Of a stretch of 64,000 nucleotides of DNA, positions 1-64,000 are shown piece by piece. Each line of letters begins with the position of its first letter. Positions within the stretch are counted from its first letter, which is position 1. This stretch comes from Flavobacterium glycines (GTDB lineage Bacteria; Bacteroidota; Bacteroidia; Flavobacteriales; Flavobacteriaceae): positions 1 through 64,000 of the forward strand of contig NZ_FNEO01000011.1 in NCBI RefSeq assembly GCF_900100165.1, in the 5' to 3' direction. The translations under genes and the position numbers were made by a program. A model generated the notes under the pieces. The model saw only the letters and a program-made list of their open reading frames with translations. It ran no database searches and had not been told where the DNA came from.

Positions 1-1897
1 ATCTTCACCAAGAACTTTCTATATTCGAGCAGAAGCAGGAACAACTAATTGTTACAGCACTGCATCGTTTACAGTTACGGTTACAGATAATCCAGATATA
101 ACAGTTCAAAATCTTACTGCTTGTGAAACAGGAACTACTGGTGCCGCTTCAGTAAACTTAAATAATGCAATTTTAACTAATCCTGACGGAGGAGTAATTA
201 GTTTCTATAATTCTTTGGCTGATGCTCAAAATGAAGTAAATGCAGTAACAAGTCCAACATCTGTTACTGTTGCATCTTCTCCTAGAACTTTCTATATTCG
301 AGCAGAAGCAGGAACAACTAATTGTTACAGTACTGCATCATTTACAGTTATAGTTACAGATAATCCAGATGTAACCACAACACCACTTTCTTCTTGCGAA
401 AGCGGATCAACTGGTCAGGCGACATTTACTTTAAATTCTGGAGTTACAGATGCTGATGGAGGAACATTGAGTTTCTATACCGATGTAGCAATGACTAATT
501 TGATATCAGATGAAAATGCAGGATTAACAGGAGTACAATATACAACCGGTTCACGCACCATTTATGTAAAAAGTGTCAGTGGATCTTGTATGGGTACAGC
601 TCAATTTGTTATTACAGTTAATGCTAATCCAACTTGTGATATTACAGGAGAACAAACCGTATGTTTAGGTGGTAGCTCAACATTTACAGCCACAGCAGGA
701 ATGACAACTTATGCATGGACAGGACCAAATAACTTTAGTGCTAATACTCCGTCAATTAGTGTGAGTGTTGCGGGAGTTTATTATGTTACAATAACAAATG
801 CTAATGGTTGTCAAAGTACTTGTTCACGAGAACTTATGGTTGTAACTTGTGGTGGTCCAATATGTACTTATACCCAAGGTGCTTATGGTAATTCCGGAGG
901 TAAATATTGTGATGGTACAGAGGGAGGAATTCCTACTGTTGACTTAATTACACAAGCGCTTACCAATGCCGGAGGTACTATTACTGTAGGTAAACTAGGT
1001 TCTTCTGTTGTTATGAGCTTAGGTGATGAGAACTGTATCATTACTCAAATGCCTGGAGGAGGAAAAGCGACTGAAATAGTTCCGGCAGGAGATTATGATA
1101 TTTGTCCTTCTTTACCAAATAGCTTCTTGAAAAATGGTAAAATTAATAATGTATTACTTTCTCAAACCATTGCATTGTCTTTGAATGTCAATATAACTAA
1201 CCCTTCTAAATTAGGCAATTTTGAGTTGCAAGCAGGTACTTTAGCAACTGCAAAACCTGAAGGAGGTTGTGGTTCGGAAGTTGCAAAACCAAGAGTTTGT
1301 GGTCATTTTGAAGGTAATATTTGGGTTGGTACTGTAAATGAGTATACTTACAGAACATTCAGTGCTGCTGTCATTAATGCTATTATTCCAGACGGAAATG
1401 GTATGAAAACCATAGCCGGATTGTTAGATTTAGCAAATAGAGCTTTGGCTAATGTTGATGATGTTAAAAATAGCGAAGATGGTGCATCATTGTCTGATAT
1501 TGCCGGAGCAGTAGCTGCTGTAAATGAGGTGTTTGATGAATGTGCTATAGCTGTTGGTTGGGATATAGAAAAATGTCCAGAGCCACCAACTTTAGATTTA
1601 GCAACAGTAACAACTGCTAAAATCAGCAGTGTTGAAACCGCTGGTTTTGATGCTTATCCGGTACCTTTTAAAGATCAATTGACTATTAAATATAATTTTG
1701 ATTATGTATCTGATGTGACAATTGAAGTATTTAATTCAAAAGGAATCATTGTTTATTCAATGATTGATACTAATAGTTATCTTGGTAAAGAAGTTGTAAT
1801 TACGATTAATGCTACTTTGGAACAACAACAAGTGTATTATGTAAGATTAACAACTAGCCAGGGAAGTACTGTGAAAAGTGTAATGTCTTCGTATTAA
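1..1897 (+). CDS. T9SS-secreted repeat protein, C-terminal part (5' truncated)
   Basis: The reading frame is open from base 2, so the start lies before the window. At least 632 residues are visible. The N-terminal part consists of Ig/PKD-like beta modules of about 90 residues containing RTFYIRAEAG and FTVxVTDNPD; three copies are recognisable, two nearly identical. A Cys-containing region follows. The last ~85 residues look like a type A T9SS C-terminal domain (DAYPVPFKDQL, then VFNSKG, YYVRLTTSQG and a short basic end), which family knowledge links to export through the type IX system and cell-surface attachment or release. The specific role (adhesin or other surface protein) is inferred. 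A strong terminator follows. Confidence 0.8.
   Translation, partial: SSPRTFYIRAEAGTTNCYSTASFTVTVTDNPDITVQNLTACETGTTGAASVNLNNAILTNPDGGVISFYNSLADAQNEVNAVTSPTSVTVASSPRTFYIRAEAGTTNCYSTASFTVIVTDNPDVTTTPLSSCESGSTGQATFTLNSGVTDADGGTLSFYTDVAMTNLISDENAGLTGVQYTTGSRTIYVKSVSGSCMGTAQFVITVNANPTCDITGEQTVCLGGSSTFTATAGMTTYAWTGPNNFSANTPSISVSVAGVYYVTITNANGCQSTCSRELMVVTCGGPICTYTQGAYGNSGGKYCDGTEGGIPTVDLITQALTNAGGTITVGKLGSSVVMSLGDENCIITQMPGGGKATEIVPAGDYDICPSLPNSFLKNGKINNVLLSQTIALSLNVNITNPSKLGNFELQAGTLATAKPEGGCGSEVAKPRVCGHFEGNIWVGTVNEYTYRTFSAAVINAIIPDGNGMKTIAGLLDLANRALANVDDVKNSEDGASLSDIAGAVAAVNEVFDECAIAVGWDIEKCPEPPTLDLATVTTAKISSVETAGFDAYPVPFKDQLTIKYNFDYVSDVTIEVFNSKGIIVYSMIDTNSYLGKEVVITINATLEQQQVYYVRLTTSQGSTVKSVMSSY
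2..547 (+). repeat. Tandem 273-bp in-frame repeat (two units)
   Basis: Units 2-274 and 275-547 each encode 91 residues. The first ~100 bases of each are almost identical, differing mainly at third codon positions, for example around AGAACTTTCTATATTCGAGC. A third, diverged unit of 90 residues starts near 548 (GSRTIYVKS). Further units may lie before the window. Confidence 0.85.
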
Positions 1898-1920
1898 ATA
1901 GAGTAATTAATTTAATTAAA

Positions 1921-1948
1921 AACACCCGTTAATTCGGGTGTTTTTTGT
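1921..1948 (+). terminator. Rho-independent terminator
   Basis: Stem AACACCCG / CGGGTGTT with loop TTAATT, followed by a T-rich run. It lies 24 bases after the stop of the T9SS protein. Confidence 0.9.
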
Positions 1949-2061
1949 TTTTAGGAATAGCAGCTTTCGGTTTTTAAAGAAAAAAGTAATGCTAAAATAA
2001 ATCTTTGGCACAGTTCATGAATAACTGATTTTAAATCTTAACCATTTAAAAATTTATTACC

Positions 2062-2580
2062 ATGAAAAAAATAATGACACTTTTCGTATTTGTAGGTTTA
2101 TTTGCTGTTTCAAGTTGTACTACATCAGATGATTTGCATGAAGATAATGATACCTTTCCTGAGGCTTTTGAAATTAAAAATGTTAATTTGGCCAGGGTAG
2201 CTGATAATGAATATAATTTAGAAAGTACTTTTCAGTATGAAATAGGAGGGAATTTATACGATGATGAAACTGTTTTGGTGTATCGATTAACAAGTCTTAT
2301 TAATTCAACTACTCCGGTTTGGCAATTAATTCCAAGAACCATCTATTTTACAAACGGAGATGAATTGGATTATGATTATGATTTTAGTAAAGTTGATTTT
2401 GTTATTACTGCCAGGGGAACTTATAATTTGTTAAATACTCCTTCATATATCAATAATCAAACATTTAGAGTTGTTATTGTGCCTTCTGCTTTGGCTGCTA
2501 CTATGGATACCAGCAATTATACAGAGGTTATGAGTACTTTAAAAATAAGTGAAAGTCAGGTTCAAAAAGTAAAATTGTAA
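2062..2580 (+). CDS. Small lipoprotein of unknown function
   Basis: 172 residues. The start MKKIMTLFVFVGLFAVSSC is a lipoprotein signal peptide with the lipobox Cys at residue 19, so the protein should be anchored to a membrane facing the periplasm or cell surface. The mature part is acidic near its start and rich in beta-forming residues, with no motif I recognise. It stands alone between two terminators, so it is probably a single transcription unit. Small lipoproteins like this are common in Flavobacteriia; no function can be assigned. Confidence 0.75.
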   Translation: MKKIMTLFVFVGLFAVSSCTTSDDLHEDNDTFPEAFEIKNVNLARVADNEYNLESTFQYEIGGNLYDDETVLVYRLTSLINSTTPVWQLIPRTIYFTNGDELDYDYDFSKVDFVITARGTYNLLNTPSYINNQTFRVVIVPSALAATMDTSNYTEVMSTLKISESQVQKVKL

Positions 2581-2601
2581 TAGTACAGTGAATTGGATAA
2601 T

Positions 2602-2636
2602 AAAAAAGGAAATCTCACGATTTCCTTTTTTTGTTT
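2602..2636. terminator. Bidirectional terminator between convergent genes
   Basis: A 13-bp perfect stem (AAAAAAGGAAATC / GATTTCCTTTTTT, loop TCAC) lies between the lipoprotein gene and the convergent terC-like gene. It has A and T runs on the two sides and can serve both strands. Confidence 0.9.
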
Positions 2637-3586
2637 TATATTTTTTGACTTCGTTTGTCCTTTTGTATTGAAGCAATGATTCCTGATAATAGAGCAAGGG
2701 CAATAAATGCTAAAGAAGCCCATTCAGGTAGGTTCAGGAATTTGTGGAAAATCATTTTTAATCCTACAAAGCATAAAATGGCAATCAGACTGTATTCCAA
2801 ATAGCTGAATTTTTCAAGCATATTGGCTAAAAAGAAATACATCGAGCGTAATCCTAAGATGGCAAAAATATTCGAACTAAATACTAAAAATGGATCTGAA
2901 GTAATTGCTAAAATGGCAGGAACACTGTCGAGTGCAAAAACAATATCCATTAGTTCGATGAGAAATAAAGTAACAAATAAAGGAGTAGCAGTATTGATGT
3001 TGTTTATTTTAACAAAAAAATGTTCGCTCTCAATTTTTGTGGTTATAGGCGTTAATTTTTTCAGGTATTTGTAAAAAATGGAATTATGAGGATCGTATTC
3101 ATGATCTTCTTTTTTAAAAAACATTTTGAGGGCGGTGTAAATCAGGAATGCGCCAAACAAGTAAGTTGTCCAGGCAAATTTTTTGATAATCATTACTCCA
3201 AAATAAATCATGATACCACGGAAGACGATAGCTCCAATTATTCCCCAAAACAAGACACGGTGCTGGTATTTTTTTGGAATTCTAAAAGAAGAAAAGATAA
3301 TGGCAATTACAAAGATATTGTCAATACTCAAGGAGAGTTCTATGAGGTAACCCGTAATGTATTTCATTGAAGCAACTGATGGTTTTAAACGATCAGGGTT
3401 TTCAATGTAATTGTTTTGGTAGAGCCAGTAAACAATTGTAGAAAACAGGAAAGATAAGGAAATCCAGATAGCGGTCCATTTTCCGGCTTCTTTGGAGCTG
3501 ATTTCGTGTGGGGTTTTGTTAAAAATTCCTAAGTCTAATGCAAGGAATAAAAAAATAGTCGCTATAAAACAAATCCAAACTATCAT
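2636..3586 (-). CDS. TerC family integral membrane protein
   Basis: 316 residues with about eight or nine hydrophobic segments. Two acidic membrane motifs typical of the TerC family are visible: ELSLSIDNIFVIAIIFSSF near residue 88 and ELMDIVFALDSVPA near residue 212, each with the conserved Asp. TerC-like proteins have been linked to tellurite resistance, metal (manganese) export and metallation of secreted proteins; which applies here cannot be read from sequence. No ter operon partners are nearby. The promoter box at 3608-3615 fits this start. Confidence 0.85.
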   Translation of the reverse strand: MIVWICFIATIFLFLALDLGIFNKTPHEISSKEAGKWTAIWISLSFLFSTIVYWLYQNNYIENPDRLKPSVASMKYITGYLIELSLSIDNIFVIAIIFSSFRIPKKYQHRVLFWGIIGAIVFRGIMIYFGVMIIKKFAWTTYLFGAFLIYTALKMFFKKEDHEYDPHNSIFYKYLKKLTPITTKIESEHFFVKINNINTATPLFVTLFLIELMDIVFALDSVPAILAITSDPFLVFSSNIFAILGLRSMYFFLANMLEKFSYLEYSLIAILCFVGLKMIFHKFLNLPEWASLAFIALALLSGIIASIQKDKRSQKI

Positions 3587-3607
3587 AATAATTTTATTGT
3601 GTTATTA

Positions 3608-3615
3608 CAAAGATA
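3608..3615 (-). promoter_or_regulatory. -7 promoter element for terC-like gene
   Basis: TATCTTTG on the minus strand matches the Bacteroidota -7 consensus TAnnTTTG, 22 bases before the start codon. No clear -33 TTG. Confidence 0.55.
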
Positions 3616-3663
3616 GTTTTTTGTATTAATGATTGATTGGTGAATTTCATTTTATAAGATAAA

Positions 3664-3695
3664 AAAAATGCCTCCATTTCTGAAGGCATTTTTAG
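3664..3695 (-). terminator. Terminator of the type II glutamine synthetase gene
   Basis: On the minus strand, AAAAATGCCT pairs with AGGCATTTTT (10 bp) and a U tract follows, about 20 bases after the stop codon at 3715. Confidence 0.85.
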
Positions 3696-3714
3696 TTTTA
3701 TAAATTGGGAATTA

Positions 3715-4734
3715 TTACAAAGCAGATTTAACTGTTTTGATAATTCTAGCAGCAATTTTGTATGGGTCACCGTTAGAAGCTGGTCTTCTGTCTTCCAACC
3801 ATCCTTTCCATCCTTTTTGAACAGTGATTAAAGGAATACGGATAGAACATCCTCTGTCAGAGATTCCGTAAGAGAAATCGTGGATAGAAGCAGTTTCGTG
3901 CTTACCAGTTAAACGTTGGTCGTTATAAGCTCCGTAAACAGCGATGTGCTCTTCAACAACCGGACGGAAAGCCTCACAGATTCTTTCGTAAGTAGCTCTG
4001 TCTCCACAAGTTCTCAATACTGAGTTAGAGAAGTTAGCATGCATACCTGAACCATTCCAGTCCATATCTTTTCCTAGAGGTTTTGGGTGGTACTCAATAT
4101 AGTAACCATATTTCTCAGTTAAACGATCTAATAAATATCTAGCAACCCAGATTTCGTCTCCTGCTTTTTTAGCACCTTTAGCAAATAATTGGAATTCCCA
4201 TTGTCCGCAAGCAACCTCTTGGTTGATTCCTTCAAAGTTGATTCCAGCAGCAATACATAAATTAGCATGCTCTTCAACTAAGTTTCTACCGTGAGTGTTT
4301 TTTCCACCAACTGAACAGTAGTACATACCTTGTGGAGCTGGATAACCTCCTACAGGGAATCCTAATGGCAATTGAGTTTTAGTATCCATGATGAAGTATT
4401 CTTGTTCGAAACCAAACCAGAAATCATCATCCTCATCGTCAATAGTAGCTCTTCCGTTAGATGGGTGTGGAGTACCATCAGCATTCATAACTTCACACAT
4501 TACTAAATATCCGTTGATACGATCTGGATCTGGATAAATAGCAACAGGAACTAATGAACAATCAGAAGATCCACCTTCAGCTTGTCTTGTAGATGAACCG
4601 TCAAATGACCATTTATCTAATTCTGCTAAAGTTCCTTGAAAGTTTTCATGCTCTTCAACTTTAGTTTTACTTCTAAGATTTTGAGTTGGCTCATATCCAT
4701 CTAGCCAAATGTACTCTAATTTTATTTTTGCCAT
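3715..4734 (-). CDS. glnII: Glutamine synthetase, type II (eukaryote-like)
   Basis: 339 residues. It makes glutamine from glutamate, ammonia and ATP in the cytosol. Motifs of the short, eukaryote-like type II enzyme are clear: WSFDGSST, FGFEQEYF, NGSGMHANFS and HETASIHDFSYGISDRG. The length agrees with this class (~340-370). A longer frame opens at 4776, but its first codons overlap the -7 box at 4774-4781, so ATG at 4734 (MAKIKLEYIW) is chosen. It is transcribed divergently from a type III glutamine synthetase, giving two unrelated-size isoenzymes side by side. Confidence 0.93.
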   Translation of the reverse strand: MAKIKLEYIWLDGYEPTQNLRSKTKVEEHENFQGTLAELDKWSFDGSSTRQAEGGSSDCSLVPVAIYPDPDRINGYLVMCEVMNADGTPHPSNGRATIDDEDDDFWFGFEQEYFIMDTKTQLPLGFPVGGYPAPQGMYYCSVGGKNTHGRNLVEEHANLCIAAGINFEGINQEVACGQWEFQLFAKGAKKAGDEIWVARYLLDRLTEKYGYYIEYHPKPLGKDMDWNGSGMHANFSNSVLRTCGDRATYERICEAFRPVVEEHIAVYGAYNDQRLTGKHETASIHDFSYGISDRGCSIRIPLITVQKGWKGWLEDRRPASNGDPYKIAARIIKTVKSAL

Positions 4735-4773
4735 AATAATATAAATTAATTTTCTTGATTTAATTTTGAAGTG

Positions 4774-4781
4774 CAAATATA
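4774..4781 (-). promoter_or_regulatory. -7 promoter element for glnII
   Basis: TATATTTG on the minus strand, about 40 bases before ATG 4734. It sets transcription start inside the longer reading frame and so decides the gene start. Confidence 0.55.
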
Positions 4782-4952
4782 AGATATTTTTTTCTAGTCC
4801 TAAAAACCTTGGGGGGCTTTTGTTTTGAATAGGTGTTATTTTTCACATTACTATATTTTGGTGGGGGGTATATTTAAAAAAAAACAATTTTCAAGCTAAA
4901 TAAAAAGCAATTTAGCAATGCCTTGTTCGGCTGTTTTTAGCTTAGGATTCTT

Positions 4953-4960
4953 TATCTTTG
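4953..4960 (+). promoter_or_regulatory. -7 promoter element for glnN
   Basis: TATCTTTG matches TAnnTTTG, 47 bases before ATG 5008. Between this box and the divergent glnII box lie two G6 runs (4811-4816 and within 4861-4868), unusual in such AT-rich DNA and possible binding sites for a nitrogen regulator (inference only). Confidence 0.55.
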
Positions 4961-5007
4961 TGTTTTTAATTACAAATTGTTATTAACTATTTAAAAAACA
5001 GCTTATA

Positions 5008-7197
5008 ATGTCAACAATACGTTTTCAAGCATTAAGGGAAGCTTCTAATAGAAAAGTAGTATCTTTTGAAGAAGCTAATAGAAAATCAAATATTTTTGGT
5101 TTAAATGTATTTAATGAAAAAGCAATGAAGCAATATTTGACTTCGGATGCTTTTAAAGCGGTGCAGGGAGCTATTGAAAATGGAACAAAAATAGAACGAA
5201 AACTGGCAGATTATATTGCGATGGGGATGAAAGAGTGGGCTCTGTCAAAAGGTGTTACTCATTACACCCACTGGTTTCAGCCATTAACAGGGACTACAGC
5301 AGAAAAACACGATGCTTTTTTTGAAACCTCTTTTGATGGTAGTGATCCTGTTGAAAAATTTGGAGGAGCGCAATTGGTGCAACAAGAACCGGATGCTTCC
5401 AGTTTTCCAAACGGAGGAATCAGAAATACTTTTGAAGCCAGAGGTTATACAGCCTGGGATCCTACTTCGCCGGCATTTATATATGGTACTACTTTGTGTA
5501 TTCCTACTGTTTTTATTTCGTATACAGGAGAGGCTTTAGATAATAAAATTCCTTTGTTAAGAGCTTTGGCTGCAATGGATGAAGCTGCGACTGAAGTTTG
5601 TCGTTATTTTGATAAAAATGTAAAAAAGGTTACCGCAACCTTAGGTTGGGAACAGGAGTATTTTTTAGTTGATAAAGCTTTAGCGCATTCCCGTCCTGAT
5701 TTGATGATGACCGGAAGAACTTTGTTAGGGCATACTTCAGCTAAAGGACAACAGTTAGACGATCATTATTTTGGTTCAATTCCTACTCGCGCGTTAACTT
5801 ATATGCGTGATTTAGAGCAGGAATGTATGTTGCTTGGAATTCCGGTTAAAACCCGTCATAATGAGGTAGCGCCTAATCAATTTGAGTTGGCACCTATTTT
5901 TGAAGAGACTAATTTAGCTGTAGATCATAACTGTCTTTTGATGGATATTATGCAAAAAGTAGCCGAACGTCATGATTTTAAAGTGTTATTGCACGAAAAG
6001 CCTTTTCAGGGAGTAAATGGTTCCGGAAAACACAATAACTGGTCGTTGGCAACTGATACCGGAGTGAATCTTTTGAGTCCGAGTAAAACGCCAATGAGTA
6101 ATTTACAGTTTTTGACTTTCTTTATTAATACCATTAAGGCGGTTAATGATTATGAAGAATTATTACGCGCTTCAATTGCTACAGCTAGTAATGATCATCG
6201 CTTAGGTGCTAATGAAGCGCCTCCGGCGATTATTTCGGTATTTATTGGAGAACAATTAACTAAGGTTTTGGCTGAATTAGAAAGTGTGACCAGAGGTAAA
6301 TTATCACCGGAAGAAAAAACAGATTTGAAATTAAATGTAGTTGGTAAAATTCCTGAAGTAATTTTAGATAATACGGATAGAAACCGAACATCACCTTTTG
6401 CTTTCACTGGTAATAAATTCGAGTTTAGAGCAGTGGGTTCTTCTGCCAACTGTTCCAATGCGATGACAACTTTGAATACAATTGTAGCCAAACAATTAAG
6501 AGATTTTAAAGCAGAAGTAGATACTTTGATCGATTCTAAAGCAATGAAAAAAGACGATGCTATTTTTAATGTTTTAAGAGAATATATTAAGGTTTCAAAA
6601 GATATTCTTTTTGAAGGAGATGGTTATAGTGAGGCTTGGGAGAAGGAAGCTAAAAAGAGAGGCTTGAGTAATTTTAAAACAACTCCGGAGGCTTTAAAAG
6701 CTAAAGTATCAAAACGAGCATTGGATTTGTTTTCAGAATTAGGGATTATGAATCATGTAGAAGTAGAGGCACGCTACGAAATCGAATTGGAAGAATATAC
6801 TAAAAAAATCCAGATTGAAAGCAGGGTGTTAGGAGATATTTCTAAAAATCATGTGATCCCAACGGCTATTCGCTACCAAAATACTTTGATTGAAAATGTG
6901 AAAGGGTTGAAAGATATTTTTGGTAAAGAATTTGAATCGATTGCTAAAGAGCAAATCGGTTTGATAAAAGAAATTTCTACGCATATCGAAGGTATTAATG
7001 CTAAGGTAGAAGAAATGCGAAACGAAAGAAAAAATGCAAATGCTTTGAATAATGCTCAAAAAACGGCTGAGGCGTATTGTAATAAAGTAAAACCTTATTT
7101 TGAAATCATCAGGAATCACTGTGATAAATTAGAATTATTAGTAGATAATGAATTATGGACATTAACTAAGTACAGAGAGTTGTTGTTTACGAAATAA
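5008..7197 (+). CDS. glnN: Glutamine synthetase, type III
   Basis: 729 residues, the length of the large type III (GlnN) class found in Bacteroidota and cyanobacteria. Visible motifs are GWEQEYFLVD, KPFQGVNGSGKHNNWS, NDHRLGANEAPPAI and EFRAVGSSANCSNAM, covering the glutamate, ammonia and nucleotide sites. The C-terminal ~200 residues are helical and charged, as is usual in this class. Ammonia assimilation in the cytosol. ATG 5008 gives MSTIRFQALRE, a normal start for the family. A word-repeat hairpin follows the stop codon. Confidence 0.95.
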   Translation: MSTIRFQALREASNRKVVSFEEANRKSNIFGLNVFNEKAMKQYLTSDAFKAVQGAIENGTKIERKLADYIAMGMKEWALSKGVTHYTHWFQPLTGTTAEKHDAFFETSFDGSDPVEKFGGAQLVQQEPDASSFPNGGIRNTFEARGYTAWDPTSPAFIYGTTLCIPTVFISYTGEALDNKIPLLRALAAMDEAATEVCRYFDKNVKKVTATLGWEQEYFLVDKALAHSRPDLMMTGRTLLGHTSAKGQQLDDHYFGSIPTRALTYMRDLEQECMLLGIPVKTRHNEVAPNQFELAPIFEETNLAVDHNCLLMDIMQKVAERHDFKVLLHEKPFQGVNGSGKHNNWSLATDTGVNLLSPSKTPMSNLQFLTFFINTIKAVNDYEELLRASIATASNDHRLGANEAPPAIISVFIGEQLTKVLAELESVTRGKLSPEEKTDLKLNVVGKIPEVILDNTDRNRTSPFAFTGNKFEFRAVGSSANCSNAMTTLNTIVAKQLRDFKAEVDTLIDSKAMKKDDAIFNVLREYIKVSKDILFEGDGYSEAWEKEAKKRGLSNFKTTPEALKAKVSKRALDLFSELGIMNHVEVEARYEIELEEYTKKIQIESRVLGDISKNHVIPTAIRYQNTLIENVKGLKDIFGKEFESIAKEQIGLIKEISTHIEGINAKVEEMRNERKNANALNNAQKTAEAYCNKVKPYFEIIRNHCDKLELLVDNELWTLTKYRELLFTK

Positions 7198-7205
7198 TAT
7201 ACTTA

Positions 7206-7274
7206 GTTAGAAGTTAAAAGTTAGAGGTTATGGGGCGGGGCTTCTAACCTCTAACTTTTAACCTCTAACTTCTA
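7206..7274. repeat. Long inverted repeat of GTTAGAAG-type words after glnN
   Basis: Left arm 7206-7230 (words GTTAGAAG, TTAAAAG, TTAGAGG) pairs with 7241-7273 (CTTCTAACC, TCTAAC, TTTTAAC). The loop is G/C-rich (TGGGGCGGGG). The right arm holds one extra 7-nt word, CTCTAAC. It probably ends glnN transcription. Confidence 0.75.
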
Positions 7275-7283
7275 AAAAATAAT

Positions 7284-7291
7284 TATCTTTG
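7284..7291 (+). promoter_or_regulatory. -7 promoter element for purM
   Basis: TATCTTTG lies between the hairpin and ATG 7334. It overlaps the TTG at 7289 that opens the longer reading frame, so the downstream ATG is the real start. Confidence 0.55.
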
Positions 7292-7333
7292 CCGCAAAAT
7301 CAAGTTGCTTTTGCAATTACACAATTAGAATTC

Positions 7334-8512
7334 ATGAGTTCAGATACTTCAAAAAGATACGCACAGCGTGGTGTTTCAGCATCTAAAGAAGATGTGCACA
7401 ATGCTATTAAAAATATAGATAAAGGATTATTTCCTAAGGCATTTTGTAAAATTGTTCCGGATTATTTAACTCAGGACGAAGATTATTGTCTTATTATGCA
7501 CGCCGACGGAGCTGGAACTAAATCTTCTTTGGCATACATGTACTGGAAAGAAACTGGAGATATCTCCGTTTGGAAAGGTATTGCACAAGATGCGTTAATT
7601 ATGAATATTGACGATTTATTATGTGTAGGAGCAACTGATAATATCTTGCTTTCTTCAACTATTGGAAGAAACAAAAACCTGATTCCTGCGGAAGTAATTT
7701 CAGCTATTATCAATGGAACAGAAGAGTTAATTCAGGAATTAGATTCTTTTGGTGTGAGCATTCATTCTACAGGAGGAGAAACTGCTGACGTGGGTGATAT
7801 CGTTCGTACTATTATCGTAGATTCTACAGTAACTGCCAGAATGAAACGTTCTAGAGTTATTGACAATGCGAATATTCAGGCTGGAGATGTAATCGTTGGA
7901 TTGGAATCTTTCGGTCAGGCTTCTTATGAAAAAAGCTATAATGGTGGAATGGGAAGTAATGGATTGACATCGGCTCGTCATGATGTTTTCGGGAAATATT
8001 TGGCAACAAAATATCCTGAAAGTTACGATGCTGCTGTTCCTGAGGAATTGATTTATTCAGGTCAGGTACAATTGACAGATGCTGTTGAAAATTCTCCTAT
8101 TGATGCCGGACAATTAGTGCTTTCGCCAACGCGTACTTATGCGCCAATTATCAAGAAAATTTTAGACAAATATGCTGCGAATGAAATTCACGGAATGGTT
8201 CACTGTAGTGGTGGAGCGCAAACTAAGATTTTACATTTTGTAGATAATTTACATATTATAAAAGACAATTTATTTCCGGTTCCTCCATTGTTCAAATTAA
8301 TTCAGGAACAATCTAAAACGGATTGGAAAGAGATGTATCAGGTTTTCAACTGTGGACATCGTATGGAATTGTACGTTCCGGCAGCTGTAGCAGAAGATAT
8401 TATTGCGATTTCAAAATCGTTCAATGTGAATGCGCAGATTGTTGGTAGAGTGGAAGCTTCTGAAAGTAAAAAACTGACTATAACCAGCGAATACGGAACT
8501 TTTGAATATTAA
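7334..8512 (+). CDS. purM: Phosphoribosylformylglycinamidine cyclo-ligase (AIR synthetase)
   Basis: 392 residues from ATG 7334 (MSSDTSKRYAQRGVSA). It catalyses the ATP-dependent ring closure of FGAM to AIR, step five of purine synthesis, in the cytosol. PurM-fold motifs are visible: MHADGAGTKSS near residue 55, MNIDDLLCVGA near 93, STGGETADVGD near 142, and a Gly-rich segment HCSGGAQTKI near 285. The protein is longer than the ~345-residue E. coli enzyme, as I recall for Bacteroidota. A trailing hairpin separates it from the next gene. Confidence 0.88.
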   Translation: MSSDTSKRYAQRGVSASKEDVHNAIKNIDKGLFPKAFCKIVPDYLTQDEDYCLIMHADGAGTKSSLAYMYWKETGDISVWKGIAQDALIMNIDDLLCVGATDNILLSSTIGRNKNLIPAEVISAIINGTEELIQELDSFGVSIHSTGGETADVGDIVRTIIVDSTVTARMKRSRVIDNANIQAGDVIVGLESFGQASYEKSYNGGMGSNGLTSARHDVFGKYLATKYPESYDAAVPEELIYSGQVQLTDAVENSPIDAGQLVLSPTRTYAPIIKKILDKYAANEIHGMVHCSGGAQTKILHFVDNLHIIKDNLFPVPPLFKLIQEQSKTDWKEMYQVFNCGHRMELYVPAAVAEDIIAISKSFNVNAQIVGRVEASESKKLTITSEYGTFEY

Positions 8513-8520
8513 TTATTAAA

Positions 8521-8561
8521 GAGTTACTAAGTATCTCAGAAACTTAGCTACTCAGCAACTC
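8521..8561. repeat. Imperfect palindrome of CTCAG/CTTAG words
   Basis: GAGTT-ACTAAGT pairs with ACTTAG...AACTC around a short loop. The internal words (CTCAG, CTTAG, CTACTCAG) recur. It sits in the purM-8570 gap and ends 8 bases before the next start codon. Confidence 0.5.
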
Positions 8562-8569
8562 AAAAAAAC

Positions 8570-8932
8570 ATGTACGAATTAGTTTTTTGGAAATATTTGG
8601 AAGAGGTTTATTTAAATCATCAGGAGGTTTATGAAGCTATCGATGAGCAAAAAAACATTGAGGGTTTAGAAGAACTTCCGGTTGAGGTTATCATGAACCG
8701 AATTGCATCGGTTTTTTCCAAATGGGAAAGAGTAGATGAGAACAGCTGGAAAAATAAGGATGGAGTAGGTGCCTTTCAGGTAAAAACTACACCTCAAATT
8801 GTTCAGATTGATTGTTATGGGACGCAGGGTAAAACGATGGATAAGTTAGTAGATGTTATGGAAGAATTCAAATGTCCGCTTTATGATCCGCAAGTTCCGG
8901 CCCGATATGATGAAATGTACGAAGAAGAATAA
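8570..8932 (+). CDS. Conserved hypothetical protein, 120 aa
   Basis: A soluble acidic protein with no signal peptide (MYELVFWKYLEEVYLNHQ). It looks alpha/beta, with a central segment containing Trp and Lys (KWERVDENSWKNKDG) followed by beta strands (AFQVKTTPQIVQIDCYG). I do not recognise a family. It lies 57 bases after purM in the same direction and could be co-transcribed if the intervening hairpin is leaky. A good terminator follows, so this is the end of the unit. Confidence 0.7.
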   Translation: MYELVFWKYLEEVYLNHQEVYEAIDEQKNIEGLEELPVEVIMNRIASVFSKWERVDENSWKNKDGVGAFQVKTTPQIVQIDCYGTQGKTMDKLVDVMEEFKCPLYDPQVPARYDEMYEEE

Positions 8933-8937
8933 AATAC

Positions 8938-8970
8938 AAAAGCGTTAAGTTAGAATCTTAACGCTTTTTT
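8938..8970 (+). terminator. Rho-independent terminator
   Basis: 12-bp perfect stem AAAAGCGTTAAG / CTTAACGCTTTT with loop TTAGAAT and a T tract. It lies between convergent genes and is usable on both strands. Confidence 0.9.
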
Positions 8971-8974
8971 TATG

Positions 8975-10456
8975 CTATAATGGTTTTTTGTCTTTGTCGT
9001 CGTCTTTTTCTTTGCTCTCTTTCTTTTCACTTTTAAATCCGATAAGTTTACGGTATTTGGTTTCGGTTTCTTCTAGTTCTTCTTCCATTTTTTTGTATTG
9101 GCTGATGTCTTTAATGGTGATCACGGCTGCAACTATATTGTTGTCTTGGTCAATTAAAGGGCGGCCGCTAATTAGTACTCTTCTTTTTTCCTGTGAAACA
9201 GGATTCCAAAGCACTAAGTCAACATCATCAGTAACTTCGCCGTTAAAAGCGCGTTCCATAGGCAAATTTTGAGCCGGAAATACGGTTTTTTCATCCGGGA
9301 AATAGAGTTCAAAATGAGTGGTTAAATCCGTTGGGATTTTGTCGTCTTCTTCGATTCCAAAAATGTCATTAGCCACATAATTAGCCAGTATTACTTTTTT
9401 GTCGGCATCGGCAACAATTACTCCTTCGCCGATATTTTCAACAATCACTCTTAGTTTTTCTTCATTTTCATAGAGTTCATCAACGGCTTTTTGTTGTTCG
9501 ATACTAAGTTCTACTGTTTCCGTAATGTCTCTCGCTGCCGAATAGATTATGCCTTCTTTCAAATCGATATTACTGTTCCAATCCAGCCATCGGTAAGAAC
9601 CATCTTTATGGCGTACTCTGTTTTTAAAGCTAATTACTGTTTTGCCTTTACGTATTTCGGCTAAGACTTCGTCGGAGGTGGAGCGATCCTCAGGATGTGT
9701 TAAATCCATGAATTTTATTTCATCCATGTCTTTTTGGGTGTAACCTAAGGTGTTGGTAAAAGCAGCGTTGATTTTGATAAAATGATCATTTTTGGCAACG
9801 GTAAAAATATCAAAAGACATATTGAAAAATGCATCGGTAGCTTTAAGAGAATCTTCTAATTTTTTTCTTTCGGTTATATCAGTTGAGATACCACCAATGG
9901 CGTAAATACGACCTGTTGCATCATATAAAGGATATTTTACGGCAATGTAGGTGTGGATTCCGTCTTTTTGCTCAATGGTTTCTTCTGATTTGAGTTCGGT
10001 TAATTTTTTTGCTACTTCTAAATCAGAATTTCGGTATGTTTCAGCAATTTCTTTAGGTAAAAAATCATGGTCGGTTTTGCCAATTATTTTTTCGTTAGTG
10101 GTGCCAAATAAATCACCAAAATTTTTGTTGATTAGAAGGTATTCACCATTTAATTTTTTGATAAAAATAGGACTGGATGTATTGTCAATGATGGATTGTA
10201 ATAATTGTTTGTTTTCTTCCAAGAGTTTTTGAGCTCTTTCTTTGGCTTTGAATTGCGTTCTGATAATGAAATAAACTACAATCAAAAGAAGTATGGAAAG
10301 TACAAATAAAGAGATTTCAATAGCATTCAATTGGGAGTCCATTGTAGTGTCATGAGCAGGGTCTAATCGGATTAAAAAAATCCATGCGGCAGCAACTACC
10401 ACAATGATATTGATAATAAATCCCAGAAATATTTTTTTTTCAAAAGAGATATTCAT
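8975..10456 (-). CDS. Membrane-anchored multi-PAS sensor protein without output domain
   Basis: 493 residues. Two transmembrane helices (about 8-30 and 44-66) enclose a short extracytoplasmic loop; a coiled-coil linker (KAKERAQKLLEENKQ) follows. Then come three PAS/PAC modules: ~80-205 (SIIDNTSSPIFIKKLNGEY), ~205-325 (with PAC sequence YRWLDWNSNIDLKEG) and ~330-455 (VIVENIGEGVIVADADKK). A short helix and a Lys/Asp/Glu-rich tail (KEKDDDKDKKPL) end the protein. No histidine-kinase H-box or ATPase, GGDEF, EAL or phosphatase domain is visible. Signal sensing is inferred; it could dimerise with a separate kinase. Confidence 0.8.
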   Translation of the reverse strand: MNISFEKKIFLGFIINIIVVVAAAWIFLIRLDPAHDTTMDSQLNAIEISLFVLSILLLIVVYFIIRTQFKAKERAQKLLEENKQLLQSIIDNTSSPIFIKKLNGEYLLINKNFGDLFGTTNEKIIGKTDHDFLPKEIAETYRNSDLEVAKKLTELKSEETIEQKDGIHTYIAVKYPLYDATGRIYAIGGISTDITERKKLEDSLKATDAFFNMSFDIFTVAKNDHFIKINAAFTNTLGYTQKDMDEIKFMDLTHPEDRSTSDEVLAEIRKGKTVISFKNRVRHKDGSYRWLDWNSNIDLKEGIIYSAARDITETVELSIEQQKAVDELYENEEKLRVIVENIGEGVIVADADKKVILANYVANDIFGIEEDDKIPTDLTTHFELYFPDEKTVFPAQNLPMERAFNGEVTDDVDLVLWNPVSQEKRRVLISGRPLIDQDNNIVAAVITIKDISQYKKMEEELEETETKYRKLIGFKSEKKESKEKDDDKDKKPL

Positions 10457-10571
10457 GGCTTTTCGGTTTTGGTTATGGACTTAAAAAGATAGTCTTTAGA
10501 GTTCAATTAAATAGTTAAGTTAGTAAATAATATCCTGAAAAAGAGATTATTTGCTTTTTTGTTTCTGAAAA

Positions 10572-11237
10572 TTACCAAACCCACCAGGGAGCCTGAGTGA
10601 TTTCTGCATATACAACCAAATCAAAAGCAGCATGAGCTATAATTGACGGAAGTAGGTTTTTAGATTGCTGTTTTAAGATGCCCAGAATAATAAAAGCAAT
10701 GAATGAAGCAATCATAAAAAATGGAATATTTTCGTGAGGTATTATCGTGGCAGGAGAGATAAATAAACTGGTTTTATAGGCTGTATGTGTAAAGGCAGCG
10801 AAAAGAATAGCCCAATAAGTATTTATCCTGTTCAATTGGGTTTGGATAAAACCTCTGAAAAATAATTCTTCTGTGATGCCAATGGATACCGCTATAATTG
10901 AAAACGGTTTTATTAAATTGGGAAGTACGGGCATTGTGTTACTTCCTCTGTAATACATTGCTGCGGCCAGCCCCATTTGAATTCCAATAATAAGATAAAT
11001 TATCGTTCTTGTTTTAAAAGTGTTTTTAAATAGTTGAGCAAAAGAAATTAATTGGTGATTGATATTACGACTTATAATAAAGGATGTATGTGATAAAGCA
11101 ACGAAAGCGATAATTTTATAAGGAAATGAATAATTGATGAAATAACCAAAAATCACAATTTCGAAACTGCATATTAAGGTATCAAATAGCTTTTTTTTAA
11201 CGTTAGGGGATACTATTATAGTTTCAGAGGTCTTCAT
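10572..11237 (-). CDS. CPBP family glutamic intramembrane protease
   Basis: 221 residues from ATG 11237 (MKTSETIIVS); a longer frame to 11318 would run into the upstream gene. About six hydrophobic segments. CPBP (Abi/CAAX-type) catalytic motifs are present: EELFFR at 123-128, His151 in AFTHTAYK, and HAAFD at 202-206. Two details differ from the commonest form: residue H-4 in motif 2 is Ala, and motif 3 ends in Asp rather than Asn. It starts 8 bp after the leucine-rich-repeat gene, so the two form an operon and the upstream protein is a plausible substrate. The family includes prenyl-protein proteases, bacteriocin immunity proteins and C-terminal sorting proteases. Confidence 0.85.
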   Translation of the reverse strand: MKTSETIIVSPNVKKKLFDTLICSFEIVIFGYFINYSFPYKIIAFVALSHTSFIISRNINHQLISFAQLFKNTFKTRTIIYLIIGIQMGLAAAMYYRGSNTMPVLPNLIKPFSIIAVSIGITEELFFRGFIQTQLNRINTYWAILFAAFTHTAYKTSLFISPATIIPHENIPFFMIASFIAFIILGILKQQSKNLLPSIIAHAAFDLVVYAEITQAPWWVW

Positions 11238-11245
11238 TAGATTTT

Positions 11246-12622
11246 TCAATGTTTTTGAGATTTTTTTATAATAATCAAACTGAAAATTAGAACTAAAGGA
11301 ATTAATAGGAGCAACCATCCTGAACCCATGCAGGCTCCGGAATTAGGGACGATAATACAGCCGGGTAAACTTATTTTTAGTTTTTGTATGCTAAGGCTGT
11401 CTTTCATGTTCTTTTCGGATAGTGATAAATAGCGTAGTGATTTTAAGTTGTTCAGCGATTTTAAGTTGGATACTGAGTCTTCGATTACCAGTCCTCTTAG
11501 ATTGGTTAATTCTTTTAAGGGTTCCAGATTTTTAATAGAATCGTTTCCGTTTATTTGTAGTATTTGCAAATTTTTTAATTGAGAACAGAAAGTGTTTAGT
11601 TGTGTTTGTGTGGTGTTTTCAGGTAAACCCAACCATTTGATATTGTGATAATTTGCGAGTAAATCAATGGAACTAAAAGTGCCCGATAATAGAATAATGG
11701 ATAATTGGGATAATTTATCTTTTATCGGGGATAAATCTGCTTTACAGTCACTATTCGTCAATACGATTTCTGTTAGTTTTTTTAATGGTCTTAAAGCGGA
11801 ATAATCGTTCAGACAGCCAAATAAACTTATTTTTTCCAATTGTGGGTTTTCAACGAAAAAGGATTTGTCTAAAGATTTGAGATTATTTCCATTGATAATA
11901 CATTGTTTTAATCCAATTATTTTAGGTAGCGGTTTAGTAATAACAGAATCTGAGAGATTGAGATACAGACACTCAATGGAATTGAAATTTTTTAAGAGAT
12001 TTAATTGTTTTTGATTTAAAGATATTTTTATAAAGTGAGGAGAGAAAAAGGCAGCATGCTGCAAATAGTCTTCGATGTTATTTTCGTTGTTGTAGTTTTC
12101 AAAAACTAAATTAATGTTTGGTTTTTGTGAGGCAATTTCTTTTAAGTATCCTAAGTAGTTTCCAGGGATTTTGTCGTTTATAATTATTGTTGCTAAGTTG
12201 TCAATTTCGGAGGATTTCATTTTTTGAAACCATGAGAGAAGATTGACTTTTTTGTTAATCAGTAAGCTGTTTAATTTTCCGTTTACATATATAATTGAAT
12301 CTTTTGAGTAATTAATTTTGATTGAATCAATTTCTGGGTTACTATAAAGAATTGGAATGGAATTGAACTCTAACAGATCTCCATTTTCTGCTAATACAGC
12401 TCCAAATTTGTTTGATGTAGAAGGAAAACTTATTGTATTGTAATTTTTAGAGAGATTTATTATTGCGCCTTTACCGTAAGATTTTACAACAACATACTGT
12501 TGTTCGTTTTTGTAATAATTAGCTAACCAGGCTAACAATAAAAATAACAAAGTCATGAAAAGAATTATGGGCCAACTAATGCGTTTAAGGTTATTCGAAC
12601 CTTGCTCTTTAAAGGTTTTCAT
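11246..12622 (-). CDS. Leucine-rich-repeat membrane protein with C-terminal sorting-like signal
   Basis: 458 residues. A short basic N-terminus and one transmembrane helix (~16-35, WPIILFMTLLFLLLAWLA) are followed by a long extracytoplasmic domain. From about residue 200 it has degenerate leucine-rich repeats (for example LQILQINGNDSIKNLEPL and LRGLVIEDSVSNLKSL). The C-terminus is striking: SGACMGSGW (428-436), a hydrophobic stretch to 452, then KKSQKH. This Cys-Gly-Ser motif + helix + basic tail resembles tripartite C-terminal sorting signals. The gene directly downstream is a CPBP protease. Function unknown; a protein-binding surface role is inferred. Confidence 0.75.
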   Translation of the reverse strand: MKTFKEQGSNNLKRISWPIILFMTLLFLLLAWLANYYKNEQQYVVVKSYGKGAIINLSKNYNTISFPSTSNKFGAVLAENGDLLEFNSIPILYSNPEIDSIKINYSKDSIIYVNGKLNSLLINKKVNLLSWFQKMKSSEIDNLATIIINDKIPGNYLGYLKEIASQKPNINLVFENYNNENNIEDYLQHAAFFSPHFIKISLNQKQLNLLKNFNSIECLYLNLSDSVITKPLPKIIGLKQCIINGNNLKSLDKSFFVENPQLEKISLFGCLNDYSALRPLKKLTEIVLTNSDCKADLSPIKDKLSQLSIILLSGTFSSIDLLANYHNIKWLGLPENTTQTQLNTFCSQLKNLQILQINGNDSIKNLEPLKELTNLRGLVIEDSVSNLKSLNNLKSLRYLSLSEKNMKDSLSIQKLKISLPGCIIVPNSGACMGSGWLLLLIPLVLIFSLIIIKKSQKH

Positions 12623-12724
12623 GATGCTGGTGATGGATTAAAATTATATCATTTTATTTTGTGTTAAAAAATGGTGTGTAATTTAAATAATTAAAAGTAA
12701 TGTTTTGTAAATCAGTAAACTAAT

Positions 12725-14638
12725 TTAAGTTGTTGAAGTGTCTTTTGTTTTTGTTTTTTCGAATTGCATAAGGTTCAGACTGAACAAGATTACAATTAGT
12801 GTTACCCCTACATCGGCAGCAATGGCAAGAACCAAATTGCTGTATCCAAATACCGCCAGTAAGATAAATACCAATTTTGTAATGATGGCACCATAAGTAT
12901 TGGCTTTTATTTGTTTCATTGTTTTTTTACTAAGTCTGATAAGGAATGGGATTAAAGATAATTGATCGTTCATTAAGGCAATGTTTGCGGTTTCAATAGC
13001 TGTGTCACTTCCGGCTGTGCCCATGGCAATTCCTACAGTACTTAATGCTAAGGCAGGAGCATCATTAATTCCGTCACCTACCATTGCTACTTTGTCGTAT
13101 TGTTGTAAAAGGGCTTTTATCTCTTCTGATTTTTGTTCGGGTAGTAATCCTCCAAAAACTTTGGTAATGCCTACTTGACGCGCTACAAAGTGAGCTGCTT
13201 TTTCCGTGTCTCCGGTAAGCATAATTACATCAATATTTTGTTCCTGAAGTTCTTGTATGGCTGAACGACTATCGGGTTTTATTTCGTCGGTAAGTCCAAT
13301 GATACCCGCAACACCTTTACCAAAGCTAACGACTACACTTGTTTTTCCTTCGGTAGATAATTGAGCAACGATAGATTCTACTTCGTCTGAAATGTCATGA
13401 TATTCCCGGATAAATTCCAATTTGCCTACCAGAACTGTATCGATTTGGCAAACAACGCATTTTGCTGTAGCTCCTTTTCCCATTATGCTTTTAAAATCTT
13501 TAGCAATATGAGGCTCAAAACCTTCCGTTTTACTGGCGGTAATTATGGCTTGAGCTAATGGATGTTCTGAAAACATTTCGGCACCTGCTGTGCAGGAAAG
13601 TAATTCTTCCCGGCTGGTTCCTATTAATGGATAGACATCGGATACTACAGGGGTTCCGTATGTAATAGTTCGGGTTTTATCTATTGCAATGGCTTGAATT
13701 TCGGACAGGGCTTCAATGTATTTTCCTCCCTTTACCAGAGCGCCTTTTGCGGAAGCATTACCAATAGCGGCATAAATGGCTACAGGTGTTGAGATAACTA
13801 AGGCGCAGGGGCAGGCAATAACTAAAAGTGTGACGGCTTGTTTTAACCAATGATTAAAATCTAATCCTAATATAAAAACCGGAATTGTAAAAATTAAAAT
13901 AGCTATTCCAATAATAATAGGAGTGTATAATTTTGAAAAACGCTGAATGAATTTTTGTGTTTCGCTTTTGGCGGCACCTGCTTCAAAAGTGAGTTGGATA
14001 ATTTTTGCAAAAGTGGTGTCGGTGGAAAGTTTGGTCGTTTTAATTTCTATAAAGCCATTTTTATTGAGAGTTCCTGCAAAAACAGCATCACCCATTTGTT
14101 TTTCCTTGGCAGTGGGTTCTCCTGTAATGGCCGATTCGTCAATGAGACTTTCTCCAAAAGTTATTTTTCCATCTAAAGGAATGATTTCGCCAGCTTTAAT
14201 TTGGATGGTAGTTCCAATTTCGATTTGGTCAACAGGAATTTCACAATTTAATTTTTTTACAAATGCTGTTTTGGGTGTGCTTTTAATTAATTCATCTAAA
14301 GCCGATTTGGAGTTTTCGAGTCCGATGTCTTCTAATCTTTCGCCCAAAACATAAAGAACAATGACAACGGCAGCTTCGGGATATTCGCCTAAATACAAGG
14401 CTGCAATAACGGCAATGGTCATCAGTAAATTGATACTGCTAAAATTGAATTTAAGAAGCGATTGTATTCCTTTAAGAATTACTTCATGGCCAATCAGGAT
14501 GATAAAGCTACAGAAAATAAAAGGAGCATAAGGCATTGGGAGATGAATACCTAATAAGGAAAGTATTTCTAAAATAATGACAGTACTGACCGAAAGGAGT
14601 AAAAAAACAAATTTTCTATCTTTAAGAGGTAGGTTCAT
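12725..14638 (-). CDS. Heavy-metal P-type ATPase (Zn/Cd/Pb class) with DKTRT motif
   Basis: 637 residues, without an N-terminal metal-binding HMA domain. Expected P1B features are there: actuator loop ITGEP (171-175), CPC in helix 6 (276-278), SEHPLAQAI nucleotide motif, MVGDGINDAPALA hinge, and IAADVGVTLIV in the last helix. The Asp-Gly there together with CPC points to the ZntA/CadA-like class that exports Zn, Cd or Pb. Odd: the phosphorylation motif reads DKTRT (Asp320, Arg323) where almost all P-type ATPases have DKTGT. The frame is intact. No metal regulator or other metal gene is next to it. Confidence 0.88.
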   Translation of the reverse strand: MNLPLKDRKFVFLLLSVSTVIILEILSLLGIHLPMPYAPFIFCSFIILIGHEVILKGIQSLLKFNFSSINLLMTIAVIAALYLGEYPEAAVVIVLYVLGERLEDIGLENSKSALDELIKSTPKTAFVKKLNCEIPVDQIEIGTTIQIKAGEIIPLDGKITFGESLIDESAITGEPTAKEKQMGDAVFAGTLNKNGFIEIKTTKLSTDTTFAKIIQLTFEAGAAKSETQKFIQRFSKLYTPIIIGIAILIFTIPVFILGLDFNHWLKQAVTLLVIACPCALVISTPVAIYAAIGNASAKGALVKGGKYIEALSEIQAIAIDKTRTITYGTPVVSDVYPLIGTSREELLSCTAGAEMFSEHPLAQAIITASKTEGFEPHIAKDFKSIMGKGATAKCVVCQIDTVLVGKLEFIREYHDISDEVESIVAQLSTEGKTSVVVSFGKGVAGIIGLTDEIKPDSRSAIQELQEQNIDVIMLTGDTEKAAHFVARQVGITKVFGGLLPEQKSEEIKALLQQYDKVAMVGDGINDAPALALSTVGIAMGTAGSDTAIETANIALMNDQLSLIPFLIRLSKKTMKQIKANTYGAIITKLVFILLAVFGYSNLVLAIAADVGVTLIVILFSLNLMQFEKTKTKDTSTT

Positions 14639-14951
14639 AAGAATGGGATTTTATTTGAACTATAGGCAGTTAAATAGTTGAAATATTTCGGTTTTTTAAG
14701 TGTAAAACTTCATGTGTAAGGAATAATGATTATATATTAAATTTACTTAAAAAATATCGTAACTACTTTAGCTTTAATAAAATCTTAAGATTATAAATGA
14801 TTTATATGCCTGAGATGTGAAAAAGTTTTCGAACTTTGCAGCAGAATTATTTACATATGAAATCGCCATTAATAACAAGTTTGTACAAGCAATTACCTAA
14901 TAAATAAAAGCGATACCATATATAACTGCTAAAAAAATAAATTTTACATAT
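14639..14951. other. Intergenic region, divergent promoters expected
   Basis: 313 AT-rich bases between divergent genes. I see no gene, no convincing hairpin and no clean TAnnTTTG box; the nearest is GAACTTTGC at 14832-14840, on the plus strand, about 110 bases before ATG 14952. Confidence 0.4.
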
Positions 14952-15392
14952 ATGAAAATAAACCTTAAAAACGGAATTGATAAACTTATTTTCGGTATGA
15001 AACAGAAAGATGTTTCAGCTGTTTATGGTACACCGGATAGAAATTACAAAGACGAAGATGATAATGTGATTTTTACTTATAATAAGTTTAAAATGCGTTT
15101 GACTTTTTATAAAGACGAAGATTTTAAAATGGGTTATATTGTGGCTTCCAGTCCTGATTTGGAATTATTTTGTAATAAAGTTATCGGTAAAAATATCAAA
15201 GATGTTAAAAATGAGTTGGCTAAAAAAAGCATAACTAAATTTACTCAGGAAGAGTTTGATACTTTTGAAAACTATTTTAACGAAGACAATTGGTTGCTGT
15301 TTCAAACGGAATTTGAAGAGGTAGTGAAATTAGAAGTAGGAGCCATCATCAATGATAAGGATGAGTTTGAATGGAAATTTGGAAAAAAATAA
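14952..15392 (+). CDS. Hypothetical cytoplasmic protein, 146 aa
   Basis: No signal peptide or membrane segment. The N-terminal half (NGIDKLIFGMKQKDVSAVYGTPDRNYKDEDDN) has the look of a small repeat in which a short helix precedes a GxPD turn; a related turn-and-helix pattern recurs around residue 78 (VIGKNIKDVKNEL). Acidic, rich in Phe, Asp and Lys. I do not recognise the family; size and composition would fit an immunity-type protein, but nothing nearby supports that. A 20-bp terminator follows. Confidence 0.65.
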   Translation: MKINLKNGIDKLIFGMKQKDVSAVYGTPDRNYKDEDDNVIFTYNKFKMRLTFYKDEDFKMGYIVASSPDLELFCNKVIGKNIKDVKNELAKKSITKFTQEEFDTFENYFNEDNWLLFQTEFEEVVKLEVGAIINDKDEFEWKFGKK

Positions 15393-15408
15393 AAACGTAC
15401 TAATAAAC

Positions 15409-15452
15409 AAAAGCAAGACCCCTTTCATAAAAATGAAAGGGGTCTTGCTTTT
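15409..15452. terminator. Very strong bidirectional terminator
   Basis: A 20-bp perfect stem (15409-15428 pairs with 15433-15452, loop AAAA; core CAAGACCCCTTTCAT), flanked by A and T runs, lies between the convergent hypothetical gene and the isomerase operon. Confidence 0.93.
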
Positions 15453-15470
15453 GTATTTTGTTTCTAAATA

Positions 15471-16619
15471 TTATTTGGTTTGTTTGTCGAAAATTTCCAA
15501 TTCGAAAATTAAAGTTGCATTAGGAGGAATCACTCCGCCGGCACCACTTTCACCGTAAGCTAATTTAGAAGGGATATAAGCAATCATTTTGTCTCCAAAA
15601 GAAAGTAAATTGATAGCTTCAATAAATCCCGGAATCATACCGTCTTTTTTACCAATTTCAAAAGGAAAAGGATTGTAACCACCTTGCATGGCTCTCATTT
15701 CGTTGTACACGTTATAAGTCTTAGCAATTTCTTCACGGCTGCTGTCAAATAATTTTCCGTCTTCAAAATAGCCTGAATAATGAAAATAAACAGTAGTACC
15801 TGCTGCCGGTTTTGTTCCTGTACCTTTTTGTGTGATTTTGTATATTAAACCAGAAGGCGTAGTTGTTGCAGTTGTTTTTTGACTGTTTAAATAAGCTACT
15901 TTTTCAGCAGTTAATGCAGCCATTTTTTCTTTTTGAATTTTTTCTGCTTCTGCTTTAGCTTCTGCTTCTTTTTTTTCTTCTTCGGCTTTGTTGTTGTAAT
16001 AGTTAGCAAATACTTTTTCGGCTTTGAATTTTTTTGCTAATGAACCTTTTTGAGTGATGACGATGTTTTTGATTACATCATCCTGAGCAATTTTATTGAC
16101 AACATCCATTCCCTGAACCACATGACCAAAAATAGTATGTTTGCCATTTAACCAAGGTGTTTCTTTGTGAGTAATGAAAAACTGACTACCGTTTGTTTTT
16201 GGACCGGCATTGGCCATAGCCAGAATACCGCCTTTGTCAAATTTTAATTCCGGGATAAATTCATCTTTAAAAGCATAGCCCGGTCCGCCTGCACCTGTTC
16301 CCTGTGGATCTCCGCCCTGAATCATAAAATCATTGATAACGCGGTGGAATTTTAAACCATCAAAAAATGGTTTCCCTTTAAGTTTGCTGTCGGTAACAAA
16401 TTCGTTTTTGCCCTGTGCTAAAGAAATGAAATTGGCAACGGTAACAGGAGCTTTTTGAAAATCTAATGTTAAAACAATTGCGCCTTTACTGGTATTGATG
16501 GTAGTAAAAATACCTTCTTCTTTTAAAGGAGCTGTTTTTTTAACTACTTTTTTTGAAGTTTCCTGAGCCTGAATTGTAAGTAAGGCAAAGAATGCTAAAA
16601 ATAATATTCTAAATTTCAT
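15471..16619 (-). CDS. Secreted cyclophilin-FKBP fusion peptidyl-prolyl isomerase
   Basis: 382 residues with a cleavable signal peptide (MKFRILFLAFFALLTIQAQ), so it acts in the periplasm. Residues ~35-190 are a cyclophilin domain (GLKFHRVINDFMIQGGDP, NGSQFFIT, PWLNGKHTIFGHV). A charged helical linker (~190-250, rich in Lys/Glu/Ala) joins it to an FKBP domain (VYFHYSGYFEDGKLFDSS, IPSKLAYGESGAGGVIPPNA). Both isomerase folds are complete. It is the last gene of a minus-strand run nrnA-gldI-isomerase-isomerase and is 33 bp from its paralogue. Likely helps fold secreted proteins. Confidence 0.92.
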   Translation of the reverse strand: MKFRILFLAFFALLTIQAQETSKKVVKKTAPLKEEGIFTTINTSKGAIVLTLDFQKAPVTVANFISLAQGKNEFVTDSKLKGKPFFDGLKFHRVINDFMIQGGDPQGTGAGGPGYAFKDEFIPELKFDKGGILAMANAGPKTNGSQFFITHKETPWLNGKHTIFGHVVQGMDVVNKIAQDDVIKNIVITQKGSLAKKFKAEKVFANYYNNKAEEEKKEAEAKAEAEKIQKEKMAALTAEKVAYLNSQKTTATTTPSGLIYKITQKGTGTKPAAGTTVYFHYSGYFEDGKLFDSSREEIAKTYNVYNEMRAMQGGYNPFPFEIGKKDGMIPGFIEAINLLSFGDKMIAYIPSKLAYGESGAGGVIPPNATLIFELEIFDKQTK

Positions 16620-16652
16620 TTGTTTTTGTTTTTCTAATGGTTGTATTTAATA

Positions 16653-17771
16653 TTATTGGGCTTTGATTAATTCAATTTCAAAGATAAGGTTGGTTTGTGG
16701 AGGGATTATATTTCCAGCACCGCCGGGACCATAGGCTAAATAAGCTGGTATAAATAATACAGCTTTATCTCCAAAAGATAATTTTTCAAGTCCTTCGGTG
16801 AAACCGGGGATAATTCCATCTTTCTTTCCAACTTGAAAAGGTACCGGTTGATAACCGTTTTGAGCAACACGTTCCGAATCAATTTTTCCAAAAGCCATTG
16901 CAACGTTTTCTAAAGTAGTGTCATAAAGTTCTCCGTATTCTGAAAATACAGCATAATTTACTTTAACTTTAGTTCCGATAGCTGGTTTTTTACCACCTCC
17001 TTTATGTGTAATAATGTATTTTAATCCCGAGACTGTTTTTTTTGACTTTTCTTTTAACGCTCCGAAATAGTTGATTTTAGCTACAATTGTTTTCCCGTAT
17101 TTTTTATCATACATTCTTTCTTTTTGAGCTTCAAGTGCTTTTTGTATTTTTTGATTTTTAGATTCGATTACAAAATAATCATCAAATGTTTTAACGGCAT
17201 TAAATTTCTTAGCAGCTTCTCCTTTTCGGATAATGGTAATGGACTTCACTTCATCGTCCTGATTAATGGAATTGACAACTTCCATACCTGCATTAATTAC
17301 ATGACCAAAAATAGTGTGTTTTCCGTTGAGCCAGGGTGTTGGATTTCTGGTAATAAAAAATTGACTGCTGTTTGTGTTTGGGCCATTATTGGCCATAGCC
17401 AGAACGCCTTCTTTATCAAAAATTTCACCGAAATATTCGTCTTTAAATCTATAACCGGCATTTCCTGTTCCGCTTCCTTCCGGGTCACCGGTTTGAATTA
17501 CAAATCCTTTGATAACACGATAGAATTTTAAACCGTTATAAAATGGATGTCCTTTTTTGTAATCTGTACTAACAAAGCGATTGTTCCCTTCGACAAGTGT
17601 AATAAAATTAGCCACAGTAATAGGGGCGTTTTTGTAATCCAGTTCTAAATAAATGATTCCTTTATTAGTGTCAATTTTAGCATAAATACCATCTGCGAAA
17701 TAATCACTTTCATTTTTGCAGGAATAAAAACTGCTGATAAGAAATAATACAAATAGAATGCTTTTTTTCAT
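16653..17771 (-). CDS. Cyclophilin-FKBP fusion isomerase, lipoprotein
   Basis: 372 residues; paralogue of the gene downstream, with the same order: cyclophilin (GLKFYRVIKGFVIQTGDP, NSSQFFIT, PWLNGKHTIFGHV), Lys-rich linker, FKBP (IPAYLAYGPGGAGNIIPPQ). It differs by starting with a lipoprotein signal (MKKSILFVLFLISSFYSC, Cys18), so it should be membrane-anchored while its paralogue is soluble. In the FKBP half several residues of the usual active-site pocket have changed (VNYAVFSEYGELYDTT against VYFHYSGYFEDGKLFDSS). It starts 11 bp after gldI, which suggests one operon. Confidence 0.9.
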   Translation of the reverse strand: MKKSILFVLFLISSFYSCKNESDYFADGIYAKIDTNKGIIYLELDYKNAPITVANFITLVEGNNRFVSTDYKKGHPFYNGLKFYRVIKGFVIQTGDPEGSGTGNAGYRFKDEYFGEIFDKEGVLAMANNGPNTNSSQFFITRNPTPWLNGKHTIFGHVINAGMEVVNSINQDDEVKSITIIRKGEAAKKFNAVKTFDDYFVIESKNQKIQKALEAQKERMYDKKYGKTIVAKINYFGALKEKSKKTVSGLKYIITHKGGGKKPAIGTKVKVNYAVFSEYGELYDTTLENVAMAFGKIDSERVAQNGYQPVPFQVGKKDGIIPGFTEGLEKLSFGDKAVLFIPAYLAYGPGGAGNIIPPQTNLIFEIELIKAQ

Positions 17772-17782
17772 ATGGTAACAAT

Positions 17783-18457
17783 TTATTGTTCTAAGGTATC
17801 TTGTGTTTTGGGTTTAGTTTTTACAGCAACTTTTTTAGGTTTTTTTATGCTGTCCTGAGGTGAGGATAAACTAAGAGCGATACCTTGCTCCAATTCTTTT
17901 TTGTATACGGCTTCAGGCTTAAAATCATTTAGTGTTACAGTACAGATAAGAGGTTGGTTGTGACCTATTTTTTTATTGTCGCCATGATAACCATAAGCAA
18001 TATGAGATGGAAATAAGAAATTTATTTTTTCGTTTTTTCGCATTAATTTGATTCCTTCTCGTATTCCCGTCATAATTTCTTGTTTGTCCACGCGATATAC
18101 CTGAGGTCTTAATTCTACTTCCGAATAAATAATAGCTCCGTTAAGGTCTTTTAATTCGTAATTAAAAAAAGCAACGTCCCCTTTTTTAGGAGTCAATGTA
18201 TCTGTTTCATTTTTGGTTTCATAATAATACCAATAGCCTTTAGCTGAAGCAAAATAGCTGATTTTAGGATTTTTTTTCATCAAAGTTTTGATTAAATCCT
18301 CTTCAGAAGCTACCAGTTTTTTATTCCTCTCAACGGATCTTTTCATAAATACACCTGAAGCTCTGGAGATAGGACGTCTGGCATCTTGCTGCTGTTTACA
18401 GCCTCCAAAAACAAGACATAAGATGAAACTTATAGCGATTATTTGGGGTGCTTTCAT
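17783..18457 (-). CDS. gldI: Gliding-motility lipoprotein GldI, FKBP-type isomerase
   Basis: 224 residues. Lipoprotein signal with Cys20 (CLVFGGC). An FKBP-like domain covers ~90-180 (KGDVAFFNYELKDLNGAIIYS, EGIKLMRKNEKINFLFPSHIAYG), followed by a Lys/Thr-rich tail. Length, lipobox and the MKxxQII N-terminus match GldI, which in Flavobacterium johnsoniae is required for gliding and is thought to fold components of the type IX secretion/gliding machinery. It starts 4 bp after the stop of nrnA. Fit with the window: two T9SS cargo proteins are encoded here. Confidence 0.87.
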   Translation of the reverse strand: MKAPQIIAISFILCLVFGGCKQQQDARRPISRASGVFMKRSVERNKKLVASEEDLIKTLMKKNPKISYFASAKGYWYYYETKNETDTLTPKKGDVAFFNYELKDLNGAIIYSEVELRPQVYRVDKQEIMTGIREGIKLMRKNEKINFLFPSHIAYGYHGDNKKIGHNQPLICTVTLNDFKPEAVYKKELEQGIALSLSSPQDSIKKPKKVAVKTKPKTQDTLEQ

Positions 18458-18461
18458 AGGT

Positions 18462-19466
18462 TTATAGATTTAGGGTTTGGACCAGGTTTTTGAATTTTTC
18501 TACCGTTTCTTCCATTGAAGTTTCCGATTTTCCTCCTGCAGCATTGCGGTGTCCTCCACCATTAAAATGGGCTCTCGCAAATTCATTGACATCAAAATTG
18601 CCTTGAGAACGGAAAGAGATTTTAATGATGTTTTCGTCTTTGTTTTCGATAAAAATAGCCGTAAATTGAATTCCTTTGATGCTTAAACCGTAATTAACAA
18701 TGCCTTCGGTGTCACCTTTTATGTGATTAAAGCTATTTAATTCCTCTTGTGTAAGTGTGATATAAGAAGTTTTGTGTTCAGGAATTACTTTTAGATTTTG
18801 TAACGCCTGACCTAATAACTGTAATCGGTTGTAGGAACTATTGTCAAAAAGTAAATTTGGGATTATAGTGTTTTCAACACCTAAATCAATTAATTCGGCA
18901 ACAATTCGATGGGTGTTTCCGGTAGTGTTTGGGAATCTAAACGAACCTGAATCCGTTAAAATTCCTGTGTAAATACAAGTTCCTATGGTTTTGTCTATTT
19001 GGTCTTTTTGTTCAAGGTAGCAAATGAAATTATAGAGCATTTCACAAGTTGAACCAAAGGATGTATTAGAATATATATAAGTTGCATAATCATCCGGTTT
19101 TTGATGATGGTCAATCATAATGTAAGTGGTATCCAGTACTTCGAGTACTTTTTCCATTTCTCCGGTTCGATGAAAAGCATTAAAGTCAAGTGTGAAAACA
19201 ATTTCTGCTTCCTGTAAAATTTTAGTGCAATTTTCTTTGTCTTTTTCAAATACCTGAACGGCTTCTGATTCCGGAAGCCAGGCTAAGAAATCAGGAAATT
19301 CGTTAGGCGAAATTACAGTTGCTTTGTGATTGTTTTTCTTTAAAAAATGATAAAGGCCTAAAGTAGAACCCATAGCATCTCCATCTGGATTACGGTGCGG
19401 AATAATTGCAATTTTTTTTGGCGTTGCCAATAAAGTCTGGATTGCTTGTATATCTTGTATATTCAT
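18462..19466 (-). CDS. nrnA: DHH/DHHA1 phosphoesterase, NrnA-like (oligoribonuclease/pAp phosphatase)
   Basis: 334 residues, cytosolic. DHH-family metal motifs: HRNPDGDAMGS near residue 24, DFNAFH near 93, DHHQKPDDYA near 118; DHHA1 motif FNGGGHRNAAGG near 302. In other bacteria such enzymes degrade very short RNAs (nanoRNAs) and convert pAp to AMP. First gene of the gldI/isomerase operon. An 11-bp inverted repeat overlaps its start codon. Confidence 0.88.
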   Translation of the reverse strand: MNIQDIQAIQTLLATPKKIAIIPHRNPDGDAMGSTLGLYHFLKKNNHKATVISPNEFPDFLAWLPESEAVQVFEKDKENCTKILQEAEIVFTLDFNAFHRTGEMEKVLEVLDTTYIMIDHHQKPDDYATYIYSNTSFGSTCEMLYNFICYLEQKDQIDKTIGTCIYTGILTDSGSFRFPNTTGNTHRIVAELIDLGVENTIIPNLLFDNSSYNRLQLLGQALQNLKVIPEHKTSYITLTQEELNSFNHIKGDTEGIVNYGLSIKGIQFTAIFIENKDENIIKISFRSQGNFDVNEFARAHFNGGGHRNAAGGKSETSMEETVEKFKNLVQTLNL

Positions 19467-19504
19467 AGTTTGCGAATTTACATTTTTTAATGTAAACTAT
19501 GAAT
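19461..19504. repeat. Inverted repeat overlapping the nrnA start codon
   Basis: ATTCATAGTTT (19461-19471) and AAACTATGAAT (19494-19504) are perfectly complementary. An alternative inner stem TTTACATT / AATGTAAA is possible. On the minus strand it begins just after the rhomboid stop codon and ends over the nrnA ATG, so it could act as terminator, operator or translation-masking hairpin. Confidence 0.65.
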
Positions 19505-19518
19505 TCGTTAACAGGATT

Positions 19519-21000
19519 TTATTCTTTTTTGTCTTTGTTTAATTTGTTTAAAACGTCGGCTATTTTAAGGTTTAAATTGTCTAATTCTTCATCATATCTA
19601 TTGGAGTTGTATTTTATTTTTAGATATGCTGTTCGGTATAACTTAATTCTTAATTGACAATACTGAATAATCGATTTAATCTGTTTGTGATTTTCTTGAG
19701 GCAAATACAATAAGTCGGCTTCTTTCATGAGTTTGATGTTTTCCTCCCAGTAATAGATGCCTCTTGATTCAATCATATACAGTAATTCTTTTTTTGATTC
19801 TTCATCGGTTACATATACGTTGTAAGCTTCTAAAGCCATTTTTTCCATATCGATGAATTCCTGCATTTTGTTTTCGTATTCGAAAAACTGATAGACATAG
19901 ATTTTTTTAGAGATAATATTGTAAGAAAGTAAAGGAATGGCAATTAATGATATGACAGAAATAGAAATTAAGGCAACTTTTCGTTTTGCATTTAAAATAG
20001 TTAGGATAAAACCAAAAAACAGCCCGGATAACAATCCGCCAATATGTGCTGCGCCATCGACACCTTCTTTGAAACTTTCTATGATGTTGAGTATTATGAA
20101 TACAATGGTTAGTGTTATTGTGTTTGAAGTTAGTTTTCTATTAATCGATTTAGTTAAAATAATGATTAATAGTATGCCGTACATTCCAAAAATGGCTCCC
20201 GAAGCTCCGGCGCTTATTATTTTGTCATACCAATAAATAGTAGATAAACTGGCTAATAAACCACAGGAAATATAACTGACTAGAAATCCTAATCGGGTTA
20301 AGTAGGATTCTATTAAAAGTCCTACGTAACCAAGAGCAATACAATTAACAAGTAAATGAAAGAAACCCAAATGAATGAATAAGCAGCTAAATAATCTCCA
20401 CCATTGATTTTCCACCGTTAAAAGATTGTAATTGGCTCCCCAATTGATAATATCGGATAGCTGAGGTTTGAAAAAGTTAACCCCGGAAAATACCATCAAA
20501 AAGAAAATAATAAAGTTGATATAAATCAATATCGGAGTGATGAAATATCCTTTGGCAGGTGTGAAAATAGACAGAAAAGAATAAAAATTATTAACCGAAT
20601 ACTCTTTTTTTGTTGCGTTTAGAATGCTTTCTTTGGTGCTGTTTATTGTTTCGGTTATGTTATTTTGATCCAGAGTAGTTGTAGGTTGTTCTTTTTTTAA
20701 GTCATTAAAAACATCAAAAAAAGAATCCGTGTTTTTTAAGTTTCTCCCTTTGTCATAAATTTGGTTTCCATTACTGGAACTAAGAATGAAGCCATCTTCG
20801 TTTTCAAAACTAATCGTTATTTTTTCGTTCCAGGTTTCTTGTTTAGGATTTGTTTCGGCAATTAATTCATTTTCATTTATTGCTAAAATACTCCAATTTA
20901 ATTTTTGACAGGCTTTGATAGAATAGTAAAGAAATTCTAATCTTGACAGGTGATTGTATGGTATGTATTGAATGTGTGAAGCAGGAAATCCAAAAGCCAT
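19519..21000 (-). CDS. Rhomboid family intramembrane serine protease
   Basis: 493 residues. The N-terminal ~160 residues are cytosolic and unrelated to the protease core (MAFGFPASHIQYIPYNHLSR; DUF-like). A six-or-seven-helix rhomboid core (~160-360) carries WWRLFSCLFIHLGFFHLLVN, the catalytic Ser motif SAGASGAIFGMYG, and the catalytic His in GAAHIGGLLSG. A C-terminal ~130-residue soluble helical region follows, rich in Tyr and Lys. Substrate unknown. It is longer than typical bacterial rhomboids because of both extensions. Confidence 0.9.
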   Translation of the reverse strand: MAFGFPASHIQYIPYNHLSRLEFLYYSIKACQKLNWSILAINENELIAETNPKQETWNEKITISFENEDGFILSSSNGNQIYDKGRNLKNTDSFFDVFNDLKKEQPTTTLDQNNITETINSTKESILNATKKEYSVNNFYSFLSIFTPAKGYFITPILIYINFIIFFLMVFSGVNFFKPQLSDIINWGANYNLLTVENQWWRLFSCLFIHLGFFHLLVNCIALGYVGLLIESYLTRLGFLVSYISCGLLASLSTIYWYDKIISAGASGAIFGMYGILLIIILTKSINRKLTSNTITLTIVFIILNIIESFKEGVDGAAHIGGLLSGLFFGFILTILNAKRKVALISISVISLIAIPLLSYNIISKKIYVYQFFEYENKMQEFIDMEKMALEAYNVYVTDEESKKELLYMIESRGIYYWEENIKLMKEADLLYLPQENHKQIKSIIQYCQLRIKLYRTAYLKIKYNSNRYDEELDNLNLKIADVLNKLNKDKKE

Positions 21001-21060
21001 CGGAATAAATTTTACATGCGATTAGTATTACAATGATATAAAATTTATTTGAGAATTTAC

Positions 21061-22329
21061 TTAAAAATCATCAAGTTTGTTTCTTTTGAATTTTTCATAC
21101 AGTTGGTGTTTAACCCCTCCTACGGTTTGTGAGTGATAAATACCAACAGAGCCTGAAGAAATATAAGCTATAAAACAGGCAAGGGCTATAAAAACAGCAC
21201 TTTCTATACCAAAAAGTTCAATTCCCATAATAGTACAGGCTATTGGTGTGTGTGTGGCACCCGAAAAAACAGCTACAAATCCCATTCCGGCTAAAAGCGC
21301 AATCGGTAACGGGACATATCCTGATAAAGCACTTCCTAATGTCGCACCAACAAAAAACAAAGGAGTTACTTCGCCTCCTTTAAAACCTGCTCCTAAAGTG
21401 AATCCGGTAAATAAAATTTTAAGTAGAAAATCATAATTATTACTGGGAATGCTGAATGCTTCTACAATTGAATGAACTCCCAGTCCTATGAATTTAGTTG
21501 CGCCAAAATAATAAACCACAACTGCAAAAATTATTCCCCCTGTGTATGGTCTTAAAGGTGGGTAGGAGATGGTTTTTGAAAATAAGCGACCCCAAAAATG
21601 AGTGCTTCTTGAAAACAGCATGGCAGCCAAACCAAATAGAGCGCTAACAGGGATTACCCAAAGTAAATTTTCCAGATTTAATTCAGGAATTAACGGGATT
21701 GAGTAATGAGTGTGATGCACCGGCCAAAGCCCGACGGTGTAATGAGCAAAATAAGCGACTATAAAAGAAAGAATACAGCTTTTTAAGCTTATTTTACAAA
21801 AGTAAACCACTTCAAGGGCAAAAATTGCTCCTGCAAGCGGTGTTCCGAAAACAGCAGCAAATCCGGAACTGATTCCTAAAATTAGGAGTGTTTTTCGGTC
21901 TGTGGCATCGAGTTTAAAAATACGGCTAAATTGATCCGCTATTGCGCCTCCCATTTGCACGGCTGTACCTTCTCTACCTGCCGAACCGCCAAAAAGATGT
22001 GTGATGATAGTTCCTAAAAGAACAAAAGGAGCCATCTTGAGCGGAATTGTTTTTTGAGGATTTTCATATTCTTCCAGTAAAAGATTGTTTCCTTTTACAA
22101 CGTCTTTACCGTAATAGTGGTAGAGTAATCCTATCAATAATCCTCCAACAGGTAAAAACCAAATTAACCAAATGTTGTGATTTCTAATATGAGTTGCCCA
22201 TTCCAGACTCATTAAAAAAAACGCAGAAGCTGAACCTGAGAACAAACCAATTAAAGAACAGATTAAAATCCATTTGAAAGAAAGTAGTATGTTTTTTTTA
22301 AAATCCATTGGTTTTTGGAGGCTTTGCAT
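21061..22329 (-). CDS. ClC family chloride channel/transporter
   Basis: 422 residues with about ten to twelve helices. ClC selectivity motifs are visible: GGSAGREGTAVQMGG (GREGT in place of the common GREGP, retaining the gating Glu) and GAGFKGGEVTPLFFVGATLG; the short VFGTPLAGAIFALEV motif also matches. Moves Cl-, or Cl-/H+, across the inner membrane; channel or antiporter cannot be told from sequence by eye. A second possible start is Met8 (22308). A hairpin overlapping a TAAATTTG box lies directly upstream. Confidence 0.9.
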   Translation of the reverse strand: MQSLQKPMDFKKNILLSFKWILICSLIGLFSGSASAFFLMSLEWATHIRNHNIWLIWFLPVGGLLIGLLYHYYGKDVVKGNNLLLEEYENPQKTIPLKMAPFVLLGTIITHLFGGSAGREGTAVQMGGAIADQFSRIFKLDATDRKTLLILGISSGFAAVFGTPLAGAIFALEVVYFCKISLKSCILSFIVAYFAHYTVGLWPVHHTHYSIPLIPELNLENLLWVIPVSALFGLAAMLFSRSTHFWGRLFSKTISYPPLRPYTGGIIFAVVVYYFGATKFIGLGVHSIVEAFSIPSNNYDFLLKILFTGFTLGAGFKGGEVTPLFFVGATLGSALSGYVPLPIALLAGMGFVAVFSGATHTPIACTIMGIELFGIESAVFIALACFIAYISSGSVGIYHSQTVGGVKHQLYEKFKRNKLDDF

Positions 22330-22341
22330 TCTCTATTATAG

Positions 22342-22397
22342 TTTTCGAGCGCAGCAAAAACAAATTTAGATATTATTTGCTTTTGTGCGCTCGAAAA
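22342..22397. repeat. Inverted repeat between ridA and ClC genes
   Basis: TTTTCGAGCGCA (22342-22353) pairs with TGCGCTCGAAAA (22386-22397), and pairing extends inward with one bulged base (CAAAAACAAAT with ATTTGCTTTTG). On the minus strand a -7-like box TAAATTTG (22361-22368) lies in the loop, so this may be terminator and promoter together. Confidence 0.7.
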
Positions 22398-22416
22398 GTT
22401 GTTTTTAGAATGGTGA

Positions 22417-22803
22417 CTATTCTGCAATAACAGCAGTTAGTTCAATTTCTACAAGATATTCAGGAGCTACTAATTGGTTGATTCCGTAAAAACCAGTTGT
22501 AGGCTTAATGTCTTTGAAAAATTTTGCGTGAGCCGTTGCAACAGCTTCAAATGTTGTTACATCAGTAGTGAAAATACGAGTACGAATAACATCTTTCATG
22601 CTTGCATTTAAATCTTCCAATACTTTTTCAACTCTTTCTAAAATGTTTAAGGTTTGAGCGTGTGCGTCATCAGCTTTTACTTTATCGCCGTCAACAATTG
22701 CTACAGTTCCTGAAACTTCAATAATGTTTCCAATACGAACCGCACGACAATATCCCATTTTGTCTTCCCATGGAGATCCTGTAAGGATGTTTTCTCTTTT
22801 CAT
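22417..22803 (-). CDS. RidA family protein (enamine/imine deaminase)
   Basis: 128 residues, the size of the YjgF/YER057c/UK114 family. The family acts as a trimer that hydrolyses reactive enamine/imine intermediates released by PLP enzymes. Visible: VRIGNIIEVSGTVAIVDG near the start, the conserved VIRTRIFTTDV (substrate-binding Arg), and the C-terminal LVAPEYLVEIELTAV. It lacks some residues of classic RidA, so it could be a RidA subfamily without deaminase activity. Probably monocistronic. Confidence 0.85.
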   Translation of the reverse strand: MKRENILTGSPWEDKMGYCRAVRIGNIIEVSGTVAIVDGDKVKADDAHAQTLNILERVEKVLEDLNASMKDVIRTRIFTTDVTTFEAVATAHAKFFKDIKPTTGFYGINQLVAPEYLVEIELTAVIAE

Positions 22804-22974
22804 TTGATGTAATTGTTTGATTTTTAGAGAAATGATTCTCTGATTAAAATTTGATTATTTTTTGCAATTTATAAAAAATACTAAAATAAAAAACATGGAT
22901 TTTTACAAACTCAAATAGGTTTATTCTTGTTTGATTTATAATAAAATAAAAAGTTTATTGTTATCTATTTGGAA

Positions 22975-22982
22975 TAACTTTG
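22975..22982 (+). promoter_or_regulatory. -7 promoter element for the 23029 gene
   Basis: TAACTTTG fits TAnnTTTG, 46 bases before ATG 23029. Confidence 0.5.
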
Positions 22983-23028
22983 GAAAAGTTGTTTTTTTGG
23001 ATGTATTTTTTTTAAATTAAATGTATAA

Positions 23029-23637
23029 ATGATGAATCAATATTTTAGTTTTAAGGGTCAGTTTTTGGTTTTGGCTTTCATTTTTGGAGCGTTTTCAACT
23101 GCTTTTTCTCAGGAAGAATTTGGGAGTGAGTTTAAGGTTAAGGCAGCTCCTGTAAAAAAGAAGAAAGAGGCGGCGCCTGTTAAGGATGTTAAGTTTAATT
23201 CGAAAGATTACGAGAAGATAAAAGCATACGAAGTGGCTGGCTTAGATAAGAATAATTATGTAGTGCCTAAACCAGAAGAAAAAGATGCTGAGAAATTAGC
23301 TAAAAGGGATCAGGATTTAGGAGTGGTTAAAACAACTTCAGGTACTGCAAAAGTAAGATACCGTGATGCGGCTTATGTCGATGGTGATAAAATTAGAGTG
23401 TATTTGAATTATGAAATTGTTGAGCAGGAAGTTCTTTTAAGCGGAGATGCTCAGGGATTTGATATTACCCTGAAAAAAGGAGTAAACCGAATTGATTTTG
23501 AAGCCATCAATGATGGTTTTGCAGCACCTAATACTGCCGAATTTAAAATATTTAATGATAAGGGAGAGGTGATTTCTTCTAATCAATGGAATATTGCACA
23601 AGGTTATAAAGCAACAATTGTGATTGAAAAGGAGTAA
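23029..23637 (+). CDS. Secreted protein of unknown function (paralogue 1)
   Basis: 202 residues. A signal peptide ends near ...FSTAFSQ (residue ~27). A Lys/Ala/Pro-rich stretch (~38-60) follows, then a conserved C-terminal domain: VRYRDAAYVDGDKIRVYLN, a beta-rich region, and EFKIFNDKGEVISSNQW with a GYKATIVIEKE end. The same domain order occurs in the next gene, so the two are paralogues. No catalytic motif. ATG 23032 is an equally possible start (MMNQ). Each gene has its own promoter box. Periplasmic or surface location is inferred. Confidence 0.75.
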   Translation: MMNQYFSFKGQFLVLAFIFGAFSTAFSQEEFGSEFKVKAAPVKKKKEAAPVKDVKFNSKDYEKIKAYEVAGLDKNNYVVPKPEEKDAEKLAKRDQDLGVVKTTSGTAKVRYRDAAYVDGDKIRVYLNYEIVEQEVLLSGDAQGFDITLKKGVNRIDFEAINDGFAAPNTAEFKIFNDKGEVISSNQWNIAQGYKATIVIEKE

Positions 23638-23716
23638 TTTTTTAAGAAAAAAACTCTTTTGGTTAAAATTTCTTTAATGTTCAGTATGGGTTTTGTTTTA
23701 TAAAATTAAAGCTTGG

Positions 23717-23724
23717 TATATTTG
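23717..23724 (+). promoter_or_regulatory. -7 promoter element for the 23767 gene
   Basis: TATATTTG fits TAnnTTTG, 42 bases before ATG 23767. Confidence 0.5.
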
Positions 23725-23766
23725 TTGATACTTAGGATAGTTAACTAAAACAAAATTTAAATTAAT

Positions 23767-24462
23767 ATGAGGCAGTTTTTGTTAGTTGTAATGATGTTTT
23801 TTGCAATAAACAGCTTTGCTCAAACTGAGTTTGGTAAGAAGTTTAAACCAATTGCACCATTGAATAAGCCAGTTGTTCCTAAGAAAGTAACGCCATCGGT
23901 TAGCACTCAGGCTCCAGTGATTAAAGCTCCTGATTTGTTGAAAAAACCGGATGAAGTTTTGCCTTCGTTTTCAAAATACCAAATTGGTCAGACGAAATCT
24001 TTTTCTATGGAACAAACCAATGATTTTGTCAATCCCGGAGACAGAATTATGGAAAAGATGACTAAGGATTTGGATAAAACTCTGGTTAGGGAAGGCTTAA
24101 AAGAAGATGATCGTCTTTTGGTTAAAATCGATAAAAACTTTGGGGAGATTCGAACCAAGTCGAAATATTTTACTGTTTACTATCGTGATTATATTTATAT
24201 AGACGGGGATTTGATTAAAGCCACCATTAATAATCAAATGATAGGCGGGATAATGGAGTTGTATTCGAGTTATGGTCAATTTGTTTTTAATTTAAATGAT
24301 GGTATCAATACTTTTGAGATGGAAGCATATAGTAAAGGTACATCAGGAGGGAATACCTGCGAATTTAAAATCTTTGATGATAAAGGTGTTTTGGTCCGTT
24401 CAGAATTATGGGACAATTGGGATAAGGGTGTCAAAGGAAAATTTGTTATTGTAAAAGAATAA
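23767..24462 (+). CDS. Secreted protein of unknown function (paralogue 2)
   Basis: 231 residues. Signal peptide MRQFLLVVMMFFAINSFAQ, then TEFGKKFKP, which matches EEFGSEFKV at the same place in the upstream gene. A Pro/Lys-rich linker leads to the shared C-terminal domain: VYYRDYIYIDGDLIKATIN, FNLNDGINTFEMEA, EFKIFDDKGVLVRSELW, FVIVKE. The linker is longer than in paralogue 1. No enzyme motif is visible. The repeated FxLxxGxNxxxxEA pattern suggests a beta-sandwich binding domain (inference). Confidence 0.75.
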   Translation: MRQFLLVVMMFFAINSFAQTEFGKKFKPIAPLNKPVVPKKVTPSVSTQAPVIKAPDLLKKPDEVLPSFSKYQIGQTKSFSMEQTNDFVNPGDRIMEKMTKDLDKTLVREGLKEDDRLLVKIDKNFGEIRTKSKYFTVYYRDYIYIDGDLIKATINNQMIGGIMELYSSYGQFVFNLNDGINTFEMEAYSKGTSGGNTCEFKIFDDKGVLVRSELWDNWDKGVKGKFVIVKE

Positions 24463-24573
24463 AAAACTAATGCGTTGAAAGTGTTGTTTTTTGGAATTAA
24501 TAAGGGCTGAAATTGGAAAAGAAAAAAAATAAAAAATTTCAAAAATCCATTTTTCCATTCCAAATTTTAAAAG

Positions 24574-24581
24574 TAATTTTG
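24574..24581 (+). promoter_or_regulatory. -7 promoter element for guaA (very short leader)
   Basis: TAATTTTG ends only 5 bases before ATG 24587. If transcription starts at the usual distance, the guaA mRNA is leaderless or nearly so. Confidence 0.55.
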
Positions 24582-24586
24582 CGCCC

Positions 24587-26116
24587 ATGCAACACAACGT
24601 ACTTATTTTAGATTTCGGGTCGCAATACACTCAGCTGATTGCGCGTAGAGTTCGCGAATTAAATATATTCTGCGAAATTTTTCCATACAATAATATCCCT
24701 TCGGATTTATCAAGTTACAAAGCTGTAATATTGGGAGGAAGTCCATTCTCTGTTCGTGGAGAAGATGCACCGCACCCTGATTTATCTCAAATTAGAGGGA
24801 AAATGCCATTGCTTGCTGTATGTTATGGTGCGCAATATTTATCTCACTTTAGCGGGGGTGAAGTTGCTGCTTCTAACACCAGAGAATACGGAAGAGCTAA
24901 TTTGTCTTTTATTAAGGAAGACGAGGTTTTCTTTGAAGGAGTTTCTCCAAACAGTCAGGTTTGGATGAGTCATAGTGATAGTATTAAGGCGTTGCCAACT
25001 AATGGAGTTAAATTAGCAAGTACACATGATGTGGAATTTGCTGCTTACAAAATTGAAGGCGAAACAACTTATGCAATTCAATACCACCCGGAAGTATACC
25101 ATTCTACGGAAGGGAAACAAATGCTGGAGAATTTCTTAGTGAAAATTGCGCACGTTCCTCAAAACTTTACGCCAAATGCTTTTGTTGAGGAAATTGTAGC
25201 TGAAATGAAAGAAAAAATCGGAAACGATAAAGTGGTTCTTGGACTTTCAGGAGGTGTAGATTCAACTGTAGCAGCAGTTTTATTGAACAAAGCAATCGGG
25301 AAAAACCTGTATTGTATTTTTGTTAATAATGGATTGCTTCGAAAAAATGAGTTTGAAAGCGTATTGAATCAATACGAAGGAATGGGCTTGAATGTGAAAG
25401 GAGTAGATGCTTCTCAACGTTTTTATGATGCCTTGGCCGGAGTTACTGATCCTGAATTGAAAAGAAAAGCCATCGGAAATGCTTTTATCGAAGTTTTTGA
25501 TGATGAGTCACATAAAATTGAAGATGTTACCTGGTTAGCTCAGGGAACAATATATCCTGATGTTATTGAATCGGTTTCTGTAAAAGGGCCATCGGCAACA
25601 ATAAAATCGCACCACAATGTGGGAGGTTTACCGGATTATATGAAATTGAAAATTGTAGAACCTTTGCGTATGCTTTTCAAAGATGAGGTGCGCAGAGTGG
25701 GAGCAAGTTTAGGTATTGATCCTGAATTATTAGGAAGACATCCTTTCCCTGGACCGGGATTGTCAATCCGTATTTTAGGAGATATTACTCTTGAGAAAGT
25801 AAGAATCCTGCAGGAGGTTGATGCTGTTTTTATAGACGGATTAAAATCTTGGGGATTGTATGATAAAGTTTGGCAGGCAGGAGCTATTTTGCTTCCTGTA
25901 AATAGTGTTGGGGTTATGGGTGACGAGCGTACTTACGAAAAAGTAGTTGCGCTTCGTGCTGTAGAATCTACCGATGGAATGACTGCTGATTGGGTTCACT
26001 TGCCTTATGATTTCTTAATGAAGGTATCTAATGATATTATCAATAAAGTAAGAGGTGTGAACAGGGTAGTGTATGATATTAGTTCAAAACCACCAGCAAC
26101 AATTGAGTGGGAATAA
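24587..26116 (+). CDS. guaA: GMP synthase (glutamine-hydrolysing)
   Basis: 509 residues. It converts XMP to GMP with ammonia from glutamine. The class I glutaminase domain (1-190) has its nucleophile in [11 protein letters not shown] and the His-Glu pair in QYHPEVYHS. The ATP-pyrophosphatase domain starts near 200 with the P-loop [10 protein letters not shown]. The dimerisation domain carries [15 protein letters not shown] and ends in [11 protein letters not shown], the normal family C-terminus. Full length. The promoter box is almost on the start codon. A terminator follows. Confidence 0.97.
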
Positions 26117-26148
26117 TAGAAAGCTAGTTAGCTCTTCTTAGTTATTAT

Positions 26149-26193
26149 AAAAACGGTATCAGATTTTAGAATAGATTTGATGCCGTTTTTTTT
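26149..26193 (+). terminator. Terminator of guaA
   Basis: AAAAACGGTATCA pairs with TGATGCCGTTTTT (one G-T pair), followed by a T tract. Confidence 0.85.
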
Positions 26194-26228
26194 ATATGAG
26201 CATATTAATTTTTTAATAAAAGTATAGG

Positions 26229-28142
26229 ATGAAGTGTTTTTTTGCAATTTGGATTTCGGTTTTAATGTTTACAAATGTGGTTTTTGCTCAGGGAACCATA
26301 ACTCATAAAGTAGAGAACGGTGAAACAATTAATGACATTGCTAAGAAATATCAGGTTACGCCTTATGATATTTATAAATTGAATCCTGATGTACAAAGGA
26401 AATTAAGTTCTAAAATGCTGCTTCTGATTCCGTCTAAATCAGCAGGTTCATCTAAGGTGGTGATTCCTTCTAAAACAGGATTGAAAGTTTCGAATAGTTC
26501 AGCAGAAGTGACTCATAAGGTGATGCCTAAAGAGACTTTGTTTGGAATTGAAAAAAAGTACAATGTTTCGGATGCTGATTTGAAAAAAGCGAATCCTTTT
26601 TTAGAAACCGATGGTTTACAAATCGATCAGATTTTGGTTATTCCTTCTAAAAATGTCTTAAAGCCAGTCGTGAAAACAATTTATCATGATGTACTTCCTA
26701 AAGAAACCAAATTTTCAATTGCTAAACAATACGGAATTACTGTTGCTGAATTAGAAAATAAAAATCCTGAGATTGTTTCTAATTTGCCAGTAGGATATCA
26801 TTTGTTGATAAAAGGTAATCCTGTTAAAAAGGCTGAGGTTGTTCAGGCTAAAGTTGTTACTGCTCCAAAATATATTACTTACGAAGTAAAGCCTAAAGAA
26901 ACTTTGTATAGTTTGTCTAAGATGTCTGGTATGACTCAGGAAGATTTGTTGGTGTTGAATCCTGAACTTAAAAATGGAGTTGAAATAGGAATGCTTGTAA
27001 AATTTCCAGCCAATATAACATTAATAAAGGTTGATGATAATAAGGAAGCTGTTAATTTGGTGCCAAAACATAATTCAGGAGAACGTAAAAAGCTGGCTTT
27101 GTTGTTGCCTTTTAATGTTGCTAAAATTCAGGGAGATACTTTAAACACTATTGCTTCAAGGCTAAAAAAAGACAAGTTTTTGAATATGACTTTGGATTTT
27201 TATGCAGGCGCTTTAATGGCTATTGATTCGGTTAAAACATTAGGGTTGCCAATTGATGTTAGTATTTATGATTCTGAAGAAACTAAAAACAGTTCGAATG
27301 TTGCGGCGATAGTAAATGCTAATAATTTACAAACAGTAGATGCGGTTATTGGACCTTTTTATCAGAATAATGCTGAGGCTGCTGCTCGTTTATTGAGTGC
27401 GAATAATGTGCCTGTGATTTCGCCATTGTCTAAAGATGCCGGGAATGCTATTGCTAATTTATATCAAACAGTGCCGGCAAATGATTTGTTGAAAACAAAG
27501 ATGTTTGATTTCATGAGGTCTAAAAAAGGAAATATTCTTGCAGTTGTAGACAGAAAGAAAGTTTCGGTTATTCAGTATTTGCAACAAAATCAGAAAGATG
27601 TTCGATTAGTTCCGTTGAATACAAATGGAACGGTTTCGGCAGAAGGTTTAAAAGCAATGTTGCTTCCTAATGTGGTGAATTATGTTTTGTTAGAAACTGC
27701 CAATACCTGGATGGTTAAGACTACAATCTCGGCATTGGTGAGTGTTATGCCTAATTATCAAGTGCAATTAGTGGTTTTGGAACCAAATGAAACATTGGAT
27801 TCTGATGAAATTAATTTTTCAAATTTGGTTAAATTGAAATTAATGTATCCTTCTGTTACCAGAGATAATCTGATGCCGGAAGGTGTTGTTTTTGAAAATA
27901 AATTTAAAAAATTGAATTCGATTACGCCAAGTGATTATGCAACTCGAGGTTTTGATGTGACTTTTGATACGATGATGCGTCTGATGCAAAATAAGTCATT
28001 TGAAGAAACTGCTAATTCGGTTGTGACTGAGCAGTTTGAAAATAAATTTGAATACAATAAAAAAGAAGGTGGAGGATATGTAAATAAAGGGGTTTATATT
28101 TTGTATTATGATAATGATTTGACTTTAAAAGTTGCTAATTAA
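26229..28142 (+). CDS. LysM-repeat protein with periplasmic-binding-protein (type 1) domain
   Basis: 637 residues. A signal peptide ends at VFAQ (residue ~21). Four LysM modules lie at ~25-68, 94-138, 150-194 and 216-259, each beginning HxVxxxET or YEVKPKET, so it should bind peptidoglycan. A type 1 periplasmic-binding-protein domain (~285-635) has KLALLLPFNV, DFYAGALMAID, DAVIGPFYQNNAEAAA and VPVISPLSKDAG. This arrangement is common in Flavobacteriia and recalls LpoA-like regulators of cell-wall synthesis rather than a transporter, since no permease is nearby. The role is inferred. Confidence 0.85.
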   Translation: MKCFFAIWISVLMFTNVVFAQGTITHKVENGETINDIAKKYQVTPYDIYKLNPDVQRKLSSKMLLLIPSKSAGSSKVVIPSKTGLKVSNSSAEVTHKVMPKETLFGIEKKYNVSDADLKKANPFLETDGLQIDQILVIPSKNVLKPVVKTIYHDVLPKETKFSIAKQYGITVAELENKNPEIVSNLPVGYHLLIKGNPVKKAEVVQAKVVTAPKYITYEVKPKETLYSLSKMSGMTQEDLLVLNPELKNGVEIGMLVKFPANITLIKVDDNKEAVNLVPKHNSGERKKLALLLPFNVAKIQGDTLNTIASRLKKDKFLNMTLDFYAGALMAIDSVKTLGLPIDVSIYDSEETKNSSNVAAIVNANNLQTVDAVIGPFYQNNAEAAARLLSANNVPVISPLSKDAGNAIANLYQTVPANDLLKTKMFDFMRSKKGNILAVVDRKKVSVIQYLQQNQKDVRLVPLNTNGTVSAEGLKAMLLPNVVNYVLLETANTWMVKTTISALVSVMPNYQVQLVVLEPNETLDSDEINFSNLVKLKLMYPSVTRDNLMPEGVVFENKFKKLNSITPSDYATRGFDVTFDTMMRLMQNKSFEETANSVVTEQFENKFEYNKKEGGGYVNKGVYILYYDNDLTLKVAN

Positions 28143-28177
28143 TGTAAAGGAAATTATCGTTCGATGCTTATCAAAAA

Positions 28178-28222
28178 AAAACACAACGCAAAATCAGATG
28201 TCTTTGCGTTGTGTTTTTTGAT
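28178..28222. terminator. Terminator after the LysM gene
   Basis: 15-bp stem: AAAACACAACGCAAA / TTTGCGTTGTGTTTT, loop ATCAGATGTC, T tract. It may serve both convergent genes. Confidence 0.92.
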
Positions 28223-28292
28223 TTTATATTGTTCCTAGTTTAAAGCTTTTTTAAGATAATTTTCAATAGATCGTTTAAATGGTTAATCAGTT

Positions 28293-29243
28293 CTATTTTA
28301 TCTTTTTACCGGTTTTGTCAATTGCTAAATATTGGCCGTTTAATTGAACTTTTGAAATTCCTTTACGAAAACCTGAAACGTTCTCATAAATTATAGGTAT
28401 AACTTCTGAGCCTGACATATTTAAAAACCCCCATTTCCTGTTTGTTCTAACTGCAATGAGTCCTTCTGAAAAAGAACTTACTTGGTCATATTTAACAGGG
28501 ATAATTTCTTTTCCTAAATTGTTTATTAACCCTGTTTTTTTATTCAATTTAACTTCTGCAAATCCTTTAGAGAATCTGTCTGCGGCATCATATTTTGGCG
28601 GGATAATTAAATTTCCTGATTTGTCAGTAAAACCATATTTTCCATTCAGCTTAACTGATGCAAGTCCTTCATAAAAACTATCTACACTATCATATTCCAT
28701 TGGAATGATTAGTTTGCCTGCATAATCTATGAAGCCCCATTTTTTATTTAGCTTAACAGCTGCAAGGTTTTCAGAGAAATTAGTCACTCTGTCATATTTT
28801 AACGGAATAATGATTTTTCCAGACTTATCTATAAAACCATATTTGTTTTTTAGCTTAACTGGGGCAAGTTCATCTGAAAATTCATTTACTGAATCGTATT
28901 CCAGCGGAATAATTTCTTTTCCTTGACTATCAATAAAGCCCCATTTTCCATTGAGTTTAACGGCTGCTCTTCCGTAATTAAAGTTGTATGTTTCTTCGTA
29001 TTTAAGTGGGATGATTACTTTTCCAGCAACATTTATAAAGCCACATTTAGAATTTAATTCAACGGCTGAGAATCCTTCTTTGAATTCGCCGGCATAATCG
29101 TATTTTGCAGAAATAATTGTTTTTCCATTAGAGTCTTTAAAACCAAATTTATGAGTATTTTGATCCATGTAAAGTTTTAAATTTTGCGAATGTCCTGTTA
29201 GAACAGCCATGCATAATGCTAATGCTGCTATTATTTTATTCAT
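28293..29243 (-). CDS. Secreted WG-repeat protein
   Basis: 316 residues from ATG 29243 (MNKIIAALALCMAVLTGHSQ, a signal peptide); an upstream in-frame start at 29276 would put 11 charged residues before it. The mature part is almost entirely eight WG/KWG-type repeats of ~33 residues, each with G(F/L)xDxxGKxIIPxxYD, plus a partial ninth. The repeats are thought to form a beta-propeller or solenoid for protein binding; function unknown. It stands alone. Confidence 0.85.
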   Translation of the reverse strand: MNKIIAALALCMAVLTGHSQNLKLYMDQNTHKFGFKDSNGKTIISAKYDYAGEFKEGFSAVELNSKCGFINVAGKVIIPLKYEETYNFNYGRAAVKLNGKWGFIDSQGKEIIPLEYDSVNEFSDELAPVKLKNKYGFIDKSGKIIIPLKYDRVTNFSENLAAVKLNKKWGFIDYAGKLIIPMEYDSVDSFYEGLASVKLNGKYGFTDKSGNLIIPPKYDAADRFSKGFAEVKLNKKTGLINNLGKEIIPVKYDQVSSFSEGLIAVRTNRKWGFLNMSGSEVIPIIYENVSGFRKGISKVQLNGQYLAIDKTGKKIK

Positions 29244-29440
29244 TTTTTTATGTTTAAATTTAAAATTTGTTTTCAAAGATATTATATATTGTATAATTTG
29301 TAGTCTGTGTTGTGTTAAATATTTTTGATTTAGTTTTTTTATATGTTGTTTTTTAAAAACAGTTCAGATAATAAATAGTTCTCTACTTTTTCTCTAAATA
29401 GCTTTTAATAAGTTGTTATGAAAACGAAAAATTATCATTT

Positions 29441-29512
29441 AACCCAGATTGCAGCGGCATTCTTTGTGTTCGTCTTAGCGGACGGAAATATACAGTGGAG
29501 AGCAGGTGGGGT
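29441..29512 (+). other. Degenerate copy of a structured intergenic element
   Basis: In the 381-base gap 29244-29624 this stretch shares CAGCGGCAT and flanking bases with the element at 60604-60677 (GATTGCAGCGGCATTC against GATAGCAGCGGCATCC). The middle can form a hairpin (TCGTC...GACGG) and the ends can pair (ACCC / GGGGT). The 3' half is eroded. The rest of the gap holds nothing I recognise. Confidence 0.4.
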
Positions 29513-29624
29513 GTTTCTTGAGAAAACAAAAAAACGTTCATAAAAAAATAAATTTGTACGCTATAACATTCAACTAAAAATGTACCTTGCGCCAATGCAA
29601 AGTACATTTTTTTCTTTTTTTTGA

Positions 29625-29858
29625 ATGGATCAAAACAAGCAACAACTTATTAAATTAGCTCATACTAAAATGCCTTTTGGGAAATATGAAGGTCGGTTTT
29701 TAATTGATTTGCCGGAGCATTATGTGGTTTGGTATCATAATAAAGGCTTTCCGAAAGGAGAATTAGGGGATCAGTTAAAATTAGTTTATGAGTTAAAATT
29801 GAACGGATTAGAAGAATTGATACGGAATATTAAAAAAAGATACCCAAAACCTCATTGA
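29625..29858 (+). CDS. DUF3820 family small protein
   Basis: 77 residues: KLAHTKMPFGKYEGRFLIDLPEHYVVWYHNKGFPKGELG matches the DUF3820 pattern (MPFGKYxGxxLxDLPxxYLxWF...GFPxGxLG). Family members are small cytosolic proteins, once described as quorum-sensing-regulated virulence factors; the molecular role is unknown. Its stop codon lies inside the terminator stem. A box TACCTTGC (29582-29589) is a weak -7 candidate. Confidence 0.85.
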   Translation: MDQNKQQLIKLAHTKMPFGKYEGRFLIDLPEHYVVWYHNKGFPKGELGDQLKLVYELKLNGLEELIRNIKKRYPKPH

Positions 29859-29885
29859 TTTCTCAAATTAATGAGGTTTTTATTT
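29846..29885 (+). terminator. Terminator overlapping the DUF3820 stop codon
   Basis: 11-bp stem AAAACCTCATT / AATGAGGTTTT followed by T-rich sequence. The 5' arm is within the last codons. Confidence 0.88.
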
Positions 29886-29954
29886 TTGCATTAGCAAATG
29901 TTGATTTTAGAAATTATCTCATTTCCAAATTAGCATAATCTAAATTTATAATCG

Positions 29955-29962
29955 TATTTTTG
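29955..29962 (+). promoter_or_regulatory. -7 promoter element for pyrG
   Basis: TATTTTTG, 39 bases before ATG 30002. Confidence 0.55.
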
Positions 29963-29995
29963 CCACGTTTTTTATACAACTACAATACAAACTAG

Positions 29996-31615
<1,620 letters not shown>

Positions 31616-31680
31616 ATGTATTGCTAGAAATAGAATCAAATAATTTGACAAAAAGTCGAGATAAATAATTTGTATTAAAA

Positions 31681-33576
31681 ATGGAAGAAAAAAAGTTTGA
31701 CCCCAATTCACTGATTGGTTTTATATTGATTTTCGGTATATTACTTTGGATAATGTATCAAAATAAACCTTCTGACGCAGAACTTGCGGCAGAAAAAGCC
31801 AAAAAAGAATTGGTTGTTAAAGGCTCAAAAGCTCAAGAAAATACGGCTAAAATAAATGCAACTACTGCTGATGTTAATGATACTTTGAAATTAGCTCAGT
31901 TGCAAAAAACTTTAGGAAGTTTTGCTTATTCAGCTACTTTGCCTTCTGCAAAAGATGAATTTACAACAATTGAAAACAAATTAGTAAAACTTACAATTGC
32001 TAATAAGGGTGGATATGTGGTAGAGGCTACATTAAAGAATTTTGAGCGTACTAAAAAAGGGTCAGGTCAATCAGTACAATTGATTAAAAACAACAATGCT
32101 CAATTTAATTTACAGTTAGCCACTGTTGATAATCATACTTTAAATACAAAAGAACTTTATTTTGAACCGACATTAACAAAAAATGGTGAAGACCAAATTT
32201 TGACAATGAAATTAAAGGCTTCTGAAAATGCTTATTTAGCTTATAAATATGTATTGAAAGCTAATGATTATATGTTGGATTTTGATATTCAATCGCAAGG
32301 TTTGAATACTATTTTAAAGACTGCTAAACCTTTGCAATTAGAGTGGGCTTTCAAAACTTACGCTAATGAAAAAAGTATTTCTTATGAAAACCGTTATACA
32401 GAACTGTATTTTGAATACGAAGATGGTAAGAAAGATTATTTAGGCCAGGGGCATGATAAAACTGTAACTGCTGAAGAGGTGTCTTATGTGGCTTATAAAC
32501 AGCATTTCTTTTCTTCTATCTTATTGACATCAACTCCATTTAAAACAACGGAATTGTATTCTAATAATTTAGTGAATGATGCTAATGTTGATACAACTTA
32601 CACTAAGCAATTCAAGGCAGTAATGCCATTGGCTTTCAAAAATGGTGAGATTGATCAAAAAATGAATTGGTACTATGGTCCAACAGATTACAAATTATTA
32701 AAATCATACGACAGACACTTAGAAGATATTGTGGCTTTAGGTTGGGGGATTTTCGGTTGGATTAATCGTTATCTTTTCATTCCGGCTTATAGTTTCTTAA
32801 GTATGTTCATTTCACAGGGATGGGCTATTGTGTTGTTTACGATTTTAGTAAAATTAGTAATGTCGCCGGTAACTTATAAATCATTCCTGTCTCAGGCTAA
32901 GATGAAAGTTTTACGTCCTGAAATCACTGAAATTGGTGAAAAATACAAAGATGAGCCAATGAAGAAACAACAGGAAACAATGAAGCTTTACAACAAAGCA
33001 GGAGTAAATCCAATGGCAGGTTGCGTACCTGGTTTGCTGCAAATGCCTGTTTTCTATGCTTTATTCCAGTTGTTCCCGGCATTAATTCAATTAAGACATA
33101 AAGGTTTCTTATGGGCAGAAGATTTATCATCATTTGATTCAGTTTATAAATTGCCATTCCATATTCCGGCTTATGGAGATCATATTAGTTTGTTCCCAAT
33201 TTTAGCTTCTATTGCAATTTTCTTTTATATGAAAATGACTACCGGAGACCAACAAATGGCAACACCACAGCAGGAAGGTATGCCGGATATGGCTAAAATG
33301 ATGAAAGTAATGGTATATATTTCACCATTAATGATGTTGTTTTTCTTTAATAGTTATGCTTCAGGATTGAGTTTATATTATTTTATTTCTAACACAATTA
33401 CAATTGGAATTATGTTAGTAATTAAAAATTACATTATCGACAGTGATAAAATTCACGCCGAAATCCAGGAGAACAAAAAGAAAGAGCCTAAGAAACAAAG
33501 TAAGTTTCAGCAAAAATTGCAGGAAGCGATGGCGCAACAAGAAGCAATGAAAGCGCAACAAAACAAAAAGAAATAA
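31681..33576 (+). CDS. yidC: Membrane protein insertase YidC
   Basis: 631 residues, the gram-negative form: one N-terminal helix (~11-27), a large periplasmic beta domain (~60-350), then the five-helix insertase core (FIPAYSFLSMFISQGWAIVL onward, SPVTYKSFLSQAKM, NPMAGCVPGLLQMPVFYALF). A Lys/Gln-rich C-terminal tail (QNKKK) can bind ribosomes. Inserts proteins into the inner membrane alone or with SecYEG. Downstream of pyrG; a strong terminator follows. Confidence 0.96.
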   Translation: MEEKKFDPNSLIGFILIFGILLWIMYQNKPSDAELAAEKAKKELVVKGSKAQENTAKINATTADVNDTLKLAQLQKTLGSFAYSATLPSAKDEFTTIENKLVKLTIANKGGYVVEATLKNFERTKKGSGQSVQLIKNNNAQFNLQLATVDNHTLNTKELYFEPTLTKNGEDQILTMKLKASENAYLAYKYVLKANDYMLDFDIQSQGLNTILKTAKPLQLEWAFKTYANEKSISYENRYTELYFEYEDGKKDYLGQGHDKTVTAEEVSYVAYKQHFFSSILLTSTPFKTTELYSNNLVNDANVDTTYTKQFKAVMPLAFKNGEIDQKMNWYYGPTDYKLLKSYDRHLEDIVALGWGIFGWINRYLFIPAYSFLSMFISQGWAIVLFTILVKLVMSPVTYKSFLSQAKMKVLRPEITEIGEKYKDEPMKKQQETMKLYNKAGVNPMAGCVPGLLQMPVFYALFQLFPALIQLRHKGFLWAEDLSSFDSVYKLPFHIPAYGDHISLFPILASIAIFFYMKMTTGDQQMATPQQEGMPDMAKMMKVMVYISPLMMLFFFNSYASGLSLYYFISNTITIGIMLVIKNYIIDSDKIHAEIQENKKKEPKKQSKFQQKLQEAMAQQEAMKAQQNKKK

Positions 33577-33579
33577 TTT

Positions 33580-33618
33580 AAAACCAAAAAATCTCGTTTA
33601 ACGGGATTTTTTGGTTTT
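33580..33618 (+). terminator. Terminator of yidC
   Basis: 17-bp stem AAAACCAAAAAATCTCG / CGGGATTTTTTGGTTTT, loop TTTAA, with one T-G pair. Confidence 0.92.
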
Positions 33619-33668
33619 ATAGATAATTTATTATTCGATAAATTCGTTTTAGTAACAAAAATAGTTTC

Positions 33669-34382
33669 ATGAAGATAATAGAAAAAATCAGTTTAATTGT
33701 ACTCTTGTGTATTAGTGTTTGTAGTCTTCAGGCGCAAAATGATTTTAACAAAGTAGATGCAGGCGGTAAAAAAGATGGCCTATGGAGAGGTTTTTATCCG
33801 GAGTCGAAAAGAATTCGTTACGAAGGCACTTTTTCGCATGGAAAGGAAGTAGGTGAGTTTAAATTTTTTGATGATACCAAGGCAGGAACTGTTATTGCAA
33901 CCAGAACTTTTAATCCTAATGATAATGTAGCTTACACTGTTTTTTATGACCAAAATAAAAACAAAGTGAGTGAAGGTAAAGTAGTCAATAAATTGTTTGA
34001 AGGTGAATGGAAATACTACCATCATGCGTCAACTGTTATTATGACCATTGAGAATTATAAAAACGGAAAGCTCGAAGGTTTGCGTTCAGTGTTTTTTCCA
34101 AGCGGAAAAATTGCTGAAGAAACCTATTATAAAAATAATTTGAAAAACGGTAGTTCTAAGAAATATTCCGAAAAAGGATATGTTCTTGAAGAGGTTTTTT
34201 TTAAAGACAATCAATACGATGGCTTAGCTACTTTTAGAGACGTGGATAATACTATTGTTTCTAAAGGTAAATTTGTGAACGGAAAGAAAACCGGAGTCTG
34301 GCAATTTTTTGAAAATGGAAAATTAACAGATGAAGTGAATGAGAGTAATCCTAAACCTAAAAAAACTTTAAAGACCAAGTAA
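33669..34382 (+). CDS. Secreted YwqK/MORN-like repeat protein
   Basis: 237 residues. A signal peptide ends near SLQAQ (residue ~23). At least six MORN-like units follow (GLWRGFYPESKRIRYEGTF, GEFKFFDD, GEWKYYHH, GLRSVFFPSGKIAEETYY, GVWQFFENGKLTDE). This pattern is annotated as the YwqK family after Bacillus, where it was called an antitoxin; here the protein is exported and no toxin gene is adjacent, so that name should not be taken as function. It is a small relative of the 1,084-residue protein at 42684-45938. Confidence 0.82.
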   Translation: MKIIEKISLIVLLCISVCSLQAQNDFNKVDAGGKKDGLWRGFYPESKRIRYEGTFSHGKEVGEFKFFDDTKAGTVIATRTFNPNDNVAYTVFYDQNKNKVSEGKVVNKLFEGEWKYYHHASTVIMTIENYKNGKLEGLRSVFFPSGKIAEETYYKNNLKNGSSKKYSEKGYVLEEVFFKDNQYDGLATFRDVDNTIVSKGKFVNGKKTGVWQFFENGKLTDEVNESNPKPKKTLKTK

Positions 34383-34446
34383 CTATTTTGAAGAATTCGG
34401 TTTTTAAACGAAATGTTATAATGAATCAAATCGGTTAAAAACTTTG

Positions 34447-34454
34447 TACCTTTG
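34447..34454 (+). promoter_or_regulatory. -7 promoter element for mnmA
   Basis: TACCTTTG, 23 bases before ATG 34478. Confidence 0.55.
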
Positions 34455-34477
34455 CACCCAAAAAAACAGATTTTAGA

Positions 34478-35665
34478 ATGAAACGTGTTGTAGTTGGACT
34501 TTCTGGTGGAGTAGATTCGAGTGTTGCAGCTTATTTGTTGCAACAACAAGGTTATGAGGTTATTGGTCTTTTTATGAAAAACTGGCATGATGATTCGGTG
34601 ACGATTTCAAACGAATGCCCGTGGTTAGAAGATAGTAACGATGCCTTGTTAGTCGCTGAAAAGTTAGGAATTCCGTTTCAAACAGTCGATTTAAGCGAAC
34701 AATACAAAGAAAAAATCGTTGATTATATGTTCAACGAATATGAAAAAGGAAGAACTCCTAATCCGGATGTACTTTGTAATCGCGAAATCAAATTTGATGT
34801 TTTCATGAAAATTGCTTTAAGTCTGGGTGCTGATTATGTGGCTACTGGGCATTATTGTCGAAAAAGTGAAACAGAGGTCAATGGAAAAACAGTTTACCAA
34901 TTGCTTTCCGGAGTAGATAACAATAAAGATCAATCGTATTTTCTTTGTCAGTTATCTCAGGAACAATTAGAGAAAGCTTTATTCCCAATTGGTGAATTAA
35001 CAAAACCTCAGGTACGTGAAATTGCTGCCGAAATGGAATTGGTGACTGCCGAAAAGAAAGATTCTCAGGGATTGTGTTTCATTGGAAAAGTACGTCTTCC
35101 TGAATTTTTACAACAAAAATTACAACCTAAAGACGGAATTATCGTCCAAATTGATAAGGATAATTCGGTTTATAATAACTCGGTTTCAGAAGATTTGTCA
35201 ACAGAAGACGCTTTAGCTTTAGCTGCAAAACCTATTAAGTACACAACTGAAATGGGTAAGGTAGTAGGAAAGCACCAGGGAGCACATTATTTTACCGTAG
35301 GGCAAAGAAAAGGATTAAATGTTGGTGGAACTGCTGAGGCCTTATTTGTTATTGCAACTGATGTTGATACAAATACGATTTATACAGGGATGGGAAGTCA
35401 TCATCCGGGATTGTTTAGAAAAGCCTTGCGTGTTTCTCCTTCTGAGGTACATTGGATTCGTACCGATATGGCTTTAGCCAATGGAGAAACAATGAAAGTA
35501 AAAGCCAGAATTAGATACAGACAAGAATTACAGGAAGCAACTTTACATCAATTTGAATCCGGATTGTACGTGTCTTTTGAAAAACCGCAATCTGCAATTA
35601 CTGAAGGTCAGTTTGTAGCCTGGCACATTGGTGACGAATTAATTGGTTCGGGAGTTATTTCCTAG
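34478..35665 (+). CDS. mnmA: tRNA-specific 2-thiouridylase MnmA
   Basis: 395 residues. It puts sulfur on uridine 34 of tRNA (Lys, Glu, Gln) using ATP and a sulfur relay. The P-loop [15 protein letters not shown] (residues ~5-19) and the two catalytic Cys in [12 protein letters not shown] and DSQGLCFIG are present, as are the PP-loop DQSYFLC and the C-terminal beta-barrel ([10 protein letters not shown]). Single gene with its own promoter box and terminator. Confidence 0.95.
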
Positions 35666-35694
35666 TTGTACTTTAAAAAAATAAGTATATATTT

Positions 35695-35731
35695 AAGTGA
35701 TTAATTTCAATTGAGATTAATCACTTTTTTT
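35695..35731 (+). terminator. Terminator of mnmA
   Basis: 11-bp stem AAGTGATTAAT / ATTAATCACTT and a T7 tract. Confidence 0.88.
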
Positions 35732-35744
35732 ATTCCCTGCAGTT

Positions 35745-37364
35745 ATGAAAAAGTACATCATACTATTTTTTGTTTGCTTTCCACTTTCTGTGTTTTCACA
35801 AGAAGAGGCTTGGGTATATTTTAAAACCAAAGTGAATGAACAGTATTATTATGAAAATCCTTTGCAAATGTTATCTCAGCGGGCGTTAGAAAGACGGTCG
35901 AATCAAAATATAGCATTGGATTTTAAAGATATTCCCATCAATCAGGATTTTATTAATATTATAAAAGCAGTTTCCGGAATAAGAGTGATGGCTAAATCAA
36001 AATGGATGAATGCTATTCATGTGCGGGGTTCGCAAAGTGTTATAAACTCTTTAAAAATCTATGTTTTTGTAGATCGGGTTGATTTTGCTGATAAAACCTT
36101 AAATACTACCAATAAATTAGTTTCAGTATCTAAAGTTGCTCTTTCTGAGGAGAATGACCAAAAGAAAGAAAAAATGACCGTAGCAATAAGCGGTTTTGCT
36201 TCGCAAATAGAGATGTTAAACGGGCAATATTTGCATCAGCAAAATTATAAAGGTGCAGGGAAAATAATTGCAGTTTTGGATGCCGGTTTTGTAGGTGTAG
36301 ATCAATCAGTTGCTTTTAAACGTTTAAGAGATAATCATCAAATTTTGGGAGGCTATAATTTTGTATCAGGAAACAATAGTTTGTATACGCTCGACTCTCA
36401 TGGAACGAATGTGTTATCTACGATGGCTGCTTATGGCGACAATGCTTTGGTAGGAACTGCTATTGATGCTTCTTATTATTTGTTTATTACCGAAGATGTA
36501 AGTTCTGAAAATCCTGTAGAAGAATCTTTATGGGTCGAAGCTGCTGAAAAGGCAGATAGTTTGGGTGTAGATATCATTAATAGCTCTTTGGGCTACACGG
36601 ATTTTGATAATCCTGCTTATAATCATCAATACAGTGATAGAAATGGGAATGCTGCTTTTATTTCTAAAGGAGCCGAAATTGCTTTTAGTCGTGGAATGTT
36701 AGTGGTGGTTTCGGCAGGAAACGAAGGAACAACATCTAATCCTTTTATAGGAGCACCGGCTGATGCTTTGTCGGTTATTACAGTGGGAGCAGTGAATTTA
36801 AATGAACAAAAAGCGACTTTTAGTTCGGTAGGGCCTACAGCAGATGGACGAATAAAACCTGAAGTTATGGCTTTAGGGCAAAATGTAATTGTATCTGATA
36901 CACAGGGGAATTCTGTTTATTCGAATGGAACTTCTTTTTCGGCCCCAATTATTTCGGGAATGTTAGCTTGTTTATGGCAGGCTTATCCTGACGCAAGCAA
37001 TCAGGAAATAAGGGATTTGTTGTTGCAATCTTCAAGTCGATATAATGTTCCTGATAATAATTACGGTTATGGAATTCCTGATTTTAATTTGGCTTTAAAT
37101 AATGGAACTATTTTAAAGAAAAATGATTTTCAATATTTCGCTGCTTTCCCAAATCCTACATCCGATTCGGTTTCCATTCTTTTTCCACCCAATTTTAATT
37201 CGGGAATGATTTGGTTTTATAGCGCTTATGGTCAGAAAGTTTTAGAAAAAAAAGTAATAAGCCCAAAGGATTCCTTTTCTTTAGAAGCATTGAGTAATGG
37301 TGTCTATTTTTATAAAATCAAATCGGATTTATTCTCAAAAGAAGGTAAGGTCATTAAAAATTAA
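35745..37364 (+). CDS. Subtilisin-like (S8) serine protease, T9SS-secreted
   Basis: 539 residues. Signal peptide MKKYIILFFVCFPLSVFSQ, a propeptide-like region to ~165, then an S8 peptidase domain with the full triad: Asp in IAVLDAGFVGVD (~179), His in DSHGTNVLSTMA (~219) and Ser in NGTSFSAPIISGM (~398), with the oxyanion Asn region VSAGNEGTT. The last ~75 residues are a type A T9SS sorting domain (FAAFPNPTSDSVSILF, YSAYGQKVLEKK, NGVYFYKIKS). So it should be exported through the Sec and type IX systems as a surface or secreted protease. The next gene starts 6 bp after its stop codon. Confidence 0.93.
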   Translation: MKKYIILFFVCFPLSVFSQEEAWVYFKTKVNEQYYYENPLQMLSQRALERRSNQNIALDFKDIPINQDFINIIKAVSGIRVMAKSKWMNAIHVRGSQSVINSLKIYVFVDRVDFADKTLNTTNKLVSVSKVALSEENDQKKEKMTVAISGFASQIEMLNGQYLHQQNYKGAGKIIAVLDAGFVGVDQSVAFKRLRDNHQILGGYNFVSGNNSLYTLDSHGTNVLSTMAAYGDNALVGTAIDASYYLFITEDVSSENPVEESLWVEAAEKADSLGVDIINSSLGYTDFDNPAYNHQYSDRNGNAAFISKGAEIAFSRGMLVVVSAGNEGTTSNPFIGAPADALSVITVGAVNLNEQKATFSSVGPTADGRIKPEVMALGQNVIVSDTQGNSVYSNGTSFSAPIISGMLACLWQAYPDASNQEIRDLLLQSSSRYNVPDNNYGYGIPDFNLALNNGTILKKNDFQYFAAFPNPTSDSVSILFPPNFNSGMIWFYSAYGQKVLEKKVISPKDSFSLEALSNGVYFYKIKSDLFSKEGKVIKN

Positions 37365-37370
37365 TTGGTC

Positions 37371-38312
37371 ATGAACTGTATTACATCTCTATTTAATATT
37401 CAATATCCCATTATTCAGGCCGGAATGGTTTGGGTAAGTGGTTATAAATTGGCCAGTGCAGTGAGTAATGCCGGCGGTTTGGGTTTGATAGGAGCAGGGT
37501 CTATGTATCCGGAAATTTTGCGGGAGCATATCCAAAAATGTAAAAAAGCTACGTCAAAACCTTTTGGGGTCAACGTTCCAATGCTGTATCCTGATATTGA
37601 AACGCTCATGCAAATTATTGTCGAAGAAGGAGTGAAAATCGTTTTTACATCGGCAGGAAATCCTATGACCTGGACGGCTTATTTAAAGGAACATGGCATT
37701 ACGGTAGTTCATGTGGTGAGCAGCACTAAATTTGCCCTGAAAGCGCAACAAGCGGGAGTTGATGCTATTGTTGCTGAAGGTTTTGAAGCAGGCGGACATA
37801 ACGGACGTGAAGAAACTACTACTTTTACTTTAATTCCAATGGTGAAAGAACAAATAAAAATTCCTATTATTGCAGCCGGTGGAATAGCCACAGGTAATGG
37901 AATGCTTGCAGCAATGATTTTGGGGGCTGATGGCGTTCAGGTAGGCAGTCGATTTGCTGCTTCAGTGGAATCTTCGGCACATGATAATTTCAAAAAAGTA
38001 ATTCTGAATACTAAAGAAGGCGAAACGCAGTTAACATTAAAAGAGCTGACACCTGTACGTTTGATAAAGAATAAGTTTTTTGAAGACATTCAGGAATTGT
38101 ATACTAAATGTCCAACAAAGGATGATTTAGCGGCTTTATTAGGAAGAGCACGTTCTAAAAGAGGTATTTTTGAAGGTGATTTGGTCGAGGGAGAATTAGA
38201 AATAGGTCAGATTGCCGGATTAATACATGAGATAAAAACAGCCGGGTCAATTGTAGCAGACATGATGCAGGAATATCAGTTGGCTAAAAATTCAGTTGCC
38301 CATTTTTTATGA
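37371..38312 (+). CDS. FMN-dependent nitronate monooxygenase / NPD-like oxidoreductase
   Basis: 313 residues from ATG 37371 (MNCITSLFNIQYPIIQAGM); a TTG 6 bases upstream directly abuts the protease stop codon and is less likely. TIM-barrel FMN motifs: QAGMVWVSGYKLASAVSNAGGLG, DAIVAEGFEAGGHNG and IIAAGGIATGNGM, GADGVQVGSRFA. This family covers nitronate monooxygenases and FabK-type enoyl-ACP reductases; GFEAGGHNG with its His favours the nitronate type. Why it is coupled to a secreted protease gene is not clear. Confidence 0.85.
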   Translation: MNCITSLFNIQYPIIQAGMVWVSGYKLASAVSNAGGLGLIGAGSMYPEILREHIQKCKKATSKPFGVNVPMLYPDIETLMQIIVEEGVKIVFTSAGNPMTWTAYLKEHGITVVHVVSSTKFALKAQQAGVDAIVAEGFEAGGHNGREETTTFTLIPMVKEQIKIPIIAAGGIATGNGMLAAMILGADGVQVGSRFAASVESSAHDNFKKVILNTKEGETQLTLKELTPVRLIKNKFFEDIQELYTKCPTKDDLAALLGRARSKRGIFEGDLVEGELEIGQIAGLIHEIKTAGSIVADMMQEYQLAKNSVAHFL

Positions 38313-38740
38313 TAAAAAGATTAAAAATGACAAAATTAAAATGCTTTTATATTTGCCTGTTCTTTTTAGGAATTGCTGTCCAGCAATCTTACGGTCAAAC
38401 CTATAAATTTCGCACTTCCGGTTTTAGTGTTTTAGAGAGAAATGAAAAAGGAAAATGGGGTAAATGGTCTGATTTGAGTTTGGTAAATATTACGGTAACA
38501 TTAGATACCAATAAAAACAGAATCCTAGTCTATTCCAGAAATATTCAGTTGTATGAAATTCAAACTTATCAGCCTGAATCGGAATCAGAGAGTGATTTGG
38601 TTTATTCTTTTCTTTGCAAGGATAACGATGGAGTAGATTGTACTTTGTCTATCATCACCCGAAAAAAACAAGACAACCGAAAGCAATTATATATTACTTA
38701 TCCCGATCACGTGATTGTATATAATATCTTTACGATGTAA
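38309..38740 (+). CDS. Small secreted protein of unknown function
   Basis: 143 residues. The ATG overlaps the previous stop codon by 4 bases (ATGA), which suggests translational coupling; ATG 38327 (MTKLKCFYICLFFLGIAVQ) is an alternative start that gives a cleaner signal peptide ending at SYGQ. The mature ~110 residues are beta-rich (VNITVTLDTNKNRILVYS, YITYPDHVIVYNI) with two Cys. I do not recognise it. It ends a three-gene unit with the S8 protease. Confidence 0.72.
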   Translation: MIKRLKMTKLKCFYICLFFLGIAVQQSYGQTYKFRTSGFSVLERNEKGKWGKWSDLSLVNITVTLDTNKNRILVYSRNIQLYEIQTYQPESESESDLVYSFLCKDNDGVDCTLSIITRKKQDNRKQLYITYPDHVIVYNIFTM

Positions 38741-38780
38741 AAAAAGCGGTTCAAAAATTACTTTTGAACCGCTTTTTTTT
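38739..38780. terminator. Bidirectional terminator
   Basis: 17-bp stem: AAAAAAGCGGTTCAAAA / TTTTGAACCGCTTTTTT with a 5-nt loop and flanking A/T runs, between convergent transcription units. Confidence 0.93.
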
Positions 38781-38804
38781 ATTGTAAAATGATTTGACTT
38801 TTTA

Positions 38805-40775
38805 TTAATTGGAAAGTATTACTACAATCTTATTAAAGTCGGCAGCTGCATTTATTACTGCTTTATAATCTTCAAAACAAGATAGAGGGTAGTTTATTAT
38901 ATTGTAGTATTCGGTGTTTTCTACAACAATTTCATTGTCTTTTTTATTGTAATTGCTTATAAAAGCTGCTTCTGTTTTATTATTTATGTTTGTTTTGAAA
39001 TCCATGTTGAATTTTTCTAAATTCTGAATTGTAGCACCCTGAGGTAAAATTATTTTAATTTTACGAGTGTAAAAATGTGGATAATCAATTTCTACAGGTA
39101 AGACTCTTTTGTTTTCTTGGTAAAATTCCATTTGGCGACCTATAATTTGACCAATTGAAAATAAGTATTTATCTCCTGCCATCTGAATAAGCTCCTTTCC
39201 TTCAAAAGTCAAATCTAAAACAAATGGTTTTTTCCCTATATTTTCTACACCGTCATTGCTGGCTGTTAGCGTTTTGTATTCGGTTTTAACAGAGTAATTT
39301 TCTGCAATATTTTTCAGGATCGTTTGGTATTGTTCTGCAGGGTAAAAATCTTTGACAGGTTGCATATTTAATCCTGAATAACCTCCAAAAGAAAGTTTAC
39401 TGGTAATATTGGGATTAGCAATATCTTTTGTGAAATCGACCACTATATCCATATAGTCATGAGAAATTTCAGTTCCTGGAATTTCAATAAAATTGATATC
39501 ACTAATTGCCATCGTAGTTCCGGCAAATTCCTTTTCTTTGATGAAAAGGCCATAGTTGTTGCCTAAATATTTTGGGAAAAGAGGAATTCTAAATTCTATT
39601 TCTTTTGGACTTAAGTATTTCTTTATATTTGGGAAGTAAAGTAAAAAATCATTTAAGTTTTCATAACTTTCAAAATCTTTATCAAAAGGTATTTTATAAC
39701 GGCTTGTTGTAAATACAACATTGTTTTCAATTTTAAAATTTTTCAAAACGGCTTTGTATAATTTTAAAATATCAACTTCATTAGCTTGTTTTGACTTGAT
39801 GATTTCGGTTAGATTTTCTTTAGAATCAATAAAACGTTCAAAAGTTATTGTTTTTTTGATTTTGTTTTCAATATTCCAAATTTGTTCTTGTTCATCATTG
39901 GATTTTGTAATTGTAGCACAAAAATCTTCAATTGATTTTTGCTCTTTTTTATCTAGAGCTGTATTGATACGATTGTGTACATTAGTTGCGAATTCTTTGT
40001 AATTATACAGGTTCTTTGCGCCATTATTATTGTTTGCATCTAATTTGTATCTAAAAAGTTTAATTTGAACATCCCAATTGGAATACTTTTCGTCATCATC
40101 CAGAGCTGTAATGTCTTTTTCATTAATTGTTAGTACAGTCTTACCATCTATTTCATTATCATTAAATGTTGGATTACTTAAGCCATTGTAAGTTTTAGTT
40201 TTGAATACTAAGTTTTTCGGATAAATTAATTGGAAGTTTAGATTACTAATAGGAAGTTCTGCTTGCATTTTGATAGTATTTCCTTTTAAATCAGGATTCT
40301 CTTCCAACAAATATATTTTTTCAATTATTGCCCCTTTCTCCAGACCATTAACTGCAAAATAGTTGTATTTAAGACCTCTTTCTTTATCTATTTCTTCTTT
40401 AATATCTTCTGGTTTTAAAGTAATTATCGTTCCGTTTTTTAGAAGAACTCTTACTTTGTTCATTAAAATCGTTTCGTTATTTCCAAATGAAATATAGATT
40501 TTATTGTTTCTTTCTATTGCTTCATCTGAATTGATAAATATTTTTTCATGTTTTAGGTGGTATTGTTTTGCAGAATTACCTGTAACTACAATTTCAATTT
40601 TTTCCGTACAGTCTAAAATAACTTCTTTACTGTCTTTGTAAAGTGTTGGGATTTCTATTTTGTTTGGTTTTTCTTGCCAGTCATAATTTTTAAAGGAGAA
40701 GTCTTGTCCATAGTTGATTGTAACATTGATGAATAAGAGCAATGTTAGAATGATTTTTAAATTTGTTTTTTTCAT
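38805..40775 (-). CDS. DUF3857 protein with degenerate transglutaminase-like domain
   Basis: 656 residues with a signal peptide (ends near TINYGQ). Residues ~60-210 resemble DUF3857 (KNGTIITLKPEDIKEE, ALDDDEKYSNWDVQIK). The region aligned with the transglutaminase core of the upstream paralogue has lost the catalytic residues: GDCKDMG becomes ANEVDIL, the His position is Asn (YENLNDFLLYF), and the Asp segment is missing. A C-terminal beta domain follows. It overlaps the upstream gene by 4 bp (ATGA), so the two are translationally coupled. Probably a non-catalytic partner, exported to the periplasm or surface (inference). Confidence 0.8.
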   Translation of the reverse strand: MKKTNLKIILTLLLFINVTINYGQDFSFKNYDWQEKPNKIEIPTLYKDSKEVILDCTEKIEIVVTGNSAKQYHLKHEKIFINSDEAIERNNKIYISFGNNETILMNKVRVLLKNGTIITLKPEDIKEEIDKERGLKYNYFAVNGLEKGAIIEKIYLLEENPDLKGNTIKMQAELPISNLNFQLIYPKNLVFKTKTYNGLSNPTFNDNEIDGKTVLTINEKDITALDDDEKYSNWDVQIKLFRYKLDANNNNGAKNLYNYKEFATNVHNRINTALDKKEQKSIEDFCATITKSNDEQEQIWNIENKIKKTITFERFIDSKENLTEIIKSKQANEVDILKLYKAVLKNFKIENNVVFTTSRYKIPFDKDFESYENLNDFLLYFPNIKKYLSPKEIEFRIPLFPKYLGNNYGLFIKEKEFAGTTMAISDINFIEIPGTEISHDYMDIVVDFTKDIANPNITSKLSFGGYSGLNMQPVKDFYPAEQYQTILKNIAENYSVKTEYKTLTASNDGVENIGKKPFVLDLTFEGKELIQMAGDKYLFSIGQIIGRQMEFYQENKRVLPVEIDYPHFYTRKIKIILPQGATIQNLEKFNMDFKTNINNKTEAAFISNYNKKDNEIVVENTEYYNIINYPLSCFEDYKAVINAAADFNKIVVILSN

Positions 40776-42709
40776 ATTTTTTTTGATAAAATTAGGACTT
40801 GGTTATAATTCGTTTTTAATGCTTTTATACTTGAATTCCAGAGTTCAAAGTCAGATTTGTTTAAGGTTAGTTTCTTCTGAATTAAATTGATATTTAGGTT
40901 TATATTCCCGTCTTTTAATTCATAAATAAAATCAGCTTTTATACAATCATTGTTTATGCTAAAATTCTTTGGTATTTGTTTTATATTATAATTTTTGGGG
41001 ATTTCTAAATGGTAATTTTTACTGAATTGTGTTAGGTATTCAAAATCAAAATCTGAAATTCTGTTTTTTTCAATTAGAAGGTCATCAAAAAATTTGTCCA
41101 GAAATAAATTAATATAGACATCAGAATCTAATTGTATGATGTAATTATCTAAATCAAAATTGTAATTTATAATATAGGGTTTGTCTTTGTCATTTTTGTT
41201 TTCTTCATTGTATTCTATTAAATTAAATTTATTGGAGCCTTTTAAAACTAAGTTTTTAATAGATTCAAATCTGGTTTTATTATAAGTCTCTCCAATTTTC
41301 ATTAGTGTATGACTCCTATTGTATCCTTCAAGTTTTAATTTGCCTTTTCCAATCAGTTTATTGTCTTTAAGACTAAGATTTACATCATCCGATATTTTGT
41401 TGTTTTCTGCAGGAACGATAGGCACTTTTACAATTTTATATTTTTCATTTTCATAAAGTAAGGCTTCTTTTCCCTGGATAAAGGCTGTTGGAATACCGTA
41501 ATTGGTTTCGTTATCAGTGGCATCAAGAAAAATATAATTGTCATTTTTTTTAAATACTGCTATCATATGATTGTCAACAGCAGGAGTAGGTAATTCATTA
41601 TAAGTGTAAGGTAAACTTCTTGTACCAATCCAGGCAATAGTCACATCTTTTATTTCAGCATATTTTGCCATACAGTTTATAATGTTCCCCATGTCTTTAC
41701 AATCGCCAAATTTGCGTTGAAAAACTAAACTTGCTTCACGAGGGATGAAGCCTTCATAACCATTTTCAAAAGCAATGTATTTGATGTTTTCTTTTACCCA
41801 ATAAAATATAGCTTTTATCTTTTCTTCATCGGTTTTTTTGTTCTGTGTAATTTCTAATGTTAGGTTTTTTAAAAGACTGTCTTCTTCTTTGTTTAAGTCT
41901 TTAATGAATCCTTTGTAATAGGTGTAAAGATTATCGATATTCCCCAATACATTATTGGTTTGATTATCTATAACATAATTTTTTATATAAAAATTAATAT
42001 GAGGAACTATGTATAAATAACCAGGGGCGTTGTTTTCGTATTTTAAAGGTTTAATATCTTTCAATGTCCATTTGTAAATCCATTTTCCTTTTTTTTCAGA
42101 TTTTGAAAACACAATATTATTATTAGGATCATTAAAGATTTTGTATCCAATTTCAATGTTCTTTTCGGTAGTTATTTCAAGTGTTGAATTTTGAATTGGT
42201 AATTCATCACCAAAAATAAACTTATGTAATAAATATGGGTCAATAAATTCAGTTTGATAATTGTACACTTTTTTAGAACCTGTTTCCAGATTGTTAAAAG
42301 TGAGTTCACGTACCATTACATCATCAAAGAAAACACTTCCGTTTTTTGAAGGTTTTTCATTTGATTGAGATACTTTTATTTTTTTTTCTTTTCCATTATC
42401 ATTAAACAGCGCATAAGCATCATAGTTGTTTAGTTTTACTAAATTGGAATAAGAAAATGATTCTTTATTGTTTTGAATACCATTTTCAGAGAGAATCATG
42501 GACTCAAAATGGTTGTCCTGTATTATTTTTAATTTTTTATTTTCTATCGATATGTTATAGGATTGTTGGTTATTGATTATAAGTTCATTATAGTCAGGAT
42601 ATGTTTTTTTGTATTCAGTAAGTGTATTTTGAGCAAGAGTACTTAAGCTAAAAAAACACGATAAGAATAAATAATTAAATAACTTATATTGAAATTTCGA
42701 GTAATTCAT
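40772..42709 (-). CDS. DUF3857 protein with active-looking transglutaminase domain
   Basis: 645 residues from Met4 of the longer frame (start 42709, MNYSKFQYKLFNYLFLSCF; signal peptide to LAQ). DUF3857 domain ~60-230; transglutaminase-like core ~290-410 with Cys in FGDCKDMGN, His in AVDNHMIAVF and Asp in YIFLDATDN, the papain-like triad of this superfamily (proteases, amidases, crosslinkers). A C-terminal beta domain follows. It overlaps the upstream TPR/MORN-like gene by ~26 bp and the downstream paralogue by 4 bp, so all three form one operon. Confidence 0.82.
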   Translation of the reverse strand: MNYSKFQYKLFNYLFLSCFFSLSTLAQNTLTEYKKTYPDYNELIINNQQSYNISIENKKLKIIQDNHFESMILSENGIQNNKESFSYSNLVKLNNYDAYALFNDNGKEKKIKVSQSNEKPSKNGSVFFDDVMVRELTFNNLETGSKKVYNYQTEFIDPYLLHKFIFGDELPIQNSTLEITTEKNIEIGYKIFNDPNNNIVFSKSEKKGKWIYKWTLKDIKPLKYENNAPGYLYIVPHINFYIKNYVIDNQTNNVLGNIDNLYTYYKGFIKDLNKEEDSLLKNLTLEITQNKKTDEEKIKAIFYWVKENIKYIAFENGYEGFIPREASLVFQRKFGDCKDMGNIINCMAKYAEIKDVTIAWIGTRSLPYTYNELPTPAVDNHMIAVFKKNDNYIFLDATDNETNYGIPTAFIQGKEALLYENEKYKIVKVPIVPAENNKISDDVNLSLKDNKLIGKGKLKLEGYNRSHTLMKIGETYNKTRFESIKNLVLKGSNKFNLIEYNEENKNDKDKPYIINYNFDLDNYIIQLDSDVYINLFLDKFFDDLLIEKNRISDFDFEYLTQFSKNYHLEIPKNYNIKQIPKNFSINNDCIKADFIYELKDGNINLNINLIQKKLTLNKSDFELWNSSIKALKTNYNQVLILSKKI

Positions 42710-45700
42710 TAGAATCATATTTTTTAGTTGAATTTAGTTTTCCGTTAGTATAAATTAAAGTTTTACCATTTAGTTCGTCATTCTTATATTCTGCGGATAT
42801 TTTTAGTTGCCCATTTTCTTCAAAAAATTCCTGAATTCCATCATAATTATCGTTTAAGAAATGCTCTTTTCTATAAATATTTCCATTAGAATAATATTCA
42901 ATTCGTTCGCCGTTCATTAAACTGTTGGAATAATTACATTGGTATTCGGTTTTCCCTTCAGTATTGTTAATTATGAATTTTCCATCGGTCTCGCCATTAA
43001 CCAGATTCATTTGCATCGCTATTTTTCCATTAGGATAATAAGCTGTAATGATAGCATTTTCTTTGTTAATGATAGTTTTAGATAATGGATCGTTGTTTTT
43101 ATTTCTGGCAATGTAATATACCGGGCTATCGTTTTGGTAAATTATTGTAAGAAGCAATTCTCCTTTCTGGTTATAAAAGGAATAGTCTCCTTCTTTGGAA
43201 TCGTTTATTTTGTTGTACTCAGAGAGTTTGGCTTTATTATGATAGTAATGCGTTATTTTGCCATTTTCAACACCATGAGTAGAGGTATATTCAGATCGGA
43301 GGTTTCCATACAAATCATAATTTTTGGATATGCCATTAGTGTATCCCAAGAAATAATTACTTTCATATTTTATAGTTCCCAATGGACCGTAATATTTATA
43401 ATTACCATGTAAAAGACCGTTGATATAGTTTGCATCTACAATAGTATTGCCTAATTTGTCTTTTTCAGTATAAGTACCATTGAAAATACCATTTTCAAGC
43501 TGGAAACTACGTGTTATTGTACCATGAAATAGGTTAGTGGTAAATATTCCTGTTTTGTTTTTGTAGTCAAATTCATTTTCAAGTTCTCCTTTTTCATTAT
43601 GAATTTTAGTATTTGTAGTAATTCCGTCAATATAAACAGAATGTTTATATATGTTTCCGTTTTGCCAATATAATTTATAATCATAATTTAAATCCCCATC
43701 AATGTAGTAACCTTCTTCGTGTAAGGAGCCGTCCGGATGGTTATTTTGGTAAGGGCCTTGTTTTATATCATCTGTATAGTAGTAGGTAGAAGTTAATTTG
43801 CCATTTTCATAAACTTCATATTTACCGTTAATTTTATCATTAGTTAAGTTTTTTATACTATTTACACTTCCGTTTTTGTTAATGGTTTTACTAATGCCAT
43901 TTAGCACACTATTGGTATAATTTTCTTCTAATTTTTTAGTGCCTGAAGGATAGTAGTATAGCCAAAGATCATTCTTTTTTCCATTATTATAATTTCCTGA
44001 AACTATCGTGGTTCCATTATAATCGTTGATGTCAAATTTGTTATTCAACAAATTAGTTTCAATTGGTTTTGAGGTGTTTAATGAATATTGTATGCCTGAA
44101 TTGATTACTCCGGATTTAAATTTTTCTATATAATACAGATTTCCTTCAATATCATAGTAATCATAGGTTTCCAGTTGTTCTTTGTCATCGTAAAAGGCCT
44201 GACTGGATTTTTTTCCATTAGAATAATAGTTCGTTAGATTTTTTAATTTTCCATCGCTATAATTAAGTTCTTTTTCTAATAATGAACTTGCATAATAAGA
44301 TTTATAGAAATCCTTTATTTTACCTTTACTATAGGTTGCTTCAGATTTGATGGTTTTGTCGTTGTAATATTCTAAATATTCTCCATCAAGTATGTCGTTC
44401 TCATAATTCTCGATTGCTGTTAAATTCCCTAATTCATTAAAGGTTTTGAAAGCTCCATTTAGTTTTCCATTTAAATAACCGATTTCAGATTTTAATTTAC
44501 CATTTTCAAACAAACAAACATATTTCCCATTTCTTTCTCCATTTGTAAAGTTAACTTCACAACTTTTGCTGCCATTAGGGTAAAATGAAGTGCTGATGCC
44601 TTCTAAGAGTCCATTTTGGTAATTTTCTATAATATTTACTCCTCCATTTTGAAAGTAGGTTGTTCTGGTACCATTTAATTTTCCGTTTTTAAATGTTTTC
44701 TCTTCAGTTAGTTGACCTTCATTATTATAATATTTTTGAAGTCCGTCTAATTCATTGTTTACAAAGTTTAGTTCACCAATAAGAAGACCGTTTTTATTCA
44801 GGTATTTGTATTTTCCTTCGTATTTTCCGTCTATTACCTTTCCTACAAGATAGGGCTCGTTGTCTTTCAAAAAAGTAATTACTTCTTCCTCTTTTCCAAA
44901 TAAATCTTTTTTACGTTTTGCGAAAAAATACCAAAAATCCTTGTTGTAAAAATTCTCTTCAAAGTATGTTATTTTTTTCTTTTGCTTATTTAATTCTTTT
45001 TCCAGTTTGTCTTTATAGGATAAAAGCATGTAATATGTAAATCCTTCAAAATAGTTTTTCGCAACCATTTCCTTAATCCATGGAATGTAAGAGGTTTCAA
45101 AAAAACCATCACCCATTTTATGTTCAAGGGTGTATTCAGAAACTGCTTGTACTTGTCTGATGATTACATCATCAATTTCGGATTTTATTTTATAAGCTTT
45201 ATTTAGAGGTAATTGGTTTCTTAAAATAGTTTCTATTTCTTCGAAATTATCTCCGGTTTTTGAAAAAACAAAATTGTTTTTAGTCAGATAGTTTTCACCA
45301 TATTTAGCATTTAATTGTAGAACTGCTTTTTCTGCAAATTTTCCATTTGGAGCCAGTATAAGGTAACTCATTAAAGCAAGCGTTCCTTCGGTTATTTTTC
45401 CATTTTCAAATGCAATCAGACCTAATAAATAATGTGCAGAAGCATAATTAGGATTGATAGTGATAACTTGTTTAAGTAAATCAATGCATTTTTGATTTTC
45501 CTGTTTTCTAATGTACAGAATCGCAAAATTGTATAAAAAAGAAGCCGAATTTGAAAGGTATTGTTTCCCTTCGTTAAAGATTTTTTCTGATGATTCGTAT
45601 TCTTTGTTGTCACTTAAAAACACCCCATATAATGTATAGAGTTCCGGACTTTTTTGCATTTGTTTGGTCAAATACAGATTTTCTAAAAATAACTTAAGTT

Positions 45701-45938
45701 CGTCTTTTTTATTAAGTGCATTTAAGCATAATGCTTTTTCGTATTGTGCAGTGAGGTATTTAGGATCGTTTGGAGTTATCTTATTGTATTCAATGATGGC
45801 TTGGTCAAATTTTTCTAAATCATATAAATTGACTCCTTTTTTTATAATAGAATCATTGTTGTAAACATCAGAAAAATCGTTTTGAGAATATGACTTAGAT
45901 ATAACACTAATTAATACAATTAAGAAAAAATGTTTCAT
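42684..45938 (-). CDS. Giant secreted TPR and YwqK/MORN-like repeat protein
   Basis: 1,084 residues. Signal peptide MKHFFLIVLISVISKSYSQ. Residues ~25-240 are TPR-like helices (GVNLYDLEKFDQAIIEYNKI, YNFAILYIRKQENQKCIDLL, ASAHYLLGLIAFENGKI). From ~370 to the end about thirty MORN/YwqK-like units of ~20-23 residues follow (NGKLNGTRTTYFQNG, NGLLEGISTSFYPNG, NGELDGKFIINNTEG-type). The usual YwqK protein is about 200 residues, so this is several times longer. First gene of the operon with the two DUF3857 proteins. Role unknown; probably a large binding surface or scaffold outside the cytoplasm. Confidence 0.82.
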   Translation of the reverse strand: MKHFFLIVLISVISKSYSQNDFSDVYNNDSIIKKGVNLYDLEKFDQAIIEYNKITPNDPKYLTAQYEKALCLNALNKKDELKLFLENLYLTKQMQKSPELYTLYGVFLSDNKEYESSEKIFNEGKQYLSNSASFLYNFAILYIRKQENQKCIDLLKQVITINPNYASAHYLLGLIAFENGKITEGTLALMSYLILAPNGKFAEKAVLQLNAKYGENYLTKNNFVFSKTGDNFEEIETILRNQLPLNKAYKIKSEIDDVIIRQVQAVSEYTLEHKMGDGFFETSYIPWIKEMVAKNYFEGFTYYMLLSYKDKLEKELNKQKKKITYFEENFYNKDFWYFFAKRKKDLFGKEEEVITFLKDNEPYLVGKVIDGKYEGKYKYLNKNGLLIGELNFVNNELDGLQKYYNNEGQLTEEKTFKNGKLNGTRTTYFQNGGVNIIENYQNGLLEGISTSFYPNGSKSCEVNFTNGERNGKYVCLFENGKLKSEIGYLNGKLNGAFKTFNELGNLTAIENYENDILDGEYLEYYNDKTIKSEATYSKGKIKDFYKSYYASSLLEKELNYSDGKLKNLTNYYSNGKKSSQAFYDDKEQLETYDYYDIEGNLYYIEKFKSGVINSGIQYSLNTSKPIETNLLNNKFDINDYNGTTIVSGNYNNGKKNDLWLYYYPSGTKKLEENYTNSVLNGISKTINKNGSVNSIKNLTNDKINGKYEVYENGKLTSTYYYTDDIKQGPYQNNHPDGSLHEEGYYIDGDLNYDYKLYWQNGNIYKHSVYIDGITTNTKIHNEKGELENEFDYKNKTGIFTTNLFHGTITRSFQLENGIFNGTYTEKDKLGNTIVDANYINGLLHGNYKYYGPLGTIKYESNYFLGYTNGISKNYDLYGNLRSEYTSTHGVENGKITHYYHNKAKLSEYNKINDSKEGDYSFYNQKGELLLTIIYQNDSPVYYIARNKNNDPLSKTIINKENAIITAYYPNGKIAMQMNLVNGETDGKFIINNTEGKTEYQCNYSNSLMNGERIEYYSNGNIYRKEHFLNDNYDGIQEFFEENGQLKISAEYKNDELNGKTLIYTNGKLNSTKKYDSNELLEISI

Positions 45939-46005
45939 TTTGAATTTTATTTATATTTTTCAAATATAAATTTTTTTTCTGTATTGTAAGAATATGATTG
46001 TTTTT

Positions 46006-46443
46006 TTAATTTTCAATATCCTTTATAAACTCATCGTATTCCAGGTAAAAACGTTCTAGCGCATCCATTTTTTCGTTGTAAAAATCAAAAATGATGTCCC
46101 AATTGTTTCGATTACTAAAGCCTACTCCCTGTTTTTCTATCCAGATGCGACTAATGGTTTTTCCGTTTTCTAAAACATAGTCTTTTTCAAAAACTAAATC
46201 ACTGATAAATTCTTCTTCAAGAATGCCTTTTAAGGCTTCCAGTTTTTCAAAATAAGCGATTCTTTTTTCATTATTACGGTGTTCAATATCAATCAGAACC
46301 TGTGCTTTTTTATTATCCACATAAAATTTAAAAGAGAAATCCTTAATCTTAGTGTCGTACAACATCCATTTTCGTGGGTATTTTTCGGCAAAAGTTACCC
46401 AAAATTCTCTTTTTAATCGTTGTGTTTCTTCTTTACTGTACAT
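46006..46443 (-). CDS. DUF4268 family protein
   Basis: 145 residues from ATG 46443 (MYSKEETQRLKREFWVTF). The frame extends to 46476, but those codons run through an inverted repeat. DUF4268 pattern: FWVTFAEKYPRKWMLYDTKIKDFSFKFYVDNKKAQVLIDIE, then EKLEALKGILEEEF and the C-terminal FDFYNEKMDALERFY. It resembles domains found C-terminal in some restriction- and nuclease-associated proteins; here it is a stand-alone protein. Function unknown. Confidence 0.82.
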   Translation of the reverse strand: MYSKEETQRLKREFWVTFAEKYPRKWMLYDTKIKDFSFKFYVDNKKAQVLIDIEHRNNEKRIAYFEKLEALKGILEEEFISDLVFEKDYVLENGKTISRIWIEKQGVGFSNRNNWDIIFDFYNEKMDALERFYLEYDEFIKDIEN

Positions 46444-46459
46444 TTTTAGTGCTTTGGTT

Positions 46460-46489
46460 TTAGAAAACTTGTGCAAACTTGTTTTCTAA
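46460..46489. repeat. Palindrome in the divergent DUF4268/Nudix promoter region
   Basis: TTAGAAAAC (46460-46468) pairs with GTTTTCTAA (46481-46489) around 12 bases that contain a direct repeat AAACTTGT. It lies just upstream of ATG 46443 and could be an operator or leader hairpin. Confidence 0.6.
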
Positions 46490-46511
46490 AGTATATTTAT
46501 ATAATTATTTG

Positions 46512-46519
46512 CAAAAATA
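46512..46519 (-). promoter_or_regulatory. -7 promoter element for the DUF4268 gene
   Basis: TATTTTTG on the minus strand; the palindrome lies between it and the start codon. Confidence 0.5.
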
Positions 46520-46529
46520 GCTTTTGATT

Positions 46530-47180
46530 ATGGATTTTCAATATTTTTTAAAATTTATCCCTGCTATAGTTCAGGCGCCATTGTCTGCTTCGGTTTCGCA
46601 TGAAAAGATGATTCCTTTTGAGCGCAAAGAACTTTTGGCTAAAATAAATTTGAAAGAAAGGAATCCTAAAGAAGCAGCAGTAACTATGTTGTTCTATCCC
46701 AAAAATCAGGAAACACATTTGGTTTTAATTGTTCGTAATTCGTATAAAGGAGTACATTCGGCTCAAATTGCTTTTCCCGGAGGAAAGTTCGAACCGGAAG
46801 ACATTGATTTTAAAACAACAGCTCTCAGAGAAACCGAAGAAGAAATTGGGATTAGCCGAAATAAAATTGAAATTATAAGAGCATTTACTTCTCTGTATAT
46901 TCCGCCAAGTAATTTTATGGTGTACCCTTTTTTAGGAATTTGTAAGGAAGAGATTCAATTTGCTCCCGATCCGGTTGAAGTGGCTGCGGTAATCGAATTG
47001 CCTTTAGCTGTTTTTAGAAATGATTCGATTCTAACAATTGAAAATTTGACCACTTCTTATGCGCATCAAATTGAAGTTCCTGCTTTTAAAATACAAGATC
47101 ATATAGTTTGGGGAGCCACCGCAATGATGTTGAGTGAATTAAGAGATGTACTGAATCATGTTTTCAAGTCTGTTAATTAA
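46530..47180 (+). CDS. Nudix hydrolase, CoA pyrophosphatase type
   Basis: 216 residues from ATG 46530 (MDFQYFLKF). The Nudix box is complete: GGKFEPEDIDFKTTALRETEEEIG (read in parts: GGKFEPED and ALRETEEEIG). The preceding HSAQIAFPGG matches the signature of the CoA-pyrophosphatase (NudL) subgroup, which cleaves CoA to 4'-phosphopantetheine and adenosine 3',5'-bisphosphate. Its product pAp is also the substrate of NrnA-type enzymes, one of which is encoded in this window (18462-19466). Confidence 0.88.
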   Translation: MDFQYFLKFIPAIVQAPLSASVSHEKMIPFERKELLAKINLKERNPKEAAVTMLFYPKNQETHLVLIVRNSYKGVHSAQIAFPGGKFEPEDIDFKTTALRETEEEIGISRNKIEIIRAFTSLYIPPSNFMVYPFLGICKEEIQFAPDPVEVAAVIELPLAVFRNDSILTIENLTTSYAHQIEVPAFKIQDHIVWGATAMMLSELRDVLNHVFKSVN

Positions 47181-47268
47181 TGCCTAACTTTAAGTAAGTT
47201 AAAAGCATCTAATCAATATTTTTTATAATTTCGCAATCCAATTTAAAAATATACATATATAATTGTTT

Positions 47269-48081
47269 ATGGGACTATTTAAAAGAAATCCTTTTGGGCA
47301 TATCTTGTTTCTGAAAAAATGGCTTATCCGTTTTTTTGGAAGTTGTACTCATAGACGTTATCGTGGATTTAATGATTTGCAAATTGAAGGTTCAGAAATT
47401 ATCAGGAATTTGCCGGATACGAATGTACTTTTTATTTCAAATCATCAGACTTATTTTGCTGATGTAGTGGCCATGTTTCATGTCTTTAATGCCAGTTTAA
47501 GCGGAAGAATCGATTCGATTAAAAATATAGGTTATTTGTGGCAACCCAAAATGAATATTTATTATGTAGCTGCCAAGGAAACGATGCAGTCAGGCTGGTT
47601 GCCTAAAATCTTGTCTTATGCAGGAGCCATTCCGGTGGAGAGAACCTGGCGTTGTGAAGGGGTTGATGTAAAAGAAAAAAAAGCAGTAAATCCAAATGAT
47701 ACTGAGAATATCAAAATAGCACTTAATGATGGCTGGGTAATTACTTTTCCGCAAGGCACTACACGCTCTTTTAAGCCGGTTCGAAAAGGAACGGCTCATA
47801 TTATTAAACAACACCGTCCGGTGGTAGTTCCTATTGTGATTGATGGTTTTCGTCGTTCTTTTGACAGAAAGGGAATTCGAATGAAAAAGAAAGGAATCTT
47901 ACAGTCTTTTATCATTAAAGAGCCTTTGGAGATTGATTATGAGAATGAGACCATTGATGAAATAGTTGAAAAAATTGAATTTGCAATCGAGCAACATCCT
48001 TCTTTTTTAAAAGTTATTTCCACCGAGGAATTAGAAGAACAGGAGCAATTGAACAAGTTGCGTCAATGGGAAGTGGAGTAA
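47269..48081 (+). CDS. 1-acyl-glycerol-phosphate acyltransferase (PlsC-like)
   Basis: 270 residues from ATG 47269 (MGLFKRNPFGH). It carries the LPLAT motifs in altered form: SNHQTYFAD (His followed by five, not four, residues before Asp), GAIPVERTWR, and FPQGTTRS in place of FPEGTRS, then VVPIVIDG. It should acylate lysophosphatidate or a similar lysolipid at the inner membrane. Its 3' end meets the convergent DUF3810 gene with one base between. Confidence 0.85.
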   Translation: MGLFKRNPFGHILFLKKWLIRFFGSCTHRRYRGFNDLQIEGSEIIRNLPDTNVLFISNHQTYFADVVAMFHVFNASLSGRIDSIKNIGYLWQPKMNIYYVAAKETMQSGWLPKILSYAGAIPVERTWRCEGVDVKEKKAVNPNDTENIKIALNDGWVITFPQGTTRSFKPVRKGTAHIIKQHRPVVVPIVIDGFRRSFDRKGIRMKKKGILQSFIIKEPLEIDYENETIDEIVEKIEFAIEQHPSFLKVISTEELEEQEQLNKLRQWEVE

Positions 48082-48082
48082 T

Positions 48083-49144
48083 TTATAAAGTTCTTGTTTT
48101 ATAATAATTCACTAATAGATTGACAAATTTGCTGTAGCTTTCAATTCCTTCATTTTGTTGGTTCAGTTTTAAATAACGGTCATAAAAGGCATGAAAACCT
48201 CTTTCGACAGGAGTTTCATATTGCAGCCAAAAATCTTCACTTTCCTGAAAATTTTTCAAAATACCCGGATGAACTGATTTTAAAAGCTGTTTATAGGTGT
48301 TTTTATTTCGAATATACCAATTGTTCAAACAATAACGCAGTGCAAAACTGTAACCTGAATATTTAAAGTACAAATTCTCATTGTTTACCGAAGCCAGAAA
48401 ACCTATGAAATTACATTCGCTTTCACTGGCATAGCCCATTTGATGTGCCATTTCGTGACAGCTTGTTGTGGGTAAATTATACGTAGGAATCAAATAATTG
48501 AGCTGAGCTTCATTGGTGAAAGGATTCAGGTAACCGCTAAATCCCATATAAGTCAAGGGTAGTGTAAATAAAGATTTTTTAACACTCAAATTGGAATAAC
48601 TAAAAAACGGATATTCAGAGGCAATGGTTTGATAGCCTTTCAGGTTCATGCCGAAAGTAGTTTCATGACTGTATGGAAAAACCACTTTTGTATTGATGTT
48701 TTGGGTAATCAGGGTGTGTGTGTTGTTAACTTTGATGATTAATTTTTTAGTGAAATCCAGTAAATCGGCATCAGTATACTCGCGTTCAATTTTCATTTTT
48801 TCAAAAAGCGGTTGTCGGTAATAGTTGGCAGCCCACAGGAAATAAAAGAAGAAATAAAACACCGAAAGCGCACTTAAAATGGAAAAAAAATGTTCTTTCC
48901 AATTCGTTTTCCAATTTTTTCGATTGTTCCAAAACCATTTGCCGGCTAACAAAATCAAAATAAAATAGAATATGTCGCCTATAGAAAATGGAATCCATCC
49001 AAAGATAATTCTGAAAAAATTAGAAAGAACAGGATACAATCCGTTGCTGTAAAAAGCTTCGACAGTCTCGGGAAAAAAGGAAATGATTTTGAGAATTAAA
49101 ATCTGAACAATTAAGAATAAAGGGAGTAAATATTTTCGTTTCAA
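48083..49144 (-). CDS. DUF3810 membrane protein with HExxH motif
   Basis: 353 residues. Three N-terminal transmembrane helices (~5-20, 37-68, 85-105) and a large domain facing outward. The motif TSCHEMAHQMGYASESECNF (HEMAH plus a downstream Glu) looks like a zinc-metalloprotease site of the gluzincin kind. DUF3810 is a conserved family with no assigned substrate as far as I recall; peptidase activity is inferred from the motif only. Confidence 0.85.
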   Translation of the reverse strand: MKRKYLLPLFLIVQILILKIISFFPETVEAFYSNGLYPVLSNFFRIIFGWIPFSIGDIFYFILILLAGKWFWNNRKNWKTNWKEHFFSILSALSVFYFFFYFLWAANYYRQPLFEKMKIEREYTDADLLDFTKKLIIKVNNTHTLITQNINTKVVFPYSHETTFGMNLKGYQTIASEYPFFSYSNLSVKKSLFTLPLTYMGFSGYLNPFTNEAQLNYLIPTYNLPTTSCHEMAHQMGYASESECNFIGFLASVNNENLYFKYSGYSFALRYCLNNWYIRNKNTYKQLLKSVHPGILKNFQESEDFWLQYETPVERGFHAFYDRYLKLNQQNEGIESYSKFVNLLVNYYKTRTL

Positions 49145-49214
49145 AACACCAATTTTATATTGTAAATATAATTACAATATTTAGTTTAATATTAGAAAAG
49201 GCTTTTAATCTTTG

Positions 49215-49222
49215 TAACTTTG
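49215..49222 (+). promoter_or_regulatory. -7 promoter element for pepD
   Basis: TAACTTTG, 27 bases before ATG 49250. Confidence 0.55.
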
Positions 49223-49249
49223 AGTCTTTAAAAATCGCAAAAATAAGAT

Positions 49250-50713
49250 ATGAGTCAGGAAATACTAAATTTAGAACCTAAGGCATTGTGGAATAATTTT
49301 GCCAAATTGAATGCAGTGCCACGTCCGTCAAAAAAAGAGGAACGTGTAGTTGCTTTTATCAAAGATTTTGGTGAAAATCTCGGTTTGGAAGTCACTGAGG
49401 ACGAAGTTCAAAATGTAATTATTCGCAAGCCTGCTACAGCTGGAATGGAAAACCGAAAACCAATTGTTTTGCAAGGACATTTGGATATGGTACATCAAAA
49501 AAATGCCGATACGGTTTTTGATTTTGAAACTCAGGGAATCGAAATGTATGTTGATGGTGATTGGGTTCGGGCAAAAGGAACGACTCTGGGAGCTGACAAT
49601 GGTTTAGGTGTTGCAGCTATTATGGCCATTTTAGAAAGTACCACAATTGCGCATCCTGCTATCGAGGCTTTATTTACAATTGATGAAGAAACCGGAATGA
49701 CCGGAGCTATGAATCTGCAAGGAGGTTTGTTGCAAGGGCAAATTTTGTTGAATTTGGATACCGAAGAAGATGATGAAATCGATATTGGTTGCGCAGGAGG
49801 TGTTGATGTAACTGCCGAAGCCGAATATGACGAAGAGGAAACACCGGAACATTCGGTAGGTTATTCCATTACTGTAAAAGGCCTGAAAGGTGGGCATTCA
49901 GGGATGGATATTCATAAAGGATTAGGGAATGCCAATAAAATAATGAACCGCTTGTTGTTTGATGGTTTTGATAATTTTGGTTTGCAAATTTCGGAAATAC
50001 ACGGAGGAAGTTTGCGCAATGCTATTCCTCGTGAAAGTGTTGCCAAGGTGATTATCGCTTCGGTTTATGATGAGGCTTTTGTTTTTGATATGCAGCAAAT
50101 TGTAAACGAAATCAAAACAGAGTTAAAAACCACTGAACCGAATTTGGAAATTGTTTTCGAAAAATTGAAAAAAGCACCTGCTAAAGTAATGCCTCCTATG
50201 GCGCAATATTATTTTGTGCGTTCAATGGCAACAGCAGCTAATGGTGTGCATAGAATGAGTGCTGATTTTGATAATTTAGTAGAAACTTCTAATAATATTG
50301 CAAAAGTTACTGTTGGAAAAGGAAAGTTGTCTGTGCAATGTTTGACGCGTTCTTCGGTAGAATCGGCTAAGTTTGATTTGGCTAACGATTTGCGTTCGGC
50401 TTTCGAATTGATGGGATGTGAGGTTGAAATTTCAGGATCTTATCCGGGCTGGACACCTAATCCGGAATCGAATATTTTAGCTACTTTGATTCCGATTTAT
50501 GAAAAATTAAATGGAGAAAAACCCAAAGTAGTAGCCTGTCATGCCGGTTTAGAATGTGGAATTCTTGGTACAAATTATCCTGATATGGATATGATTTCTT
50601 TCGGGCCAACTATCCACGGGGCGCATTCTCCTGATGAAAGAGCCAGTATTTCTTCTTCTCAAAAGTTCTGGAAGTTTTTGATTGAAATTTTAGCAAATAT
50701 TCCTGTTAAGTAA
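49250..50713 (+). CDS. pepD: Aminoacyl-histidine dipeptidase (PepD, M20C)
   Basis: 487 residues, the normal family length (~485). A di-zinc M20 peptidase that cleaves X-His dipeptides in the cytosol. Metal-site motifs: QGHLDMVHQ, GADNGLGVA, FTIDEETGMTGA, LLNLDTEEDDE and the late GPTIHGAHSPDE. The dimerisation (lid) domain lies between ~200 and 390. Own promoter box; a hairpin of TTCAG-type words follows. Confidence 0.93.
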   Translation: MSQEILNLEPKALWNNFAKLNAVPRPSKKEERVVAFIKDFGENLGLEVTEDEVQNVIIRKPATAGMENRKPIVLQGHLDMVHQKNADTVFDFETQGIEMYVDGDWVRAKGTTLGADNGLGVAAIMAILESTTIAHPAIEALFTIDEETGMTGAMNLQGGLLQGQILLNLDTEEDDEIDIGCAGGVDVTAEAEYDEEETPEHSVGYSITVKGLKGGHSGMDIHKGLGNANKIMNRLLFDGFDNFGLQISEIHGGSLRNAIPRESVAKVIIASVYDEAFVFDMQQIVNEIKTELKTTEPNLEIVFEKLKKAPAKVMPPMAQYYFVRSMATAANGVHRMSADFDNLVETSNNIAKVTVGKGKLSVQCLTRSSVESAKFDLANDLRSAFELMGCEVEISGSYPGWTPNPESNILATLIPIYEKLNGEKPKVVACHAGLECGILGTNYPDMDMISFGPTIHGAHSPDERASISSSQKFWKFLIEILANIPVK

Positions 50714-50716
50714 TAG

Positions 50717-50787
50717 AGTGCTCAATATTCAGTTTTTAGTGTTCAGTTTTATATTTGCTGATTACTAAAAACTGAATACTGAACACT
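50717..50787. repeat. Inverted repeat of TTCAG/GTGTTCAG words after pepD
   Basis: 50717-50739 pairs with 50765-50787 (21 of 23 positions). It contains TTCAGTTTTTAGTGTTCAGT (50728-50747), found again without change at 62082-62101. It lies between convergent genes and probably ends transcription. Confidence 0.8.
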
Positions 50788-50791
50788 TAAA

Positions 50792-51559
50792 TTATTTCTT
50801 CTTCAGTACTTTGTATTGTTCGTAGCATCCACTAATAGCATCCATGATTTGTAAGTCATTCGCTGTTTGAATAAAAGCTTCAGAATAATTACATCTTTGT
50901 AAAATTTCAGGAATTTCTTTTTTGTCGATACCGAGTAATACTGCTAGTGTTTCGCGGTCAAATTTAGATTCTAAAAGTGTTCTTACGGTATCGTCTTTTT
51001 TCATTTCTTTAAGCTTTTTAAGTTCTGTTGACTTTTTACCAAAGAAATTATACAACATATCGGCGGGATTAAAGATAGAACCTAATACTTTTCCGAAAGC
51101 ACCTGGTGAATATTCCCCAGCTTCGTAGCCTGAATTTAGTCCTGAAATATTGTAACGGTAGTTTTGATTTACGGGAATGGTTTTAGAATCTACTTCTAAA
51201 TAGCCTGTTAAATTAAAAGGTCTGATGACAACTTCTTCTAATGCAATTGCTTTTTCAGTTAAGAAAATTTTAGCGACCTTATTTTTTATCCAGTCATTAG
51301 TTACTTTTACTCTTAACGATTGAAAGCCTAAAAGTGTTAAATGTAAAGTGTCAGTTGGTTGAACGTCAATTTCGAAATATCCGTTTGTGTCGGTTATGGA
51401 ACCTCTTACCTTGTTGATATTGATAATATTAACACCCATTAAAGGACTTTTGGTGTTGTCGTTATAAACGTAACCTGTTACTTTTTGGGAAGTAGTTACT
51501 GCTTGTGCAAAAGTGGGTGCGGCCAGCAATAAAAAAAAGAAAACTACAAAATATTTCAT
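50792..51559 (-). CDS. Secreted protein with carboxypeptidase-like regulatory domain
   Basis: 255 residues. Signal peptide ends near APTFAQ. Residues ~25-105 are a CarboxypepD_reg-like beta domain (VTGYVYNDNTKSPLMGVNIININKVRGSITDTNGYFEIDV), as at the N-terminus of TonB-dependent receptors but here without a plug or barrel. The remaining ~150 residues are helical and end in QYKVLKKK. Such short proteins are frequent in Flavobacteriia; function unknown. It lies 90 bp after the helicase gene in the same direction. Confidence 0.82.
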   Translation of the reverse strand: MKYFVVFFFLLLAAPTFAQAVTTSQKVTGYVYNDNTKSPLMGVNIININKVRGSITDTNGYFEIDVQPTDTLHLTLLGFQSLRVKVTNDWIKNKVAKIFLTEKAIALEEVVIRPFNLTGYLEVDSKTIPVNQNYRYNISGLNSGYEAGEYSPGAFGKVLGSIFNPADMLYNFFGKKSTELKKLKEMKKDDTVRTLLESKFDRETLAVLLGIDKKEIPEILQRCNYSEAFIQTANDLQIMDAISGCYEQYKVLKKK

Positions 51560-51648
51560 AAACTGAATTAAAACTTTAAAAGTAATAAAACGGCTTTAAA
51601 TATTTTGTAGTTTATAATTATTATTATAAGAAAATTAACAATAGGATG

Positions 51649-53511
51649 TTAGTCTCTTCTTGATCTTCTTGGTCTAGAAGTATCTCCGAAACTTTCAGAA
51701 CGTCTTGGAGCTCTGTCTGAAGAACCTTCTCTTCTTGAGGAACCTCTTTCGTTTCTGAAACCACCTTCTCTTGGAGCTGAATTTCTCTCGCCTCTAAAAC
51801 CACCTTCTCTTCTAGGAGCAAAGTTTCCTTCGCGGCGACCGCCTTCGCGTTTTCCACCGGAATTTCTTCCGTTGTGGTCACGTCTTCCGCCTCCGTCGTT
51901 TTTAGAAATCTCAACATTAATACGGCGACCTTCTAACTGAACATTGTTTAATATGTCCATAACTTTGTCAGTGTGTTCTGCATCGGTATTAAAGAAAGAG
52001 AATCCTTCTTTTACATCTACTTTGAAAACATCATCACGACCTAAGTCTAAAGTTTCTTTTAGATAATCTTTCAGTGTCATCCAGTCAAAGTTATCTCTGG
52101 CACCAATATTTACAAAATATCTGGTAGCACCACCATTGTTGTTTTCTCTTGGTGCGCGCTCACTACCGCGTTCACGTTTGTCAGAACCTGAAACCGAAAT
52201 GTCTCTGTTTTTCTTGTAGTAGTTGATGAAACGGTTAAATTCAACTGAAACCATTTTCTTGATTAGTTCTTCTTTAGATAAACCTTCAAGTACATCATTG
52301 ATAGCTGGTAAGTAGTTGTCAATTTCGTGATCAACCTCAGTATCTTTAATTTTGTTAGCTAAATGCAATAATTGAATTTCGCAGATTTCGATTCCGGAAG
52401 GAATTGTTTTTTCTTCAAATTTTTGTTTAATGATTCTTTCGATAGAAGAAATTTTGCGCAATTCACTTTTAGTAACAATTACAATCGAAGTACCTAATTT
52501 ACCGGCACGACCTGTACGTCCTGAACGGTGGTTGTAAGTTTCGATTTCGTCAGGTAATTGGTAGTTTACTACGTGAGTTACGTTGTCAACGTCAATTCCA
52601 CGAGCAGCAACGTCAGTAGCAACAAGCATTTGGATTTGTCTTCCTCTGAAAGATTTCATTACCCCGTCACGTTGTGCCTGAGATAAATCTCCGTGTAAAG
52701 CTGCAGCGTTGTAACCGTCTTCGATTAATTTTTCGGCAATAGCCTGAGTATCTCTTTTTGTACGACAGAAAACTACTGAGAAAATATCCGGGTTAGCATC
52801 GGCTAAACGTTTCAATGCTTCGTAACGGTCACGTGCATTTACTAAATAAAATTCGTGAGAAACCGTTGCTGAACCTGAGTTTTTAGTTCCAACAGTAATT
52901 TCCTGAGGATTGCTCATGAATTGTTTTCCAATTCTGGCAACCTCTGCCGGCATAGTTGCAGAAAACAACCAAGTGTTTTTCTCGTCTGGGGTAGTTGAAA
53001 GGATGTTTACAATATCATCATAGAATCCCATGTTCAACATTTCGTCTGCTTCGTCAAGAATGCAGTAATTAATTTGAGTGATGTTTACTAATCCTCTGTT
53101 AATCATGTCCTGCATTCTTCCTGGAGTAGCTACAATAATTTGTGCTCCTCTTTTAATTTCTCTTGCTTGTTCTGTAATACTAGCTCCTCCGTAAACTGCT
53201 ACTACATTGATACCTCTTTCGTATTTTGAGTAGTTTTTAAGTTCGTTGGCTATCTGTAAGCAAAGCTCGCGCGTTGGAGATAAAATTAACGCCTGTGTAT
53301 TTCTGTTGTCAGCATCAATTTTTTGGATAACTGGAAAACCAAAAGCTGCCGTTTTCCCTGTCCCCGTTTGAGCCAACGCAACTAAATCTGTATCTTTTTC
53401 CAATAATAGGGGAATCGCTTTCTCCTGTACTTCCGACGGATTTTCAAATCCTAGATCTTTAATCGCCTTCAGTAACGATTCACTCAATCCTAATTGTTCA
53501 AATTTGTTCAT
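51649..53511 (-). CDS. DEAD-box RNA helicase (DeaD/CshA-like)
   Basis: 620 residues from MNKFEQLGLSES (start 53511, supported by the promoter box at 53533-53540). All helicase motifs are seen: AQTGTGKTAAFGFP, PTRELCLQ, DEADEMLNMGF, FSATMP, VATDVAARGIDV, HRSGRTGRAGKLG. Residues ~440-540 resemble the DbpA RNA-binding domain (RYFVNIGARDNFDWMTLKDYL). The tail is an Arg/Gly/Glu-rich low-complexity RNA-binding region (RREGGFRGERNSAPREGG). Likely involved in ribosome assembly, RNA decay and cold growth. Confidence 0.93.
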   Translation of the reverse strand: MNKFEQLGLSESLLKAIKDLGFENPSEVQEKAIPLLLEKDTDLVALAQTGTGKTAAFGFPVIQKIDADNRNTQALILSPTRELCLQIANELKNYSKYERGINVVAVYGGASITEQAREIKRGAQIIVATPGRMQDMINRGLVNITQINYCILDEADEMLNMGFYDDIVNILSTTPDEKNTWLFSATMPAEVARIGKQFMSNPQEITVGTKNSGSATVSHEFYLVNARDRYEALKRLADANPDIFSVVFCRTKRDTQAIAEKLIEDGYNAAALHGDLSQAQRDGVMKSFRGRQIQMLVATDVAARGIDVDNVTHVVNYQLPDEIETYNHRSGRTGRAGKLGTSIVIVTKSELRKISSIERIIKQKFEEKTIPSGIEICEIQLLHLANKIKDTEVDHEIDNYLPAINDVLEGLSKEELIKKMVSVEFNRFINYYKKNRDISVSGSDKRERGSERAPRENNNGGATRYFVNIGARDNFDWMTLKDYLKETLDLGRDDVFKVDVKEGFSFFNTDAEHTDKVMDILNNVQLEGRRINVEISKNDGGGRRDHNGRNSGGKREGGRREGNFAPRREGGFRGERNSAPREGGFRNERGSSRREGSSDRAPRRSESFGDTSRPRRSRRD

Positions 53512-53532
53512 ATGTATTTTTAAAATAGGGTG

Positions 53533-53540
53533 CAAAATTA
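53533..53540 (-). promoter_or_regulatory. -7 promoter element for the DEAD-box gene
   Basis: TAATTTTG on the minus strand, about 22 bases before the chosen start. It overlaps the first codons of the longer frame and so rules that start out. Confidence 0.55.
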
Positions 53541-53715
53541 CTGCTAATAATCGATATAAACTAATGCATTTTTAAGTTTTAATGAATTTAATTATTTTGA
53601 TTATCAGAAAGTTATGTTTTTAAACTAAAAAACAAGTTTTGATTTTTCGATTTTTTACAGCTATTGCAGTGTGTTTTTATAATAAAAATAAATGAAAAAG
53701 TTAGATTTTGAACAA

Positions 53716-54294
53716 TTATTTTACTTCACTCAAATAAGAAATTAACATCTGGGTTGCTTTTCCTCTGTGACTGATTTTGTTTTTAATAGCCAACTCTAAA
53801 TCGGCAAAGGTTTCCTGATAACCTTCAGGTCTGAAGATTGGGTCGTAGCCAAATCCCTTGTTGCCTGATTTTTCAATAGTGATTTCGCCCTTGGCAATTC
53901 CGGTAAATAATTGTTGTTCTCCATTAATGTTAAGGGCAATTACAGTTTTGAATTGTGCTGTTCGATTATTGGAATCACCTAATGCGTTTAAAACTTTTTC
54001 CATATTGTCATTGGCGTCTTTTTGTTCACCGGCATATCGGGCAGAATAAACTCCGGGTTCTCCATTAAGCGCTTCAATTTCTAATCCGGTATCATCGGCA
54101 AAACAATTGTAACCGTATTTTTCAGTAACATAGTTGGCTTTTAAAATGGCGTTTCCTTCAATAGTTTCTGCTGTTTCAGGAATTTCTTCGTGGCAGCCTA
54201 TAGATTCTAAACTTAGAATTTCAATGGAATCGGGAAGTAATTGTTGAATTTCTTTGATTTTGTTTTTATTGTTCGAAGCGAATACAAGTTGCAT
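53716..54294 (-). CDS. rdgB: XTP/dITP pyrophosphatase (RdgB/HAM1)
   Basis: 192 residues from ATG 54294 (MQLVFASNNKNKIKEIQ). It removes non-canonical purine nucleotides (ITP, XTP, dITP) from the pool. Family motifs: FASNNKNKIKEI, FADDTGLEIEALNGEPGVYSARYAG, GFGYDPIFRPEGY and KNKISHRGKA. The frame continues to 54321, but a -7 box at 54319-54326 places transcription start inside that extension. Confidence 0.95.
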   Translation of the reverse strand: MQLVFASNNKNKIKEIQQLLPDSIEILSLESIGCHEEIPETAETIEGNAILKANYVTEKYGYNCFADDTGLEIEALNGEPGVYSARYAGEQKDANDNMEKVLNALGDSNNRTAQFKTVIALNINGEQQLFTGIAKGEITIEKSGNKGFGYDPIFRPEGYQETFADLELAIKNKISHRGKATQMLISYLSEVK

Positions 54295-54318
54295 AGTCTT
54301 TTTGTTGGTGATTTTGTG

Positions 54319-54326
54319 CAAATGTA
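54319..54326 (-). promoter_or_regulatory. -7 promoter element for rdgB
   Basis: TACATTTG on the minus strand, 24 bases before ATG 54294. Confidence 0.55.
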
Positions 54327-54492
54327 ATCATTTTTTGAGCTGTACTTAACACTTGATGAGACTGAGTTAGTAAAGTATTTGGTCAAAGAATTTCTCTGTT
54401 TAATAAGTTTTAAATCCTATTAAGTTCTGAAGGTTAATTTTAATAATAATTTTGTAATAGGTTAATAGTCAGTTAAAAGTGTTGTTTTTAAT

Positions 54493-54521
54493 TTGATTGT
54501 GTGTATTTTTTTGTACCTTTA
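54493..54521 (+). promoter_or_regulatory. Promoter of small-RNA candidate 1
   Basis: TTG (54493-54495), 18-base spacer, TACCTTTA (54514-54521): close to the Bacteroidota TTG-N17/18-TAnnTTTG promoter, with the last G replaced by A. The second RNA copy has the variant TAATTTTA at the same distance from the same 5' sequence. Confidence 0.5.
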
Positions 54522-54526
54522 TTATG

Positions 54527-54663
54527 TGGTTTTGATTGTTCATTTGAACAGTTTAATCGTTAGATGAGCTTGGAGTTCAATAGTTAACTATACTGGTATA
54601 TGTATAAGTTGGTAATGATGAATCAAAACATACACAGGGGGCTTTAATAGCCCCTTTTTTTTT
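54527..54663 (+). ncRNA. Candidate small RNA, copy 1
   Basis: About 137 nt. GTTTTGATT (54529-54537) near the 5' end pairs with AATCAAAAC (54621-54629), closing a structured core with a small hairpin (GTTCATTTGAAC) and the palindrome ATAGTTAACTAT. A terminator (GGGGCT / AGCCCC, nine T) ends it. No reading frame of note. Shared with copy 2: the 5' block TATGTGGTTTTGATT, a 3' block starting TATAAGTTG and ending AATCAAAAC, and a terminator at the same distance. 5' end inferred from the promoter. Confidence 0.6.
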
Positions 54664-54866
54664 GAGTACAAAATCAAAGAGTTGGTTTTTGTAAAAAGTG
54701 AAGAATTTCGTATTTTTTTGAAGGTCTTTTTGAAAAATATTGCTAAAAAAAATGTAAAAAAAGAAATTCTTTGCGAATATGTTTGATTAGGGTTAATGTA
54801 TTGGTTTTTAGTTGTTTACGGTTTGAAATTATTTGATTTTTATGTGGTTAATTAAAATAATAGTTG

Positions 54867-54874
54867 TAATTTTA
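54867..54874 (+). promoter_or_regulatory. -7-like element of small-RNA candidate 2
   Basis: TAATTTTA, aligned exactly with TACCTTTA of copy 1 (same 1-base spacing to TATGTGG). The -33 element is unclear. Confidence 0.4.
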
Positions 54875-54879
54875 CTATG

Positions 54880-55019
54880 TGGTTTTGATTCATTACTTGT
54901 GTATGTTAATTTGGGTAGAAAAATGAAAACACAACAATCATCAGCAGCATTTAGTTAATTATAAGTTGAGAATAGTAAATCAAAACCAAATAAGGAGGGC
55001 TTATCGCCCTCCTTTTCTT
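54880..55019 (+). ncRNA. Candidate small RNA, copy 2
   Basis: About 140 nt, 353 bases downstream of copy 1 and in the same direction. GGTTTTGATT (54881-54890) pairs with AATCAAAACC (54978-54987), 10 bp. The terminator stem AAGGAGGGC / GCCCTCCTT differs in sequence from copy 1 but keeps place and shape. The central ~60 bases are unrelated to copy 1. It ends over the stop codon of the convergent FMN-protein gene, and its terminator may serve both. The bases between the copies (54664-54866) hold nothing else I can identify. Confidence 0.6.
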
Positions 55020-56528
55020 TTAATGCTTGGTTACATTCGATAAATTGTCCGGAAAATATAAATCAGAAAGATGAGTGAATTCATCCCCACGCATGAATAT
55101 AGAAACATCTACATCTTCATAAGAAGTTTTTCCGGCCGCAGCCAGTAATTCGTTGGCAGCATACAGTGTGTTTTTGTGGAAATGATATACTCTTTCAAAT
55201 TTATCTGTAACCGATAAGCCTTTGATGAGCATTTTATCCTGTGTGGCAACTCCTACCGGACAATTATTAGTATTACAACGCAAGGCTTGGATACATCCTA
55301 AAGAGAACATAAAACCACGGGCACTATTGCATAAGTCGGCACCCAGGGCAATAGCTTTTAGGATAGCATGCCCTGATATGATTTTTCCGCTACAAATAAT
55401 TCTAATTTTGTCTCTGATGTTTAATCGAATTAAAGTTTTATTTACAAAAATTAAAGCTGGTTCCAAAGGCATTCCTACGCCATCGGAAAATTCTAGTGGC
55501 GCAGCGCCTGTACCGCCTTCTGCACCATCGACGGTAATGAAATCAGCGAAGCAGTTTTGATCAATCATTTCCTGACAAATAGCTTCAAATTCGACAGTTT
55601 GACCAATGCATAATTTGAATCCGACAGGTTTTCCGTTCGATAATTCACGCAAATGTCCTATAAATTGCACTAAGCCTTTTGGATCGTTAAAAGCTGTGTG
55701 GCAAGGAGGAGAGAGAATGGTGGTGTGTGGTTTTACGCCTCGTATCCTTGCAATTTCTTCTGTGTTTTTTGCAGCGGGTAAAACGCCTCCATGTCCCGGT
55801 TTTGCTCCTTGCGAAAGTTTAATTTCAATCATTTTTACCGAAGAGAGATGGGCCTTTTCTTTGAATTTTTCAGCGTCAAAATTGCCTTCTTCATTGCGGC
55901 AGCCAAAATAGCCTGTACCAATTTGCCAACAAATATCGCCACCCTGTAAATGGTAATCGGTTAAACCGCCCTCGCCGGTGTTGTGGTAAAAATTTCCTTT
56001 TTTAGCTCCTTTGTTGAGCGCCATAATGGCATTTTCGCTTAAGGCACCAAAACTCATAGCTGAGATATTCAATAAGGAAGCCGAGTAAGGTTGTGTGCAA
56101 TCAGGGCTTCCTATGGTGACACGAGGTAGTTCCTCATTTACATGTGCAGGGAAAATAGAATGTTTTAGTCCTTCGTAAGACGAAGTGTTAATATCTAATT
56201 GTGTTCCAAAGGGAGTTGTGGAGCTAATGTTTTTAGCGCGTTGATAAGCAAGTGAGCGTTCGTTTCTGGAAAAAGGTTTGCCGTCAGTGGTTCTCTCAAT
56301 AAAATACTGTTGGATTTCAGGAGCTATTTCTTCAAACATGTATCTGAAATAACCTAAAACAGGAAAATTTCTCAGAATGGAATGTTTGTGTTGCAAACTG
56401 TTAAAAATTCCAATTATTAATAGGATGAAAATAGAAATGGCAATTAATAAGCTGGTTTTGAATAAAAAATGAGCAGCAAGACTAAGGATGAAAAGTCCTG
56501 TACCAATGATAAAAAATTCTTTTCTCAT
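55020..56528 (-). CDS. FMN-binding glutamate-synthase-like protein, membrane-anchored
   Basis: 502 residues. Two N-terminal hydrophobic segments (~5-40) are followed by the FMN/glutamate-synthase central domain: SAMSFGALSENAIMAL, NTGEGGLTDYH, QGAKPGHGGVLP, TVDGAEGGTGAAP and the iron-sulfur Cys cluster CNTNNCPVGVATQ. There is no glutaminase domain, and the protein is a third of the size of GltB, so it is not assimilatory glutamate synthase by itself. Such proteins are common in Bacteroidota; the substrate is unknown. Confidence 0.88.
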   Translation of the reverse strand: MRKEFFIIGTGLFILSLAAHFLFKTSLLIAISIFILLIIGIFNSLQHKHSILRNFPVLGYFRYMFEEIAPEIQQYFIERTTDGKPFSRNERSLAYQRAKNISSTTPFGTQLDINTSSYEGLKHSIFPAHVNEELPRVTIGSPDCTQPYSASLLNISAMSFGALSENAIMALNKGAKKGNFYHNTGEGGLTDYHLQGGDICWQIGTGYFGCRNEEGNFDAEKFKEKAHLSSVKMIEIKLSQGAKPGHGGVLPAAKNTEEIARIRGVKPHTTILSPPCHTAFNDPKGLVQFIGHLRELSNGKPVGFKLCIGQTVEFEAICQEMIDQNCFADFITVDGAEGGTGAAPLEFSDGVGMPLEPALIFVNKTLIRLNIRDKIRIICSGKIISGHAILKAIALGADLCNSARGFMFSLGCIQALRCNTNNCPVGVATQDKMLIKGLSVTDKFERVYHFHKNTLYAANELLAAAGKTSYEDVDVSIFMRGDEFTHLSDLYFPDNLSNVTKH

Positions 56529-56602
56529 GATAAAAAATTTGGGTTAGCTACAAATAGGAATAATCAAATAACTGGAGGAAAATTTACCGTTTGTTTAATT
56601 TT

Positions 56603-57400
56603 TTAGCTGAATAATAGTCGAACATAAACATGCTTAATTCCTTTTTTGTCTGAATCTCTTTCGTCGATTTCGAGAATGTCGGTAAGGGATTTGAGCATTG
56701 GCGTTAATTTTGAAAAACCATAATTTCGAGGATCGAATTCGGGTTTTTTCTTGACAATCAGGTTTCCTACATCGCCCAGAAATGCCCAGCCCGCATCATC
56801 TGCCAGGTCTTCAATGGTGGATTCTATGAGTTCTATGGTAGGTTCGTCAATTTTGTTCAGAGGTTTTTGCGTAGGTTTTTCCGGTGCTTTAATAACTGTT
56901 TTTTCAGTTGGTTTTTTAGTGTCAATCGTCATTTTGGGTGCTTTTTTCTTAATGGCTCCGTCTAAAACTTCTAGGAAAATAAAGCGGTCGCAGGCGCTGA
57001 TAAAAGGTTTGGGCGTTTTTTGTTCTCCAATTCCAATAACTTTCATGCCTGATTCTCTCAGACGAATGGCTAAACGTGTAAAATCAGAATCGCTCGAAAC
57101 AATACAAAAACCGTCTAATTTCCCCGAATACAATAAATCCATCGCATCGATAATCAGGGCAGAATCCGAAGAATTTTTACCTGTGGTGTAGCTGTATTGT
57201 TGAATAGGAGTAATGGCGTGTTCCAGTAAAACCGCTTTCCAGCCATTCGCATTGGGTTTAGTCCAATCGGCATAAATGCGTTTGGTGGTGGGAGTACCAA
57301 ATTTGGTAATCTCTTCCATCATTCCTTTTACATTGCTGTACGGAACATTATCGGCATCTATAAGGACTGCAAGTTTGAGTTCTTTATTATTTTGTGACAT
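56603..57400 (-). CDS. NYN-domain protein with LOTUS/OST-HTH-like C-terminus
   Basis: 265 residues. The NYN (PIN-like) nuclease domain (~8-150) has the acidic residues in LIDADNVPY, SSDSALIIDAMDLLYSG and IVSSDSDFTRLA. A Lys/Pro/Thr-rich linker (~155-185) leads to a winged-helix LOTUS/OST-HTH-like domain (LGDVGNLIVKKKPEFDPRNYGFSKLTPMLKSL), which binds RNA in other proteins. Together this suggests an RNA-processing or RNA-degrading enzyme in the cytosol. Confidence 0.88.
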   Translation of the reverse strand: MSQNNKELKLAVLIDADNVPYSNVKGMMEEITKFGTPTTKRIYADWTKPNANGWKAVLLEHAITPIQQYSYTTGKNSSDSALIIDAMDLLYSGKLDGFCIVSSDSDFTRLAIRLRESGMKVIGIGEQKTPKPFISACDRFIFLEVLDGAIKKKAPKMTIDTKKPTEKTVIKAPEKPTQKPLNKIDEPTIELIESTIEDLADDAGWAFLGDVGNLIVKKKPEFDPRNYGFSKLTPMLKSLTDILEIDERDSDKKGIKHVYVRLLFS

Positions 57401-57507
57401 AACAATTTCATTTGTGAGCTAAAGATACTAATTCTAAAGCGTGAAAATGTTCTGTCTTGTCTTTAAAGTTTTGTTAATACTAGGTTTTGTAATAGGAAAG
57501 GATGGTT

Positions 57508-57858
57508 TTATTTCCTCAAAATTTTCTCCATTGATTTTCCTTTTGCTAATTCGTCAATTAATTTGTCTAAATAGCGAATTTGTTGCATCAGTTTGTCTTC
57601 AATTTCTTCCACGCGATAACCGCAAATTACACCTGTGATTTTAGAAACATTGGGATTGATTTGTGGTGCCTGCGTAAAGAAAGTTTCAAAATCAATTTTG
57701 TTGTCGAGTATTTGTTGTAAGCTTTGTTCGTTGTATCCTGTGAGCCAAAATATAATTTCATCTACTTCCTGTTTGCTGCGTGATTTTTTCTCCGCTTTAG
57801 TAATGTAATGCGGATAGACTGAAGCAAATGACATTTTGTAGACTTTGTGGTTGTTCAT
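57508..57858 (-). CDS. DUF2200 family protein
   Basis: 116 residues. The family pattern is plain: [37 protein letters not shown], then the helical end [17 protein letters not shown] small cytosolic protein with no assigned function. Its -7 box (TATCTTTG, minus strand, 57888-57895) lies inside a tandem word repeat. Confidence 0.87.
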
Positions 57859-57885
57859 TTTTTAGTGTGTGAAAAGTTGTTGTTT

Positions 57886-57923
57886 CACAAAGATACGCAA
57901 AGGATACGCAAAGGTTCACGAAG
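57886..57923. repeat. Tandem GATACGCAAAG word repeat carrying a promoter box
   Basis: CACAAA-GATACGCAAAG-GATACGCAAAG-GTTCACGAAG. Read on the minus strand the words contain TATCCTTTG and TATCTTTG, the latter a perfect TAnnTTTG element 30 bases before the DUF2200 start codon. It marks the left edge of the accessory island. Confidence 0.7.
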
Positions 57924-57945
57924 ATTTTTGAAAGGGACTTCACTA

Positions 57946-58332
57946 CTATTTAAGTTGTAAATAGGATGAAACGGATGTTTTTATTTCTTCAATTAATTCT
58001 TTGTCCATGAATTTATAGTTATCCTGAATTTCCAAAACAATAATTTTTCTTTTTTTGGTTTCTGTTGGAAAATTTAACAGTAATTTTTCTTTATGGAGTT
58101 TCTCCATAACAAAAATAAAATCCGCCCAATTAATTAGTTTTGAGTTGATTTTTACACGTGCTGAGTTTTCAGTTCCTGCCGACTTGACAAAAAACTCAGA
58201 ACTGTTTTTGTAAATAGTTTCAGCAGTTAAACTTCTCCATTTATTTCTACTACAAACAAATAATAAATTTTTCAAGTGATAATTTTTGTTTAGATTGTGG
58301 CTTACTTTTGTGGGCAAGGAATGCAATTCCAT
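57946..58332 (-). CDS. Low-molecular-weight protein tyrosine phosphatase-like
   Basis: 128 residues. The P-loop CSRNKWRS gives the CX5R(S/T) signature of the family within LLFVCSRNKWRSLTAETIY. Other family marks are KSAGTENSARVKIN and WADFIFVMEKLHKEKL. The usual DP acid loop is replaced by EIQDNYKFMDKEL, so this belongs to the shorter subgroup (COG4551-like) whose substrate is not known. It lies 32 bp after the 190-aa gene in the same direction; both are in the accessory island. Confidence 0.8.
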   Translation of the reverse strand: MELHSLPTKVSHNLNKNYHLKNLLFVCSRNKWRSLTAETIYKNSSEFFVKSAGTENSARVKINSKLINWADFIFVMEKLHKEKLLLNFPTETKKRKIIVLEIQDNYKFMDKELIEEIKTSVSSYLQLK

Positions 58333-58364
58333 GCTATCCTTTAGATTTGTTCTTTGAATTATTC

Positions 58365-58937
58365 TTAATCTTCCGCCAAATGTTGAATCTCTTTATAAAT
58401 ATCATTAAATAGTTTCTTGTACGGTTCCAGTTTTGCTTCTACACTTAAGATGCTTTGACTGTAAAATTCATATAGTTCAGGATATTTCTCATATTTTTCA
58501 AAAATGTTATTAGCATCATCAAAAGGTTGGCTCATAATTTTTGACAAAATATTTTCGACTTTTTTAGATTCACGTGTATACATCAATAATTTATACACAT
58601 TTTTGCAATAATCACCAAGCAACGAATTGTAGTCATTGGAAATATCTCCACAATATTTTAGCTCATTGTGATACCTTTCAGATTGCTTTTCTCTTTCTTT
58701 TTCGCTTACTTCAATGTTGGATAACTGATAACAGTATTCTGTAGTGATTATAGCTTTTTCTAAACGCCTCGCGTAAATGAATAATATATGAGCTAGTTTT
58801 CTCTCTTCAGAAAGACAATCTATTACTAATTTCTTTTTGTCTGTTTTATCTCTTAACAAATTGGCAATTATTTGGGAAAAAATCCCTGCGCTGCCACCTA
58901 TACAAGCAGATAGTAAGCCTATTTCTGTAGTTGTCAT
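58365..58937 (-). CDS. Hypothetical helical protein with N-terminal membrane anchor
   Basis: 190 residues. One hydrophobic segment (~5-28, with the Gly-rich SACIGGSAGIFSQIIANLL) is followed by a basic stop and a long helical cytoplasmic region rich in Glu, Lys and Tyr. No enzyme motif. It starts just past the attC-like element, so it may be the first gene of a second cassette with the phosphatase. Anchored helical proteins of this shape occur in defence and cassette regions, but nothing specific can be claimed. Confidence 0.65.
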   Translation of the reverse strand: MTTTEIGLLSACIGGSAGIFSQIIANLLRDKTDKKKLVIDCLSEERKLAHILFIYARRLEKAIITTEYCYQLSNIEVSEKEREKQSERYHNELKYCGDISNDYNSLLGDYCKNVYKLLMYTRESKKVENILSKIMSQPFDDANNIFEKYEKYPELYEFYSQSILSVEAKLEPYKKLFNDIYKEIQHLAED

Positions 58938-58975
58938 TATGATCTTTTTTGTTAGAATGATAGTTGTGAGCGCTT

Positions 58976-59105
58976 GCTTATAACGTTCTGGCGCTTGGCG
59001 AGGTTGGGGAAATCGGAGAAGAGTATTTTCTGCTTTACGTAAACGTTCTTGATTACGGTAATTCCACTAAAACCCCAATCTCGTCCAAACGCCTGTTGTA
59101 GGCAG
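58976..59105. repeat. attC-like imperfect palindrome between cassette genes
   Basis: GCTTATAAC...(GGCGCTTGG)(CGAGGTTGGGG) at 58976-59009 is complementary to CCCCAATCTCG...CCAAACGCC...GTTGTAGGC at 59073-59103. The pairing leaves unpaired bases (TTC-type insertion near 58985-58989 and a single A bulge). Length (~130 bp), AAC/GTT triplets at the two ends and extrahelical bases resemble integron attC recombination sites, although the GTTRRRY box is not matched exactly. On the minus strand it follows the KwaB-like gene, the usual place for attC. Confidence 0.55.
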
Positions 59106-59110
59106 TTTTA
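59095..59110 (+). repeat. Left 16-bp boundary repeat of the two-gene cassette
   Basis: GTTGTAGGCAGTTTTA. It overlaps the KwaB-like stop codon and is repeated, inverted, at 60511-60526 with one mismatch. Confidence 0.7.
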
Positions 59111-59941
59111 ATTTTGGAGTTTTGATATAGAGTTTGCTAACCTTCTTTCATTTCCGACAATTGTTGTATAGAAGCGTTGTTCAATACCAAAAATTAAATT
59201 TTTTAAATGTTCTTCAGTTCCAATGCTAAATGTATTGTGTTCATCAGAAAATTCTAATTCGGGGCAGTAATCCTTAATATAATTATGTATTTGTACCTTA
59301 TGCTCTTCCTCAAGATTAGCTAATGTTTCAATAGCCATAGAAATTCTCTTCCTATTTGCTGTATTCACTTTAGTCTTATCAAAACCATCGTTTAAATTTA
59401 TAAATTCACTATTTAAAAAGTTTTCTGTTTCTTCATCTGTCGCTTCTTTGTATAATTCTATTACTTCTGGAAAAATAGATTTTATATCGCTCAAATTTTT
59501 AAAATATAATGTGTCAGTCGACTTTCTGTAAATAGCATCAGGAATTGTTTTCAAAATCAAAATTGGTTCATTTACTTTAATCTCTGGTTCTCCGCTTAAT
59601 GAAATCCATTTACTTGAAATTATATTACTATAAACAAATTTTTGAAAACAGTAATCATCATCATCTTGATAAGTGCAAAAAAACTTAACAGCATTATATT
59701 GATTGTTTCCAATTTGTTGATATTCAGCACTATTGAAATCTTGTGTTAATAGTTGAATACAATAATCTGTATTGCTGAAATTCTGTATTCCAAACCATTC
59801 GTCATCTTCTAGCTTATAATTTGTGTCATAAGCTTTGATATTTAATAGGTCATTGGGAAGTTCGTAAACTCTATCTTCTTGTGATAAAACTAAATAATAG
59901 GTATTGTTTGTCCTTTTCTTTTTTGCTATTAGATAATTCAT
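59108..59941 (-). CDS. KwaB-like protein (DUF4868 type), candidate Kiwa antiphage component
   Basis: 277 residues, soluble. The N-terminal half is beta-rich with many Asp/Tyr (YDTNYKLEDDEWFGI, YQDDDDYCFQKFVYSN). The middle reads EPILILKTIPDAIYRKSTD, TLYFKNLSDIKSIFP and ELYKEATDEE, a pattern I associate with DUF4868/KwaB proteins. The C-terminus has TANRKRISMAIETL and GIEQRFYTTIVGNERRLANS. In Kiwa, KwaB works with the membrane protein KwaA to sense phage at the envelope and block its replication. It starts 2 bp after the KwaA-like gene. Identification is by memory of motifs and architecture. Confidence 0.55.
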   Translation of the reverse strand: MNYLIAKKKRTNNTYYLVLSQEDRVYELPNDLLNIKAYDTNYKLEDDEWFGIQNFSNTDYCIQLLTQDFNSAEYQQIGNNQYNAVKFFCTYQDDDDYCFQKFVYSNIISSKWISLSGEPEIKVNEPILILKTIPDAIYRKSTDTLYFKNLSDIKSIFPEVIELYKEATDEETENFLNSEFINLNDGFDKTKVNTANRKRISMAIETLANLEEEHKVQIHNYIKDYCPELEFSDEHNTFSIGTEEHLKNLIFGIEQRFYTTIVGNERRLANSISKLQN

Positions 59942-59943
59942 AA

Positions 59944-60483
59944 TTATTTGATTTTGTCAATGAAAGTGAAATTATTTATACGTTTCAATTGTGTAAATTC
60001 AATGTCATCAACTTTGTTAATTTCATTTTTAGTAATCACAAATAATTTCGCTTTATTATTTGTTGATATATTGTAAAAGTGGTAGCCAAATATTAAGAAT
60101 AGGGGATTGAAATATAACGTTTGTGATAAAAATGTAAACACAAAAAGAATTGCGAATACAAAAATTAACGTTTCAGAGTTATTAACACTTAGAGCAACAA
60201 AAAAATAACCTAAATAACTTGGCAAAAATGCATTGTTAGCATTTTCTACTTCAATAATTGACCCTTTGGAAATATTTGAATTTCCTAGAAACTTTGAAAT
60301 GTATAAACTAATATAAGTAAGGACAATTGGAACGAAAAAGTATATTAGATAAGAAACATAATTAGGTAAGCTATTTAGTTTTTCGTGTAAACTATTTAAT
60401 GTAGTTTCTTCTTTTATCAAAAAGATTACCAATATCAATGATGTTGCATTGAATGTAAGTAATAGTCTATATATATAATTCAT
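59944..60483 (-). CDS. KwaA-like small membrane protein, candidate Kiwa component
   Basis: 179 residues with four transmembrane segments (~6-24, 43-65, 88-104, 106-135). After the last helix comes NPLFLIFGYHFYNIS, then a short cytosolic beta tail (AKLFVITKNEINKVDD). Size, helix number and the NPL...GYxFY end fit KwaA of Kiwa systems as I recall them. Directly followed by the KwaB-like gene (2 bp). The 5' flank carries the inverted boundary repeat at 60511-60526, 27 bases before the start codon. Alternative: a small ion-channel-like or effector membrane protein of another defence pair. Confidence 0.55.
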   Translation of the reverse strand: MNYIYRLLLTFNATSLILVIFLIKEETTLNSLHEKLNSLPNYVSYLIYFFVPIVLTYISLYISKFLGNSNISKGSIIEVENANNAFLPSYLGYFFVALSVNNSETLIFVFAILFVFTFLSQTLYFNPLFLIFGYHFYNISTNNKAKLFVITKNEINKVDDIEFTQLKRINNFTFIDKIK

Positions 60484-60510
60484 TGGTTTTTCTTTGATAG
60501 TCTTGTCTGG

Positions 60511-60526
60511 TAAAATTGCCTACAAC
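60511..60526 (-). repeat. Right 16-bp boundary repeat of the two-gene cassette
   Basis: TAAAATTGCCTACAAC on the plus strand: the inverted copy of 59095-59110, 15 of 16 positions. Only this half is recognisable; the bases further right do not form a second full attC-like palindrome. Confidence 0.65.
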
Positions 60527-60603
60527 TTGTTTCGCTTTATTTCTTTTCAAATATATTTATTTTTTCTTACAAAATTAATTTTAGAAGCCAAACGTTGTTT
60601 TCT

Positions 60604-60677
60604 AGCCCCGATAGCAGCGGCATCCTCTTGTGGCTCGTTTCTTTAACGAGGCACAAGAGATAGAGCGGATAGCGGGT
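60604..60677 (+). ncRNA. Structured intergenic element (Flavobacterium repeat, possibly Flavo-1-like)
   Basis: CCCCGATAGCAGCGGCATCC, then a 14-bp hairpin with one mismatch (TCTTGTGGCTCGTT / AACGAGGCACAAGA, loop TCTTT), then GATAGAGCGGATAGCGGG. The two flanks repeat the words GATAG and AGCGG, and CCCG/CGGG can close the element. I remember very similar sequences as frequent in Flavobacterium intergenic DNA; a link to the Rfam motif Flavo-1 is a guess from memory. The rest of the 60484-60802 gap shows only the boundary repeat and the promoter box listed separately. Confidence 0.5.
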
Positions 60678-60758
60678 GAAAATGTTAATTATAGCATCGG
60701 TGTGTAGTGGCTCCTGAAAATAATTTTACTTAGAAGACCTTTATAAAATTTAAATAAT

Positions 60759-60766
60759 TATTTTTG
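60759..60766 (+). promoter_or_regulatory. -7 promoter element for the alpha-oxoamine synthase gene
   Basis: TATTTTTG, 36 bases before ATG 60803. It covers the TTG at 60764 that opens a longer frame, which is therefore not the real start. Confidence 0.6.
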
Positions 60767-60802
60767 CAAACTCTTAAAATTAAAATTATTACTGGATATA
60801 TT

Positions 60803-62065
60803 ATGGTAAAAGATTTATTCGAAAGGATTCAAAGCAACAAAGGACCATTAGGAAAATGGGCTTCACAGGCAGAAGGATATTATGTGTTTCCAAAATTGGA
60901 AGGAGAGTTAGGGCCCAGAATGAAGTTTGGTGGAAAAGATATTTTGAACTGGAGTTTGAATGATTATTTAGGTTTAGCTAATCACCCTGAAGTTCGTAAA
61001 GCCGATACTGATGCTGCAATTCAGTTTGGAGCTGCTTACCCAATGGGAGCTCGTATGATGAGTGGGCACACTACTTACCACGAGCAATTAGAAAATGAAT
61101 TGGCTGCTTTTGTGATGAAAGAATCAGCTTATTTGTTGAATTTTGGATACCAGGGAATGGTTTCTATTATCGATGCTTTGGTGACTAAGAATGATATCAT
61201 TGTTTATGATGTGGATTCTCATGCTTGTATTATTGACGGAGTTCGTTTGCACATGGGGAAACGTTTTACGTACAAACACAATGATTTAGAGAGCATGGAG
61301 AAAAACCTGCAACGTGCTACTAAAATGGCTAAAGAAACCGGAGGAGGAATTTTATTCATCACTGAAGGAGTTTTTGGAATGCGCGGTCAGCAAGGTAAAT
61401 TGAAAGAAATTGTAGCTTTGAAAGAGAAATACAATTTCCGTCTTTTAGTGGATGATGCGCACGGTTTTGGTACACTTGGAAAAACAGGTGCAGGAGCAGG
61501 TGAGGAGCAAGGTTGTCAGGACGGAATTGATGTTTATTTCTCGACTTTTGCGAAATCAATGGCTAATATTGGAGCTTTCGTAGCTGCTGATAAAGATGTT
61601 ATTGATTATTTGAAATACAACTTGCGTTCACAAATGTTTGCTAAAGCATTGCCAATGATTCAGACAATTGGTTCATTGAAACGTTTGGAATTATTACGTC
61701 AGTCTTCTGAAATTAAAGATAAACTTTGGGAAAATGTTAATGCGTTGCAAAACGGATTAAAAGAAAAAGGATTTAATATTGGGGATACTAATACTTGTAT
61801 TACTCCGGTATACCTTGAAGGATCTATCCCTGAGGCGATGGTTATGGTGAACGATTTGAGAGAGAATTATGGTATTTTCTTGTCAATCGTGGTTTATCCG
61901 GTTATTCCAAAAGGAATTATTTTATTAAGAATGATTCCTACGGCTTCTCATACATTAGCTGATATCGAGGAAACATTGACTGCTTTTGAAGCAATCCGTG
62001 AGAAATTAGTTAATGGGACTTACAAAGCAATTGCTGAGAAAACAACAGTTGATATGGAAGCTTAA
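60803..62065 (+). CDS. Alpha-oxoamine synthase (serine palmitoyltransferase / cysteate acyltransferase-like)
   Basis: 420 residues from ATG 60803 (MVKDLFERIQSNKGPLGKWA). PLP fold type I with NDYLGLANHPEV, the HisAla pocket DSHACIIDGVR, DDAHGFGTLGKTG and the PLP lysine in STFAKSMANIGAF. The family condenses an amino acid with acyl-CoA/ACP and releases CO2. In Bacteroidota, members start sphingolipid (serine) or sulfonolipid (cysteate) synthesis; KBL and BioF are alternatives. Flavobacterium is known for sulfonolipids tied to gliding, which makes that role attractive but unproven. The facing gene encodes an acyltransferase-like protein. Confidence 0.85.
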   Translation: MVKDLFERIQSNKGPLGKWASQAEGYYVFPKLEGELGPRMKFGGKDILNWSLNDYLGLANHPEVRKADTDAAIQFGAAYPMGARMMSGHTTYHEQLENELAAFVMKESAYLLNFGYQGMVSIIDALVTKNDIIVYDVDSHACIIDGVRLHMGKRFTYKHNDLESMEKNLQRATKMAKETGGGILFITEGVFGMRGQQGKLKEIVALKEKYNFRLLVDDAHGFGTLGKTGAGAGEEQGCQDGIDVYFSTFAKSMANIGAFVAADKDVIDYLKYNLRSQMFAKALPMIQTIGSLKRLELLRQSSEIKDKLWENVNALQNGLKEKGFNIGDTNTCITPVYLEGSIPEAMVMVNDLRENYGIFLSIVVYPVIPKGIILLRMIPTASHTLADIEETLTAFEAIREKLVNGTYKAIAEKTTVDMEA

Positions 62066-62076
62066 AAATCAGTTTC

Positions 62077-62205
62077 CAGTGTTCAGTTTTTAGTGTTCAG
62101 TCACTGTATAAATCATAAAACAAAAAAAATCCATTCAACGAATGGATTTTTTTATGGATTTAAATTAGCTAAATACTTAAACTGAACACTTATAACTGAA
62201 CACTG
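62077..62205. repeat. 25-bp inverted repeat of GTGTTCAG words around a terminator
   Basis: 62077-62101 pairs with 62181-62205 at 23 of 25 positions. The left arm holds the 20-mer shared with 50728-50747. The terminator at 62123-62153 lies in the loop. Confidence 0.85.
62123..62153. terminator. Bidirectional terminator between convergent genes
   Basis: 14-bp stem AAAAAAATCCATTC / GAATGGATTTTTTT with loop AAC. Confidence 0.92.
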
Positions 62206-62214
62206 AAGACTTTT

Positions 62215-63333
62215 CTAAAGGTCTTTTCGGAATGTTTTTCTGCGGCAGTGTACTTTTGGATCAAAATGCTTCCATATGTTATGAATAGCATGGTTGTCTG
62301 ATAATTCAGGAGTTCTGAAGCAATATTCCACGCCTTTTTCTTTGAAAGTATTGTAATATTCGTTGAAAATAACTGCTGTTACGGCTTTGTTTTGGTATTC
62401 CGGATGGATTCCAATCAAATAAAAAATCATGTCCTTGCTGTTTTTTCTGGCGCTTAGCAAATGGAAAATTCCAAAAGGGAAGAGTTTTCCTTTTGCTTTT
62501 TGAAGGGCTTTTGAAAAAGAAGGCATCACAATACCAAAGGCTATAATGTTTTTGTCTTTGTCTTCGATAAATTTGATGTATTCCGGATTGATAAAACCAA
62601 TGTATTTCTTTTTGAAATACGCTTTTTGTGTTTCTGAAATAGCTACAAACGAAGAAAGTTTAGCGTAACTTTCGTTGAATAAATCAAACATTTTGTCAGC
62701 ATAAGGCATCACTTCTTTGGTGGAAGTAAAGTTAAGCGGTGTTAATTCGTATCTTTTTTTAATCACTTCACTGGCTTTCTGGAAAAATTCCGGTTTTACA
62801 TTTGAAAAAGGGAATTTACTCTCGATATATTCTTTTTCAACTACATAACCCAGTTGTTCAAAATGTGTAGCATAATACGGATGATTGTACCAGGTAATCA
62901 TGGTTCCTAATTGATCAAAACCTTCGGTAAGTACCCCAACTTTGTCCAGATTTGAAAATCCCATTGGACCTTCAACGTATTCTAAGTTGTTTTTTCGGCC
63001 TAGTTCATATACTTTTTCTAATAAAGCTTTGGTGACTTCGATGTCGTTTATAACGTCAAACCAACCAAAACGGACTTTTCTTTTTTGTTGGTCGTTTACT
63101 TCCGCCCAATTGATGATAGCGGTCACTCTACCGGCAATTTTTCCGTCTTTGTAAGCAATGTAAAAATAGGCTTCTGCATTTTCAAAAGCCGGATTTTTAG
63201 TTTTGTCAAAAGCTTCCAGTTCGTCGGCAATCAATGGTGGAACCCAGAATTCGTTGTCTTTATATAGCGTAAAAGGGAATTTAATGTATTCGGTTAGTTC
63301 TTTTTTTGTTTTGGCTTCTTGTATTGTAATCAT
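62215..63333 (-). CDS. GNAT-fold protein, possible lipid N-acyltransferase
   Basis: 372 residues, no signal peptide. The N-terminal part (YIKFPFTLYKDNEFWVPPL, AYFYIAYKDGKIAGRVTAIIN) and the C-terminal part (FYLIGIHPEYQNKAVTAVIFNEYYNTF) carry the signs of an acetyltransferase-like GNAT fold, with the acyl-CoA loop degenerate. The middle has FGWFDVINDIEVTKALLEK and EGPMGFSNLDKVGVLTEGF. I recall such proteins beside serine palmitoyltransferase-like genes in Bacteroidota, where they are sometimes misnamed GTP cyclohydrolase. N-acylation of the aminolipid is inferred. Convergent with the synthase gene. Confidence 0.7.
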   Translation of the reverse strand: MITIQEAKTKKELTEYIKFPFTLYKDNEFWVPPLIADELEAFDKTKNPAFENAEAYFYIAYKDGKIAGRVTAIINWAEVNDQQKRKVRFGWFDVINDIEVTKALLEKVYELGRKNNLEYVEGPMGFSNLDKVGVLTEGFDQLGTMITWYNHPYYATHFEQLGYVVEKEYIESKFPFSNVKPEFFQKASEVIKKRYELTPLNFTSTKEVMPYADKMFDLFNESYAKLSSFVAISETQKAYFKKKYIGFINPEYIKFIEDKDKNIIAFGIVMPSFSKALQKAKGKLFPFGIFHLLSARKNSKDMIFYLIGIHPEYQNKAVTAVIFNEYYNTFKEKGVEYCFRTPELSDNHAIHNIWKHFDPKVHCRRKTFRKDL

Positions 63334-63353
63334 GTTTTTATCTTTACTTTTCT

Positions 63354-64000
63354 TTATTCAATTGCGTCTCTTCTTTTTTGGTCTTTTCGGGCGGCTTTTC
63401 GTACTGATCTTGGTTTTGATGGACTGTCATCCAGGTCAACACGAACTTCTTTGTAATTAGTGTCGTATCGCCAGGAAAATCCAACTCCTCCGTAGAAAAC
63501 AGAAGGAGTGTCTTTTAATATATTATGACTTATTGAGGCATCTATCTGCATGTTTTTGCCCAGTAAAAAAGCAGCTCCGCCACGTACAATGGCATCGCTG
63601 TAAAAACCACTTTTGTAGCCTTGATTTTCGATAAATCCAGACCATTTTTTGCTGATTCCTTTGGTTAAGGTGATAATATAACCATAGCTTGGGTAATCGG
63701 TCATGATATAATCGGCGATGATGTTTGTAACAAAAACCCAGGAACCATCTCCTAAGTGGTTTTGTGTAACTAACATCACCTTTGGCGAAATCATCGCATC
63801 AGCAGAAAAAGCATACAGATTATTTTTCATCGTGAAATTAGCGCCCGCATAAACGGATACGGCCGGGATTAATTGGTGCCAATTGAAAGCGTGATTGGCT
63901 TTCCAGCTATAAACATTTACTTTTTTTTCGTAATTTTTGTAAGGATCGTAGATGAGGTATTTAGCACCTAATACCGTTTGTTTTAAATCGGATTTTGAGT
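63354..64000 (-). CDS. Outer-membrane beta-barrel-like protein (5' truncated by window end)
   Basis: The frame stays open from 63830 to the end of the window, so the real start lies beyond base 64000; at least 214 residues are visible. Alternating hydrophobic strands (HAFNWHQLIPAVSVYAGANF, WVFVTNIIADYIMTDYPSYG, IDASISHNILKDTPSVFYGG) and the end VGFSWRYD suggest an outer-membrane barrel of the kind called Phenol_MetA_deg/transporter. An Arg/Lys-rich tail follows (SVRKAARKDQKRRDAIE), unusual after a barrel end. It starts 20 bp after the stop side of the GNAT-like gene and could share its operon. Confidence 0.7.
   Translation of the reverse strand, partial: SKSDLKQTVLGAKYLIYDPYKNYEKKVNVYSWKANHAFNWHQLIPAVSVYAGANFTMKNNLYAFSADAMISPKVMLVTQNHLGDGSWVFVTNIIADYIMTDYPSYGYIITLTKGISKKWSGFIENQGYKSGFYSDAIVRGGAAFLLGKNMQIDASISHNILKDTPSVFYGGVGFSWRYDTNYKEVRVDLDDSPSKPRSVRKAARKDQKRRDAIE

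Follow-up and report, generated by a model that had tools for sequence, protein, structure and literature searches.

Two tandem RNA units between rdgB and a glutamate-synthase-like gene

We analysed a stretch of 64,000 nucleotides from Flavobacterium glycines (contig NZ_FNEO01000011.1, positions 1 to 64,000, forward strand), which we refer to as the window. The gap between rdgB and a glutamate-synthase-like gene (54295-55019, 725 bases) contained two head-to-tail units on the plus strand (Table 1). Both units carried the 5' block TATGTGGTTTTGATT, which began at 54523 and at 54876, so that the two units lie 353 bases apart in this gap, as the initial annotation had described. Each block was preceded, at a distance of one base, by the TAnnTTTA box that had been read there, and each unit ended in the proposed terminator, a hairpin followed by a T run. 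The predicted length of the RNA was about 140 nt per unit. In the 3.94-Mb genome the 15-mer TATGTGGTTTTGATT had exact copies only at these two positions, and the two units were also the only strong matches of the covariance model R1; no third unit was detected in the F. glycines genome with this model, the next-best scores being 18.8 and 18.7 bits.

Table 1. Features of the two RNA units and their neighbouring genes in the F. glycines window (positions of the window).
Feature	Position	Strand	Basis or remark
rdgB (non-canonical purine NTP pyrophosphatase)	53719..54294	-	Divergent neighbour, landmark; name from reading of the translation
-7 box, unit 1, TACCTTTA	54514..54521	+	Sequence
RNA unit 1, class A	54523..54660	+	Fold; 110.8 bits with R1
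Unit 1, P1	54528-54542/54616-54630	+	Predicted fold
Unit 1, P2	54544-54559/54567-54580	+	Predicted fold
Unit 1, P3	54584-54593/54602-54612	+	Predicted fold
Unit 1, terminator	54636-54656	+	Predicted fold; T run to about 54664
-7 box, unit 2, TAATTTTA	54867..54874	+	Sequence
RNA unit 2, class B	54876..55016	+	Fold; 128 bits with R1
Unit 2, P1	54881-54895/54973-54987	+	Predicted fold
Unit 2, P2	54897-54912/54920-54934	+	Predicted fold
Unit 2, P3	54938-54947/54959-54969	+	Predicted fold
Unit 2, terminator	54994-55012	+	Predicted fold; followed by a T run
FMN-dependent glutamate-synthase-like protein gene	55020..56528	-	Convergent neighbour, landmark; name from reading of the translation

A second shared block, TATAAGTTG, was followed in both units by AATCAAAAC, which pairs with GGTTTTGATT. 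The initial annotation had proposed this pairing of a 3' block with the 5' end, at a distance of about 75 bases; the pairing was retained and the distance corrected, since TATAAGTTG begins 80 bases (unit 1) and 84 bases (unit 2) past the start of the 5' block, with identical offsets in a related locus (L017). The single-sequence folds of both units were better than those of 200 out of 200 dinucleotide shuffles (z scores of -4.36 and -3.45). The longest closed reading frames of the units were no longer than in base shuffles, in line with the earlier view that no protein frame explains the conservation. A leader peptide or small protein was also considered and rejected: a short ATG frame of the class B unit in the window was broken in three related loci (L047, L049 and L052; judged by eye).

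Predicted fold and covariation

The predicted fold, a three-way junction composed of a closing stem (P1) and two hairpins (P2 and P3) and followed by a terminator hairpin, was well supported as a model. In a plain MAFFT alignment of 20 units (19 distinct), with the structure taken from RNAalifold and P3 lengthened by hand, 91.4% of the cells were paired and 10 out of 42 pairs showed two-sided change, a number reached by 3 of 500 shuffles; there were 27 two-sided cells compared to 8.2 in the shuffles, none of which reached 27 (0/500). Two-sided change was found in 29 out of 42 pairs with 63 distinct units (0/500 shuffles). For the 124 units of alignment A7, which like alignment A5 was fitted to a model so that its pair counts are biased towards the fold, the respective number was 34 out of 42 pairs (0/500 shuffles; shuffle mean 24.3), with 407 two-sided cells compared to 131 in shuffles and 90% of cells paired compared to 35-54% when the structure was slid along the alignment. 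Alignments A2, A3, A4 and A8 were plain MAFFT alignments. When A8, which is blind to structure and whose 40 rows were hand-picked from the 124 of A7, was folded from scratch, P1, the base of P2, P3 and the terminator were recovered and 14 out of 33 pairs were two-sided.

The weakest helix was upper P2, with 65.7% of its cells paired across the 124 units, and RNAalifold did not call it on the 40-unit alignment A8. Within single classes, two-sided change was seen in 5 out of 32 pairs of the class A alignment A2 and in 0 out of 33 pairs of class B alone (8 sequences). Across the units of the family we counted 621 G-U cells and 120 A-C cells, and because of this excess the plus strand was taken as the RNA strand.

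Conservation was strongest in P1, where several columns reached 98-100%, and in the terminator, rather than in the loops; the junction bases were conserved at about 63-86%. In line with the expectation that relatives would keep both the 5' block and a compensating 3' block, P1 cells were paired in 95.8% of cases among the 124 units, although these units had been found with models that contain P1.

-7 box, terminator and gene arrangement

A TAnnTTT[GA] box was present just upstream of 121 out of the 124 units, compared to 14% in base shuffles. It started 9 nt before the start of the model in 84 units and 10 nt before it in 29 (113 together). Terminator cells were paired in 99.5% of cases (124 units). 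Both GGAGG and CCTCC were present in the terminators of 94 out of the 124 units, with unit 1 of the window among the 30 exceptions, and in 1 out of 246 other terminators from the window and 80 named loci; this background came from a simple finder that accepts perfect stems only and was not applied to the units themselves, and it counts related loci of one genus repeatedly. The motif pair was retained in these units though one pair within the terminator stem varies freely.

In all 30 multi-unit loci the units lay on one strand, and the starts of neighbouring units were 194-387 nt apart in 59 out of 66 pairs. The gene rdgB was present in 25 out of 40 stretches examined around matches; the other sites include one beside a gene read as rmuC (L160 and L168). 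Among the 17 named rdgB loci that bear units, the glutamate-synthase-like gene was identified in 14 and was convergent on the units in all of them (it was not located in the other 3). Because of this convergent arrangement, and because units also occur at other sites, the units are probably transcribed independently. A structured RNA that runs into a terminator would also suit a cis-acting leader or attenuator (riboswitch-like) of a neighbouring gene, and the next gene is indeed co-directional in L160, L167 (first unit) and L168. Such a leader is nevertheless very unlikely, given that in the window the gene that follows the units points towards them and rdgB points away, that the glutamate-synthase-like gene keeps its convergent orientation in the 14 named loci with this gene, and that the neighbours differ between sites.

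Distribution among Flavobacterium genomes

Three covariance models were built: R1 from 20 units, R2 from 75 matches (63 distinct) and R3 from 124 units. The units were collected from 39 and 58 selected sources, and matches at an E-value of 0.001 or better were kept. This covariance search, which the initial annotation had suggested with both copies as seeds, recovered a Flavobacterium family with a covarying fold. With R2 we detected at least 160 matches in at least 82 out of 299 Flavobacterium genomes, with 1-7 matches each; the tally is a lower bound because the filters were strict and ten candidates were scored per genome. Among these 82 positive genomes (likewise a lower bound), 47 had one match and 35 had two to seven. 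R3 matched 81 of the 299 genomes at an E-value of 1e-4, compared to 82 with R2 at 1e-3, and did not widen the tally. By BLAST, 48 of the 199 Flavobacterium genomes searched had matches, many of which were weak.

Outside the genus, R2 matched only F. glycines among 299 genomes from 236 genera of Flavobacteriaceae and none of the 235 other genera, the one other entry listed being also a Flavobacterium. Six out of 148 genomes of the order matched, and five of these were Flavobacterium. The sixth was a weak match in another family (G644:C70:40361-40502, 41.5 bits, E-value 6.5e-4).

Among the best 80 rdgB loci of named genomes, 17 contained units (35 units in all). One unit each was found at rdgB in F. 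flevense, F. seoulense, F. pokkalii and F. daejeonense, two in F. frigoris and F. gillisiae, five in F. xinjiangense and seven in F. caseinilyticum. Out of 22 chosen named genomes with no units at rdgB, 2 had a unit elsewhere and 20 had none. As in multicopy (sibling) sRNAs, the family comprises several homologous genes with a promoter, judged by the -7 box, and a terminator each. Some loci also contained shortened, low-scoring or possibly decaying units beside full ones (L165:4212-4342, L187:3427-3733, L198:861-940 and L194:3596-3689).

Paralogue classes

The two paralogues of the window were also present in a metagenome-assembled genome (L052), in F. palustre (L055) and in genome G051 (L019). 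In a tree of the 124 units, which was made without the terminator, has many low deep supports and had its groups read off by hand, unit 1 grouped with the units of L052 and L055 (class A, support 0.97) and unit 2 with those of six relatives (class B, support 1.00). Since these two clades span relatives, the pair in the window predates the divergence of the species in which both units occur. In F. palustre (units at 5729-5866 and 6642-6782 of L055) and in G051, the class A and class B units flank rdgB; a local rearrangement has therefore shifted either this gene or one of the units.

Over four groups, identity in P2 and its loop (P2+L2) was 0.65-0.85 within groups and 0.42-0.58 between them, while P1 identity was 0.87-0.98 within and 0.70-0.86 between groups. 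Class A, with only 3 members in this comparison, and class B (7 units) had a mean P2+L2 identity of 0.44. The initial annotation had called the central 60 or so bases of the two units unrelated, which holds for the sequence and not for the architecture: both classes can adopt the pair of inner hairpins in the family model, and in class B several pairs of the inner half of P3 are broken. The P3 loop (L3) behaved like P2 in classes A to C, with identities of 1.00, 0.92 and 0.86 within classes A, B and C, respectively, and of 0.12-0.36 between groups. The candidate pairing part is ambiguous in this respect, as L3 was not conserved within class I (0.43) or within the group of long units (0.42). 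The DNA 41-80 nt upstream of the units had an identity of 0.44-0.59. The predicted P1, junction and terminator are common to the paralogues, and the predicted inner hairpins are kept between orthologues and have diverged from one paralogue to another. The earlier proposal that a structured RNA was duplicated and that its inner parts have diverged was supported by the recurrence of the same two paralogues in relatives, by tandem copies of up to seven and by the covarying pairs.

The tree also contained recent lineage-specific duplications (L181, L188, L065 and L195). These duplications, together with the variation in copy number and site, are what a DNA-level repeat or a small mobile element (MITE-like) with no RNA function would leave. 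We regard this as extremely improbable, since the units have compensatory pairs, far more G-U than A-C cells, and a conserved -7 box and terminator, and since each positive genome has only 1-7 matches. Two narrow tests pointed in the same direction: one 21-mer had no exact match in viral contigs, and one representative unit (L090) had no match in phages and plasmids.

Comparison with Rfam families

At the gathering threshold, the Rfam 15 models gave only Flavo-1, away from the units, in the window and 11 related loci. In the window, this sole gathering-level match was a Flavo-1 RNA (RF01705) at 60600-60683 on the plus strand (61 bits; gathering score 42). Relaxed scans of window positions 54300-55060 and of L090 positions 5280-5800 gave nothing near a gathering score. 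The best of the weak matches, to SraG on the minus strand (30.9 bits, E-value 0.0029, gathering score 50) and to BTnc060 (26.5 against a gathering score of 228.9), were treated as chance, like the others. 6S RNA (RF00013) had no match in the F. glycines genome, while 6 out of 14 control genomes matched. 6S-Flavo (RF01685) had no match in the window; its best match lay elsewhere in the genome, at C4:1924799-1924905 on the minus strand (L204; 83.5 bits, E-value 2.1e-14), just below the cut-off of 85. Neither of these models of flavobacterial structured RNAs, 6S-Flavo and Flavo-1, matches the units.

Possible function and relation to known small RNAs

The units belong to a conserved RNA gene family with a -7 box, a common fold, a terminator and tandem paralogues. 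We hold, with moderate confidence, that the window contains two tandem paralogous sRNA genes of about 140 nt from a new Flavobacterium family of multicopy, trans-acting RNAs, in which each copy would carry its own inner hairpins on a constant chassis and act by base pairing. Each unit would be transcribed from its own Bacteroidota-type -7 box and end at its own intrinsic terminator. P1 would close the molecule around the inner hairpins P2 and P3, with the terminator hairpin after them. The shared chassis of P1, junction bases and terminator would provide stability and probably dock a common partner. P2 with its loop, together with the P3 loop in the classes found in the window, is the most likely target-specific part, being conserved in most orthologous groups. 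From the sequences we infer transcription in F. glycines, action in trans and the role of the inner hairpins, which may base-pair with mRNAs; tandem amplification would then alter dosage and supply copies for new targets. The family probably fine-tunes other genes.

The best-conserved stretches, P1 and the terminator, are double-stranded and are as compatible with protein binding as with an antisense role. The RNAs might accordingly serve as a protein-binding decoy, in principle like CsrB or 6S, in which the conserved P1, junction and terminator bind and titrate an RNA-binding protein or a ribosomal component, at a dose set by copy number. Conservation that peaks in P1 and the terminator rather than in the loops, and the enrichment of GGAGG and CCTCC in the terminators of the units, would suit such a role. 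We consider it rather unlikely, as a pure decoy requires neither the divergence of the inner hairpins between paralogues nor their conservation within groups; in addition, the 6S searches described above did not point to the units, and unit 1 of the window has no GGAGG/CCTCC.

Returning to base-pairing regulators on a constant chassis, a modular version can be imagined, in which one partner recognises the core and the mostly GGAGG/CCUCC terminator, each copy carries an exchangeable guide hairpin, and the array forms an expandable bank of regulators; we regard this as unlikely and offer it as speculation. Bacteroidota are not known to have Hfq. The commonly kept CCUCCUUUU end resembles the anti-Shine-Dalgarno 3' tail of 16S rRNA, and for this reason the ribosomal anti-Shine-Dalgarno pocket is suggested as the partner. 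The chassis could thus bind the bS21/bS18/bS6 pocket or the bS21-free ribosomes of Flavobacterium. The SD-like terminator is no more than a lead: in the RNA, CCUCC is base-paired inside that stem, an argument against antisense use, and the motif is absent from unit 1 of the window. In F. johnsoniae, bS21, bS18 and bS6 hold the anti-Shine-Dalgarno sequence, and an obvious Shine-Dalgarno sequence is found only at rpsU (PMC9976891).

So far, studies cover only a few Flavobacterium small RNAs. In F. psychrophilum, one report describes 85 new RNAs, among them Rfp18, a structured protease regulator that is conserved outside the species and widely in the genus and is expressed in F. columnare (PMC9723704). 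The Rfp sRNAs resemble our units by description as structured, independently transcribed RNAs of Flavobacterium, and the parts of that report covered here make no mention of tandem paralogy. Candidate sRNAs with no Rfam matches are also described for F. columnare (PMC5395568), and some of the F. psychrophilum or F. columnare sRNAs may be members of the family. If the units were homologues of an RNA reported from RNA-seq in F. psychrophilum (Rfp1-89, e.g. Rfp18), only the family description and the tandem arrays would be new. The structure of Rfp18, its conservation beyond the species and its expression in F. columnare would be compatible with this. It is nonetheless quite improbable: there was no match in one metagenome-assembled genome labelled F. 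psychrophilum (the L109 genome, 1.7 Mb, probably incomplete and perhaps mislabelled), and the family occurs in a limited share of the genus genomes (the lower bound given above), whereas Rfp18 is called widely conserved in the genus. The literature on such RNAs, with subscription papers mostly outside our scope, held no description of the Flavobacterium family, which is apparently undescribed.

The units are a putative new RNA family of an already known kind, the multicopy sibling sRNAs. It would add to the multicopy families known from Bacteroides, namely FopS and another family, of six members, that the FopS paper also mentions (PMC11697453). Compared by description, FopS of Bacteroides thetaiotaomicron is the closest in kind, being likewise a multicopy paralogous sRNA family of Bacteroidota. 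The FopS sRNAs have sigma-ABfr promoters, number 12 to 15 in each genome of the Bacteroides species listed, repress susC-type mRNAs by pairing and are bound by the RRM protein RbpB (PMC11697453). The members of this family (9 intergenic, 4 antisense and 1 derived from a 3' UTR) share a 5' seed, R1', and are about 65-70 nt long, whereas the Flavobacterium units have a predicted length of about 140 nt, are often tandem, and would fold into a three-way junction in which P1 encloses the 5' end.

With a well-supported fold, covariance models, countable paralogues and natural variants of one to seven copies, the family makes questions of structure, targets and dosage testable in laboratory strains of environmental species. 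Paralogous genes with a shared scaffold are also found in LhrC1-7 of Listeria and other sibling sRNAs, which differ from the units in phylum and sequence. LhrC pairs through CU-rich loops.
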